DNA of 49,144 bases, taken from positions 1 through 49,144 of the forward strand of contig SKOR01000011.1 of assembly GCA_007119965.1 (NCBI GenBank), given 5' to 3'. The DNA is from Syntrophomonadaceae bacterium. GTDB taxonomy: Bacteria > Bacillota > Dethiobacteria > DTU022. Below are positions 1 to 49,144 of this stretch, in pieces. A program made the position numbers and the translations under genes. Positions within the stretch are counted from its first letter, which is position 1. Each line of letters starts with the position of its first letter. Below the pieces are notes generated by a model. The model did not search any database and was not told the DNA's origin. It was given only the letters and a program-made list of their open reading frames with translations.

Positions 1-102
1 CTCTAAAGTAGCATCGTGAATACGATCAATGCCTGCTTCAGACATACAGCTGAGGCCGAAACCTTCATACATGCTTTCACCGGCTGCTTTGCTTCGTCGC
101 AA
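1..102 (-). CDS. Probable MttB-family (trimethylamine-type) corrinoid methyltransferase, N-terminal fragment
   Basis: Only the first 34 codons are inside the window; the gene runs off the left edge. The start is a TTG at 102, chosen because AGGAGG lies 8 nt upstream; an in-frame ATG at codon 11 has no such site. The peptide has the pattern EGFGLS..SE.GID.IHDATLE, which resembles the N-terminus of trimethylamine methyltransferase (MttB) family proteins, where a helix of the type IHEATLEVL opens the TIM barrel. These enzymes move a methyl group from a quaternary or tertiary amine to a corrinoid protein. True MttB carries pyrrolysine at an in-frame TAG, while most homologues (MtgB-like) do not; that position lies outside the window. 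The family call rests on a short stretch, so it is tentative. Confidence 0.5.
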   Translation of the reverse strand, partial: MRRSKAAGESMYEGFGLSCMSEAGIDRIHDATLE

Positions 103-141
103 GTAAACTACCTCCTAACCTTTTAACAGGATGATCTATTT

Positions 142-207
142 GTATCTGCCCGTCAACCCTTCAGGTTTCCGTCCGATCCGGATCCCTCTGGAGATTTGAG
201 CAGGTAC
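142..207. repeat. Intergenic quasi-palindromic repeat, copy 1
   Basis: A 66-nt element starting GTATCTGC and ending GAGCAGGTAC, with a central GATCCGGATCC. The right half from 175 aligns without gaps to 28563-28595 and 31341-31373. Its ends are inverted relative to each other (GTATCTGC and GCAGGTAC). It lies in the presumed leader of the MttB-like gene. Confidence 0.7.
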
Positions 208-232
208 ATTTGTTTTCAATAATTCCTGAGCT

Positions 233-262
233 ATAATAGCACATCAATTTAATAACAGTCAA
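233..262 (-). promoter_or_regulatory. Promoter candidate for the MttB-like gene
   Basis: On the minus strand TTGACT (262-257) is followed after 18 nt by TATTAT (238-233). This predicts a leader of roughly 120 nt before the TTG start at 102. The leader carries a copy of the intergenic palindromic repeat (142-207). Confidence 0.45.
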
Positions 263-321
263 TCTGGAGCAGCCATGCAATCCCCTAATATGCAGCCATC
301 CCGGACAGGATGCATAACCTC

Positions 322-1053
322 TTACTCTTTTAACATTCGCCTCGACTTGATCTCCCCGAGATCGAGATGGTAAGTAAGGAACGCTGCTGTTACACAGGCC
401 AGTTCTTTCTTCTGACAGTCTGTAGGGTGGACCTGGCTTGCCCGGCCAAGGGGCGCTTCGATTAAACGACGGGCAATAGCTGCCGTCCCCGGTCCCATTT
501 TGATTGCATCGGCCCCATGGCAGCGGCTGCAAAGCAGGCCGCCCTGGCGGGGGCTGAACAGTGCAGCCTTATCAGTATTACAGTTTGTACATGAGTGCAG
601 GTGCGGACTGTAGCCCGCCAGGTGGGCTAATTTCAATTCAAAAGAACGGCAGAGTAGAAAACGGTCGTTGTTTCCGCCGAGCAGCCTCCAGCCTTCCAAA
701 AGCAGCCGGAAAATCGCTGCACACGGTTCTTCCCCTGATATAAGACGGTCGGTCAGCTCGGCCATGTATACTCCGTAAGGATACAGATCGGGATCATCCC
801 TGAACCAGGAAAATCGCTCTATCGGATCCTGCCCTGTAATTATCGGCCAGGTTTTACCCCGGTGGAAAGTATAGCGGCCATAGGTAAAAAGGTCAACGCC
901 GGCGGCCAGCCTACTTTTGGTTTTTCGGGCGCCCCGGGCTACGGCTTCAAATTTGCCTTCTTCCGGAGTTAGCAGGGTAACCAGGCGATCGGCCTCTCCC
1001 AAAACCCTGGTCCGCAGAACCAGGCCTTCTGCTTTAAAAATACGCTGCGTCAA
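322..1053 (-). CDS. recO: DNA repair protein RecO
   Basis: RecO mediates RecF-pathway recombination by loading RecA onto SSB-coated DNA and annealing complementary strands. The 243-residue product has the usual length. It opens with the OB-fold signature (KAEGLVLRTRVLGEADRLVTL, residues 8-28) and carries the zinc-binding cysteines typical of Gram-positive RecO: C155-x2-C158 and C175-x2-C178. The start is TTG at 1053 with AAGGAGG about 7 nt upstream. It is the last gene of the era/cdd/phoH run transcribed leftward and lies 91 nt after era, the standard Firmicutes arrangement. Confidence 0.95.
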   Translation of the reverse strand: MTQRIFKAEGLVLRTRVLGEADRLVTLLTPEEGKFEAVARGARKTKSRLAAGVDLFTYGRYTFHRGKTWPIITGQDPIERFSWFRDDPDLYPYGVYMAELTDRLISGEEPCAAIFRLLLEGWRLLGGNNDRFLLCRSFELKLAHLAGYSPHLHSCTNCNTDKAALFSPRQGGLLCSRCHGADAIKMGPGTAAIARRLIEAPLGRASQVHPTDCQKKELACVTAAFLTYHLDLGEIKSRRMLKE

Positions 1054-1144
1054 AAGCTGCCTCCTTCTCCGCCGGGGTCAATGCCCCGCAGGTTAGGGCC
1101 GGCTCCTTTCATTGCTGCGGCAGGCAGCGGTTCCCGGCCCCCGG

Positions 1145-2038
1145 TTAACTGAAACCCAGGCGGCGCAGTTCTTCTTCGCGGTTACGCCAGTCAGGTTTAA
1201 CCTTGACTCTCAAATCGAGGAAGATACGCTGCCCGAAAAGGGCTTCCAGTTCGGTCCTGGCCCGGGTCCCCGCTTCTTTCAGCAGGCTGCCGCCCTTGCC
1301 GACAATTATACCGACCTGGGATTTGCGTTCAACAAATATCTCGGCCCTGATATCAAGCAGATCCCCGTCTTGACGGACTTTCATCTCTTCAATAACCACG
1401 GCTATGGAAAAAGGGATCTCCTGCCGGGTGAGGTGAATCACTTTTTCACGGATTATTTCAGCAGCTATAAATTTTTCCGGCTGATCGGTAATCATATCCG
1501 GGGGATAAAACTGCGGCCCGGCGGGCAGCAGCTCCAGCACCGCTTCAACCAGGGGCTCCAGGTTGGTCTTCTTTAATGCTGAGAGGGCAAAGCTGGCTTT
1601 AAAGGAGCACATCTGCCTGTACCGCTCACTGTACCCTGCAAGCTTCTCAGCAGAAGCCAGGTCAATTTTGTTTAATACTAAAAATAGCGGGCTGTTAACC
1701 GTATTCAGTATCTCGGCAATGTACCGATCCCCGGGCCCGGGCGGTTGATCTGCTTCCACCAGGAAACAAACCATATCAACTTCATCCATGGTTGTCCGGG
1801 CGGTCTGGACCATGGAGGTTCCAAGCAGATGCTTCGGCTTATGCAGGCCGGGTGTATCAATAAAGATAATCTGGTATTCAGAGCGGGTTAAAACAGCCCT
1901 GATCTGGTTCCTGGTGGTCTGGGGGCGATCGGACATAATCGCCACCTTCTCGCCTACCAGGGCATTTAACAGGGTCGATTTTCCTACATTGGGACGGCCA
2001 ATTAAGGCAACAAAACCTGAGCGGTGTATTATGATCAC
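1145..2038 (-). CDS. era: GTPase Era
   Basis: Era is an essential GTPase that binds the 3' end of 16S rRNA and acts in 30S subunit maturation. With the GTG start at 2038 the product has 297 residues, close to B. subtilis Era. G-motifs are clear: GRPNVGKS (14-21), DTPG (61-64) and NKID (123-126). The C-terminal KH domain has the GIIVGKGG loop (243-250). The frame is open further upstream to a TTG at 2071, but that start has no ribosome site and would overlap the upstream cdd gene. The GTG follows the cdd stop by 4 nt, which suggests translational coupling. The exact start is uncertain; the identity is not. Confidence 0.95.
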   Translation of the reverse strand: MIIIHRSGFVALIGRPNVGKSTLLNALVGEKVAIMSDRPQTTRNQIRAVLTRSEYQIIFIDTPGLHKPKHLLGTSMVQTARTTMDEVDMVCFLVEADQPPGPGDRYIAEILNTVNSPLFLVLNKIDLASAEKLAGYSERYRQMCSFKASFALSALKKTNLEPLVEAVLELLPAGPQFYPPDMITDQPEKFIAAEIIREKVIHLTRQEIPFSIAVVIEEMKVRQDGDLLDIRAEIFVERKSQVGIIVGKGGSLLKEAGTRARTELEALFGQRIFLDLRVKVKPDWRNREEELRRLGFS

Positions 2039-2042
2039 TTCC

Positions 2043-2870
2043 TTATCGGGGCATGACAGTTTTAATATCAAGAACCGGGGTGCCGTTGATTAAATCCAGG
2101 CCCCGGACGGTCAGGACATTCTTGTTTACCTCGACCAGGTTAACAGTTGATTGGGCTATGGAGTTGGGCCTCAGCGGCGCCCTGCAGGCAAAGACCCCGT
2201 ATACTTCATTGCCCCTGCCGCTGCGCTTTTCTTTAAGGGTGTAATTTTTTGCCCGGTGCAGGTAAGATATTACGTTAATTTTCTCCTCTTCACCAAGGCG
2301 GTAGAGGCCTTCCTCCAACTCTGGGTCTATAATGACCTGTGAAAGAAGTTCTTTGTAGTTGGAAGGGATAGCCTGCGGAGTCTCATAACCGTTTGCCACG
2401 CAGCCTACCGGATGAAAAGACACAGAAACCCGCCAGTTATCTTCACTGTTCTGCTGATCTTCTTCCGAGTATGGGTTTTTATCCCATGACAGTGAACCAA
2501 ATGGCCGGGGGAAAAGTGCGGAGAGGGTTGATATATCCATTTCCCCGTTTAAGTTTCCCGATATCACTTCCAGATCGCCGGCCATCTCCCTGAGCACTTG
2601 CCGGCAGGCCCCGCAGGGTGTTGGCGGAGGAGTGCAGTCGGCGGCGAGGGCAATTTTCTTAAAGCTGCGGTAGCCGGCGTGGATAGCTGTAAATAAAGCG
2701 ATCCGCTCAGCGCAAACTGCCATGCCGTATGAAGCATTTTCAATATTCGATCCGGTTATGACAGCCCCTTCTTCCGTCAGCAGGGCGGCGCCAACCGGAA
2801 ATCCAGAGTAAGGGGCATAAGCTCTCGAGCGGGATGCCCTCGCTGCTTCAAGTAATGTTTCTGCTTTCAT
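2043..2870 (-). CDS. cdd: Cytidine deaminase fused to a TrmO/TsaA-like domain
   Basis: Residues 1-130 are a complete tetrameric-type cytidine deaminase (cytidine to uridine, pyrimidine salvage): substrate loop SNIENASYG (41-49), zinc site C53-A-E55 and PCGAC with C86 and C89. The usual Cdd ends near residue 130. Here a hydrophilic linker (about 131-151) leads into a second domain (152-275) with TsaA/TrmO (UPF0066) features: HPVGCVANGYETPQ, an ACRAPLRPNSI motif (228-238) and the terminal VRGLDLINGTPVLDIK. TrmO N6-methylates t6A37 of tRNA using SAM. The reading frame is continuous, so this is a fusion and not two overlapping genes. It sits between DUF881 and era, the normal cdd position. Whether the second domain is an active methyltransferase is unknown. 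Confidence 0.88.
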   Translation of the reverse strand: MKAETLLEAARASRSRAYAPYSGFPVGAALLTEEGAVITGSNIENASYGMAVCAERIALFTAIHAGYRSFKKIALAADCTPPPTPCGACRQVLREMAGDLEVISGNLNGEMDISTLSALFPRPFGSLSWDKNPYSEEDQQNSEDNWRVSVSFHPVGCVANGYETPQAIPSNYKELLSQVIIDPELEEGLYRLGEEEKINVISYLHRAKNYTLKEKRSGRGNEVYGVFACRAPLRPNSIAQSTVNLVEVNKNVLTVRGLDLINGTPVLDIKTVMPR

Positions 2871-2886
2871 TCTGCCACCTCACAGG

Positions 2887-3948
2887 TTAATCTTTGTGGA
2901 CATATGCCGGCAGCTTAATAAAGCCGGAAGCGCTCAACTCAAAGTTCAGGCCACGCTGCCTTTCCAGTTGATTGGTGATTATACCCAAGCCGCTGATCAA
3001 CAGGTCCGGATCACCGACAGCCTGGATCAGGACAGGGTTAGTCGGGATTTGATTTTGATTGACCAGGATCAGGGGGCCCGCACAACGAATGGCACTCGTG
3101 GTAGTCAGCCTCTGGTTACCCACGCTTATGCCGCTGGCCCCTGCGCAGAATAATTCGTTGACAATGTCCCTTATATCGGCATCATGAACCAGTGAATCGC
3201 TTCCCAGATTATTTTCGGCATCATAGACCTGGAGGATTATCCCCGGGCCGACCATTTCATCCAACCCGGCCCTGACCCTGGTTTCATAGAGCCTGATCTG
3301 CATCGAACTGAGGTCTTCACTGATAGCCCGCATCTGATCTTCGAATGTCTGGGGAACAACCAGCCTGCCAACCCCGTATTCTATTTCAATATCTATGTTC
3401 TGATTACCATGATACCGGTCCGGTGAAAATATTTGATTAATATGTCTGACTGTTCCGTCTTCCAGGAATTGATCGGGAATGATATTCAAATGATCCCCGT
3501 TAACCCGGATCATCAGATGTTTCGCCTCTACTGTTTCCTTCACCCCGGCATCATTATTGACGGCCATTAAAACTCTTTCTCTTAGCCTGGAAGAAGCTTC
3601 ATCGTGGATTATTTCCTGTACCCGGCGGCCCTGGTTGATAATAACCTGGATCAGTTCATCACTTCCGGCAGAAACCTCCACGGCATAATTGTATTCAGCA
3701 ATAGCATCCCTGACAAGCGCCCGGTCATACACTTCAAGGTTTTTGGCCAGGCGCTGGTTGTAATCAGACAAATCACGGGCCAGTTCCTGCTTGTAGAACA
3801 AAATAGAATCGCCGCCTGCAACGCGGGATGCGGCATAATAGTAACCAAATGCAATCAGTGATGTGTTGACAACTAAAACAACCAGAATCAGTAGCATTAT
3901 TTTATCTTTCAGAAAGCCGGAGCGGCCCGGTTGCCGAACTTTAAACAT
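2887..3948 (-). CDS. DUF881-family membrane-anchored coiled-coil protein
   Basis: A 353-residue protein with a basic N-terminus, one membrane segment at about 17-38 and a long charged helical region (about 45-125). The C-terminal half has the DUF881 signature: GPGIILQVYDAENN, HDADIRDIVNELF..GA..ISVG..R and GPLILVN. DUF881 proteins (YlxX/YlxW-like) occur near divisome genes in Firmicutes and Actinobacteria and have no proven biochemical role. Here the gene sits inside the era-cdd-dgkA run, which is not the usual place. ATG start with GGAGGGTG about 5 nt upstream. It most likely acts outside the cytoplasmic membrane. Confidence 0.75.
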   Translation of the reverse strand: MFKVRQPGRSGFLKDKIMLLILVVLVVNTSLIAFGYYYAASRVAGGDSILFYKQELARDLSDYNQRLAKNLEVYDRALVRDAIAEYNYAVEVSAGSDELIQVIINQGRRVQEIIHDEASSRLRERVLMAVNNDAGVKETVEAKHLMIRVNGDHLNIIPDQFLEDGTVRHINQIFSPDRYHGNQNIDIEIEYGVGRLVVPQTFEDQMRAISEDLSSMQIRLYETRVRAGLDEMVGPGIILQVYDAENNLGSDSLVHDADIRDIVNELFCAGASGISVGNQRLTTTSAIRCAGPLILVNQNQIPTNPVLIQAVGDPDLLISGLGIITNQLERQRGLNFELSASGFIKLPAYVHKD

Positions 3949-3996
3949 CTCACACCCTCCATTACGGGTTTACTGCCCGGTTTAACAGGTAAATAC

Positions 3997-4371
3997 CTAC
4001 AAGGACAACATGCTGCGCAGGGCTTGCCAGAGTGGTGGGCTGAGAACGACCAGCCCGACGATTACAGCAAATAATGCCGTGAGCAATACTGCGCCGGCGG
4101 CAACATCCTTGGCGACCTGGGCCAGGCTATTGCGTTCTGCAGTATAAAGATCGATTGTTTTCTCAATTGCCGTGTTAAAAGCTTCGGAGACCAGCACTAA
4201 CATTATCGCTGCAAGCAAAAAAAGCATTTCATACAACGAAACCCGCAGGATGATCCCCATCACTACGACAATTACCCCGACCATTGTATGAATAGTCATG
4301 TTTCGTTGGGTGCTGAAACAATACTGCAAACCATAACAGGCGTTTTTCAGGCTGTTCAGGACCTTGTGCAT
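3997..4371 (-). CDS. dgkA: Diacylglycerol/undecaprenol kinase (DgkA family)
   Basis: A 124-residue integral membrane kinase with three predicted membrane helices (about 30-45, 50-66, 95-115). The catalytic signature VSEAFNTAIEKTIDL (61-75) followed by KDVAAGAVLL (88-97) is intact. Gram-positive members mainly phosphorylate undecaprenol and so recycle the lipid carrier for peptidoglycan synthesis. The gene abuts ybeY (stop of ybeY at 4372) and lies in the conserved phoH-pgpH-ybeY-dgkA-cdd-era order. ATG start with GGGAG 10 nt upstream. Confidence 0.93.
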   Translation of the reverse strand: MHKVLNSLKNACYGLQYCFSTQRNMTIHTMVGVIVVVMGIILRVSLYEMLFLLAAIMLVLVSEAFNTAIEKTIDLYTAERNSLAQVAKDVAAGAVLLTALFAVIVGLVVLSPPLWQALRSMLSL

Positions 4372-4842
4372 TTATTCATCTCCCGCCAGGCTTTGTTCAA
4401 AGGCCTCCAGCGTTAACTGTTCCTTTTTCTGCATTTCTCTCGCCTCAGCTTCAGAACCGTGATCATAGCCGATCAGGTGAAGTAAGCCGTGAATTGCCAG
4501 CAGGGCTAATTCTCTTTCTATGCTGTGTCCTGCCCCGCAGGCCTGGTCAGAAGCCCTGTCAACGGATATATAAATATCACCAACGGCGAATTCGTCGTCA
4601 GCCAACCCATGCACTTCACCAGGTTCAAGGTAATTGAAAGAAAGCACATCGGTCGGAGTATCCTTCTCCCTGTACTCCAGGTTCAGGCGCTGAAGCATCT
4701 GATCGTCGGTAAATACTATGCTGACCTCACCTGCGGAAAGCTTTTCTTCTGCTGCAAGCTGCCCGAGAACATCACTTAACCGGAACAAAAACTTTTCGGA
4801 AAGAACAGGCTCTTTTGTAAGGCATTGGATATTTATACTCAC
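4372..4842 (-). CDS. ybeY: Endoribonuclease YbeY (16S rRNA maturation)
   Basis: YbeY is a zinc-dependent endonuclease involved in 16S rRNA 3'-end processing and ribosome quality control. The 156-residue product has the invariant motif HGLLHLIGYDH near residue 115-125, whose three histidines bind zinc, and the upstream SFNYLEPGE region. The GTG start overlaps the pgpH stop codon in a GTGA arrangement, which indicates translational coupling. Length and position are typical. Confidence 0.95.
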   Translation of the reverse strand: MSINIQCLTKEPVLSEKFLFRLSDVLGQLAAEEKLSAGEVSIVFTDDQMLQRLNLEYREKDTPTDVLSFNYLEPGEVHGLADDEFAVGDIYISVDRASDQACGAGHSIERELALLAIHGLLHLIGYDHGSEAEAREMQKKEQLTLEAFEQSLAGDE

Positions 4843-6950
4843 TTAACAGCTGAACTCCTTTCAAGCTCCGCTTTAAGGGCATTTTCCGGGTACTCGATCC
4901 GTGAGTGGTAAATGCCCGACATGATGTAAACAAAAGCGTCGGCAATCTGATCCAATTCTTTTAAAGTCAAATCAGACTGGTCGAGCTGACCGTCGTCAAG
5001 TTTTTCTTTGAACATTCGCTTAATCATCGTTTCAACCCTGTTGCTGGAAGGCTTGGAAAGCGAACGCACGCCTGCCTCAACTGCATCGGCAAGCATGATA
5101 ATCGCTGCTTCCTTACTCTGAGGTTTCGGACCCTCATAGCGGAAATTATCGGCAGAAACGGTTTCCCGATCGCTCTGTTCAAGGGCTTGCTGATAGAAAA
5201 AGGAAATCATGCTCGTTCCGTGATGCTGAACAGCAATATCCAGTATCGCTTCAGGCAGTCGATGTTTGCAGCCCATTTCCATCCCATCCTTGGGATGGGC
5301 CCCGATAATCAGGGCGCTGAGGTTAGGAGATAACTTGGTATGGGGGTTTTCCCCCGATAGTTGGTTTTCTGAAAAGAAATAGGGCCGCTTCAGTTTTCCG
5401 ATATCGTGGTAATAAGCTCCGACCCTGGCCAGCAGTGAATCGGCCTTGACCGATTCAGCAGCCGCTTCAGCTAAATTGGAAACCATCATACTGTGGTAAT
5501 AAGTGCCGGGCGCTTTCATCAGCATCTGGCGCAGCAAAGGATGGTTGGGGTTGGACAGCTCAAGCAAAGTAATTGCAGTGGTCACCCCGAATAAGCTTTC
5601 CAGGTAAGGGAGCAAACCGATAGCAACGACTGATGACAAAAGGCCGCTGCCGATGCCCGCTGCTACACTGTAGCTGAAATCAATCAGTGAATTGTATTCC
5701 AGGCTGACGTTGCCGAAAAAGAGATAGGTGGCAATAATGACCGCTACATTGGTTACGGCCACGTAGAATCCGGCCCGGGCCAAATCGCTGCGCTGGCTTA
5801 AACGGGTAACAGCATATATTGAAACCAGGCCGCCCAGCAGGGCAACAAGGATATACGAAAAGTCTCCGCCTGTCACCAGGCCGACCATCAGGGCCAAAAC
5901 AAGGTTAATAATTACCGCCAGCTTATAGCCAAATATAACGGTAATCAGGATAACTCCCATGGCCACAGGGATCAGGTACCCCGAAAAAAAGTTGGCTGCC
6001 ACGATAAACCCCAGGGTAATGATCGTAATAATCCCCATAAGCAGCAATAGTTTCGGGTTGTTTAAAACCCCGCTGCCAAAGATGTACATGTATATGCCGA
6101 CCAGAATAAAGATAATAACCAGCAGGGCAAACAAACCGATGTAGCCCAGGTAATCTGCCTGCTGCCCTACAATTAACCCGAGGCTTTCGAGCTGGGCAAG
6201 CTGTCGCTCTGTAACCGGTTCGCCTTCACTGACAATCAGGGTGTTTCGCAGGATCACTACCGGTTCAATTTCGCTCCTGACTTCTTCTTTTCTTTCTTCA
6301 GTTGCCTGGGCGCTGTAAACCATATTCTGTGCTATATAAGGTTCAATGACAACTTCGGCAATTCTTTTCAAGTCGGAGTTAAAGGGGTAAAGGGCAATCT
6401 CACGGGATAAGCGGCGCATAGCAGCATCTGTCTCGCCTTCTCCGATCCCCTGCTCAAATACTTCCCGCACAGAATTGTTCAGCCGACCCTGGAGATCCCT
6501 TAAGGTAGTCCTGTCGGTTAACAGCGATTCTACCCTGGCGGCAGGCAGTTCTTCAGGAATTTCATCCTGAAGCAGTTTCACCTTTTCGTCATCTTCGAGA
6601 TCGGGGTCATCTTTTACTTCCAAAACCGTGTCAAAAAAAGTGCCGATCCGCCCTAAGGCCCTTTCCAGCACTGCCGGATTATAATCATAAACATCGTCTA
6701 CAGCATCGGCAGCCTGGTCCCTGAGCTGACTCGTAGAATATTCATCAATAAAATCGCGAGGGGCATAAATTGTACGCGGGCTCGGTCGGCCTACAGTAAG
6801 GTCATAGCGGGCAGGCATGCTGACAATAGCCAGCAGGCCATAGATGGTCAGAAAGATAGCGATGACCAGGACAAGCCTCTGCAGATTCCGGTTGTCTTTG
6901 AAAGAGACTGACCGGTTAAAAAGATTACCGAGAACTGTTTTTATCTTCAT
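4839..6950 (-). CDS. pgpH: 7TM-HD cyclic-di-AMP phosphodiesterase PgpH
   Basis: A membrane phosphodiesterase of the PgpH/YqfF family that hydrolyses c-di-AMP to pApA. In order: one N-terminal membrane helix (about 22-45), an extracellular 7TMR-HDED domain (about 50-265), seven membrane helices (about 270-455) and a cytoplasmic HD domain with H486, YYHDIGK (H516-D517), GAHPKDG and VQHHG. The frame is open 26 codons further upstream, but ATG at 6950 is preceded by AAAGGGA and gives the expected N-terminus (703 residues). It overlaps phoH by 26 nt and ybeY by 4 nt, so the three are coupled. Confidence 0.93.
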   Translation of the reverse strand: MKIKTVLGNLFNRSVSFKDNRNLQRLVLVIAIFLTIYGLLAIVSMPARYDLTVGRPSPRTIYAPRDFIDEYSTSQLRDQAADAVDDVYDYNPAVLERALGRIGTFFDTVLEVKDDPDLEDDEKVKLLQDEIPEELPAARVESLLTDRTTLRDLQGRLNNSVREVFEQGIGEGETDAAMRRLSREIALYPFNSDLKRIAEVVIEPYIAQNMVYSAQATEERKEEVRSEIEPVVILRNTLIVSEGEPVTERQLAQLESLGLIVGQQADYLGYIGLFALLVIIFILVGIYMYIFGSGVLNNPKLLLLMGIITIITLGFIVAANFFSGYLIPVAMGVILITVIFGYKLAVIINLVLALMVGLVTGGDFSYILVALLGGLVSIYAVTRLSQRSDLARAGFYVAVTNVAVIIATYLFFGNVSLEYNSLIDFSYSVAAGIGSGLLSSVVAIGLLPYLESLFGVTTAITLLELSNPNHPLLRQMLMKAPGTYYHSMMVSNLAEAAAESVKADSLLARVGAYYHDIGKLKRPYFFSENQLSGENPHTKLSPNLSALIIGAHPKDGMEMGCKHRLPEAILDIAVQHHGTSMISFFYQQALEQSDRETVSADNFRYEGPKPQSKEAAIIMLADAVEAGVRSLSKPSSNRVETMIKRMFKEKLDDGQLDQSDLTLKELDQIADAFVYIMSGIYHSRIEYPENALKAELERSSAVK

Positions 6951-7929
6951 TGTTGTCCCTTTCCGTTTTGGCCTCGTACACCTCATATGCCTTAATAATA
7001 TTCTGGACGAGCGGATGCCTGACAACATCCTTTTCTGTCAGGTAAACCAGCTCGATGCCTTTAATTCCCGACAGGATTCGCGGCGCCTGTTCCAGGCCGG
7101 AGCTGCGTCCTTTCGGCAGATCTATCTGGGTAATATCCCCTGTTATAACCGCTTTCGAACCGAATCCGAGGCGGGTAAGGAACATCTTCATTTGTTCTGA
7201 GGTGGCGTTCTGCCCCTCATCGAGAATGACAAACGCATCATCAAGAGTGCGCCCCCTCATATAAGCCAGGGGGGCTATTTCGACGATACCCTTCTCCCGG
7301 TATTTCTGAAATGTATCGATACCCAGCAGGTCATACAAACCGTCATAGATGGGGCGCAGGTACGGATCCACCTTCTCCTGAAAATCTCCGGGCAGGAACC
7401 CCAAATGCTCCCCTGCTTCGACAGCGGGGCGAGTTAAAACCAGGCGCTGCACCTGTTTCTTCTTTAAAGCATCCACAGCCATGGCCAGGGCCAGGTAAGT
7501 TTTTCCCGTGCCTGCCGGTCCGATCGAAAGAACAATGTCATTGCTGCGAATGGCTTCAAGGTAGCGCTTCTGCCCTACTGTTTTGGGGCGAATCTGCTTG
7601 CCCCGATGGGTAACCAGGATCAGGTCGCTGAACAGGGTGCGAATCATATTTACTTCACCCTGACCGGTCAATTTTAGGGCATACTCAAATTCACGTCCCG
7701 ACAAAAGGTGCCCCTTGCGAATATGAGTAAGCAGTTCCTGCAACATATTATAGACAGTTTCTACGTCGCCGGGAGTCCCCTCGACAATCAGCTCGTGGCC
7801 TTTAGGTATCAGGCGGACACCAAAGCTCGCTTCGATTAAATTGAAATGGCTATCATGCCGGCCAAGAAGCTGTACCGATTCATCGGCACTGTCCAAAACG
7901 ACAGTTCGGCTCGTTTTGTTATCTGACAA
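6925..7929 (-). CDS. phoH: PhoH-family ATPase (YbeZ-like)
   Basis: PhoH proteins are P-loop ATPases linked to RNA metabolism and functionally paired with YbeY. The 334-residue product has an N-terminal KH-like region (about 20-75), Walker A GPAGTGKT (137-144), Walker B FVILDE (233-238) and the conserved GDITQIDLP motif. The start is TTG at 7929; AAGGAG lies about 11 nt upstream, a slightly long spacing. It overlaps pgpH and is the first gene of the phoH-pgpH-ybeY-dgkA unit. Upstream lies a 150-nt gap holding an intergenic repeat. Confidence 0.93.
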   Translation of the reverse strand: MSDNKTSRTVVLDSADESVQLLGRHDSHFNLIEASFGVRLIPKGHELIVEGTPGDVETVYNMLQELLTHIRKGHLLSGREFEYALKLTGQGEVNMIRTLFSDLILVTHRGKQIRPKTVGQKRYLEAIRSNDIVLSIGPAGTGKTYLALAMAVDALKKKQVQRLVLTRPAVEAGEHLGFLPGDFQEKVDPYLRPIYDGLYDLLGIDTFQKYREKGIVEIAPLAYMRGRTLDDAFVILDEGQNATSEQMKMFLTRLGFGSKAVITGDITQIDLPKGRSSGLEQAPRILSGIKGIELVYLTEKDVVRHPLVQNIIKAYEVYEAKTERDNNEDKNSSR

Positions 7930-8014
7930 TAAAATGCATGCTCCTTTCTTACGGAAAAATATGGTTCGACAACAAGAATTATAAACTTAACTTGTTATTT
8001 GATCAAGAAATATA

Positions 8015-8069
8015 GTATCTACTCTCGTCTCCGAAATGATCCGGACCTGCAGGTTAGCTGAGCAGATAC
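8015..8069. repeat. Intergenic quasi-palindromic repeat, copy 2
   Basis: 55 nt beginning GTATCTACTC and ending GAGCAGATAC. Read on the minus strand it aligns without gaps to 28541-28595: GTATCT.C.CAG.TAACCTG, then CAG.TCCGGATC, then GGAGACG, then AG.AG.TAC. It fills most of the gap between the gene at 8080 and phoH. Confidence 0.7.
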
Positions 8070-8079
8070 GAAACAACGG

Positions 8080-8532
8080 CTATTTGCGTCTGCGACGAAG
8101 GGCAAGTGGGGGGTCAATTATTTCATGAAAAATGAAAGCTGCCACCAGGGGTTCCTTTTGGGTTAAAACCTGCTGCAGGTTTGTAGTTACTGTTGAAGGT
8201 TGTCCGGACTCCCGTGCAACAACCCGGCCGGCCCTCTTTGCCGCCGGCTTAACTGTGGGCTTCTCTTCATCACCCGCAGTTTCCGGAGCCCTGATGCCCG
8301 TACTCTCACGGGCATCGTAACCGGTCGAGCGCTCAGTCTCTCCTGAAGACAGGGAACGGTAGATAAAATCATCATCTTTCCAGCGGCGAACAGGTTCTTC
8401 GCGCGGCAGGCTTTCAGGAGCGACCGCATCCTGCTGGAGGACAGCCTGCTGGCTGCCCCTGATCGCTTTTACAATAAAGTTGAACAGGTTAAAGACGATA
8501 ATAATGATTATTAGAGTAAAAATACCTTCCAT
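8080..8532 (-). CDS. Hypothetical single-pass membrane protein
   Basis: Not recognised as a known family. With ATG at 8532 (GGAGG 9 nt upstream) the product has 150 residues; a TTG six bases earlier is also possible but is too close to the ribosome site. Residues 3-20 form one hydrophobic membrane helix. The remainder is charged and probably disordered, with a short hydrophobic patch (LVAAFIFHEIIDPPLAL) just before a basic RRRRK end. It follows floA by 21 nt, so it is probably in the same operon. The slot between floA and phoH normally holds yqfB/yqfC/yqfD in spore formers; this protein resembles none of them clearly. Confidence 0.6.
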   Translation of the reverse strand: MEGIFTLIIIIIVFNLFNFIVKAIRGSQQAVLQQDAVAPESLPREEPVRRWKDDDFIYRSLSSGETERSTGYDARESTGIRAPETAGDEEKPTVKPAAKRAGRVVARESGQPSTVTTNLQQVLTQKEPLVAAFIFHEIIDPPLALRRRRK

Positions 8533-8553
8533 ATGCAAAAGCCTCCCGCTTAT

Positions 8554-9543
8554 TTATTCCTCATCTTCCGGTTGGCCCTGCTGGCCCAGTTTGCTTATAT
8601 TCTCGCGCATATCGGTATCGGCCATAACGTTTTTCAACTGGTAATAATCCATTACACCGAGGTTGCCATCGCGCAGTGCCTGGGCAAAAGCCAGCGGTAC
8701 TTCCGCTTCGGCTTCGGTAACTTTGGCTCTCATTTCCTGGACTGAAGCAATCATCTCCTGTTCGCGGGCAACCGCCATAGCGCGCCGCTCTTCAGCCTTA
8801 GCCTGGGCAATACGTTTATCAGCCTCAGCCTGATCTGTCTGCAGCTGGGCACCGATATTTTTCCCGACATCGACATCGGCTACGTCAATAGAAAGTATTT
8901 CATAGGCAGTACCGGAATCAAGACCCTTGGTAAGGACAGTATTGGAAATATTGTCCGGGTTTTCGAGAACCACTTTATGGTTATCGGAAGAACCGATCGT
9001 GGTTACAATCCCTTCACCGACCCTGGCGATAATCGTTTCTTCGCCGGCACCGCCAACCAGGCGGTCAATATTGGCCCGCACAGTAACTTTCGCCCGTGCT
9101 TTAACTTCAATTCCATCCTTGGCCACCGCAGCTACCACGGGGGTCTCAATAACTTTGGGGTTAACGCTCATCTGGACAGCCTCAAGGACATCACGCCCCG
9201 CCAGGTCAATGGCCGCAGCCCTTTCAAACAACAGCGGTATTTCAGCGCGCTGTGCTGCAATCAGGGCATTAACAACCCGATCGACATTACCCCCTGCCAA
9301 AAAATGCCCTTCAAGTTTGTTGACATTTAAATCGAGGCCCGCCTTAGTCGCCTTAATGAGAGGGGCAACTATTTTTACAGGGACAACCCGCCGCAGGCGC
9401 ATGCCAATCAGGGCAAAAATGCCAACAGGAACTCGGGCAGCCAGGGCTGAAATCCACAGGCCCAGGGGAATAAAGCTAAAAACAACTACAACACCGATAA
9501 CTATTAAAGCAATAAATAACAGGGGGATAATTATCTCTTCCAT
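8554..9543 (-). CDS. floA: Flotillin-like protein FloA
   Basis: FloA (YqfA) is a bacterial flotillin that organises functional membrane microdomains. The 329-residue product has an N-terminal hydrophobic hairpin (about 5-30), a SPFH/PHB-type domain, and a C-terminal coiled stretch rich in A, E, K and Q (about 225-290) ending at [15 protein letters not shown]. The length equals that of B. subtilis FloA. Its partner nfeD lies 75 nt upstream on the same strand, the usual pairing. ATG start with AAAGGAGG 7 nt upstream. Confidence 0.95.
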
Positions 9544-9618
9544 AGTAAAACCTCCTTTTGACTATCTAAACATAAACACCTGAAACATTACCTCTGCATA
9601 ATTAGCTGCCATGCAAGA

Positions 9619-10941
9619 TCACTCAGGGTCAGCCCGGCGGACAATAACCCGGACACCTTCAACCCTGTCAACTATCAACTTCTCACCGACAGGTATAAAC
9701 GAACCCTCACTGACTACATCAATACGCCGGCCCTTAATTGAAGCTGTACCCGAAGGGCGCAGGGAAGTAACCGCCACGCCTTCCTGGCCGGTCAGTTCCT
9801 GCTGGTTCAGCGGCGCGACGTATCCTAAATCGGCACTTTCTTCATCTGAAAGGATAATATGGCGCAGCGCTCCGCGCCCCGCAAAATAACGAAAAGCAAA
9901 GACTGCAAATACGGCAGAAAGCGCCATTGCGATCAACAGCATAACCATCCCGGTCTGCACAGAAACAGCAGCCAGGACAATCGAGGCAAGCGTAGAGATT
10001 AACCCCGCAGCACCAAACACGCCAAGCCCGGGCATAAATGCCTCAAAAAGGAGCAGGGCAATCCCGAACACAAACAGGGCCAGGACCCAGTACTCGGCCA
10101 TCCCGGCAGCGATATTGCCGCCAAAATAGAGAGCGAAAGCAGCCATGCTGAGTATGCCGGCCGCACCGAAACCGGCGCTGATCACCTCAAGGATTAAACC
10201 GCCGATACCGATCATCAACAGCAATGTCCCGACAAACGGGTTGGTAGTCCAACTTACCAGGGTATCTGTAACCCTCGACTCAACAAGGTACACTTCCCTG
10301 TCTGCCAGGCCCGTAAGCTGCAAAACTTCGGCAATGTTTGCTGCTGTCCCTTCGCTGTAACCAACTTCCAGGGCCTCGCCTGCAGTAAGCGTTAATAGTT
10401 CACCTGCCTCAACGAGGCCGTCAATGGAAATATCACGGCGCACCATTGCTGAAGCTATTTGCGAGTCGCGACCCGCACGCTCAGCCATAGAAGCCATTTC
10501 TTTTTCCCAGACCGAAAGCGTTTTTTCATCTACTTCACCCATCCCAAGTAAAGAAGGTTCAGCCGCGCCGATCGTGCTGCCGTCAACCATGTATATTTCA
10601 TCGGCGGCAAGAGCCAGGTAAGCGCCGGCTGAAATCGCGCTCGGACTGACAAAAGCATAGATCGGGCTGTCGTAATCGTCCATCAGGCGCCTGATCGCTT
10701 CGGCGGCATTAATAAAGCCGCCGGGAGTGTCGTACACCATGATTACTGCCGGGGCATTGATTCTTTCTGCTTCCCCGAAAGCGTGGGCGACATAACTGGT
10801 GGTGCCCGGGTCAATAGTCCCCTTGATATCCAGGACTGCAACCGGCCCGTCAGCATTTATTCCTTCACCGGCCGGAATGATCAGGACAAACCCGATCAAC
10901 AGGCAGGCTCCCCATATTAGCAACCTTTTGTGAATTGACAA
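9619..10941 (-). CDS. nfeD: NfeD-type membrane-bound serine protease
   Basis: A long-form NfeD protein (440 residues): signal-anchor segment (about 6-25), ClpP/crotonase-like protease domain with DTPGG (71-75) and nucleophile Ser104 in SAISAGAYLAL, a lysine in the DEKTLSVWEKEM region that may complete the Ser-Lys dyad, about four membrane helices, and a C-terminal OB-fold NfeD domain (RGRRIDVVSEG.FI..GEKL.V). Homologues cleave hydrophobic stomatin/flotillin C-termini. I chose the TTG at 10941 because AGGGGAG lies 7 nt upstream and it places the signal anchor at the N-terminus; the frame is open 30 codons further into yqeY. It precedes floA. Confidence 0.88.
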   Translation of the reverse strand: MSIHKRLLIWGACLLIGFVLIIPAGEGINADGPVAVLDIKGTIDPGTTSYVAHAFGEAERINAPAVIMVYDTPGGFINAAEAIRRLMDDYDSPIYAFVSPSAISAGAYLALAADEIYMVDGSTIGAAEPSLLGMGEVDEKTLSVWEKEMASMAERAGRDSQIASAMVRRDISIDGLVEAGELLTLTAGEALEVGYSEGTAANIAEVLQLTGLADREVYLVESRVTDTLVSWTTNPFVGTLLLMIGIGGLILEVISAGFGAAGILSMAAFALYFGGNIAAGMAEYWVLALFVFGIALLLFEAFMPGLGVFGAAGLISTLASIVLAAVSVQTGMVMLLIAMALSAVFAVFAFRYFAGRGALRHIILSDEESADLGYVAPLNQQELTGQEGVAVTSLRPSGTASIKGRRIDVVSEGSFIPVGEKLIVDRVEGVRVIVRRADPE

Positions 10942-10987
10942 TCCAGGGCTCCCCTTATATAAAAGCCCAGCCGTGCAGGCCGGACTT

Positions 10988-11440
10988 TTATTCCAGTTTA
11001 TTTTCGACTGTCTGGCGGACTTTGCCGCCATCTGCTCTGCCCTTGATGCTCGGCATAAGCAGGCTCATTACTTTTCCCATTTCCCGCTTTGTTTTCGCAC
11101 CGCTTGCGGCAATTGCCTGATCAACCATTTTTTCCAGCTGATCATCGGACAACTGCTCCGGGAGATATTTGCTTAAGATCTCTATTTCCTGCTTCAAGCC
11201 ATCAACAAGTTCCTGACGCCCGGATCTTTCAAAATCTCCCAGGGCGTCTTTTCTTCTTTTAACTTCCCGGGTCAGGATTGTTAACTCTTCCTCCCGATCA
11301 AGCGGGCTGCCTTTAGCAATGGCGCCGTTTTGCAATTCGGCCCTGAGCAGGCGAACCACCGACAGGCGAAAAGTATCTTTTGCCTTCATTGCTTCTTTTT
11401 GATCTGCCAAGAGCTTTTCTGCCAATGTGTTTTCGGACAT
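10988..11440 (-). CDS. yqeY: YqeY (GatB/YqeY domain) protein
   Basis: A 150-residue stand-alone GatB/YqeY-domain protein with the expected all-helical pattern: LLADQKEAMKAKD..RLSVVRLLRAEL at the N-terminus and REMGKVMSLLMPSIKGRADGG near the C-terminus, which matches the tRNA-binding tail domain of GatB. The function of the stand-alone form is unproven; a role related to tRNA amidotransferase is assumed from the domain. It follows rpsU by 23 nt, a conserved Firmicutes pair. ATG start with GGGGGTG upstream. Confidence 0.92.
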   Translation of the reverse strand: MSENTLAEKLLADQKEAMKAKDTFRLSVVRLLRAELQNGAIAKGSPLDREEELTILTREVKRRKDALGDFERSGRQELVDGLKQEIEILSKYLPEQLSDDQLEKMVDQAIAASGAKTKREMGKVMSLLMPSIKGRADGGKVRQTVENKLE

Positions 11441-11463
11441 AAGCAGGCACCCCCGTAATCAGC

Positions 11464-11637
11464 TTAGCGGCGCCTTTTGCGCGCAGCCTCAGCCTTTTTT
11501 TTGCGGCGTACACTTGGCTTCTCGTAATGCTCACGACGCCGTGCCTCGGATAACACACCTGCACGGACGCACTGTTTTTTAAACCTCTTCAGAGCCTTAT
11601 CAAGGTTCTCATTTTTGCCGATTTTAACTTCCGTCAT
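11464..11637 (-). CDS. rpsU: 30S ribosomal protein S21
   Basis: A 57-residue basic protein: [19 protein letters not shown] at the start, then the conserved [15 protein letters not shown] tail, both diagnostic of bS21. bS21 sits near the 16S rRNA anti-Shine-Dalgarno region and helps translation initiation. ATG start with a GGGGGGAAG site 5 nt upstream. It begins the rpsU-yqeY-nfeD-floA run. Confidence 0.97.
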
Positions 11638-11690
11638 AATTCTTCCCCCCTCTCCTTAAAACCGCTGCCTGAGGGCCTGATTCAGTAAAT

Positions 11691-12053
11691 CTAAACTCCC
11701 CTGCCCTTGGCTATGGTTTGCAACAAAGGTCTTCCTCCCAGGAGGTGGAGGTGAAGGTGAAAAACGATCTGCCCGGCATCGGCGCCGCAATTTATTACGA
11801 CCCGGTAGCCTTTCTTATCCAGTTTAAAATCACTGGCAACTTGATTCGCTACCGAATGCATATGGCCGATCAGGGCTTCATCGTCCGTTTCAAGGTCCAG
11901 CAGAGTCGGGATATGCTTGTGCGGTACTATCAGGATATGAACAGGAGCCGCCGGGTTGATATCTTTAAAAGCAACGACTTGATCATCTTCATATACTATA
12001 TCTGCATCAAGCTCCCGGTTAATAATCTTACAAAAAATACAATCTGCAGACAT
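11691..12053 (-). CDS. hinT: HIT-family nucleotide hydrolase (HinT-like)
   Basis: A 120-residue histidine-triad protein of the HinT branch: the N-terminus CIFCKIINRELDADIVYEDD, IVPHKHIPTL in the middle, and the catalytic HLHLHLLGG triad near residue 99-107. HinT enzymes hydrolyse AMP-lysine-type phosphoramidates, including adenylates made by lysyl-tRNA synthetase. ATG start with CAGGAGGAA 6 nt upstream. It has its own promoter and lies head to head with mnmH. Confidence 0.94.
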   Translation of the reverse strand: MSADCIFCKIINRELDADIVYEDDQVVAFKDINPAAPVHILIVPHKHIPTLLDLETDDEALIGHMHSVANQVASDFKLDKKGYRVVINCGADAGQIVFHLHLHLLGGRPLLQTIAKGRGV

Positions 12054-12073
12054 TACAATTCCTCCTGAACGGT

Positions 12074-12102
12074 ATTATAACACAGCCCATTAAAGCAATC
12101 AA
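12074..12102 (-). promoter_or_regulatory. Promoter of hinT
   Basis: On the minus strand TTGATT (12102-12097), 17-nt spacer, TATAAT (12079-12074), about 20 nt before the hinT start. A canonical sigma-A-type promoter. Confidence 0.7.
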
Positions 12103-12173
12103 AAGGATTGCCCGCGTATTATGGAAGTTTACTTCGATAAATGATGCTCTATTACCTTTTTAGGAGAAAAATT

Positions 12174-12202
12174 TTTACATGGTTTCAGTGATCAGCTATA
12201 AT
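12174..12202 (+). promoter_or_regulatory. Promoter of mnmH
   Basis: TTTACA (12174-12179), 17-nt spacer, TATAAT (12197-12202), 36 nt before the mnmH ATG. A near-consensus sigma-A promoter, divergent from that of hinT. Confidence 0.75.
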
Positions 12203-12238
12203 TGAAGTGAAAGACTGAAGAAATGAGCGTGTTAAACG

Positions 12239-13306
12239 ATGGAAATTGAAATTAAGGAAGCGCTGGAACGTTCGGATGTGCAGTTTATAGATGTCCGCAC
12301 ACCCGGTGAATACCAAAAGGCATCCATTCCCGGCGCGGCAAATATTCCGCTGTTCACTAACCGGGAACATACCCAGGTTGGCATTATTTATCACCAGTTG
12401 GGTGAATCTGAGGCACGCCGCGCAGCACTGGGGATAGTTGCCCCCAGGCTTCCCTTCCTAGTCGACAGTATAATTAATACCTGCGGCTCAAAAACCCCTC
12501 TTCTTTACTGCCGCCAGGGCGGGATGCGCAGCCTGGGCCTCTATGAAGTCCTCAGGCTGATCGGGGTTAACGCCCTCAGGCTGAAAAAGGGCTACAAAGC
12601 CTACCGAAACTATATAAATAAAAAGATAGCCGCCTACAAGCTTAACTGCAAGCTGTTTGTCCTGCACGGACTAACCGGGGTCGGCAAAACTGCGGTACTC
12701 AAAATACTGGAAGCAAAAGGGTTCCCGGTTATCGACCTTGAAGGGCTTGCCAACCACCGCGGTTCTGTTTTTGGCGCCATCGGAATTAATGCCGATCGTT
12801 CGCAGAAAGATTTTGACGCCCTGCTTCTTCAGGAACTCGATCGCCTCAGCGGCAGTGAATACCTGTTCATTGAAGGAGAAGGCCGCAGGATCGGCAATAT
12901 CTACCTGCCCCCATTTTTGGGCGATGCGATGGATGAGGGTTTTCAAATCCTCCTGGATGCCTCTTTAGAGACCAGGGTCGACCGCATTATAGAAACCTAC
13001 ATTCCTGATGCGATCCCTGCTGACCTGTACCGCGGGCTTAAAACCGCCCTGGAAACACTCAGGAAGCGGTTAGGCGATAAAAAGACAGACCGGCTGCTGG
13101 CTATGCTTGACCGGGGGGACTACCGCAGTTTCGCCAGGGTTATGTGTACCGACTACTACGACCTGTTTTACAGTGATTCCAGGCCCGAGTGTTCATCCTT
13201 TGAAGCAGTAGTCGATGCCGAAAAACTCGATTCCGCTGCAGATAAAATCATTGAATTGGCTGAAACAGCAAAGCCTTTTTATACCCTGACTGCCGAAACC
13301 ACTTAA
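12239..13306 (+). CDS. mnmH: tRNA 2-selenouridine synthase MnmH (SelU/YbbB)
   Basis: MnmH converts 2-thiouridine at tRNA wobble position 34 to 2-selenouridine through a geranylated intermediate, using selenophosphate made by SelD. The 355-residue product has an N-terminal rhodanese domain with catalytic C91 in YCRQGGMRS and a C-terminal P-loop domain with GLTGVGKT (144-151) and EGEGRRIG (212-219), the standard two-domain layout. It is monocistronic or leads into ylbF. The ribosome site is weak. Its presence is evidence that this genome makes selenophosphate, which matters for the probable selenoprotein at 35520-35918. Confidence 0.94.
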   Translation: MEIEIKEALERSDVQFIDVRTPGEYQKASIPGAANIPLFTNREHTQVGIIYHQLGESEARRAALGIVAPRLPFLVDSIINTCGSKTPLLYCRQGGMRSLGLYEVLRLIGVNALRLKKGYKAYRNYINKKIAAYKLNCKLFVLHGLTGVGKTAVLKILEAKGFPVIDLEGLANHRGSVFGAIGINADRSQKDFDALLLQELDRLSGSEYLFIEGEGRRIGNIYLPPFLGDAMDEGFQILLDASLETRVDRIIETYIPDAIPADLYRGLKTALETLRKRLGDKKTDRLLAMLDRGDYRSFARVMCTDYYDLFYSDSRPECSSFEAVVDAEKLDSAADKIIELAETAKPFYTLTAETT

Positions 13307-13350
13307 CAGCATACCGGGATCTGCAAATGTCTTTTTTTACCGCCTGGTTA

Positions 13351-13380
13351 TTGCACTGACTGCCTGTTTAACGATATAAT
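13351..13380 (+). promoter_or_regulatory. Promoter of ylbF-HAD pair
   Basis: TTGCAC (13351-13356), 18-nt spacer, TATAAT (13375-13380). The leader to the ylbF ATG is about 95 nt. Confidence 0.6.
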
Positions 13381-13480
13381 TTTCATACCTGTTCAATTCT
13401 CCAAGGGGATCTGAATCTTTGTTCAGTTGCAAGCAAAGCAGCTGCAAATTTTCTAATTTAAAGATGGGAGTGTTATATTA

Positions 13481-13873
13481 ATGAATCCTTACGATGCCGC
13501 ACATGCCCTGGCCAAAGCCCTGCGTGAATCTCCGGAGTTCAGGGAGATGAAGGAAGCCCAGGAGGCTGTTAAAGCTGACAGCTCCTCAAAGGAAATGCTG
13601 CTCGACTTCCGCAGGGAGCAGTTCAATATGCATAAGCAGCAGCTCTCAGGCGTTGAAATGTCCGATGAGCAAAAAGAAAAACTCGAAAAATTATTTGATG
13701 TAGTGAACATGAACACGTTGATCAAACGGCTCCTGACAGCAGAATATAAAGTATCGGTCATGCTGCAGGATATTCAGAAAATAATCAGTGAAGCCAATAA
13801 GGAAATATATGATACGGAAATGATTGGCGCTGCCGAAGACCTTTTTGGCGAGGACCAGGAAAATGAGCAGTAG
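13481..13873 (+). CDS. YlbF/YmcA-family protein
   Basis: A 130-residue all-helical protein with the YlbF/YmcA (Com_YlbF) pattern: DAAHALAKALRESPEFREMKEAQEAV at the N-terminus, KEMLLDFRREQFNMHKQQLSG in the centre and an acidic C-terminal tail. In B. subtilis, YlbF, YmcA and YaaT form an Fe-S complex that acts with RNase Y in mRNA turnover. Here only one member is present and no conserved cysteines are visible, so a direct equivalent role is not shown. Start ATG with GGGAG upstream; its end overlaps the HAD gene by 11 nt. Confidence 0.8.
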   Translation: MNPYDAAHALAKALRESPEFREMKEAQEAVKADSSSKEMLLDFRREQFNMHKQQLSGVEMSDEQKEKLEKLFDVVNMNTLIKRLLTAEYKVSVMLQDIQKIISEANKEIYDTEMIGAAEDLFGEDQENEQ

Positions 13874-14588
13874 GAAAACCGGTTATCGGGCACTGTTAAT
13901 CGATTTAGACGGAACCCTGCTCGATCTTGACATCGAACGATTTATTTCAGCTTATACCGATGCCCTTTCCGCGCGGTTTGCCGCTTATGTAAACCGTGAA
14001 GATTTTATCAGCCACCTTTTTGGGGCAACCGGAGTAATGGTCGAAAATGATGATCCCTGTAAAAGCAATGAAGCGGTCTTTTACGAAGACTTCTGCCGGC
14101 GGATAGGGTGTTCATACAGCCAGATCAAACCTGTCATCGACGATTTTTACAGCCGTGATTTCCAGGTTTTAAGCCGTTACAGCAGGAAACATCCCTATTC
14201 CGGAGCTGTTATTGAAGCGGCAAAGCGTAAAAATATGACAGTAATCCTGGCTACAAACCCAATTTTTCCCGCACCGGCCGTTTTGCAGCGCCTCTCCTGG
14301 AGCGGCCTTTCCGAACAGAATTTTCAGCTGATCACAACTATGGAAAATATGCATTTCTGTAAACCTAAAAAGGAGTATTACCTGGAAATTTCAGAGAAAA
14401 CCGGCTTTCATCCTGGTCAGTGCCTGATGGCCGGCAATGATACCTTAGAAGATCTCAATGCTTCGGAGGCGGGGATGGGAACCTTTCTGGTTGAAGATTT
14501 TATTCTGCAGCGGGGTAACGAAGAACCTTTATGCGACTACCGCGGAAGCCTGAAGGAGCTGGCCGGGTTTATTGAAAGCTTAAGCTGA
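13863..14588 (+). CDS. HAD-superfamily hydrolase
   Basis: A 241-residue HAD phosphatase. Motif I is LLIDLDGTLLDLD (nucleophile and acid Asp), motif II is VILATNP, the conserved lysine is in FCKPKKEYY, and motif IV is CLMAGNDTLEDLNAS. The cap is of the C1 helical type (about 20-95). The substrate cannot be told from sequence; small phosphorylated metabolites such as phosphoglycolate are typical. The ATG at 13863 overlaps the ylbF stop by 11 nt; an earlier in-frame ATG lies well inside ylbF and is unlikely. Confidence 0.85.
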   Translation: MSSRKTGYRALLIDLDGTLLDLDIERFISAYTDALSARFAAYVNREDFISHLFGATGVMVENDDPCKSNEAVFYEDFCRRIGCSYSQIKPVIDDFYSRDFQVLSRYSRKHPYSGAVIEAAKRKNMTVILATNPIFPAPAVLQRLSWSGLSEQNFQLITTMENMHFCKPKKEYYLEISEKTGFHPGQCLMAGNDTLEDLNASEAGMGTFLVEDFILQRGNEEPLCDYRGSLKELAGFIESLS

Positions 14589-14609
14589 TCGGGCAGTACT
14601 GCTCACCTG

Positions 14610-15956
14610 CTATATTTTATGACCGGGCTTTTTTCCCGGCCTTTTTTTTACCCGGGCAGCTGTGACATACCCACCCTCTTCCTGGTCGAGGAGTGCATCA
14701 ATCTCCCTGCCCCGCCAGTGAAGCCCTTTAATATCTGAGCTAACCCTGACCCGCAGGTAGTGGGGGGTTAAACCTTCACCGTAGGCATAGGGGACTACCT
14801 TTTCAACCAGGACCGGCTGGATCGTACCGATAAACTGCCGCCTGTATTGAGAAGCAAGCTCTTCGCCTAACCTGATCATTTCCCTGCTGCGCTCATCTTT
14901 AACCTGGTTAGGAAGATGACCGGAAAAGTCGGCAGCCGCTGTGAAGGGGCGGGGAGAATACTTGAAAACATGGAGGCTGCTGAACCCGATCTCCCTGATT
15001 AGCTTCATGCTGCGCCGATGGTGGCGTTCAGTCTCTCCCGGAAAGCCGACAATAACGTCAGTGCTTAACGATAAACCGGGGATTTCCTGTTTGAGCCACT
15101 TGGCCAGGTAGAGGTATTCCACCGGCTCGTAGGGCCTGTTCATCAGCCGTAAAATTTCCCCGTCGCCGCTCTGCAGGGGAATATGGAGGTGGGGACAGAC
15201 CAGGCTCGATTTAACTATATGATCTACCAGCTCGGAGTTGATATCGGAAGGTTCCAATGAACTGAGGCGCAGGCGCAGCAAACCCGGAATTTTCTCGATC
15301 TCTTTTAAAAGGCCGGCCAGGGATACCCCCTGAAGGTCGGTACCGTACAGACCGAGATGAACGCCGGTCAGGACCAATTCCCTGCATCCTGAGCCTACAA
15401 GGGCCTCTGCCCTCAGCAAGACGTCTGCGGGGGTCATGCTGCGCAGCGGACCCCTGACCCGCGGGACAACGCAGTAGCTGCACTGCTGGCTGCACCCCTC
15501 CTGGATTTTTAAAAAGCCCCTGGTGCGGCCTCTCCGGCCGGCAGGAGGAAGCAATTCGAAGCCCCTGCCTGCCCTGTGAGATGTAACCAGGTCAAGCACA
15601 GTGCCGCGCTGAAATGATTGAACCAACCCTGGAAGATTGTCGCGCCCCTGGTTCCCGATAATTAAATCTGCCTGATCCATTTGCCTGATTTTTTCCGGGT
15701 CGCCCTGGGCATAGCAGCCCGTTGCAACGATAATTGCTTCCGGGGAGTTCCGCCTGGCCCGGCGGATTGCTTTACGGGACTTGTGATCGCTATGCCCCGT
15801 TACTGTACAGGTGTTGATGATATAAACATCAGCCTGATCATCAAAGGATGTGACCCGGTAACCGGCCTTTTCAAAGAGCACCTGCAGTGATTCTGTCTCA
15901 CAGAAGTTTACCTTACAGCCCAGCGTAACAAATGCCACTTTTTTCTTCAAGTACAC
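14610..15956 (-). CDS. mtaB: tRNA t6A37 methylthiotransferase MtaB
   Basis: MtaB is a radical-SAM enzyme that converts t6A37 to ms2t6A37 in tRNAs reading ANN codons. The 448-residue product has the N-terminal cluster cysteines C14, C50 and C81, the radical-SAM motif C155-x3-C159-x2-C162, and a C-terminal TRAM-like domain ending in a basic tail. The GTG start at 15956 overlaps the rsmE stop, with GGGGAAGG just upstream. It closes the heat-shock/rsmE transcription unit, the common Firmicutes order, although prmA, often found before rsmE, is absent. Confidence 0.94.
   Translation of the reverse strand: MYLKKKVAFVTLGCKVNFCETESLQVLFEKAGYRVTSFDDQADVYIINTCTVTGHSDHKSRKAIRRARRNSPEAIIVATGCYAQGDPEKIRQMDQADLIIGNQGRDNLPGLVQSFQRGTVLDLVTSHRAGRGFELLPPAGRRGRTRGFLKIQEGCSQQCSYCVVPRVRGPLRSMTPADVLLRAEALVGSGCRELVLTGVHLGLYGTDLQGVSLAGLLKEIEKIPGLLRLRLSSLEPSDINSELVDHIVKSSLVCPHLHIPLQSGDGEILRLMNRPYEPVEYLYLAKWLKQEIPGLSLSTDVIVGFPGETERHHRRSMKLIREIGFSSLHVFKYSPRPFTAAADFSGHLPNQVKDERSREMIRLGEELASQYRRQFIGTIQPVLVEKVVPYAYGEGLTPHYLRVRVSSDIKGLHWRGREIDALLDQEEGGYVTAARVKKRPGKKPGHKI
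14619..14649 (+). terminator. Possible intrinsic terminator after the HAD gene
   Basis: CCGGG (14623-14627), T-rich loop, CCCGG (14635-14639), then an eight-T tract. The stem is short, and the element overlaps the 3' end of the convergent mtaB gene. Confidence 0.5.
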
Positions 15957-16705
15957 TCACCTTCCCCGGAGAGGTCGCCCCAGGCCGCCTGGACCATTGT
16001 TATTACAGCAGCTGCCGCGGTTTCGCTGCGCAGAATCCGCGGCCCCAGGTGAACCTTTTCGGCTCCGGCTTTGACTAAAGCTTCTATTTCAGACCTTGCA
16101 AACCCTCCCTCGGGACCGACAAATAAGAAAACAGCCTTCTCTTCTGAGTGGGGCTGTTTTAAGAGATCACCTAAAGAAGCTGCTTTTTCTTCTTCCCACG
16201 GTACGAGGGACCTGCATTCAGCAACCCTGGACAGGACAGACTGAAAAGCACAAACAGGCTCAATTGTCGGTAAGAATGCCCTCTGGCACTGGGCCGCAGC
16301 TGAACGGGCTTTACTGCTCCAGCGCACCAGTTTTTTTTCATCCTGCTGCCTGCCGCGCTGCGGGATGCTTCGACCGGTAATGAAAGGGACAATCCTGTAA
16401 ACACCAAGTTCAACAGCCTGCCTGATTATTAAATCCATCTTGTCGCCCTTGACCAGCGACTGGAAAAGAGTAACCTTAAGCGGCGACTCGGCAGGCGCCT
16501 TTTCTTCGCCCAATAATACCAGAACTTTTTGCGGGGAAGATAAAGTAATCCTGCCCTGCCTGGCTTTGCCTAAGCCGTCGGCTACAACCACTTCGTCTCC
16601 CGCCTTCAGGCGCAAGACCCTGTAAGCGTGATTAATATCCTTTTCGGGCAGGGCTGTTTCTGCCCCGCCGGTGAGTGTTTCTCCTTCAATAAAAAAATAG
16701 TGCAT
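15947..16705 (-). CDS. rsmE: 16S rRNA m3U1498 methyltransferase RsmE
   Basis: A SPOUT-class methyltransferase, 252 residues. The N-terminal PUA-like domain (HAYRVLRLKAGDEV..ADG) is followed by the trefoil-knot domain with FVGPEGGF and LGPRILRSETAAAAV, the SAM-binding signature. It methylates N3 of U1498 in 16S rRNA. It follows dnaJ by 24 nt and overlaps mtaB, so it is part of the same unit. Confidence 0.94.
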   Translation of the reverse strand: MHYFFIEGETLTGGAETALPEKDINHAYRVLRLKAGDEVVVADGLGKARQGRITLSSPQKVLVLLGEEKAPAESPLKVTLFQSLVKGDKMDLIIRQAVELGVYRIVPFITGRSIPQRGRQQDEKKLVRWSSKARSAAAQCQRAFLPTIEPVCAFQSVLSRVAECRSLVPWEEEKAASLGDLLKQPHSEEKAVFLFVGPEGGFARSEIEALVKAGAEKVHLGPRILRSETAAAAVITMVQAAWGDLSGEGECT

Positions 16706-16729
16706 CAGCGCCTCCGGAGCGCGCGGGGA

Positions 16730-17866
16730 TTACCCTCCGCTAAAAGCATCTTTTACCTTGTCAAATATGCCTTTGTTTTCAAGACCTACTTTTTCACCGT
16801 TTATATGAGCAAGCTCAGCCAGCAGCTCTTTCTGACGGGAACTGAGGCGCTTCGGAACAGTTACTTTTACCTTCACGCGCAGATCCCCTTTGCCGGAGCC
16901 GCGCAGGTGAGGCATCCCGTGGCCTTTCACGCGAAAAACAGCCCCGTGCTGGGTTCCTTCCGGTATTCTTAGTTCCGCAGTGCCGGCAAGGGTGGAAACC
17001 TCCATTTCGGCTCCCAGGGCAGCCTGGCTGATGCTGATCGGCATCTCTAAAACCAGGTCGCTGCCCTGCCTTTTGAATTTCCTGTGCGGCCTGACCCTTA
17101 CTACAACATAGAGATCACCCGGTGGTCCTCCGCGCAGGCCGGCTTCGCCGCCCCCGCTGACACGCAGGCGTGAACCGTCTTCAATGCCTGCCGGTATTTT
17201 TATCTCAACTTTCCGTTCTTTTACTACGCGGCCCTGGGCGCTGCAGGCCGGACAGGGTTCCCTGACGATATTACCCTCACCGCGACAGCTGCTGCAGACC
17301 TGCATACTCATAATCCGTCCAAACGGAGTATTGCGGGCAAACTGCTGCTGTCCGCTGCCATTGCATGTTGAACAGGTTTCCGGGCTGGTTCCCGCCCTGG
17401 CCCTGCTGCCGTTGCATTCAGAACAGGTTTCAGTACGGGGTATCTTGATCTCCTTCTCAATACCGCTAAAAGCATCTTCCAGGGTGATATCCAGATCGTA
17501 GCGCAGGTGGTTACCCTGTTCGGGGCCGGGCGGGCGGCGCCTGCCGGCACCGCTCATGCCGCCGAAAAACTGCTCGAATATTTCATCAATCCCGCCGCCA
17601 AAGCCAAATCCTCCAAAACCCTGCCCGGCAGAGCCGCCGTTAAATTCGGCCTGGTGACCAAAACGGTCATACTGCTCCCGCTTTTGGGGATCACTTAAAA
17701 CATCGTAGGCTTCCTTGATTTCATTAAACTTCTTCGCAGTTTCAGCATCGTCTTTATTAAAATCAGGGTGGTACTGCCTGGCCAGACGCCGATATGCTTT
17801 TTTAATTTCTTCAGCTGAAGCGCCGCGCTCTAAGCCCATTACCTCATAAAAATCTCTTTTACTCAT
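16730..17866 (-). CDS. dnaJ: Chaperone protein DnaJ
   Basis: A full type I DnaJ, 378 residues: J domain with HPD at 33-35, G/F-rich linker (about 75-115), a zinc-finger region with four Cys pairs (C148/C151, C165/C168, C191/C194, C205/C208) and C-terminal substrate-binding domains. The first repeat (CSECNGSRA) and the last (CPACSAQGR) depart slightly from CxxCxGxG, but all eight cysteines are kept. It stimulates DnaK ATP hydrolysis. It follows dnaK by 37 nt. Confidence 0.97.
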
Positions 17867-17903
17867 GTCCAGGTATCATCCTCACTAAAACTTATTAAGC
17901 CTT

Positions 17904-19784
17904 TTAGCTTTCTTTTTCATTTTCGTCATCGCCCTCTTTGCTGTCTTCTTCATCGTGGACGTCATAATCAGCATCTACCACGTTTTCATCATCGCTGCTT
18001 TCCCCGCCTGCCTGGGCTGCTTCCCCTTCAGCAGGCTCAGTCTCCTGGGCTTTCGCCTGTTCATAGAGCTTCGATGAAAGTTCGTGCATATAGGTGTTCA
18101 TTTTTTCGGTAGCTTCCTTGATCCGATCGAGATCTTCACCTTTAGATGCTTCACGGAGTTCCTCGATCGCCTTGTTAACCTCTTCTGCCTTATCAGGCTC
18201 CACCTTGTCCCCTAAATCCTTAAGGGACTTTTCAGCACTGTAGGCCAGGCTGTCAGCCTGGTTGCGGGCTTCGGCCAACTCGCGGCGTTTCTGGTCTTCC
18301 TCGGCATATTGTTCCGCCTCATTGACCATCTCGTCAATTTGATCTTTTTCCAGCCCGCTGGAGGCTGTGATAGTAATATTCTGCTCCCGGTTGGTTCCCA
18401 GGTCCTTGGCCGAAACATTAACGATGCCGTTGGCATCTATGTTAAAGCTGACCTCAACCTGCGGCACGCCGCGTGGAGCAGGTGGGATACCGTCGAGCAT
18501 AAAACGGCCCATGGTTTTGTTATCTGCAGCCATAGCCCGTTCTCCCTGCAGAACGTGAATTTCCACGCTGGTCTGGTTATCGGCTGCAGTTGAAAAGATC
18601 TGTTTCTTCTCAGTAGGAATGGTGGTGTTACGCTCAATTATTTTAGTATACACCCCACCCAGGGTTTCAATCCCCAGGGAAAGCGGCGTTACATCAAGGA
18701 GCAAAACATCTTTAGCTTCACCGCCAAGTACGGCAGCCTGGTATGCGGCGCCTAAGGCGACAACTTCATCAGGGTTTACACCTTTATGCGGTTCCTGGCC
18801 AAGAAGCTTGCGAATAGCTTCCTGTACTGCAGGGATCCGGGTGGAGCCGCCAACCAGGATAACCCGATCAATGCCTTCGGAATTCAACCCGGCATCGCCG
18901 AGAGCCTGCCTGGTCGGGCCCATTGTCTTTTCAACCAGATCGGCAGTCAGTTCGTCAAATTTTGCCCTGGTCAGTGGAACATTAAGGTGTTTCGGACCAT
19001 CCTGGGTCGCCGTTATAAAGGGCAGGTTGATATCGGTCGAAGTAACCGAAGAGAGCTCTACCTTGGCTTTTTCTGCCGCTTCGCTGAGCCTCTGCAAAGC
19101 CATGCGGTCTTTACGCAAATCGATACCCTGGTCTTTCCTGAACTCTTCAGCAACGTAATCGACGATCCTCTGATCAAAATCGTCCCCGCCCAGGCGGTTA
19201 TTCCCGCTGGTTGCTTTAACCTCAACTACATCATCGCCGAGTTCCAGCACGGAAACATCAAATGTCCCGCCGCCGAGGTCGAAAACCAGGATTTTTTGCT
19301 CGCCTTTTTTATCGAGCCCGTATGCCAGTGCAGCAGCTGTCGGTTCATTGATAATTCGCAGGACTTCCAGGCCTGCTATTGTCCCGGCGTCCTTGGTCGC
19401 CTGACGCTGGCTGTCGGTAAAATAGGCGGGAACAGTAATAACCGCCCGGGTAATTTTCTCGCCCAGAAAACTTTCTGCATCAGTTTTAAGCTTCTGCAAG
19501 ACCATCGCAGAAATTTCCTGCGGAGTATATTCTTTATCATCAATTTCTGCCTTGTAATTAGTTCCCATCTCTCGCTTAACCGAAGTTATCGTGCGATCAG
19601 GGTTGGTAATTGTTTGACGCTTGGCAACCTGTCCCACCAGGCGCTCGCCTTCCTTTGTAAAAGCAACTACCGAGGGGGTCAGCCTGCTGCCTTCGGCATT
19701 GGCGATAATTTCCGGTTCGCTGCCGATTAAGGCGGCAACTACAGAGTTGGTTGTTCCTAAGTCAATTCCTACTACTTTTCCCAT
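17904..19784 (-). CDS. dnaK: Chaperone protein DnaK (Hsp70)
   Basis: A 626-residue Hsp70. The nucleotide-binding domain starts [14 protein letters not shown] and carries [13 protein letters not shown] and [13 protein letters not shown]; the linker [16 protein letters not shown] leads into the substrate-binding domain, and the tail is acidic. Gram-positive type: it lacks the extra segment found in the proteobacterial ATPase domain. Start ATG with AGGAGG 7 nt upstream. The 197-nt gap to grpE holds no gene; a GCCGGGC/GCCCGGC inverted repeat (19852-19889) lies there. Confidence 0.98.
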
Positions 19785-19981
19785 TTTTCTTCCTCCTAAG
19801 CTGATCTTTAATAAGAATTACAGTATTCAATAGAGCTGAGAGCTTGATGTGCCGGGCTTTTCACCTGCTGTCAATTACCGCTGCCCGGCCGGACCGGACG
19901 AGTATTAAATCTAGGCGCGCTTTTGGCAATTATTAATACCTTCCTGAACCCGGCTCCCGGCTTCTGATTCCCAAGTTGTTT

Positions 19982-20575
19982 TTACTCCCCGCAAACCTTG
20001 ACCATTGAGGGGCGCAGAACCCTCCTGCGATGCCGGTACCCTTTTTGCAGTTCATCCAAAACGGTCCCAGGCTCAGCTTGATCGTTCGCCTCCTGGATCA
20101 CTGCATGGTGGCAGTTCGGATCAAATTTACAACCGATTGCTTCTATTTTGGTGACCCCTTCCTGCTCAAGGATCTGCGTCAGCTGTTTATAAATCATCTC
20201 CAGCCCTTCGACATGCCCGGGGGGTATATCTTCAGACGAACGGGCGGAGTCAAGGGCGCGCTCCAGGTTGTCAAGGACAGGCAAAAGGCGGCTGAGAAAT
20301 TGATGCAGTGCATATTCCCTTGCTTCAGCCTGTTCTATCTTGCCGATCCTGCGCAGGTTGTCAATATCAGCTTGTTTGCGCTTCAGCTTATCAAGCAGTT
20401 CCTCTTTTTCCTGCTGCCAATCCGGAGCTTCCTGATCTTTTTCCGCCTGTCGATCTTCTTCTGCGGCATCTTCTTCAGCAGTAACTTCAGCTTCCGGTTC
20501 CAGCCCCTTCGTTTCTTCGTTTTCGGTCGGAGACTGCTCTTTAAATTCTCTTTTTTGCTTCTTTTCTTCGGCCAT
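19982..20575 (-). CDS. grpE: Nucleotide exchange factor GrpE
   Basis: GrpE releases ADP from DnaK. The product (197 residues from ATG at 20575; a GTG 12 nt earlier is also possible) has an acidic low-complexity N-terminus, the long dimerisation helix (about 55-110) and a C-terminal beta domain with IGCKFDPNCHHAV and GTVLDELQKGY..RRRVLRPSMVKV. It follows hrcA by about 47 nt within the CIRCE-controlled operon. Confidence 0.96.
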   Translation of the reverse strand: MAEEKKQKREFKEQSPTENEETKGLEPEAEVTAEEDAAEEDRQAEKDQEAPDWQQEKEELLDKLKRKQADIDNLRRIGKIEQAEAREYALHQFLSRLLPVLDNLERALDSARSSEDIPPGHVEGLEMIYKQLTQILEQEGVTKIEAIGCKFDPNCHHAVIQEANDQAEPGTVLDELQKGYRHRRRVLRPSMVKVCGE

Positions 20576-20621
20576 AAAATACTTCACCCGCTTACTGTAA
20601 ATGTTTTTATATAATGATTTG

Positions 20622-21656
20622 TCAAGAGCTCAGGCTCTTGTTCAGGTAATTTACCAGGCGGCGCATCACACCGATTACATGACCGTAGTCCATCCTGGTC
20701 GGTCCTAGGACACCGACCGTACCCAGGGTTTTATCATGGATCTTGTAGGTCCCTGTAATCAGGGTACACTCCTGGATATCTGCATGTTCGTTTTCTGCCC
20801 CAATCCTGACCACGATATTGTCCTCACTGGAAGTGTCCTCCAGGATCTTAAACAGAAGCGGCTCCTGCTCAAAAAGATTAAGCATCCTCCTGATTTTATC
20901 GACATCCTTAAATTCAGGCTGGTTGAGAATGTTGGTGGTTCCACCGAGGAATACCCTGATCTGCTTTTCTTCTTTCAGGCTTTCTTCCAGAAGAATAAAA
21001 GCCTGTTCTAAAATTTCCAGGCGTTTGAAGAGATCTCGTTTCAGCTCGTTAATCAGGGAAGTAGTAACCTGATCTATGGTCAGACCGTATAGCTTCTGGT
21101 TCAGGTATGAAACAACCTGGTGCAGCTCTGCCTGGCTCAACTGCTGCTGCATGTCGATCACCTTGTTTTTTATAAATCCTGTATCGGTTATTAATACTAC
21201 CAGGCCCCTCTTCTCGTCAAGCGGCAAAATACGCAGGTGGTGAAAAGCGCTCTTCCGGAACTGGGGACCCATGATTAGCGAGGTCTGGTTTGTCGCTGAA
21301 GACAAAACCCGGGCCGAGTTATTAATGATTTGTTCAATCTCGCGCATCTTCTCGGTGCTTAAAGAGTTGCTTAAAGCCAACTCGTCATCATCGCTGAGAT
21401 CGCTTAAGTCCATCAGGTTATCAACATAATAACGGTAACCCAGCTGGGTTGGGATTCTACCGGCAGAAGTATGGGGCTGAACCAGGAAGCCCTGTTCCTC
21501 CAGATCAGCCATCTCATTGCGGATCGTGGCCGAACTTAACCCCATCCGGTGAGAACGGGATACTGTCCGCGATCCGACAGGTTCGGCAGTTATAACATAA
21601 TTGATCACAACTGCCTTGAGGATCTGCTCTTTCCTTTCATTAAGTAATGCTGCCAT
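20622..21656 (-). CDS. hrcA: Heat-inducible transcription repressor HrcA
   Basis: HrcA represses the dnaK and groE operons by binding CIRCE. The 344-residue product has the N-terminal winged helix with EPVGSRTVS and SSATIRNEMADLEEQGFL..PHTSAGRIPT, and the C-terminal GAF-like dimerisation region ending GVLGPTRMDYGHVIGVMR. ATG at 21656 follows CGGGGGA by 6 nt; a TTG two codons earlier is a less likely start. It heads hrcA-grpE-dnaK-dnaJ-rsmE-mtaB, and its leader contains the CIRCE operator, so it controls itself. Confidence 0.97.
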   Translation of the reverse strand: MAALLNERKEQILKAVVINYVITAEPVGSRTVSRSHRMGLSSATIRNEMADLEEQGFLVQPHTSAGRIPTQLGYRYYVDNLMDLSDLSDDDELALSNSLSTEKMREIEQIINNSARVLSSATNQTSLIMGPQFRKSAFHHLRILPLDEKRGLVVLITDTGFIKNKVIDMQQQLSQAELHQVVSYLNQKLYGLTIDQVTTSLINELKRDLFKRLEILEQAFILLEESLKEEKQIRVFLGGTTNILNQPEFKDVDKIRRMLNLFEQEPLLFKILEDTSSEDNIVVRIGAENEHADIQECTLITGTYKIHDKTLGTVGVLGPTRMDYGHVIGVMRRLVNYLNKSLSS

Positions 21657-21680
21657 GTTCAATCCCCCGCTCCCAATTCT

Positions 21681-21707
21681 TTAGCACTCTATGCCTCAGA
21701 GTGCTAA
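21681..21707. promoter_or_regulatory. CIRCE operator (HrcA binding site)
   Basis: A perfect inverted repeat TTAGCACTC-N9-GAGTGCTAA, identical to the CIRCE consensus. It lies between the hrcA promoter and start codon, where HrcA would block transcription. Confidence 0.98.
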
Positions 21708-21717
21708 ATCTATTTAA

Positions 21718-21747
21718 AAAATATCACTCATCAAGGGGGTTTGTCAA
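21718..21747 (-). promoter_or_regulatory. Promoter of the hrcA-grpE-dnaK-dnaJ operon
   Basis: On the minus strand TTGACA (21747-21742), 18-nt spacer, TATTTT (21723-21718). The predicted transcription start falls just before CIRCE. Confidence 0.75.
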
Positions 21748-21780
21748 GCTGATCAGCACATTTTATCTGTTCAAAAGCAG

Positions 21781-22164
21781 TTAACCTGTTTTCCCGGCTT
21801 CATATTTACTGCGGTAATCAGCAATAGCATTGTGCAGGGCATCTGCAGCAAGGTTTGAACAGTGCAGCTTGAGTGGAGGAAGTCCGCCCAGTTCATCGGC
21901 AACATCCTGATTGGAAATTTTCAGCGCCTGCTCCAGGGTCTTGCCTTTAACCATTTCAGTAAGCATGCTGCTGCTGGCGATTGCCGCACCACAACCATAA
22001 GTTTGGAAACTGACGTCTTCAATTATTCCATCTTTAACTTTTAGATAGAGGGTCATTGTATCGCCGCACTTAAAGCTTCCTGTCTCACCGACAGCGTCTG
22101 CATCGGCCAGTTCTCCGACATTACGGGGGTTGTTGAAGTGATCGACTACTTTTTCATTGTACAT
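21781..22164 (-). CDS. nifU: Fe-S cluster assembly scaffold NifU/IscU
   Basis: A 127-residue U-type scaffold. The three cluster-binding cysteines are C33 (GSFKCGDTM), C58 (TYGCGAAIASSS) and C102 (LHCSNLAADAL), in the arrangement of NifU-type proteins of Clostridia, with the conserved Asp at D35. It receives sulfur from the cysteine desulfurase encoded 18 nt upstream. It is the last gene of the rrf2-nifS-nifU operon. Confidence 0.95.
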   Translation of the reverse strand: MYNEKVVDHFNNPRNVGELADADAVGETGSFKCGDTMTLYLKVKDGIIEDVSFQTYGCGAAIASSSMLTEMVKGKTLEQALKISNQDVADELGGLPPLKLHCSNLAADALHNAIADYRSKYEAGKTG

Positions 22165-22182
22165 CTGCTGTTCTCCTCTCTG

Positions 22183-23346
22183 TTATACAGACTTGCCCAT
22201 CGGGGATATTAAACGCAGTTTCTCAACTACTCCGGGAACCTTATCCAGGACATAATCTAGATCTGCCTCACTGTTGCCCCAGCCCATGGTAAAGCGGATT
22301 GAACCGTGGGCAGTATGGTGATCAAGCCCGATCGCCGAAAGGACATGCGACGGATCCAGTGATCCCGAAGAACATGCTGACCCGCTTGAAGCGGCAATCC
22401 CCTGCATATCAAGGCCCAGGAGTATTGATTCACCCTCAATGTATTTAAAGCTGACATTTACATTGCCGGGCAGGCGCTTTTCAGGGTGGCCGTTGAGAAC
22501 AACATCGTCAATTTTCAGGAGCCCCCTTATTAACCTGTCCCTTAACGATTGCAGGGTTTTAGTTTTCCGGGGGATCTCTTCAACGGATAGTTCCAGGGCT
22601 CGACTGAGGCCGATAATACCGGGCACATTTTCGGTTCCCGGCCGCAGTTTGCGCTCCTGGCCGCCTCCCCGGTAAAGGGGATCAATTTTTACCCCTTTGC
22701 GCCTGTAAAGTGCGCCGACTCCTTTGGGCCCGTTAAATTTGTGGGCCGACAGGGACAATAAATCAACCTGCAGCTTCTTAACATCGACCGGGAGCTGTCC
22801 GGTTACCTGGACTGCATCGGTGTGAAACAGAATATTATGACCGGCAGCAATCGCCCCGATCTCCCCTACAGGCTGTAAAGTCCCTATTTCATTGTTTGCG
22901 GCCATGATGGAAATTATAAATGTCTCTGGAGTAATGGCCTTTTCCACCGCTGCCGGATCTAAAAGCCCGCTGCTGTCAACCGGCAGGTAGGTGACCCTGT
23001 GGCCTTCTTTTTCTAAATCGCGGCATACATCAAGCACAGCGTGGTGCTCTACTACCGAGGTAATAATATGGCCGGGCTTTTTTTGTTTTTTTGCCGCTCC
23101 GCGCAGGGCAATATTATTCGATTCTGTGCCGCCTGAGGTGAAATATATTTCTTCAGTGTTTGCTCCCAGGGCCAGAGCTGTTTTTTCCCGTGCATTTTCA
23201 ACAGCACTGCGGACTGCCCTGCCTTTGGCATGGACACTGGACGGGTTTCCGTATTGTTCCCTTAAAAAAGGGAGCATTGCCTCGAGCACTTCTTCTCTTA
23301 CGGGTGTAGTAGCTCCATGATCCATATATACCTGCCTGTCGCTCAC
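22183..23346 (-). CDS. nifS: Cysteine desulfurase NifS/IscS
   Basis: A PLP-dependent class V aminotransferase-fold enzyme, 387 residues, releasing sulfur from cysteine as a persulfide. PLP lysine K203 lies in SLSAHKFNGPKG, the cofactor-stacking region is SVVEHHAVL (99-101), and catalytic C325 lies in the flexible loop SSGSACSSGS. It can supply Fe-S assembly, thio-tRNA modification and possibly selenium delivery. GTG start with GGGAGG 7 nt upstream; it follows the rrf2 regulator by 15 nt. Confidence 0.96.
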   Translation of the reverse strand: MSDRQVYMDHGATTPVREEVLEAMLPFLREQYGNPSSVHAKGRAVRSAVENAREKTALALGANTEEIYFTSGGTESNNIALRGAAKKQKKPGHIITSVVEHHAVLDVCRDLEKEGHRVTYLPVDSSGLLDPAAVEKAITPETFIISIMAANNEIGTLQPVGEIGAIAAGHNILFHTDAVQVTGQLPVDVKKLQVDLLSLSAHKFNGPKGVGALYRRKGVKIDPLYRGGGQERKLRPGTENVPGIIGLSRALELSVEEIPRKTKTLQSLRDRLIRGLLKIDDVVLNGHPEKRLPGNVNVSFKYIEGESILLGLDMQGIAASSGSACSSGSLDPSHVLSAIGLDHHTAHGSIRFTMGWGNSEADLDYVLDKVPGVVEKLRLISPMGKSV

Positions 23347-23361
23347 AATCTATTCCTCCCG

Positions 23362-23793
23362 TTAAGTTAATAATTTTGCCGGTTTAATCTCGACCAGTTC
23401 ATCAAGTGATACTTCATCTAAAACATCATTAATCCGATCCCTTAATTTTTCCCAGACTTGCCTGGTCAGACAGGCATCTTTACGGTGACAGCAGGCTTCG
23501 CTGTCAACCTCGGAGAGGCAGTCTACAGGAGTAATCGGCCCCTCTACGGCACGGACGATATCTCCGACTTTAATATTAGCAGGTGGTCGAGACAGGATAT
23601 AGCCACCGCGGGATCCACGGACACTTTGGATCAGCTCAGCCCGCCTCAAACCGGGAAAGATTTGTTCCAAAAATTTAAGCGATATTTTCTCCTGCTCGGC
23701 AATTTCCCGCAAGGGAAGAGGCCCGGCCCGGTAATGAATTGCCAGGACCGCCATAGCCCTTACTCCATATTCAACTCTGGCAGATAGTTTCAT
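23362..23793 (-). CDS. iscR: Rrf2-family Fe-S regulator (IscR-like)
   Basis: A 143-residue winged-helix regulator: MKLSARVEYGVRAMAVLA, REIAEQEKISLKFLEQIFPGLRRA and SVRGSRGGYILSRPP are typical Rrf2 signatures. Four cysteines (C92, C101, C102, C108) in the region where IscR binds a [2Fe-2S] cluster suggest cluster sensing. Being first in rrf2-nifS-nifU, it most likely controls Fe-S assembly in response to cluster demand, and probably its own promoter, where a partial dyad is visible at 23812-23836. Confidence 0.9.
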   Translation of the reverse strand: MKLSARVEYGVRAMAVLAIHYRAGPLPLREIAEQEKISLKFLEQIFPGLRRAELIQSVRGSRGGYILSRPPANIKVGDIVRAVEGPITPVDCLSEVDSEACCHRKDACLTRQVWEKLRDRINDVLDEVSLDELVEIKPAKLLT

Positions 23794-23811
23794 TATTACA
23801 GCTCCTGACTC

Positions 23812-23836
23812 AATTCCGACTAAACAACTCAGGTAT
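23812..23836. promoter_or_regulatory. Candidate Rrf2/IscR operator
   Basis: Downstream of the -10 on the minus strand lies ATACCTGAGT...AGTCGGAATT, with half-sites CCTGA and TCGGA in imperfect dyad symmetry. The position between promoter and gene fits a repressor site. This is inference; the exact IscR motif of this lineage is not known to me. Confidence 0.45.
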
Positions 23837-23848
23837 TACCCAAAAAAA

Positions 23849-23877
23849 AGAATAACACCTGTCCCGCCCGATGTCAA
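23849..23877 (-). promoter_or_regulatory. Promoter of rrf2-nifS-nifU
   Basis: On the minus strand TTGACA (23877-23872), 17-nt spacer, TATTCT (23854-23849). Confidence 0.7.
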
Positions 23878-23883
23878 TGCGTT

Positions 23884-23918
23884 AAAAATAAAAATAGCCG
23901 GCGCTATTATGCCGGCTA
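23884..23918 (-). terminator. Intrinsic terminator of the cold-shock gene
   Basis: Read on the minus strand: TAGCCGGC, 8-nt loop, GCCGGCTA (an 8-bp perfect stem at 23918-23895), then TTTTTATTTTT. It lies about 42 nt after the csp stop codon. Confidence 0.88.
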
Positions 23919-23960
23919 AAAAATCAAACTCATCCAGTATAGGATCAGGTTGTTCCTAAA

Positions 23961-24158
23961 CTATAACTTCACCACGTTTGCAGCCTGAGGCCCGCGGTTT
24001 CCTTCGACAATTTCGAATTCAACCTCCTGGCCTTCCTCTAATGTTTTGAAGCCGTCTTCCTGGATCTCCGAATAATGTACAAAAACATCCTTATCTTCTT
24101 CAACTTCGATGAAACCGTACCCTTTTTCAGGATTAAACCACTTAACCTTACCCTGCAT
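23961..24158 (-). CDS. csp: Cold-shock protein (CspA family)
   Basis: A 65-residue OB-fold RNA chaperone. RNP1 is KGYGFIEV and RNP2 is DVFVHYSEI; the start [17 protein letters not shown] and the end [12 protein letters not shown] are typical. ATG start with AGGAGG about 9 nt upstream. The leader contains a tight hairpin (24182-24196) just before the ribosome site, which might serve thermal control of translation, as in other csp leaders. The gene is monocistronic, ending at a strong terminator. Confidence 0.96.
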
Positions 24159-24181
24159 TAAAAGATTACCTCCTATAATAA

Positions 24182-24196
24182 CCCTGGCAGCCAGGG
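24182..24196 (-). promoter_or_regulatory. Leader hairpin upstream of csp
   Basis: CCCTGG-CTG-CCAGGG on the minus strand, a 6-bp stem with a 3-nt loop, 15-20 nt before the csp ribosome-binding site. A regulatory role is possible but unproven. Confidence 0.35.
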
Positions 24197-24311
24197 CGAT
24201 CTATCGTTTAAAGGTTACCATACTCCCATTTAAAAAGCAATATATTAATTGAATTTTCAAAGACCGTTTCAGCTCCTGCTGCCCGTGTTGCAGGCCAATA
24301 TAAGATTAACT

Positions 24312-24363
24312 GTATCTGCTCAGCCAACCTGCCGGTATCCGGAAATATTAGCGAAGCAGGTCC
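24312..24363. repeat. Intergenic quasi-palindromic repeat, copy 3
   Basis: 52 nt beginning GTATCTGCTCAGCCAACCTG and ending AAGCAGGTCC. The left half matches the minus-strand reading of 8015-8069 almost base for base. It lies between the divergent csp and acpS genes. Confidence 0.65.
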
Positions 24364-24453
24364 TTACCTCTCCGTGGCAGCCGATGGAAACGGCTGCGCC
24401 CATGCTATAATAAACGTAAATGTTATTATTCTGATTTTAAGAGGTGATCGCAA

Positions 24454-24840
24454 TTGGACCTGGTAGGTATCGGCGTTGACATGGTATCTATTGAAAGGAT
24501 TGGCAGGGTTTATAAAAAACATCCGCAGCGTTTCCTGCGCAGGATCCTGACTGCTGCGGAAGAGAACAGCTTCAGGGAAAGAGGTTCTTCGATGGCGGCG
24601 CTGGCTGCCCGTTTTGCGGCCAAGGAAGCGGTGTTAAAAGCTATCGGCTGCGGAATCGGCCCGGCCGCCATGAATGAAGTTGAGATTCTAACCACTCCCG
24701 GCCGTCAGCCGCAGGTCAGGCTTTACGGTACAGCATCTGTACTGGCCGCACAGAAGGGAATTAATAAGATCGCCATATCAATGACCCATGAACCGCCCCT
24801 TGCCTGTGCTTTTGCAACAGCTGCCGGGGACCCGAGGTAA
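24454..24840 (+). CDS. acpS: Holo-[acyl-carrier-protein] synthase AcpS
   Basis: AcpS transfers 4'-phosphopantetheine from CoA to apo-ACP. The 128-residue product has both conserved motifs: GIGVDMVSIERI (Mg-binding Asp) and RFAAKEAVLKAIG. TTG start supported by GAGGTGAT 6-7 nt upstream. It stands alone on the plus strand and converges with the chemoreceptor gene. Confidence 0.94.
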   Translation: MDLVGIGVDMVSIERIGRVYKKHPQRFLRRILTAAEENSFRERGSSMAALAARFAAKEAVLKAIGCGIGPAAMNEVEILTTPGRQPQVRLYGTASVLAAQKGINKIAISMTHEPPLACAFATAAGDPR

Positions 24841-24855
24841 TCCGGGCAAACCCGT

Positions 24856-24887
24856 CCCTGTCTCCCATGTGAAAGCCGGAGATAGGG
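24856..24887. terminator. Possible terminator hairpin between acpS and the chemoreceptor gene
   Basis: CCCTGTCTCC and GGAGATAGGG form a 10-bp stem (one G-U) with a 12-nt loop in the convergent gap. No clear T tract follows on either strand, so it may only be a structural end for the acpS transcript. Confidence 0.4.
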
Positions 24888-26522
24888 TTAACTTCTTAGA
24901 TAGGAATCCATAATCCCAGCTACGGCAGCGGAAGATTGCATTTTGGTAACCTGGTCATTAATTTTATTAACCAGCTTCTGCCTGTTTTCATGGGCCAAGC
25001 AGACAACGGCGATCTGTTCAATCGGTTCACTGATAATCTCGAAGCTGCCCTGGAAGTAGTTCTGGCTCAGCCGCATACCGACCATCCTTTCGGCAACGAC
25101 ATAATCTGTTTTGCCCCAGAAATGATCAAGAAAACTGAAAACATCGCTGTCGAACTCCACTAGGATGGCCCCCGCTTCTTTAAGAGAGGCCGCTCCCAGC
25201 CCTGCTGACTGGACCCCGACTTTTTTGCCGCGCATATCCTTAAGGCTGACTGCCGCATTCTCCTCTGTAGATTTATTATTTTTAAAGATTACAGTTTCGA
25301 AGTGAGCATAGGGCGTGGATCCAATAATGGGGAACCTGTTAAAATACGGGTTGGGCCAACCGGCATTGAGGATTATGTCAATACGCCTGTCGGTGAGCAG
25401 CGGGAATACGGAAGCCCAGGTAGCGCCAATCAGCTTTACATCATAACCGAGATCAGAAGCAATTTGGCAAAATATATCAATACTGATGCCCCGGGATTGT
25501 CCCTCGTTAACGTAGACCCAGGGTGGAAATGCATCATCATGGGCAACCCGCAGTTCCTTTTTCTTTTTAAGGACAAGCCCTCCGGAAACAGCCCTTTCCA
25601 TCTCAATAACCTGCTCAAACTGGCTGTCGATCACGTCTTTCAGTTTTTCGGCATTGTCATTAACCTGGCCAAAGGTCACATTAACATTTTTAGACTGCTC
25701 GATGACCCGGTCTACGTTTTCGGCTGCCGATGTTATATGACTGAATACTTCTTTTGTCGACAGCGATTGCTTCTCAACCAGGGTGGTGACGCTCTTCAGG
25801 GATCTGCTGGCCTCAACCAGGCTTTTCAGGGTTGTCCTGATACCTGCATCTTCTTCCTTAATATTACCGGCTACCTGGCGATGCGTCGCCTGGTAAGAAC
25901 CCATCGCTGATTCTGCCTGGCTCATGCGCAACTCGAGGTTCTCCAAAAGACCTTTAATTTCCCTGGTTATACTGCCGCTCGCCTCGGCAAGTTTTTTTAC
26001 TTCTTCGGCAACAACAGCGAAGCCCCTGCCGTGCACTCCCGCCTGCGCCGCTTCTATAGCTGCATTCAAAGCCAGCAGGTTTGTCTGCGAGGCGATCGCC
26101 TCGATATTCGAAACGCCGCTGATTACTTCCACTGAAGCATCTTTGACCCCGCTGAAAAGATCGATCATCTCCTGGAATGAACCCTGCATCGATTCCATAG
26201 ACCGGCCGGTCTCTTCAACACTGGTTACAATCGACCTGGTTTGGTCAACCGTTTCGCTGACAACATGGTTCAGGTGCTGCGAATCAGTTATTAAACTATC
26301 GGCGCTGTCGAATATTTCGTTGACCTTATCGCCGGCCCGGTCCAGGGAGTTTTCGAATTCCTGCATCTGTTCCACCAGGATATTGTCCGACGAATCGGTC
26401 AGTGCACCGCTTAAATGCAGTAATACAAAAAGTTCCCGGATCATCGATCTGATTTTCGCTTCATTTTCTGACAGCTGTTGAGATACTTTCTTGAGCCCGG
26501 TCCCGGCCCTTGCTGCAGCCAT
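24888..26522 (-). CDS. Soluble chemoreceptor with C-terminal solute-binding (SBP_bac_3-like) domain
   Basis: A 544-residue protein from ATG at 26522 (GGAGA 8 nt upstream; an earlier ATG at 26558 has a poorly spaced site). Residues about 50-320 are a methyl-accepting chemotaxis signalling domain with the hairpin-tip motif [20 protein letters not shown] followed by [16 protein letters not shown]. Residues about 322-544 resemble family 3 solute-binding proteins: [60 protein letters not shown]. There is no signal peptide, membrane helix or HAMP domain, so both parts should be cytoplasmic. This inverts the usual order (sensor first, outside). It probably senses an internal amino-acid-like ligand. 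It lies 48 nt after acn. Confidence 0.85.
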
Positions 26523-26570
26523 TTGAAATCTCTCCCTATCTCTTAATTTGAAAAACATTGCCTTCTTTAC

Positions 26571-28514
26571 TTATGGCCCTTCTTCTGCCGAATTACCCTG
26601 CAGGCGGGTATAATTAAGCAGGCCGCCTGCTTTTAATATCTTCAACTGCCTTGGTGAAAGCCTGTGTTCTGCCTCTATCACACAACCCCTGCCGACATGG
26701 TCAATAGATATTTTTGAGCCTTCCAGCTGATCACTGAGCTGATCAATTTGCAGTTCATCCCCGACAGATAATTTTTCATAGTCTGCAGGGTCATTAAAAA
26801 CAAGGGGCAGAATTCCGAAGTTCACCAGGTTTGCTTTATGAATGCGGGCAAAAGATTTTGCTAATACCGCTTTCACTCCCAGGGCCATCGGGGCCAGGGC
26901 GGCATGTTCGCGACTGGACCCCTGCCCGTAGTTTTCACCGGCTGCAATCAGCCCGCTGCCGTGCTCACGGGCCCTGGCCGGAAAATTGCAGTCCAGGGCA
27001 GCAAATACATGCTCACTTAGCGCCTCGATGTTCGAGCGCAGGGGCAGCACATTAGACCCGCCGGGCACAATATGGTCTGTAGTTATATTATCGTCAACAA
27101 CCAGTAAAACCTTAACCCCTATTTTTTCCGGTAAAGGCTGGTTTAAAGGAACCGGCCTGATATTCGGGCCGCGGACCAGCGAGACTGCGCGGCCATCTTC
27201 AGGAGGGGCGATCATCATCCGATCATCGATAACCGGGGTGTACTCTGCAGGCAGCAGGGGATAACTCCCAAGTTCACGGGGATCTGTCAACTCGCCCCGC
27301 AGGGCTGCCGCTGCCGCTGCCGCAGGCCCGGTTAAATATACTAAAGCATCTGCTGTCCCGCTTCTGCCTGCAAAGTTGCGGTTAAAAGTGCGCACTGAAA
27401 CAGCGCCTGAAGGCGGAGCCTGGCCCATCCCGATACATGGACCGCAGGCCGTCTCGAGAATCCTTGCTCCTGAACGAATCAGATCTTCGATTACGCCTTC
27501 ACGGGTCAGGCTGATTAAGACCTGTCGCGACCCGGGAGATACAACCAGGCTGACCCCGGGATGAACAACCCGACCTTTCATTGCCGCCGCAAGCAGACGC
27601 AAATCATGATAGGAGCCGTTGGTGCAGCTGCCTACAGCTACCTGGTCAACTTTAACCGGACCCAGTTCCCGAACCGGTTTAACGGAATCAGGACTGTGCG
27701 GTGCCGCTGCCAGGGGTTCAAGCTCGCCGAGGTTGATAGTGATTTCCCGTTCATAGCAAGCCTGTTGGTCAGCTTCTAGAGGCCGCCAGCTGTCTTCCCG
27801 TCCCTGGCTTCTTAGAAACTGAAGGGTGACCAGATCACTGGGGAAAATCGACGAGGTCGCACCCAGCTCAGCGCCCATGTTGGCAATAGTTGCCCTTTCG
27901 GGGACAGAGAGGTTTTCCAGGCCCGCCCCGCCATATTCAATTACCTTTCCGATCCCGCCCCTCACCGAAAGGCGGCGCAGTAATTCCAGAATAATGTCCT
28001 TTGCCCCAACCCACGGCGGCAGGGTTCCTTCCAGGTTTACCCTGAGCACTTCAGGCACAACCAGGTAGAAAGGGCCCCCGGCCATTGCCACGGCTACATC
28101 AAGTCCTCCTGCACCAATTCCGATCATACCCAGGCCTCCGGCTGTCGGTGTATGGCTGTCTGAACCGAGCAGGGTCTTACCCGGGGCCCCAAAACGTTCC
28201 AGGTGCACCTGGTGGCAGATGCCGTTGCCGGGCCTCGAGAACCAGGCCCCGAAACGGGCTGCGGCAGACTGCAGGTAACGGTGGTCATCGGCATTTTCAA
28301 AGCCATTTTGAAGGGTGTTGTGATCAACATAGCTGACAGACAGTTCAGTTTGAACTTTCTCCACACCCAGGGCTTCCAGCTGCAGGTAAGCCATGGTTCC
28401 CGTAGCATCCTGGGTCAGGGTCTGATCAATACAAACCGCAATTTCAGAACCCTTTTTAAGTTCGCCTTCCACCAAGTGCTCCTTCAGAATTTTATAAGTC
28501 AGATTATCTGCCAT
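26571..28514 (-). CDS. acn: Aconitate hydratase
   Basis: A 647-residue aconitase of the shorter clostridial type. The [4Fe-4S] cysteines are C297 (GSCTNGS), C357 and C360 (ACGPCIGMGQ); substrate-site motifs include GSDSHTPTAGGLG and the swivel-domain GSSREHAALAP. It interconverts citrate and isocitrate, for glutamate synthesis or a partial TCA cycle. Homoaconitase or isopropylmalate isomerase are less likely because both domains are in one chain of this length. ATG start with AAAGGTGG 6 nt upstream. No other TCA gene is in the window. Confidence 0.92.
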   Translation of the reverse strand: MADNLTYKILKEHLVEGELKKGSEIAVCIDQTLTQDATGTMAYLQLEALGVEKVQTELSVSYVDHNTLQNGFENADDHRYLQSAAARFGAWFSRPGNGICHQVHLERFGAPGKTLLGSDSHTPTAGGLGMIGIGAGGLDVAVAMAGGPFYLVVPEVLRVNLEGTLPPWVGAKDIILELLRRLSVRGGIGKVIEYGGAGLENLSVPERATIANMGAELGATSSIFPSDLVTLQFLRSQGREDSWRPLEADQQACYEREITINLGELEPLAAAPHSPDSVKPVRELGPVKVDQVAVGSCTNGSYHDLRLLAAAMKGRVVHPGVSLVVSPGSRQVLISLTREGVIEDLIRSGARILETACGPCIGMGQAPPSGAVSVRTFNRNFAGRSGTADALVYLTGPAAAAAAALRGELTDPRELGSYPLLPAEYTPVIDDRMMIAPPEDGRAVSLVRGPNIRPVPLNQPLPEKIGVKVLLVVDDNITTDHIVPGGSNVLPLRSNIEALSEHVFAALDCNFPARAREHGSGLIAAGENYGQGSSREHAALAPMALGVKAVLAKSFARIHKANLVNFGILPLVFNDPADYEKLSVGDELQIDQLSDQLEGSKISIDHVGRGCVIEAEHRLSPRQLKILKAGGLLNYTRLQGNSAEEGP

Positions 28515-28540
28515 TCATAAAGCACCACCTTTAAAAATTA

Positions 28541-28595
28541 GTATCTTCCCAGTTAACCTGCAGATCCGGATCCCCTTGGAGACGCTAGCAGGTAC
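28541..28595. repeat. Intergenic quasi-palindromic repeat, copy 4
   Basis: 55 nt beginning GTATCTTCCCAG, with TAACCTGCAGATCCGGATCC in the centre, and ending TAGCAGGTAC. The best reference copy: it aligns without gaps to the minus strand of 8015-8069. It lies between the MFS gene and acn. Confidence 0.75.
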
Positions 28596-28600
28596 AAAAC

Positions 28601-29764
28601 CTACCTGACAGTTGCCCTGTATAATTTTTGCTTTAATAAATTGCCTAAAACCGGCAGCAGCATAATCACCGCACAGAGCATGAATATCGCCTGAAAATCA
28701 AACCAGGACAGCAATATCCCGACCGTAACCGCTCCGACGACAATCCCCAGGTCAAAAGCAGTAGTAAATGTCGCCATACCGACTCCCCGTTCCATCACGG
28801 CCAGGCGGTCAGCTGCCATGGCCATGACGGATGAATGGCCGGACCCGAACCCGATACCCAGGACAAATGCGCTTAGCAAAAATTGCGGGACAGTTACAGC
28901 TGTGGCGATCATCACCATCGAAGCGGCAGCGACAACCAGGGCAGGTAAAAATATCACTGAGCGCCCGTAACGATCGGACAGGCGCCCCGCCGCAGGACGG
29001 GAAAACACGGTGGTCAGGGCAAATATGGTAAAGAAGTAACCGACCGCCTGGAGATCGCGAACCTCTCCGAGCAGGGGCAAAAATGTCAGGATAACCCCGA
29101 GATTAAAAGTCATGCAGAATATGATCAGCGATGGAAAAATAACCTTTTGCAGTAAAAGGGGGGTTTTTTCCGTGCCGCTTTTATCAAATTCCGGCTCCCT
29201 GACCAGCGCCCCGCAGAACAGGGCCAGCAGTGCGGCAACCGAGGCGACCAGGAACAGCAGCAGGTAATCAGCCGAAGTTGCAACCCTGAGGTATTCTCCG
29301 AGAACCGGGGCAGTAGCCAGCGAGGCCGGCGGGGCCATCCCCATTAAACCGACTACGGCGCCACGTTTGCCCGGGGGAGCAAGATCAAGGGTCAGGGTAT
29401 TGAAGGCCAGCAAAAAGGCTCCCCACCCGAAGCCCTGGATTGCCCGAAAGACAAACAGCAGGGGCAAAGATGGTAAAAGGAGCAAGCCCAGGCCTCCCGC
29501 GGCATATAAAGATATGCCCATCACCAGCAGGCGTTTCCTGCCCTTCCTGTTCAGGTCCCGGCCCTGGAACGGGCGCAGAATAATGGAACAAAAGGTAAAC
29601 AGGCCCATCAGCATGCCAACCGAAGCTTCCGCCCCCCCGACGTGAAGAACATAGAACGGAAGAATCGGTATATAGTAGTCAAGCGCAAAAAAGAGGAAAA
29701 ATATTGCCCCGAAGAGGACCATAAAATTAAAGGATACGATCTTTTCGTTAGGCTCTTTTATCAT
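28601..29764 (-). CDS. MFS transporter, substrate unknown
   Basis: A 387-residue major facilitator with about 12 membrane helices. The loop 2-3 signature survives as GRDLNRKGRKRLLVMG and the second-half counterpart as GRLSDRYGRSVIFLP; the helix-5 region GMAPPASLATAPVLGEYL resembles the drug/H+ antiporter motif C. This suggests an exporter, but the substrate cannot be named. ATG at 29764 has GGAGAAGG 4 nt upstream; the open frame reaches back to a TTG that overlaps the apgM stop. It follows apgM closely and is likely co-transcribed. Confidence 0.85.
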   Translation of the reverse strand: MIKEPNEKIVSFNFMVLFGAIFFLFFALDYYIPILPFYVLHVGGAEASVGMLMGLFTFCSIILRPFQGRDLNRKGRKRLLVMGISLYAAGGLGLLLLPSLPLLFVFRAIQGFGWGAFLLAFNTLTLDLAPPGKRGAVVGLMGMAPPASLATAPVLGEYLRVATSADYLLLFLVASVAALLALFCGALVREPEFDKSGTEKTPLLLQKVIFPSLIIFCMTFNLGVILTFLPLLGEVRDLQAVGYFFTIFALTTVFSRPAAGRLSDRYGRSVIFLPALVVAAASMVMIATAVTVPQFLLSAFVLGIGFGSGHSSVMAMAADRLAVMERGVGMATFTTAFDLGIVVGAVTVGILLSWFDFQAIFMLCAVIMLLPVLGNLLKQKLYRATVR

Positions 29765-29787
29765 ATAACCTTCTCCGCTCCCTGTGT

Positions 29788-31005
29788 TCAATTGGAACGG
29801 CCTAAAAAGAGATCCATCATCCTGTAACCTTCCCCGAGCAGCAAACCGCTTTCGGCAGCACAGGTTTCGTCGAAGGTACGGCCCCGGTTAAGCCCGGGGT
29901 CGGTGCTGCGGTAAATAGCAAAAGGCACCGCTTCGCTGGTATGTGTCCCCAGCGAAAGCGGTGTGGCGTGATCTGTAACCAGCAGGATGCTGTAATCCAG
30001 GCCGCTCTGGTCCAGTTCCTGCCGGGCTGCTTTGACCACCAGTTCATCAATCAGTTCAATTGCCTTGATTTTGTTTTCAGTTTCAAAACGATGAGAGCAT
30101 TCATCCGGCGCTTCAATGTGGAGATAAACAAAATCGCTGCCCTGCTTTAAGGCATCAAGGGAAGCCCTGACTTTTCCCCGGTAATTTGTATCGATATAAC
30201 CCGTTGCACCCTCCACTTCAACCGGATCCAGGCCTGCAAACAGGCCGAGGCCCTTGATCAGGTCAACAGCTGATACAACCGAACCCGTCAGACCGTATTT
30301 TTCGGCATAAGTGGGGATCGATGGCCTGCGCCCCGCGCCCCAGATCCAGATCGAGTTGGCAGGGTTTAAACCTTTTTCAACCCGCTTCCTGTTAACCGGA
30401 TGTTCGGCCAGGGCAGAGTAACTCTTTTCCATGATCTGCCTGATCCGGGCCCCGTTTTTACCGCCCGGAAGGTAATCCCCGATTTTCTGACCGCTTATAT
30501 CGTGTGGGGGGGTCAACTGCCAGCTATCAGGCGCCCCGTGCCAGACCATCAGGTGGCGGTAGCGAAAACCGGTGTGAAAATTAATATCTTCGGAAGCAAA
30601 AGCTGCTTTAACTGCATCAATCAGCTCAGCAGCTTCATGATCGGATATTTCACCGGCACAGTAATCGTCCATTGTTTTCTCAGGATAAGGTTGCTCGGCA
30701 GAAAGTGTCACCAGGTTGCAGCGAAAAGAAACGTCTTCAGGGCCGAGGTCCACACCGAGGCTGATCGCTTCGAAAGGCGAACGGCCCGTGTAATACTGCA
30801 GGGGATCGTAACCCATCACTGAAAGATTGGCAGTATCACTGCCCGGCGGCAGTCCTTCCGGAATTGTCTGCACCAGGCCGAGGAGGCCTTCCTCAGCAAG
30901 GCGGTCAAAGTGGGGAGTCCGGGCATACTGCAGGGCTGTTTTATGATCAAGCTCTTCCATGGGGTAATCAGCCATGCCATCTCCGACAATAACTAAATAT
31001 TTCAA
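29788..31005 (-). CDS. ApgM-family phosphotransferase; possible homoserine kinase
   Basis: A 405-residue member of the alkaline-phosphatase-like superfamily, archaeal-type phosphoglycerate mutase branch: MKYLVIVGDGMADYP (metal site), PPGSDTANLSVMGYDP with the catalytic Ser, HIEAPDECSH, and LVTDHATPLSLGTHT. ApgM itself interconverts 3- and 2-phosphoglycerate. A subgroup in Firmicutes and other bacteria that lack ThrB lies beside threonine genes and is proposed to be homoserine kinase. The head-to-head position with thrC favours that role here, and no other homoserine kinase is in the window. TTG start with AAGGAG about 12 nt upstream. The two functions cannot be separated by sequence reading alone. 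Confidence 0.8.
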   Translation of the reverse strand: MKYLVIVGDGMADYPMEELDHKTALQYARTPHFDRLAEEGLLGLVQTIPEGLPPGSDTANLSVMGYDPLQYYTGRSPFEAISLGVDLGPEDVSFRCNLVTLSAEQPYPEKTMDDYCAGEISDHEAAELIDAVKAAFASEDINFHTGFRYRHLMVWHGAPDSWQLTPPHDISGQKIGDYLPGGKNGARIRQIMEKSYSALAEHPVNRKRVEKGLNPANSIWIWGAGRRPSIPTYAEKYGLTGSVVSAVDLIKGLGLFAGLDPVEVEGATGYIDTNYRGKVRASLDALKQGSDFVYLHIEAPDECSHRFETENKIKAIELIDELVVKAARQELDQSGLDYSILLVTDHATPLSLGTHTSEAVPFAIYRSTDPGLNRGRTFDETCAAESGLLLGEGYRMMDLFLGRSN

Positions 31006-31070
31006 GTGTTGGTCACGCTCCTTTTATTAAATTAGGACACCTCTTCAGAAAAGCGGCAAACTGTGCCTTG

Positions 31071-31099
31071 AAAATACCTTGTTCAAAACTTTTTGTCAA
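31071..31099 (-). promoter_or_regulatory. Promoter of the apgM-like gene
   Basis: On the minus strand TTGACA (31099-31094), 17-nt spacer, TATTTT (31076-31071). The leader to the TTG start is about 60 nt. Confidence 0.7.
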
Positions 31100-31128
31100 G
31101 GGAAGCTGCTTGCCGGCAAGGGCTTCCC
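31100..31128. other. Strong nested inverted repeat in the apgM-thrC divergent region
   Basis: GGGAAGC-TG-CTTGCC directly followed by GGCAAG-GGCTTCCC: a 12-bp perfect palindrome (CTTGCCGGCAAG) inside a 7-bp outer stem. It touches the -35 of the apgM-like promoter, so it could be an operator for this region. The remainder of the 390-nt gap (31006-31396) holds only repeat copy 5 and no gene; no T-box signature was seen. Confidence 0.5.
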
Positions 31129-31318
31129 GGGCTGCCGGGAAAAAGAAATTTTGTGCCCTGTGCCCTGTCAATTATACGCGGTTGAGTGCCGGCCGGCTGC
31201 AAAAAATTCTATGAAAAAGAAAACATTTTAGTACCATGGCCAGCGCCGGCTTACGTTGCCAGGTTCTGCCTTTTATGATACAACAATACCTGACAGGGCA
31301 CTTATAATAATTGCAGTT

Positions 31319-31373
31319 GCTTCGCCTGCAGCTGCCGGAAGATTCGGATCCTTTTAGAGATTTGAGCAGGTAC
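31319..31373. repeat. Intergenic quasi-palindromic repeat, copy 5
   Basis: The right 33 nt (31341-31373) match copies 1 and 4 (GATTCGGATCC...GAGATTTGAGCAGGTAC); the left part is divergent. It ends 10 nt before the thrC ribosome-binding site. Confidence 0.65.
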
Positions 31374-31396
31374 CAATTATATTAGGAGGCTGAACA

Positions 31397-32893
31397 GTGC
31401 GCTATTACAGTACCCGGAACCAGGGCAATTATACGTCATCGGCAGAGGCTATCAAACAGGGTTTGGCTCCGGACGGCGGTCTTTATGTTCCTTCATCCAG
31501 GGCAGTGCCTTTTAAAACCGACAACCTTCCTGCCGGCAGCTACAACGAAATAGCCGCCGCTGTATTCAAACTTTTCCTGACCGATTTTGACAGCGCTGAT
31601 CTGGAAAAAGCGATTGCTGCCGCTTATAACGAGGCAAACTTCGCCCACCCTTCAATAACCCCGCTGCGCAAACTTTCTGCCGACCTTTTTATGATGGAAC
31701 TCTGGCACGGCCCGACCTGCGCTTTCAAAGATATTGCCCTGCAAATATTGCCACACCTCCTGAACACTGCGGTCAGGATTACCGGCGAACAATCAGAGAT
31801 AGTCATTTTAACGGCCACTTCCGGTGATACAGGCAAATCAGCCCTGGAGGGGTTCAGCAACGTTCCCAATACGAAGATTATCGTTTATTTTCCCGCAGGT
31901 GGGGTCAGCGAGGTACAGCAGCTGCAAATGACAACCCAGGAAGGCCGTAACGTCGGTGTCGCCGCTGTACATGGCAACTTTGACGATACCCAGAACGGGG
32001 TTAAGGAAATTTTCAACGATCGGAGGTTAACCGGCCAGCTGGCAGAAGCCGGTTACCGCCTTTCATCAGCCAATTCGATTAACTGGGGCCGCCTGCTGCC
32101 GCAAATAGTTTACTATTTTGCTGCTTACCATGATCTGGTCAGCAGCGGGGACCTGCGACCCGGAGATATGATAAATTTTGTTGTCCCGACAGGTAACTTC
32201 GGCAACATCCTGGCCGGTTACTACGCCCGTGAACTTGGCCTGCCGGTAAACCGGCTGATCTGTGCAGCCAACAGCAATAATGTCCTCTCCGATTTTATTA
32301 ACACCGGCATTTACCAGAGCCGCAGGCCGCTGCACCGGACCTGTTCCCCGTCAATGGATATCCTGGTTTCGAGCAACCTGGAGAGGTTGTTGTTTGAATT
32401 AACCGATCATCAAGCGGGAGTGATTACCGGGTGGATGGAGCAATTGATGAAAAACGGCGAATACAAGCTCGATAAAGGGACTTTAACAAAACTGCAGGAC
32501 CTTTTTTGGGCTGACTACGCCGATGACCGGGAAACCCTGCAAACCATTGCCGACAACTACAGGGAGTTTGATTACCTGATCGATACCCATACGGCAGTTG
32601 CCCGGGCCGTCCTCCGGAAATACCGCGCCCGGGAAGAAGACGGCTGCCTTTCAGTAATCCTTTCTACCGCGAACCCTTTTAAATTCAGCGGCAGTGTTAT
32701 CAGGGCTCTTTATGACAGCGAAATGTACCGCGGCGTATCCGAGCTTGACCTGCTAAATATCCTATCCCTTAAAACAAATAACCCGGTACCCCCCGGCCTG
32801 GCGGCACTGGCAGGCAAACCGGTTAAACACAAGCAGGTGATCGAGCGCCATAATATGCGCGACCACCTGCTTAGCACTTTGGAGCTTATTTAG
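31397..32893 (+). CDS. thrC: Threonine synthase
   Basis: A 498-residue long-form (class I) threonine synthase, converting O-phosphohomoserine to threonine with PLP. The start MRYYSTRNQG and APDGGLYVP are typical; PLP lysine K111 lies in PTCAFKDIALQ, and the phosphate-binding loop is ATSGDTGKSAL. GTG start with TTAGGAGG 7 nt upstream. Divergent from the ApgM-like gene, which may supply its substrate. The leader carries an intergenic repeat. Confidence 0.95.
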   Translation: MRYYSTRNQGNYTSSAEAIKQGLAPDGGLYVPSSRAVPFKTDNLPAGSYNEIAAAVFKLFLTDFDSADLEKAIAAAYNEANFAHPSITPLRKLSADLFMMELWHGPTCAFKDIALQILPHLLNTAVRITGEQSEIVILTATSGDTGKSALEGFSNVPNTKIIVYFPAGGVSEVQQLQMTTQEGRNVGVAAVHGNFDDTQNGVKEIFNDRRLTGQLAEAGYRLSSANSINWGRLLPQIVYYFAAYHDLVSSGDLRPGDMINFVVPTGNFGNILAGYYARELGLPVNRLICAANSNNVLSDFINTGIYQSRRPLHRTCSPSMDILVSSNLERLLFELTDHQAGVITGWMEQLMKNGEYKLDKGTLTKLQDLFWADYADDRETLQTIADNYREFDYLIDTHTAVARAVLRKYRAREEDGCLSVILSTANPFKFSGSVIRALYDSEMYRGVSELDLLNILSLKTNNPVPPGLAALAGKPVKHKQVIERHNMRDHLLSTLELI

Positions 32894-32931
32894 CTTCTCC
32901 GCCGAGTAGCCTTCCGGCAGTTGCCTGCTTT

Positions 32932-34284
32932 CTATTCATGATTATCCGCAGGCAGTGGGGCGTTTTCAAGAGGCTGTACCGCCCCAAAACGGGTAACCAG
33001 GGCTGCGCCGACGGCCAGGACAAAAACCGCAAACGAAACCAGTGAGCCCAACAGGGGCACCATGCTGACCAGGCCGACTAACAGCACACCAAGAGCGATT
33101 GCGCCCAGCGGGTTAACCCTGGCAGAAGAAGCAGGGCCGATAACTTTACTGCCAACCAGGTTGACAATGCCTGTATAACCCAGTATAGCGGCCGCCGCCA
33201 GGAAAATAATCTCGACCAGGATCAGCGGTATACCGATAATTGTTAAGGCCAGCAGAATCATCAGAGGAACAGCCAGGATCGCTGCCAGGATCCCCCACCC
33301 GATTACGGGTCCCGTTTTTTCTGCCACAGCTTCCCCCGCAGCCTTAACCTGCCTCGGGAAGAGGGTATGGGTGAGAGCCGCAAGGGCAAACATAATCAGC
33401 ATATTAATGACGCCCCGGGCGAAGCTGCCTTCAATTCCCATGAAAAAAAAGGGAAAGAACGGCCAGGTTCTTTCCCTGGCCACATGCGGCATAAAGTCTA
33501 CATTGCGCAGTACGCTGTTCACCGTGTAGACAACCCGTTCGGCAATTCCTTCCCCTAAACCCCTTTCCAGGCCGTCGAAGTAATACCCGTTATCGCCTGC
33601 GCCGTTTTCAACTTCTTCTCCGCTGACTACTTCGCCAACCTCAATTGAGCCCGCCGATGCAGTGTCAGCTTTATTGATCGTGCCCCGTCCCACATGTACC
33701 TCTCCCGTAACATAAGCTTCCGGGCCGAGTTCAACTACGCCCTGGTCCAGGGTGACATCGCCCTCAACTATACCGTTGATATAAAGGTTTCCGGCTTTGC
33801 TGTTTACATCGCCGGCAACAACGCCGCTTATATGCAGATCACCGACACCTGAAACGATATCGCCGCCAACTGCACCGTTAACCCAGATTACCCCCATGTC
33901 TGAACCCAGGCTGCCGCCGACAGAACCATCTACAATTACTTCACCCATCCGGGCCCGGACATCTTTACTAATGTTGCCGTTGATAATAACCTGGCCCATG
34001 TTCGTATCTACGTTACCGTCGACATCCCCGTCTATAGTAACCTGCCCCATATTACTACTCACATTGCCGTTAATGACACCGAGGACGCTTAGTTCGCCCA
34101 GGTTAAGGGTCACATCCCCATTCACCGTCGTGCCCCGCGGTATGATCAGATTGCCGACAGCCTTATTAATATCTTCATTAATGGTAACTTCATTTTCTGC
34201 GCCTGCGGCCCCTGAGAACAGGAACCCGGACACAAAAGTAAACACAAGAACCATCGTCAGTAACACAAAGAGCTTTTTATCCAT
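32932..34284 (-). CDS. Secreted beta-solenoid (polymer-forming-like) protein with C-terminal membrane domain
   Basis: A 450-residue protein from ATG at 34284 (GGAGGG upstream; 28 more codons are open). It has a signal peptide (1-28, ending SGAAGAEN) and about eight imperfect repeats of roughly 18 residues between about 30 and 195 (GNVSSNMGQVTIDGDV, GNVDTNMGQVIINGNI and similar). These resemble bactofilin/polymer-forming right-handed beta-helix repeats, here apparently exported. An acidic linker and about four membrane helices follow (about 280-430). Bactofilins are usually cytoplasmic, so this is a different architecture. Function unknown; an envelope role is likely. Confidence 0.75.
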   Translation of the reverse strand: MDKKLFVLLTMVLVFTFVSGFLFSGAAGAENEVTINEDINKAVGNLIIPRGTTVNGDVTLNLGELSVLGVINGNVSSNMGQVTIDGDVDGNVDTNMGQVIINGNISKDVRARMGEVIVDGSVGGSLGSDMGVIWVNGAVGGDIVSGVGDLHISGVVAGDVNSKAGNLYINGIVEGDVTLDQGVVELGPEAYVTGEVHVGRGTINKADTASAGSIEVGEVVSGEEVENGAGDNGYYFDGLERGLGEGIAERVVYTVNSVLRNVDFMPHVARERTWPFFPFFFMGIEGSFARGVINMLIMFALAALTHTLFPRQVKAAGEAVAEKTGPVIGWGILAAILAVPLMILLALTIIGIPLILVEIIFLAAAAILGYTGIVNLVGSKVIGPASSARVNPLGAIALGVLLVGLVSMVPLLGSLVSFAVFVLAVGAALVTRFGAVQPLENAPLPADNHE

Positions 34285-34461
34285 ATTCTTTAACCCTCCA
34301 CTGTTCTTATCTTGTTTAAAATCAAAACCTCCAGGGTTACCAGCGCTGCTATAACCGTGATCACCCACACCGGCTCAAAAATATGAAGCCAAAAAAAGAG
34401 TCGACCAAGAAGCTGATCAGGTGGGTTATGCCGCCGGTCTATTGCGGCCACAACTGTCTAA

Positions 34462-34499
34462 ATTTTTAAATTAAAATAACCGGCCAGTACAAGCCGGTT
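34462..34499 (-). terminator. Intrinsic terminator after the DapF-like gene
   Basis: On the minus strand AACCGGC, 8-nt loop, GCCGGTT (34499-34478), followed by an A/T-rich run beginning ATTTTAATTT. It probably ends the serA-grx-FTR-dapF-like unit. Confidence 0.7.
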
Positions 34500-34525
34500 G
34501 AGCTGAACGAGAACCGGGCAGGCGA

Positions 34526-35467
34526 TTAAAGGATAGCCTGCCCGACCGAGGTAACTTCAACCCGGCTGTGCGAAAAAGCAGCAGCATTAATGGTGCCGTT
34601 ATCAATTTTTATTTCAAGAGCAGTTATTTCAGGGCCGCCGAGTTCAATGCCGCCGCCTGACTCCAGGTTTAATGCAACCAGGCCGTTTTGATCGGGTTTG
34701 AGGTGCTTCAGTTCTCCCCAGGCCAGGAGGGCTATGCCGAGCGCGACAGAACCGGTCCCGCAGGATGGCTCAATAAAGCCATCAGGAACGTAATGTGGGT
34801 AGACCACCCTTAAATGACCGCCTTGCTCGGGGTTCCAATCATAAACTACAACGTTGGGCTCTATTTCCCCGGTTTGCTCCTGAAATTCATGTTGTATTTC
34901 AAACAAGGCCTGGCAGGTTTCACGATCCCAACCCCTGAAATCGGCATCCGGGTAAACTTCTTTAAAACGATCGGCATTGACAACCAGGAATTTTCCGGCC
35001 TGCATAACCTCAATCCCTTTATAATTGAGGTGGCCGACACCCTGTTCATAACTCAGGTTAAGAAAGCACTCCATGTCGGTCCTGATTCGCAGGGCCTTTC
35101 GCTCATGAACATCGATAATTAAGTTTGTAGGACCGCAATCAGTGTGCAGCAGAACCTCTGATGTCGGTTCACCCTGCTCGATTCCGAAAAGCTCTCCGAG
35201 TTCCGTCTCGATCAGGGCCGCACCGAGGACCTGTGTAAAGCCGCCGCAGGCGCTGATAAAACAGGGCAAAGATGGTTCGGCTATTTTTACTTCAATCTGG
35301 CCTGGTTTGCCGGTCGGGTAAAGTATCCCCGCTTCGTGAGCATGAAGATAATTGGGGCCCATTAGCTTAACGGCAGTTTCAAGCTCATGACCGATCGGAA
35401 CCTGGTCACCGCGCAGCAGGATAATCAGGTTGCCACCCATGTGGCCGCGGACAAAGTCAAGTTTCAT
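34526..35467 (-). CDS. DapF-like (PLP-independent racemase/epimerase fold) protein
   Basis: A 313-residue protein with two half-domains, each ending in a motif like that of diaminopimelate epimerase. The second half has EPSCGTGSVALGIAL with C236, the classical Cys of DapF and proline racemase-type enzymes. The first half has FISACGGFTQVLG with C74 in place of the usual CGNG(A/S)R. Both candidate catalytic cysteines are present, so activity is plausible, but the first motif is altered enough that lysine-pathway DapF is unlikely. Relatives include histidine racemases of metallophore synthesis. It lies 52 nt after the FTR gene. Substrate unknown. ATG start with GAGGAA upstream. Confidence 0.7.
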   Translation of the reverse strand: MKLDFVRGHMGGNLIILLRGDQVPIGHELETAVKLMGPNYLHAHEAGILYPTGKPGQIEVKIAEPSLPCFISACGGFTQVLGAALIETELGELFGIEQGEPTSEVLLHTDCGPTNLIIDVHERKALRIRTDMECFLNLSYEQGVGHLNYKGIEVMQAGKFLVVNADRFKEVYPDADFRGWDRETCQALFEIQHEFQEQTGEIEPNVVVYDWNPEQGGHLRVVYPHYVPDGFIEPSCGTGSVALGIALLAWGELKHLKPDQNGLVALNLESGGGIELGGPEITALEIKIDNGTINAAAFSHSRVEVTSVGQAIL

Positions 35468-35501
35468 TATTATAGATTCCTCGCTTACCGATTATTATCA
35501 T

Positions 35502-35546
35502 AAACCTACGGAGTGAAACTCACTCCTTCAAATGGAACAGGTTTCA
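35502..35546 (-). promoter_or_regulatory. Candidate bacterial SECIS element
   Basis: Immediately after the TGA (35546-35544, minus strand) lies an upper stem GGAGTGA-GTT-TCACTCC (35526-35510): 7 bp with a 3-nt loop whose first base is G. The loop starts 24 nt after the TGA, inside the 16-37 nt range known for bacterial SECIS elements. Outer AAACCT/AGGTTT pairing (35544-35539 with 35507-35502) closes the structure. No T tract follows, so it is not a terminator. Confidence 0.7.
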
Positions 35547-35918
35547 GTAACAATGCCCCAGTTCACGGACTTCATTGCTGCGGGTTGGCAGACAGGGACA
35601 AACATGCTCCGGAATATTCTCAAATCGGCAGGGGCAGTAAAAATCGCCGTACAACTCGTTTTTGCCAAGCAGGCCCTCTATGACCAATTCCTTGTCTTCA
35701 TTAAAAGTGTACCCGCGCAGACGGGCAAAATTTTCCGACCGGTTGCGGATTTCTGTTTCCGGATCCTGCGGATAACGGGATGCGGCAATTTCCGGTTCCA
35801 GGGCTGTTATTTGCAGCTCGGCGCCGCAGATCGTACAGGTCACTACCTTACCTATTTCAAGTTCGTCGCGGTATAGAAATGAGAGGCGGCAAACTTCGCA
35901 GTAAACTTTATGTTTCAT
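35520..35918 (-). CDS. Ferredoxin:thioredoxin reductase-type catalytic subunit, probable selenoprotein (Sec125)
   Basis: A conventional reading stops at TGA 35546-35544 after 124 residues, ending GHCY. Read through, the product has 132 residues, ending GHCY-U-NLFHLKE. Residues 1-40 form a zinc ribbon (C7, C10, C28, C31) like that of LysW. Residues about 60-132 match the FTR beta chain: FARLRGYTFNEDKELVIEGLL, then C95-P-C97, C107-P-C109 and C123-Y-U125. In Synechocystis FTR the matching cysteines are cluster ligands 55, 74, 76 and 85 and redox-active 57 and 87, so Sec replaces active-site Cys87. Homologues continue C-G-L-F there. A SECIS-like hairpin follows. It overlaps glutaredoxin, its likely partner. 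ATG at 35918 has GAGG 9 nt upstream. Alternative: a truncated or misread gene. Confidence 0.72.
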
Positions 35919-36156
35919 TTTTAAGCGCCTCATCAATCTTGTCTTCCTTGTAACCGGTAATCACCACTTCATTTATAACAGTTACAGGAAAGGACCGCTT
36001 GCCGGTCAGTTTTTCCACTTCTTCAAGGGCCTTTTTCTGCTCTTCACCCTGGACCATGTCCACATCGACGACATCATACTGCACATCTTTATCGTCGAGA
36101 TATTTCTTAACCTTTTTGCACCACGGGCATGTGCTTAAAGCATAAACCTTTACCAT
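35908..36156 (-). CDS. Glutaredoxin/NrdH-like thioredoxin-fold protein
   Basis: An 82-residue glutaredoxin-fold protein: MVKVYALSTCPWCKKVKKYL with a dithiol CPWC site (C10, C13), then VDVDMVQGEEQKK and the cis-Pro segment SFPVTVINEVVITGYKEDKI. ATG at 36156 has GAGGTG about 8 nt upstream; an ATG five codons earlier is less well placed. It lies 23 nt after serA and overlaps the FTR-like gene by 11 nt, which argues for a shared function: the FTR-like enzyme probably reduces this protein with electrons from ferredoxin. Glutathione is uncommon in such anaerobes. Confidence 0.9.
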   Translation of the reverse strand: MVKVYALSTCPWCKKVKKYLDDKDVQYDVVDVDMVQGEEQKKALEEVEKLTGKRSFPVTVINEVVITGYKEDKIDEALKNET

Positions 36157-36179
36157 TAATACACACCTCATTCCTTTTT

Positions 36180-37775
36180 TTATTCTACTCTGAAGATACT
36201 GTTTTGCATCTCTACGAAACGGGCTGTGTCAATAACGTCTAAACCCTTGACCTTCTCAAGGGTATGTTCATTCATCTCTTCGTCAACCTGCAGCACCATC
36301 ATCGCTTCTCCACCGGCAGTTTTCCGCCCCAGCTGCATGGAAGCAATATTAACGCTCTCACTACCCAGGAGAGTGCCGATTTTACCGACAACTCCGGGAC
36401 GATCGTGGTGCGTGGTTACCAGCATATACCTGGAGGGGATTATTTCGATTCGGTATTCATCCACCCTGACAATACGCATTTCGTTGTTAAGCAGCGTACC
36501 CGAAAGGTGATGCTCCTCGCTGCCGGACCGGGCTGTAAGAGTAATTAAGTTATTATAATTTTTTGCCTCAGTGGTTGAAGATTCTTTGACAGTAATCCCT
36601 CTGGCTTTGGCGATATAAGGAGCATTAACCCAGTTGACCCCGTCGCCGACCACATGACGTAAAAATCCAATCAGGCAGGATATGGTCATGGGGGCTAAAG
36701 GCATGGCAGCTATTTCCCCGCTGTATGTAAGCTCAATTTCATCCACCGACCCGCCGAACATCTGCAGATAAAAGCTGCCCATTACACGCATCAGGGGTAG
36801 AAACGGCTCCAGGGCTTCTCTCGCTTCAGGCATCAGGGCGGGGACATTTACCGCAGATACGATCGGATCACCCTGCAGGGCTTTAATTACCTGCTCAGAA
36901 ACCTGCCGGGCCACGTTAACCTGGGCCTCGCGGGTAAGCGCCCCAAGATGCGGGGTGGCAATAACGTTATCCAGCTCCAGGAGTCTGCAGTCCTCAGGCG
37001 GCTCCTGTTCAAAAACATCGAGAGCGGCCCCGGCAACTCGACCGTCCTTCAGGGCCGCGTACAGAGCATCCTCATCAATCAGGCCCCCTCTGGCGCAGTT
37101 AACAATCCGAACACCGGGTTTAAACATGGCGATCTCTTTTTCACCAATCAGGTGGTGGGTAGATGATCCAAGCGGCAGGTGCAGGGTAATAAAATCGGCC
37201 TGTCTGATCAAACTTTCAAAATCGGCCATCTCCACTCCTAATTTTTCAGCCTGTTCTTCAGAAATATAAGGATCGTAGCCAACTATCTTCATTCCCATCG
37301 CCCTGGCCCGGCGGGCCACTTCGCTGCCAATCCTGCCCAGGCCGACCACCCCGAGCACCTTGTGATTCAATTCGACACCGATATGATCAGAGCGCTTCCA
37401 TTCCCCCCGCTTAACAGAACTGTTAGCCACGGCAATGTTGCGCGCCAGCGATGTTAACAGGGCGATGGCATGTTCTGCAGCAGAGATTGTGTTGCCTCCT
37501 GGGGCATTAACGACTATAATACCTTTTTCGGTAGCCTTGTCGACATCAATATTGTCAACACCGACTCCCGCCCTGCCGATTACCTTTAAATTTTCTGCGG
37601 CTTCAATAACTTCAGCATTTGCTTTTGTTCTGCTGCGCACTACAAGTGCATCGTACGCTCCGATTTCTGCTACGAGCTGATCAGGGGTAATATCAGGTTT
37701 AAAGTCAACCTCACCATACCTTCTCAAATAATCCAGCCCTTCTGTAGAGAGAGCATCACTTACCAGTATTTTCAA
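36180..37775 (-). CDS. serA: D-3-phosphoglycerate dehydrogenase
   Basis: The first enzyme of serine synthesis, 531 residues, long form. It starts MKILVSDALSTEGL; the NAD-binding motif is GLGRIGSEVARRA, the catalytic region RGGLIDEDALYAAL and the ATPHLGALTREAQ histidine segment are present, followed by the ASB domain and a C-terminal ACT domain (RPGVVGKIGTLLG..VNIASMQLGR) that may give serine feedback. The TTG at 37775 is preceded by GGAGG 8 nt upstream; nine further open codons exist. It heads the serA-grx-FTR-dapF-like run. Confidence 0.95.
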   Translation of the reverse strand: MKILVSDALSTEGLDYLRRYGEVDFKPDITPDQLVAEIGAYDALVVRSRTKANAEVIEAAENLKVIGRAGVGVDNIDVDKATEKGIIVVNAPGGNTISAAEHAIALLTSLARNIAVANSSVKRGEWKRSDHIGVELNHKVLGVVGLGRIGSEVARRARAMGMKIVGYDPYISEEQAEKLGVEMADFESLIRQADFITLHLPLGSSTHHLIGEKEIAMFKPGVRIVNCARGGLIDEDALYAALKDGRVAGAALDVFEQEPPEDCRLLELDNVIATPHLGALTREAQVNVARQVSEQVIKALQGDPIVSAVNVPALMPEAREALEPFLPLMRVMGSFYLQMFGGSVDEIELTYSGEIAAMPLAPMTISCLIGFLRHVVGDGVNWVNAPYIAKARGITVKESSTTEAKNYNNLITLTARSGSEEHHLSGTLLNNEMRIVRVDEYRIEIIPSRYMLVTTHHDRPGVVGKIGTLLGSESVNIASMQLGRKTAGGEAMMVLQVDEEMNEHTLEKVKGLDVIDTARFVEMQNSIFRVE

Positions 37776-37838
37776 CAAATACACCTCCGGATAGATAGCC
37801 ATGCAGTTAATAGTCTTTATTCAAACCCCGCCAAATAT

Positions 37839-37867
37839 AATATATCACAAATAGCCGGGCGCTCCAA
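37839..37867 (-). promoter_or_regulatory. Promoter of serA
   Basis: On the minus strand TTGGAG (37867-37862), 17-nt spacer, TATATT (37844-37839). No T-box leader is visible. The rest of the 37776-38021 gap shows no gene. Confidence 0.6.
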
Positions 37868-38021
37868 TTGCAAGAACTGCAACCGGAAGATTTCTTTGTA
37901 ATTCCCGCATTCCCGGAGCACTCTAAAAAACATTGTTCCGAGGCGGCAGTTAGGAGCCTGCTGACCGGTGCAGATGTAACTTTCCAATGTGGGAAGAAAA
38001 GAAGGCCATGCTCATGAAGGT

Positions 38022-38777
38022 TTATTGACAGGCAGGGTTATTGTTTTTCAGCAAAGAGGCGGCTTCCCGGTCGGCGATAACTGTTACAGCCCGGTGAAGC
38101 TGCAGCAGTGATGCCGGGTGGCCGGTGCTGACTTTACCGCTGCACATCTTTCTGACCGCCTCTGCCTTGCTTTCACCGCTGGCCAGGAGCACTATCCTGG
38201 CTGCGCCCATGATCGAACCGACTCCCATGGTAACCGCCTGCTCAGGGACTTCGCCCCGCGAATCAAAAAATCGGCTGTTGGCTTCAATGGTTTCTTCTGC
38301 TAATTCAACCAGGTGGGTTCCGGTATAAAGATATTCACCCGGTTCGTTAAACCCGATATGCCCGTTAGTCCCTATGCCCAGGATCTGCAAATCTATCCCT
38401 TCTGCCTCCCTTATTTTTCTTTCGTACTCCCTGCAGATACTTCCCGGATCCCGACCTTCGCAGTGAGGTATATTTATATTTCCGGCTTTTACGTTGACAT
38501 GATCAAAGAAATGACGGTGCATGTAGTGATGGTAGCTCTGCGGGTGATCCGGTGGCAGTCCGATGTACTCATCCAGGTTGAAGGTAACCACAGCGCTGAA
38601 ATCAATTTTTTTTTCATCGTACATTTCAATGAGGCAGGCATACATCCCTTCGGGGGTAGATCCTGTAGCCAGGCCCAGTACTGTGTCATTTTTTTTACGT
38701 ACCTGTTCAGCGATAATCTCAGCCGCTTTTATACTCATAGACTTGTAACTGTCAACTATTACGATATCCATTGCCAT
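38022..38777 (-). CDS. nagB: Glucosamine-6-phosphate deaminase
   Basis: A 251-residue NagB: LGLATGSTPEGMY (phosphate loop), VTFNLDEYIGLPPDHPQSYHHYM with catalytic Asp, and LGIGTNGHIGFNEPG. It converts glucosamine 6-phosphate to fructose 6-phosphate and ammonia. No nagA lies beside it; instead a nucleotidyltransferase-like gene and a hexapeptide-repeat gene precede it within 18 and 42 nt, so the three form an operon that could balance amino-sugar use and activation. ATG start with AGGGGTG 5 nt upstream. Confidence 0.94.
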   Translation of the reverse strand: MAMDIVIVDSYKSMSIKAAEIIAEQVRKKNDTVLGLATGSTPEGMYACLIEMYDEKKIDFSAVVTFNLDEYIGLPPDHPQSYHHYMHRHFFDHVNVKAGNINIPHCEGRDPGSICREYERKIREAEGIDLQILGIGTNGHIGFNEPGEYLYTGTHLVELAEETIEANSRFFDSRGEVPEQAVTMGVGSIMGAARIVLLASGESKAEAVRKMCSGKVSTGHPASLLQLHRAVTVIADREAASLLKNNNPACQ

Positions 38778-38794
38778 ATTTCACCCCTTAAAAC

Positions 38795-39697
38795 CTAAAA
38801 GATCTCCTCTTTTTCTTCAGTTGTATAAAACAGGGCCATTAGTTCATCGTGATCTGCGGATTCAGACGCAGAAAGCAATACATGCTCGGCCCGGACCCGG
38901 TCTTTAATTGCCTTCTCTTCCAGCAATCGCAGCTTTTCCGGTATCCCGTATTGGGCAACCAGCTCTTTGATTCGATCAAAAAGATCACGGCTGCCGTAAA
39001 GATAACGCCCTTCTTCCAATATTTTTGACGCTACCATTTTTTTAAAATCATCAAAGGCCAGCTGCTGCTTTACAGTTTCCAGGTCTTTGACGATGTAATC
39101 GACTTCTTCCTTGGAAACAGGGTTCATCAGCAAGTTATGTTTTTCTCTGTAGAGCAGGGCATCCAGATCTTGAAGCAGCTGTCCGGAAAGCCCCTCGGTA
39201 ACGGTGATAATATCCAGGTCTGATCCCCTGACCAGTTCTCCTGTGGAAGATTCGGGTCGCAGCTCTGTATGCCCCATTCCGAACACAACGTCACCGGCTA
39301 TAATAAAACAGGTCCTGCCGGCGACGTTATCACCAGCCGGGTGGTTATCTAATAAACGTATCACCGTGTCACGGGCCAGGCTGATTTTTTTTGCGCTGAC
39401 CGCGGCAATATCCCGTTCAATCTTTTTTGCCCGATCAGCAATCGCCGCCCTGTCTTTTTCCATGCCCACCACGGTATAGTTCAAAAACTCCCTCATGATT
39501 GAAGGTGAAAGGCGGGCATACCCTTCCACTTTCAGGTCAAGACGCAGGTAACGTGTTCCGACAATCCGGGTTACAAGCTGCTGTGAAGCGGTGCAAAGCT
39601 GCCAGGCCGCAAAGGTTGCCAGCCCTGTTTCCCGCACAAAGTCTTTTCCGATTAAAGGGCCTTTATTTTCGAGTATAGCGGATGCTTTTTCGATCAA
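38795..39697 (-). CDS. Nucleotidyltransferase-like protein, unknown function
   Basis: A 300-residue protein I cannot assign to a named family. The middle has FIIAGDVVFGMGHTELRP followed by RGSDLDIITV, which resembles the GS...DxD metal site of the polymerase-beta-type nucleotidyltransferase fold. The N-terminal third is hydrophobic/helical and the C-terminal part helical and charged. It lies between the hexapeptide-repeat gene and nagB with short gaps. Start TTG at 39697 with a weak AAGG site. A nucleotide-transfer role is only suggested by the DxD pattern. Confidence 0.55.
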   Translation of the reverse strand: MIEKASAILENKGPLIGKDFVRETGLATFAAWQLCTASQQLVTRIVGTRYLRLDLKVEGYARLSPSIMREFLNYTVVGMEKDRAAIADRAKKIERDIAAVSAKKISLARDTVIRLLDNHPAGDNVAGRTCFIIAGDVVFGMGHTELRPESSTGELVRGSDLDIITVTEGLSGQLLQDLDALLYREKHNLLMNPVSKEEVDYIVKDLETVKQQLAFDDFKKMVASKILEEGRYLYGSRDLFDRIKELVAQYGIPEKLRLLEEKAIKDRVRAEHVLLSASESADHDELMALFYTTEEKEEIF

Positions 39698-39739
39698 TCC
39701 AATCCCTGCCTTAAAAAAATGATCCGGCTGCCGGGCAAC

Positions 39740-40552
39740 CTACTCTAAGTTATACACTTCCTGATCCTGCTTAATCTTAACCAGGGAGCCTGCCGGGTAA
39801 AAACCGCGCGCTGTCCCGTTGGGGTAGAGTATAACATTTTTCGCCAAAAGGGTCCCCGGCGTGGTCACGCTGTTACAGCCGGTTTCGACGCCGTCTCCGA
39901 TAATTGCGCCAAACTTGCGCAGACCTGTCTCATATGTCCGGTTGCCGATATTCAGGGTTACCGGGGAATCGACCATTTTCAGGTTGGCCAGTTTCGTGCC
40001 CGCACCAAGGTTAACCCGGCCCAGGATACTGTCACCGATATATGCAAAGTGCCCAGCTTTGCTGCCCCCCAGCATAACTGAAGATTTGATCTCGGTAGTA
40101 TGCCCGACTACGCAGTCATCGCCGACCAGGACATTGCCCCTGATATAGGCGCCGTGGCGGACTTCAGTGCGATCGCCGATCATGGCCGGGCCCCTGATCA
40201 GGGCGGTTGGTTCAATTATAGTATCTTCGCCAATATAAATATCATCATCCATCAGGTAGGACCCGGCATAAATTATGCTGGCTCCCTTCAGCACTGCACC
40301 GCCTTTATGAACCAAGGTTTTTTTGCCCGATGAGTCGAGGGCAAACCCCGAGCTTAAAATTTGCCCGCCCCAGAGGACGAGTGTTTTTTCAACCAGGGGA
40401 CTGCCTGCCCGCAATTTCTTAACATTAGGCTGCAGGTGCCCTTCCATAAAACCTTTGATTTTCTTCAGGCCTTCCCAGGCATATTCGGTATCTGCAAATA
40501 ACAACTTAAAACGGTTCTCTTCAAGGCTAAAGAAATCTTCGGCCCTTAACAT
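39740..40552 (-). CDS. Left-handed beta-helix (hexapeptide repeat) protein, GlmU-C-like
   Basis: A 270-residue protein. From about residue 75 on there are isoleucine-patch hexapeptide repeats (GASIIYAG..LMDDDIYIGEDTIIEPTALIRGPAMIGDRTEVRHGAYIRGNVLVGDDCVVG and so on), the fold of GlmU acetyltransferase domains and of sugar-nucleotide enzymes. The N-terminal 70 residues are not a recognisable pyrophosphorylase. LNIGNRTYETGLRKFGAIIGDGVETGCNS resembles the active-site loop of GlmU-like acyltransferases. Operon with the NTase-like gene and nagB suggests amino-sugar chemistry. ATG start with GGAGGTG 7 nt upstream. Confidence 0.75.
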   Translation of the reverse strand: MLRAEDFFSLEENRFKLLFADTEYAWEGLKKIKGFMEGHLQPNVKKLRAGSPLVEKTLVLWGGQILSSGFALDSSGKKTLVHKGGAVLKGASIIYAGSYLMDDDIYIGEDTIIEPTALIRGPAMIGDRTEVRHGAYIRGNVLVGDDCVVGHTTEIKSSVMLGGSKAGHFAYIGDSILGRVNLGAGTKLANLKMVDSPVTLNIGNRTYETGLRKFGAIIGDGVETGCNSVTTPGTLLAKNVILYPNGTARGFYPAGSLVKIKQDQEVYNLE

Positions 40553-40680
40553 TTCCGGCCACCTCCGTAGTTTAAGAATCGAAGCTCTTTAAATCAGAGC
40601 AAATCTCCGGGTATTATAAAACCCGCTCCATCTGCCAACGCGCCGTGGAAGCATTTTAACAAACGGACTGTCACGCCGCA

Positions 40681-40827
40681 CTAAGCCTGTTCAATAGTTA
40701 TCTCCGAACCGGCATTTACTGCTTTCCAGTCTTTCGGGTTGCCGAGCAGGTGGCCGACAGGATTTACGGGCCCGGCCGGTTTAATTTCTGAAGCAGGCTG
40801 TGGTGCTTTGAAAAACCCTCCCCGGAA
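40681..40827 (-). other. 48-codon open extension of the M20 amidohydrolase frame beyond TGA
   Basis: After the TGA at 40830-40828 the same frame stays open for 48 codons to a TAG at 40683-40681. The peptide includes KPAGPVNPVGHLLGNPKDW and ends SEITIEQA; it looks protein-like. It has no start codon with a ribosome site of its own. It may be a remnant, a readthrough tail or chance. A weak 5-bp hairpin follows the TGA but lacks a G in the first two loop bases. Confidence 0.3.
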
Positions 40828-42018
40828 TCAGCCCTGCCCTGTGCCGGCCGGACAACCGATAACCAGGCGGGCAAATACTGCCGGCCCGATCCAGAGGGTG
40901 GCCTCATCTACATCAAACCTGGAATTATGGTGGGGATAGGTAATCCCTTTTTCTGGGTTACCAGTTCCCAGGACGAAAAAAGCGCCCGCTTTTTTTTGCA
41001 GGTACAGCGACATATCCTCGGTTCCCATGTTCGGTTTCCTGATTTCAATGACATTGCCTGTTCCGACAACTGCTGTGGCGGCACCGGCCACCTGCTTAGC
41101 AGAGCGTGGTTCATTGATCGTCGGCGGATAACCGCCGAGGATTTCCACCTCTGCATCGGCCCGGTTCGCTTTTGCGATTGAACAGCAAATTTCTTCCAGG
41201 CGGGCAGTTATATACTGCCGATCTTTTTCAAGCAGGGTCCGGAAATCTCCGCCAAAAGTAACCCTGGGAGTAACTATGTTCAAAGCTTCGCCGCCTTCGA
41301 TCATTCCAACGGTTAATACCGCCGAATCAAGGGGGTCTACTTCCCGGCTGACTATTTTTTGCAGGGCTAAAATTGTTTCCGCAGCGGTGGTAATTGCGTC
41401 GACCCCTAAATGCGGCAGGGCTCCGTGAGTGCTTTTACCTTTAACTGTAACTTTAAATGCTGTTGCCGCGGCCAGAATGGGGCCATCGCAGACTCCGACC
41501 TGCCCTGTTCCAACCTCAGGGAAGATCTGTCCGACATGCAGCCCGTACACCCTGTCCACAGGAGGATTTTCAAGACAGCCATCGGCAATCATCTTCTCGG
41601 CGCCCCCATGGCCTTCTTCGCCAGGCTGAAAAAGCAGTTTAACCCGGCCCTTTATCTGATCGCGCATTCCGCTGATTATCTTTGCCGTTCCAAGCAATAT
41701 GGCCATGTGGGCATCGTGCCCGCAGGCATGCATATTCCCGTTATCCGAAGCAAAAGGCAGGCCTGTTTCCTCTTTTATCGGCAGCCCGTCCATATCCGCG
41801 CGCAGGGCCAGGGTCGGGCCCGGGGTGCTGCCTTCGACCAAGGCGACAATTCCGGTTTGGGCGGCCGTATAATAAGGTATGCCCAGTTGATCCAGGCAAC
41901 CCCTGAGGTAGAGGGATGTCTGATCCAATTCAAAACCGATTTCGGGAATGCGGTGCAGATCACGCCTCCATTTGATAATATCCTGGTGAATTGAGCGGGC
42001 AATTTCGTTAATATCCAC
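40828..42018 (-). CDS. M20-family amidohydrolase
   Basis: A 396-residue metal-dependent amidohydrolase of the M20D (aminoacylase/IAA-amino acid hydrolase) group. Metal ligands: ADMDGLP, MHACGHDAHMA, QPGEEGHGGAEKMI and the C-terminal PHHNSRFDVDE. A dimerisation lid domain lies in the middle (STHGALPHLGVDAI). It hydrolyses an N-acyl amino acid or similar amide; the substrate is not determinable. The GTG at 42018 follows GAGGAGG, while a GTG nine codons earlier has no site. It lies 33 nt after abfD. The frame continues beyond its TGA (see the extension at 40681-40827). Confidence 0.9.
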   Translation of the reverse strand: MDINEIARSIHQDIIKWRRDLHRIPEIGFELDQTSLYLRGCLDQLGIPYYTAAQTGIVALVEGSTPGPTLALRADMDGLPIKEETGLPFASDNGNMHACGHDAHMAILLGTAKIISGMRDQIKGRVKLLFQPGEEGHGGAEKMIADGCLENPPVDRVYGLHVGQIFPEVGTGQVGVCDGPILAAATAFKVTVKGKSTHGALPHLGVDAITTAAETILALQKIVSREVDPLDSAVLTVGMIEGGEALNIVTPRVTFGGDFRTLLEKDRQYITARLEEICCSIAKANRADAEVEILGGYPPTINEPRSAKQVAGAATAVVGTGNVIEIRKPNMGTEDMSLYLQKKAGAFFVLGTGNPEKGITYPHHNSRFDVDEATLWIGPAVFARLVIGCPAGTGQG

Positions 42019-42051
42019 AGTTTCCTCCTCGCTGAAGCCTGTCACTCCACT

Positions 42052-43497
42052 TTAACTTTCAATACCGGCGATAACTCTGGCCAGGTTTTTCTTATGATCC
42101 AGGTCGGCCTGGCGGCCAATCATGATTCGCTGAGCCTGTGGCGAGCCGGCACCGTGCATTGATTCGGTCCGGTAACCGACAGCGGCAGTCCCGAGGGCGA
42201 TATTCTCAATCAGGCGCATCACTCTCATCCTCTGTTCGGTGGGCGCCGCCGCTGTGCCTTTCAGATACTTTTCAATATATTTTCCGATTTCGGGATGGCG
42301 GTAATCTTTTTCGGAAGGCAGGGTTACCATTAACCCCCCGGCGATATCCTCGGCCAGACGGGCAATTTCATAAGGGAAGCGAGTTACATTTTGCTTACAC
42401 ACATTGGCCAGGAGCATATCGATCAGGTAGGTGCCCGAAGCAGTTGCCTCCCCCTGGCTCGAACAGGCAATCCCGCAGGCATAGAGTGTTTCATTAAGAT
42501 GGACCATCTCGATCAATTTATCCCTGATATGTGAAGCCCCGGCGGTGCCGTTATACTCGGCGGCGAGGGCGGCAGCTCCAATCAGGACATCGCCGACTCC
42601 TACTTTGCAGCCGCCGTAGCTCTGGCGGTGGTATCCGGCAAAACGTTCAACCAGGTCCCCGGTATAACTATATTCGCCACACATGAAAACCCTTTCCCAG
42701 GGGATAAAAAGATCATCGAAAATAACCAGGCACTCATGCCCGCCGTAATGACAGTTGCCTACATCGATCTCTGTACCTTCCAGCCGGCGGGTATCGCAGG
42801 ACTGCCGGCCGTATATATAGGTTATTCCGTCTGTTCCTGACGGGACAGCAAAGCATACCGCATAATCAGCATCTTCTTCTCCCATCGCCATTGTAGGCAT
42901 AACCAGGATTTCGTGAGCTGACAGGGCCCCGGTTTGGTGGGCCTTTGCCCCCCTGACCAGGATACCTTCCTTTTCCCTGCGCACAACACGCAGGTACAAA
43001 TCGGGATCAGCCTGATTTGAAGGCCGCAGCGAACGATCGCCCTTGGGATCGGTCATCGCTCCCTCTACAACGAGATCATTATCCTGGACATGGAGTAAAA
43101 AGCTGCGAAAGCGCCGGTGATATCCAATGTTCAGGTCTCTTTCCATTTCATAAGTAACGCTGTCCACAGCATTGAAAGCATCCATACCGACGCAGCGTTG
43201 AAAACAGGCTGCTGTTTTTTGCCCCAGAAGCCGCTGCATCTTTACCTTGCTGATTAAATCATCCGCACCCTGGTGGAGGTGGGTGAAACGGTTAACAGTC
43301 TTCCCGCTGAGGCCGGACCTTGCTGTCAGTAAACCTTTACACGAGGGAGCGCCGGCCAACTCATAGCTTTGAGCCACAGCATTGATCGACGGCCTGATCA
43401 TCGGGTGATCGACTATGTTTTCCACCCTTTCGCCAAACATAAAAGCCCTGTAATTGATCCTGCGCAGGGAAGTGAGGTACTGTTCTGCAGTCATCAT
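42052..43497 (-). CDS. abfD: 4-hydroxybutyryl-CoA dehydratase / vinylacetyl-CoA delta-isomerase
   Basis: A 481-residue flavin- and [4Fe-4S]-dependent dehydratase, very close in pattern to clostridial AbfD. All four cluster ligands are kept: C98 and C102 (ACFQRC), H290 and C297 (GYHRQSYGGC). It dehydrates 4-hydroxybutyryl-CoA to crotonyl-CoA by a ketyl-radical mechanism, a key step in GABA, succinate or 4-hydroxybutyrate fermentation. No CoA transferase or 4-hydroxybutyrate dehydrogenase is near, so it might also serve as the isomerase alone. The sequence is clearly closer to AbfD than to 4-hydroxyphenylacetate hydroxylases. ATG start with AGGAGG upstream. Confidence 0.92.
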   Translation of the reverse strand: MMTAEQYLTSLRRINYRAFMFGERVENIVDHPMIRPSINAVAQSYELAGAPSCKGLLTARSGLSGKTVNRFTHLHQGADDLISKVKMQRLLGQKTAACFQRCVGMDAFNAVDSVTYEMERDLNIGYHRRFRSFLLHVQDNDLVVEGAMTDPKGDRSLRPSNQADPDLYLRVVRREKEGILVRGAKAHQTGALSAHEILVMPTMAMGEEDADYAVCFAVPSGTDGITYIYGRQSCDTRRLEGTEIDVGNCHYGGHECLVIFDDLFIPWERVFMCGEYSYTGDLVERFAGYHRQSYGGCKVGVGDVLIGAAALAAEYNGTAGASHIRDKLIEMVHLNETLYACGIACSSQGEATASGTYLIDMLLANVCKQNVTRFPYEIARLAEDIAGGLMVTLPSEKDYRHPEIGKYIEKYLKGTAAAPTEQRMRVMRLIENIALGTAAVGYRTESMHGAGSPQAQRIMIGRQADLDHKKNLARVIAGIES

Positions 43498-43513
43498 CGC
43501 TGCTCTCTCCTCC

Positions 43514-43906
43514 TCAAGTAAAGAGTCTCCTGACCGGATCCCTGTTCAAATTGGCAATAGTTAAAGTGCCAAGGATGGTGCCGGGGGGCACGATCAGGCA
43601 TTCAAAAAAGGCAATCATCAGGCAGAAGTTATAGGAACGGCGCTGCTTTAACCTTCTGCCGGCGATAAAAATCAAAACAGCGAGAACCCACCCTGCCGCA
43701 ATAATTAGAAGTGAAATAAATACAAACAGCAGGCCGGCTGCCCTGGGCGCCGCTTCGGCCCCGGCGGGAAAAGCGCCGAGCATAGCCATACCGGCAAAAA
43801 AATATACCAGGGGCAAAGAAGCCAGAACAGCTGTTAAAATACCCATGACGTAGTGAAATATCCCCAGTATATCAAGGGTTTTCTCATCCTGTGATTTAAT
43901 GGCCAA
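43514..43906 (-). CDS. Hypothetical small membrane protein
   Basis: A 130-residue protein with about three or four hydrophobic helices (about 13-45, 55-83, 92-115) and a charged N-terminus (SQDEKTLDILGIFHYVMG). The C-terminal sequence FFECLIVPPGTILGTLTI.NL suggests a reentrant or fourth helix. Not assigned to a family with confidence; it resembles small DUF-type membrane proteins with no known role. TTG start with GGGAGG about 5 nt upstream. It precedes abfD by 16 nt and is probably co-transcribed. Confidence 0.65.
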   Translation of the reverse strand: MAIKSQDEKTLDILGIFHYVMGILTAVLASLPLVYFFAGMAMLGAFPAGAEAAPRAAGLLFVFISLLIIAAGWVLAVLIFIAGRRLKQRRSYNFCLMIAFFECLIVPPGTILGTLTIANLNRDPVRRLFT

Positions 43907-43991
43907 CCACCCTCCCTGTTGCTATGGAATTATTAAAGCGATTATCATTACCCGGCCTGCAGCGAGGCAGTGGCTGAGAGTGGCTTAAATA

Positions 43992-45017
43992 TCATCGGCC
44001 GGCAAGGATATCCTTTACAACGGCGATCGCTTTTTCTATATCACTGCGATTAACCTGTTTACTGGTTGTAAAGCGAACCCGGTCAGGTTCAATAACCACG
44101 GTCAGGATACCGCGTTTTTCAAGCTCGGAACCAAGCCTGTTCACCGACATGGCCGTCGGTTTGACAATCACTATATTGGTATCAACATCACCAGGGTTAA
44201 AATCGATCCCCTCCAGGGCAGCCAGACCTTCGGCAAGCAGGCGGGCATTGGCATGATCCTCAGCCAGGCGGTCGATCATCGTGTCGAGGGCAAATATTCC
44301 GGCTGCCGCAATAATACCGGCCTGACGCATCCCTCCCCCGAGGCGCTTGCGCCAACGGCGGGCCTTTTCGATAAAAGTGCCGGAACCGGCAATAATTGAC
44401 CCGACAGGGGCGCCCAGGCCTTTTGAGAGGCAAAACTGGACAGATGTCGTACAGGCTGTAAATTCCTTAACGGGCACGCCGGAAGCGATCGAGGCATTGA
44501 ATATCCGGGCCCCGTCAAGGTGGACGGGCAAATCATGTTTTTTAGCAACTTCATATACCGCTTTCATGTCTTCCAGCGGGACAACTGTCCCCCCTGCCCT
44601 GTTATGTGTATTTTCCAGGCAGATCAATGAGGTGGGCGGAAGATGGATATCGTCCTGCCGGATTGCCCATTCAACCAGGCTTGCGGGCAAAGAGCCCCTC
44701 TTCCCCTGCAGCGGCCGCGGTTGGACTCCGGCAAAAACTGAGGCAGCGGCAGCCTCATAATAGTATATGTGTGAATCTGCTTCCAGGATCACTTCAGTTC
44801 CCGGTTTCGTGTGGGTTAGTACGGCAATCTGGTTGCCCATGGTCCCGCTGGGCACAAGCATCGCGGCTTCCTTGCCGACTATTGCGGCCGCCTTCTCCTG
44901 GAGGCGGTTTACACTCGGGTCTTCACCATATACATCGTCTCCCAGTTCCGCTTCAAAAATTGCCCTGCGCATCGCTTCATCGGGCAGGGTTACCGTATCA
45001 CTGCGCAAATCAATCAT
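43992..45017 (-). CDS. ltaE: Low-specificity L-threonine aldolase
   Basis: A 341-residue PLP enzyme of the beta-eliminating lyase family, cleaving threonine or allo-threonine to glycine and acetaldehyde. Start MIDLRSDTVTLPDEAMR; DDVYGEDPSVN; HLDGARIFNA (PLP-binding Asp) and PLP lysine K199 in FCLSKGLGAPVGS. Length and motifs are standard. ATG start with GGAGGG about 11 nt upstream. It precedes the membrane protein/abfD genes. Confidence 0.94.
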   Translation of the reverse strand: MIDLRSDTVTLPDEAMRRAIFEAELGDDVYGEDPSVNRLQEKAAAIVGKEAAMLVPSGTMGNQIAVLTHTKPGTEVILEADSHIYYYEAAAASVFAGVQPRPLQGKRGSLPASLVEWAIRQDDIHLPPTSLICLENTHNRAGGTVVPLEDMKAVYEVAKKHDLPVHLDGARIFNASIASGVPVKEFTACTTSVQFCLSKGLGAPVGSIIAGSGTFIEKARRWRKRLGGGMRQAGIIAAAGIFALDTMIDRLAEDHANARLLAEGLAALEGIDFNPGDVDTNIVIVKPTAMSVNRLGSELEKRGILTVVIEPDRVRFTTSKQVNRSDIEKAIAVVKDILAGR

Positions 45018-45099
45018 AAATTATTGCCCTCCTGTCAGGTTTCCTGTTGTTATGAAATAATTTTAGCATAACTTACCAACATGTAAGTCGCCGAACTCT

Positions 45100-47286
45100 T
45101 TAATCGGGGAGTGTGAAGTAAAAGACAGCCCCTTTACCCGGCTCTGCTTCAGCCCATATTTCCCCGCCATGGCGTTCAAAAATTCGCTGCACAATGCTGA
45201 GACCGATTCCTGTCCCCGGATATTGCTCGTGACTGTGGAGACGCTGAAATGGTTTAAATATTTTAGCGGTATAACCCGGATCAAACCCTGTACCGTTGTC
45301 ACTGACATAATAAACTGTTCTGCCATTATTAACATTCGAACCGAACTCGATACAGGCAGGCTCAACGGTGCCGGTAAACTTCCAGGCATTATCAATCAGG
45401 TTATCTAGGGCAATCCGCAGCAGGGCGGCGTCTCCATTGGCAGGACGGCTTGAAGTAATCCTGCAGTCAACAACACGGCCGGGTTCTTCGGTCTGCAGAT
45501 AGCTGAAACGTGCTTTAACCAGGCTGCTAATATCAACCCGATCAAAATTTATCTCCTGCCTGGCTACCCGCGAGAGCTTTAACAGGTCATCAATCAGCTC
45601 ACTCATCCGGTAGCTGGCCGCAATCACCCGATCAAGGTAGTTTCGCCCCTCGCTGTCAAGACCTGAACTGTGATCTTCAAGTATCGCTTCACTGAAGCCC
45701 CTTATACTGCGCAGGGGCGCACGCAGGTCGTGGGAAACCGAATAGGTAAAGGCAGACAATTCCTTGTTGGCAAGCTCCAGTTCGGCAGTCCGATCATTGA
45801 CCCGCTGTTCCAACTCTTCATTTAACAGTTTAAGTTTTTTTTCAACCAGCTTTAAGCTGGTAATATCAAGTGAGGTGCCCAGGACACCGATCACATTTCC
45901 CCCGTCGTCAAAAATCGGGGAAGCTGTTTCCAGCCAGCAATCCCCGTCCGGAGTATTAACTTCTCCCCGACAAACTTTTCCTTCCTGCAGGGCTTTAATG
46001 ACCTGGCAATTATCACAAATCTGATCGGCCCCGTACCACATCTTGTAGCATTTCTGTCCGGTGTACTCTTCAGGGCTCAATCTATACCTTCTTCGCGCGG
46101 CCGGATTAGCCCAGATGATGTTCATCTCCAAGTCTTTATAGCTGACTATTTCGGAAAGGTTTTCTAATATTATTGATTTCTCGCGCCGTTCTTTTTCCAG
46201 TATTTCCTGCTGCCGCCTGCGCCCGGTAATATCTCTTGATATGGTTATCAGGCCGATCGGCTGCCCCCCGCTGTCCCTGATAAAGGAAAAGGAGTTTTCT
46301 GTCCAGATCAACGAACCATCTTTGCAGTATTCTTCCAGCTCAAGTTGATAACTTAACCCGATGTGACCTTTATTTTGCTTTTCAAGATCTATTTGTTGAC
46401 AGTATTTTTTAATCATTTTTTGCAGCGAGTCAGGCGCCAGGGTTTCCTCCAGGTTGCGCGATACTGCCTCTTCGGGGGTCAGCCCTTTCATTTTATAAAT
46501 AGCCGGGCTTATATACAGGTAGCGCAGGTTAAGATCCAGGATACTGATCACATCGGAGGTGTTTTCAGCAATCAGGCGGTACTTTTCTTCGCTCTCCAGC
46601 AGTTCGTGCTCTTTCAGCTTGTTTTTATAGTAGAAGAAAGCCAGGGATGCAGTAACAGCAAATAGCACGGCTGCCCAGATGAACGAGTTGTTTCTCCTTT
46701 GGGCAATGACAGCTTCAATATCAACAAGATAAACACCTGTGCCGATTATCCAGCCCCAGGGTTCGAAAGCGGCTACGTAAGATAGCTTTTTTTCATATCG
46801 ATGATCAAGATCATAATACTGCCAGGAATAAGTTACATGGCCCGAACCCTGCTCTTCGGAAATCCTGATGAACTCCTGAAAGAGGTAGAACCCTTCAGGG
46901 TCCCGGTAGTCGTTGACACCCTGTCCCTCAAGATCAGGCCGGAACGGATGGACAATGACATTGGCATCAAAATCTGTAAGCCAGTAATAATCGAGACCTG
47001 CCTGGCCAAATTGTATGGAACGGATCATATCCGCTGCATCTGTTTGCGCTTCTTCCCTGTTTAAAACCTGCTGTTGTTCCAGGCTGTGATAACGCTGCAG
47101 CACGGATAAGCCCACATCAATCATTTCCTTGGTATGCAGCATCTTTTCATCATAGATGTCATCACGCAGGGAAGGTAAAATTAGAAAATTATAAAGCAGG
47201 ACAATTATCAGCAGCAGGCTCAAAAGAACCATCACAATCCTGAGTGGGTTGTTCCTCTGGTCTATCCTGACTCTGCTGGTAAGCAT
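45100..47286 (-). CDS. Sensor histidine kinase with sCache and two PAS domains
   Basis: A 728-residue kinase. In order: membrane helix (about 15-37), extracellular single-Cache domain (about 45-190, with YYWLTDFDANVIVHP and GWIIGTGVYL), second helix (about 203-222), PAS (about 235-355), PAS (about 375-480) with three cysteines in CYKMWYGADQICDNC, HisKA with H519 in SVSHDLRAPLRSIRGF, and HATPase_c (DNLIDNAWKF, DNGTGFD, GTGIGLSIV). No response regulator is adjacent, so it is an orphan. The ligand is unknown; sCache domains often bind small organic acids. ATG at 47286 has AAGG about 12 nt upstream. Confidence 0.9.
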   Translation of the reverse strand: MLTSRVRIDQRNNPLRIVMVLLSLLLIIVLLYNFLILPSLRDDIYDEKMLHTKEMIDVGLSVLQRYHSLEQQQVLNREEAQTDAADMIRSIQFGQAGLDYYWLTDFDANVIVHPFRPDLEGQGVNDYRDPEGFYLFQEFIRISEEQGSGHVTYSWQYYDLDHRYEKKLSYVAAFEPWGWIIGTGVYLVDIEAVIAQRRNNSFIWAAVLFAVTASLAFFYYKNKLKEHELLESEEKYRLIAENTSDVISILDLNLRYLYISPAIYKMKGLTPEEAVSRNLEETLAPDSLQKMIKKYCQQIDLEKQNKGHIGLSYQLELEEYCKDGSLIWTENSFSFIRDSGGQPIGLITISRDITGRRRQQEILEKERREKSIILENLSEIVSYKDLEMNIIWANPAARRRYRLSPEEYTGQKCYKMWYGADQICDNCQVIKALQEGKVCRGEVNTPDGDCWLETASPIFDDGGNVIGVLGTSLDITSLKLVEKKLKLLNEELEQRVNDRTAELELANKELSAFTYSVSHDLRAPLRSIRGFSEAILEDHSSGLDSEGRNYLDRVIAASYRMSELIDDLLKLSRVARQEINFDRVDISSLVKARFSYLQTEEPGRVVDCRITSSRPANGDAALLRIALDNLIDNAWKFTGTVEPACIEFGSNVNNGRTVYYVSDNGTGFDPGYTAKIFKPFQRLHSHEQYPGTGIGLSIVQRIFERHGGEIWAEAEPGKGAVFYFTLPD

Positions 47287-47433
47287 AAATACCGGCAACC
47301 TTTCTCATCTGGCAGACAATATCCTGTTCTTGCTGTTAACTTCCCCGGCAGTTCAACCTGACCGGCAGGGAACTGTAAGCCATTATTCAACATATGTTTT
47401 AAATTACCTTTTTATTATTTATCTTCATACCTG

Positions 47434-47458
47434 CCCCGGCCGCCGGATGCAGGCCTGC
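47434..47458. repeat. Short GC-rich repeat, shared with 49096-49119
   Basis: CCCCGGCCGCCGGATGCAGG followed by CCTGC here, and CCGGGCCGCCGGATGCAG followed by CCTGC at the other site. ATGCAG...CTGCAT also forms a small hairpin. It lies in the gap between the DUF362 and kinase genes. Confidence 0.45.
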
Positions 47459-47477
47459 TGCATAGCAGTACAAGACA

Positions 47478-48803
47478 TCATTTAATTCTAAAGAATGACT
47501 CCTCGAACTCAGGATTACCATCGTAACGGCCCATGAAAAAACCGGGCAGTTGATCAGCCTGGGAAAACAGGGCAGGATCGGCTGAAATGCCGGCTTCGTT
47601 CAGGGAATTAATTATATCCCGGGGATCGGGAGGGCAACCTTTGGCGGCAAACATTTTCTGAATAGCGGGGTGATCCTTGTTTTTGCGATACATGCACTGC
47701 CCGATCAACAGGGTTGCCTTCATTCCCGGTGAGGGCTCCATGGTCTTGCCGGTAAGGACTTCAATATCATCCCAGGGTTCACCCTGCCAGGCCTGGCGGA
47801 TAACAGTCAGGATTAAACCGTTAAGAGCTGAACAATAGGTGCACATGGTTTGATCAAATTTGCGGTAATAAAGACCCTGCAAACCCTGCCTGGCAAGCGC
47901 CTTCGGCATTTCTCCCTTTTTGCCGCTGACATATTCGAAGTCATGCTGGTGAAAGGAGGCCACTTCTTCGATTTTTTCACCGACCACTTCGATATCGGAA
48001 AGGTCAAGGGGGCGGCCCTTGCTTTTTGCGGCATGATACAGGTGGCCAACGTCAGCGGGTTCATGGCCGAGCAATTTAGAGCCGACCAGGTCGGCGGAAA
48101 GTATATCGTTTGATCCTACCAGCAGGTTGCTTCTCCTCATCCGCCCGTCAAAACCGGGGCCTCTCTCTAAACTGTAAATTCCGTCGATAACCGTAAGTAT
48201 CGGGGGCATCGGATCGGCTATCCTGGCCACGTGAAAATCTAAATCTTTTGCCGGGTCTGCGCTGTGGCATTTTTTGCGGGAAGGAATGTCGATTGTACCT
48301 TTGAGGTTTTTAATGCCGAGGCTGACCACGGTCTGGTTATGCGATTTCATGACCGGCAGATCAACGACGAAATCGCTTTCCAGGATATCCTTATTGTATT
48401 TAAGGGTTATCCCGTCTCCCAGGTCAACTTTTTTAAAAGGCCGCTCCATAATGTTTATATATTTCACGCCATAGCGTTCTTTGAGGAGTTTATATCCCAG
48501 GTACTCAAAAGCATGATCGGGAGTTGCTTTGTCTCTGGGGTCGGCGACAATCCCTTCACCGATAGTGATATCTTCAATACCGTGTTCTTTCAGAAGGATT
48601 ACCATATCTTCAACCACCCGCGAGGTGGTAATTACACCCCACTTGGGGAAAGTACAGGCCCTGGTCCAAAAAACTATATTCGGCTTGATGAATACGCGGG
48701 CTTTCGGAGGCATCAGATCAAACCCTCCGCAGTCAAAAACGGCTTTCTTCAGAGATTGATAAGGATTTTCGTAGCGGACTATTGAAACTAATTTATTTGC
48801 CAT
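47478..48803 (-). CDS. DUF362-domain protein
   Basis: A 441-residue protein with the DUF362 core: VSIVRY.NPYQSLKKAV, RVFIKPNIVFW, DFVVDLPVMKSHNQTVVSLGIKNLKG and LTVIDGIYSLERGPGF. DUF362 proteins have no established biochemical role; some carry ferredoxin domains, but here no CxxCxxC cluster motif is seen, only CTYC and scattered cysteines near the C-terminus. ATG at 48803 follows GGGAGG by 9 nt; eight more codons are open upstream. It has its own promoter and starts the leftward unit. Confidence 0.8.
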   Translation of the reverse strand: MANKLVSIVRYENPYQSLKKAVFDCGGFDLMPPKARVFIKPNIVFWTRACTFPKWGVITTSRVVEDMVILLKEHGIEDITIGEGIVADPRDKATPDHAFEYLGYKLLKERYGVKYINIMERPFKKVDLGDGITLKYNKDILESDFVVDLPVMKSHNQTVVSLGIKNLKGTIDIPSRKKCHSADPAKDLDFHVARIADPMPPILTVIDGIYSLERGPGFDGRMRRSNLLVGSNDILSADLVGSKLLGHEPADVGHLYHAAKSKGRPLDLSDIEVVGEKIEEVASFHQHDFEYVSGKKGEMPKALARQGLQGLYYRKFDQTMCTYCSALNGLILTVIRQAWQGEPWDDIEVLTGKTMEPSPGMKATLLIGQCMYRKNKDHPAIQKMFAAKGCPPDPRDIINSLNEAGISADPALFSQADQLPGFFMGRYDGNPEFEESFFRIK

Positions 48804-48932
48804 CGAAAACAACCTCCCGAGACGCAAATTTTTGCTTCGCTAAAGCCTGGGCCGGGGATGGCAATACCTGGTGCATGAGGGGCCGTTTTTTTGCGGACAG
48901 GTCGCCCCGGCTTTGGAGTTAAATACTCAGTA

Positions 48933-48962
48933 ATCATATCACTATAATCATACTCCAATCAA
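48933..48962 (-). promoter_or_regulatory. Promoter of the DUF362 gene
   Basis: On the minus strand TTGATT (48962-48957), 18-nt spacer, TATGAT (48938-48933). The leader to the ATG is about 125 nt. Confidence 0.5.
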
Positions 48963-49038
48963 CAGGTGTAATGGCGAAGACCCGGTTGATATTTATTTTT
49001 GCAGGGCAAATTAAATAAAATAACAGTCATTTAGATTG

Positions 49039-49047
49039 TGTTATAAT
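49039..49047 (+). promoter_or_regulatory. Extended -10 promoter candidate reading out of the window
   Basis: TGT-TATAAT, an extended -10 motif without a good -35. It is followed by a structured leader (49064-49132) and AGGAGG at 49131-49136, which suggests a rightward gene starting at or just beyond the window edge. Confidence 0.4.
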
Positions 49048-49063
49048 GAAATCATCTGCTCAG

Positions 49064-49132
49064 CTGACCTGTGAAGCCCGGGCTTTTTGCCATACCGGGC
49101 CGCCGGATGCAGCCTGCCTGCACACAGGTCAG
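49064..49132 (+). promoter_or_regulatory. Structured leader ahead of a putative rightward gene
   Basis: CTGACCTGTG (49064-49073) and CACAGGTCAG (49123-49132) form a perfect 10-bp stem enclosing a GC-rich interior that includes CCCGGG/CCGGGC. The 3' arm overlaps the first two bases of the AGGAGG ribosome site, so folding could affect translation. Its left arm CTGCTCAGCTGACCTG also resembles the end of the intergenic repeat family. Confidence 0.4.
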
Positions 49133-49144
49133 GAGGCGATTGGA

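Follow-up and report, generated by a model that had tools for sequence, protein, structure and literature searches.

A probable glutaredoxin-linked ferredoxin:disulfide reductase of anaerobic Bacillota with selenocysteine predicted beside a [4Fe-4S] cluster

Results and Discussion

The locus and the question it raises

In a 49,144-nucleotide contig from a Syntrophomonadaceae bacterium (SKOR01000011.1 of assembly GCA_007119965.1; hereafter the window), a gene resembling the catalytic subunit of ferredoxin:thioredoxin reductase (FTR) runs into a TGA close to its end. Does the protein stop there, or is the codon read as selenocysteine (Sec), and what would such a protein do? An earlier note on this DNA, made from the sequence alone, had proposed a selenocysteine-containing FTR with the TGA at the second cysteine of the last C-x-C motif. 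Our reading matches its frame and TGA and supplies the strand, which the note left unstated (Table 1). The frame holds one in-frame TGA only, at codon 125, and closes with a second at codon 133. Its translation, which begins MKHKVYC and has GHCY before U125, is MKHKVYCEVCRLSFLYRDELEIGKVVTCTICGAELQITALEPEIAASRYPQDPETEIRNRSENFARLRGYTFNEDKELVIEGLLGKNELYGDFYCPCRFENIPEHVCPCLPTRSNEVRELGHCY-U-NLFHLKE-stop. The sequence of the adjacent glutaredoxin-like protein includes MVKVYALSTCPWCKK. The window is one contig (C93) of a 2.34 Mb assembly that is 96.6% complete, and the closest relatives of this genome are Syntrophomonadaceae MAGs, sediment isolates by most of their names.

Table 1. Features of the locus, in window coordinates.
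Feature	Position	Strand	Remarks
Sec-containing FTR/FDR-like gene (predicted)	35520..35918	minus	132 residues, Sec at 125; PF02943 match
Sec UGA codon (codon 125)	35544..35546	minus	aligned with Cys87 of plant-type FTR
bSECIS hairpin	35510..35526	minus	5' arm GGAGUGA 35526..35520, loop GUU 35519..35517, 3' arm UCACUCC 35516..35510
True stop codon UGA (codon 133)	35520..35522	minus	within 5' arm of SECIS stem
FTR-like [4Fe-4S]/disulfide domain up to Sec codon	35547..35750	minus	residues 57-124
N-terminal LysW-like zinc-ribbon domain	35790..35903	minus	CxxC...CxxC, residues about 6-43; below Pfam cut-off
Glutaredoxin-like partner gene (CPWC)	35908..36156	minus	82 aa from conserved ATG; 11-nt overlap with FTR start

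An FTR-type protein beside a glutaredoxin

With Cys written for Sec, the protein scores 47.7 bits against PF02943 (FeThRed_B; cut-off 22), and the raw genome frame scores 42 bits. Six cysteines in CPC / CPC / CxC order, Sec being the sixth, are invariant in 29 aligned homologues. Alignment to structures 1dj7 and 7pwe places C95-P-C97 and C107-P-C109 on the two CPC motifs and C123-Y-U125 on the CxC motif, with Sec125 on its last Cys, in agreement with the note's assignment of the residue to the column of the active-site Cys87. By the established numbering, we take these pairs to be C55/C57, C74/C76 and C85/C87 of FTR; Sec125 would then presumably sit at the place of the cluster-facing Cys87, with the thioredoxin-attacking Cys57 kept as C97. 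The predicted structure (pLDDT 94.9) matches FTR and FDR structures with a Foldseek probability of 1.00, and its best PDB match is 7pwe, a Grx/FDR fusion. The N-terminus resembles a LysW zinc ribbon, with a profile score below cut-off and with LysW also given there by Foldseek. The window copy was the only FTR-type gene found in its genome, and no homologue was found in a phage collection and PHROGs.

A glutaredoxin-like gene with a CPWC motif lies directly upstream, overlapping or abutting, in 52 of the 53 loci, whether the FTR-like gene is of the Sec or the Cys form, with a few readable only in part. No conserved third gene was apparent near the pair in the ORF listing of seven loci. From the gene order and the fusion relative we infer that this glutaredoxin is the likely substrate: the FTR-like protein would probably reduce its neighbor with electrons from ferredoxin, as a ferredoxin-to-glutaredoxin reductase. 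A selenoprotein serving some other partner, such as a thioredoxin, a peroxiredoxin or ribonucleotide reductase, is an unlikely though serious alternative: thioredoxins are the substrates of plant FTR, but the constancy of the gene pair and the glutaredoxin fused to the closest solved relative both speak against it. No match to FtrA (PF02941) was obtained in the 96.6% complete window genome, while a control cyanobacterium gave one. With no FtrA and a glutaredoxin encoded next to it, the enzyme is better called a "ferredoxin:disulfide (glutaredoxin) reductase" than an FTR; the note's label holds for the catalytic-chain homology and is loose as a name.

Two loci showed possible frame or assembly breaks. 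The partner glutaredoxin of L070 can be read only in part; for L079, neither the FTR N-terminus nor the glutaredoxin was found.

Relation to known reductases and selenoproteins

The window protein shares the catalytic-chain fold and the CPC...CPC...CxC order with plant and cyanobacterial FTR (1dj7, 7bzk). Those enzymes are heterodimers with FtrA and have Cys87 in place of Sec, and the loop between the two CPC motifs is shorter in the window protein. The Desulfotalea psychrophila protein 7pwe likewise has these Cys motifs in its FTR-type domain and an attached glutaredoxin, but it is a single fusion rather than two overlapping genes and has Cys where the window has Sec. Methanosarcina acetivorans 4tpu, a ferredoxin-dependent disulfide reductase by its entry title, also has an FTR-type domain; it carries Cys for Sec and an extra domain (the molecule is named rubredoxin) after the FTR domain, whereas the extra domain of the window protein comes before it.

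FTR selenoproteins have been predicted before. The Global Ocean Sampling (GOS) study of 2008 predicted two marine sequences, one with two Sec (PMC2398784), and later reviews list one FTR selenoprotein family, CxU (PMC9312934, PMC13188914). The earlier note's remark that it was aware of no characterised FTR selenoprotein therefore stands for experiment, none having been found in the literature searched (mostly without subscription papers), and overlooks computational predictions that date from 2008. These proteins and the NF041072 family (FtrB_double_U) resemble the window protein in being FTR catalytic-chain homologues with Sec in the last C-x-U at the redox-active Cys. NF041072 is a double-Sec family, however, whereas the window protein has one Sec, keeps C97 and, at 20.4 bits, stays far below the cut-off of 160, which places it outside that family. 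It further differs in its zinc ribbon, in the overlapping glutaredoxin gene and in coming from anaerobic Bacillota, the GOS forms having come from marine metagenome reads. A search made mostly without subscription papers brought up no report of a single-Sec, zinc-ribbon, glutaredoxin-linked form, which leaves priority uncertain. None of the other NCBIfam FTR models appeared for 29 members. No curated NCBIfam model recognises the clade above its cut-off, so that annotation may truncate the protein.

The downstream hairpin and its embedded stop codon

The earlier note had proposed looking for a bacterial SECIS, and one is present: a covarying hairpin downstream of the UGA that fits the published model. 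That model asks for a 3-9 nt loop, 4-16 bp, a G in the first two loop positions, a spacing of 16-37 nt and an MFE <= -7.5 (PMC13188914). The window hairpin, GGAGUGA-GUU-UCACUCC, has a 3 nt loop, 7 bp, 24 nt spacing and an MFE of -10 kcal/mol, and agrees with every listed criterion. All 37 TGA forms have a hairpin of 6-10 bp with a G in the first two loop positions, and in all of them the loop starts 23-24 nt downstream of the UGA. In an ungapped alignment of the stem, two-sided changes occur at 8 of 8 tested pairs. Double-change cells number 33, whereas shuffles gave 11.6 +/- 2.6 and none of 500 reached that count; every slid register had fewer of them than the true one. Once the register is corrected per sequence, stem positions 22-26 are paired in every sequence. 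A gathering scan of the window with Rfam gave no matches and was not used as evidence on the bSECIS.

Might the hairpin instead be a transcription terminator, the UGA being read through near-cognate read-through or a changed code? Some encouragement comes from the Cys homologues: a comparable hairpin is missing in 6 of 11, and the remaining five have a longer one at a similar place, of varied spacing and lacking the fixed loop, which is possibly a terminator. Against this, no T run follows the window hairpin, the fixed spacing and early-G loop accompany the TGA forms, UGA also terminates the same protein, and the genome has the complete Sec machinery, with selA, selB and selD clustered on one contig (C91, 61-66 kb) and the tRNA-Sec gene (selC) on another (C34). 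We consider this explanation very improbable.

In most sequences the SECIS 5' arm includes the stop codon, a feature that the earlier note did not mention. Eight codons past the Sec UGA, 24 of 37 sequences have UGA and 10 have UAA or UAG; three have CAG there, and their proteins run on. The untranslated 3' arm covaries with the arm that holds the stop codon. With a stop UGA eight codons past the Sec UGA and in the same hairpin, one UGA would be Sec and the other a stop.

Directly at the stop codon, three Atribacterota Cys forms (L080, L081, L083) carry a 12-bp hairpin, much where Sec forms have their SECIS. It is probably a terminator, and it could also be raw material for a SECIS.

Conservation and selection across the TGA

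The class was represented by 98 genomes, and 33 of them carry a homologue with exactly one internal TGA, so the window TGA is not a chance event, and the TGA falls at the same codon in the homologues whose sequences were read out. The family appears rare outside this class, with a homologue in 7 of 398 genomes in a wider phylum sample. The Sec codon is TGA in all 37 distinct homologues of the TGA form and TAA or TAG in none. At the aligned column, 37 TGA forms exchange with 15 Cys forms, the Sec/Cys exchange expected of a selenoprotein. Among 24 close relatives, pN/pS is 0.08 over the five codons past the TGA and 0.19 upstream of it, and it rises to about 1.0 in the same frame beyond the final stop; 13 more distant sequences give 0.30 after and 0.24 before the TGA. 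Low values past the TGA and values near 1.0 past the stop indicate that translation continues through the former and ends at the latter.

A mechanical reading does yield an ORF that ends at the TGA, as a natural 124-residue truncation or a decaying gene would. This reading is hardly tenable, and we rejected it on codon conservation, selection and the SECIS: TGA occurs without any TAA or TAG, the codons past it are under purifying selection, a covarying SECIS follows, and the residues past it match the C-x-C-x-L-F tail of the Cys homologues. That the UGAs of codons 125 and 133 both encode Sec in a longer protein is equally hard to credit, since the second codon, for all its 24 UGAs, is TAA or TAG in 10 other sequences, sits in the SECIS stem instead of preceding a SECIS, and leads into a frame that evolves neutrally (pN/pS about 1.0).

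The earlier note had also named three findings that would tell against a Sec-containing FTR, and none turned up. The genome has selA, selB, selC and selD, the column holds Sec or Cys in the homologues, and sequencing error is excluded because dozens of independent genomes carry the same TGA. On this comparative sequence evidence, the FTR-like gene of the window almost certainly encodes a selenoprotein.

Proposed mechanism and implications

Taken as a whole, the locus is very probably best explained as encoding a Sec-containing single-chain ferredoxin:disulfide reductase with the FTR catalytic-chain fold and a partner glutaredoxin. In the mechanism that we propose, SelB, charged tRNA-Sec and the downstream hairpin would decode the UGA of codon 125 as Sec, a step for which the sequence support is strong. 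C95, C107, C109 and C123 are predicted to bind the [4Fe-4S] cluster. By alignment and FTR chemistry, C97 and Sec125 would form an active-site selenenylsulfide beside the cluster, the counterpart of Cys57-Cys87 in FTR. Reduced ferredoxin would deliver electrons singly by way of the cluster, the CPWC disulfide of the partner glutaredoxin would be attacked by C97, and Sec125 would remain by the cluster and stabilize the half-reduced state. More speculatively, the zinc ribbon might provide docking, substituting for the FtrA subunit that this genome lacks.

Homologues of this clade occur in dozens of genomes, among them those of Desulfotomaculum copahuensis LMa1 and Pelotomaculum propionicicum MGP; with named strains among them, a natural enzyme is open to study. 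We think it likely that they form a widespread and unrecognised clade of single-Sec ferredoxin:glutaredoxin reductases, in which selenium by the [4Fe-4S] cluster would act as a relay and the stop codon has been absorbed into the SECIS stem. The pairing of the two genes suggests that anaerobic Bacillota have a ferredoxin-to-glutaredoxin route of thiol reduction. With Sec at the position that faces the cluster, the enzyme would permit a direct test of how selenium affects the [4Fe-4S]-thiol chemistry long studied in plant FTR, and the Sec and stop UGAs, eight codons apart, offer a small natural system for testing the positional specificity of a SECIS. Where the TGA is annotated as a stop, the protein is shortened and its active site lost.

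Sec machinery and Cys forms

The Sec column holds Cys in all nine genomes without tRNA-Sec and selA, which also gave no selB match above cut-off; eight of these are Atribacterota or group with them, and one is a Clostridia MAG. The remaining six Cys forms come from genomes with selA and selB, so Sec is not indispensable. Among TGA-form MAGs of the class, the search for tRNA-Sec found none in eight; all eight gave a selB match (seven above cut-off, one partial), and six have selA. At least four Sec/Cys changes are needed on the tree, which is poorly resolved, and a single origin is still conceivable.

Several minor observations accompany these results. L077, from a record labelled uncultured actinobacterium, falls in the tree with Atribacterota, yet tRNA-Sec and selA/selB are present; its bin may be mislabelled or mixed. 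The selD of the window genome (L090, G000:C91:64720-65649), which adjoins selA and selB, has one in-frame TGA and probably also encodes a selenoprotein. Elsewhere in the window, the ORF at 42052-43497 resembles 4-hydroxybutyryl-CoA dehydratase by eye (MMTAEQYLTSLRRINYRAFMFGERV).
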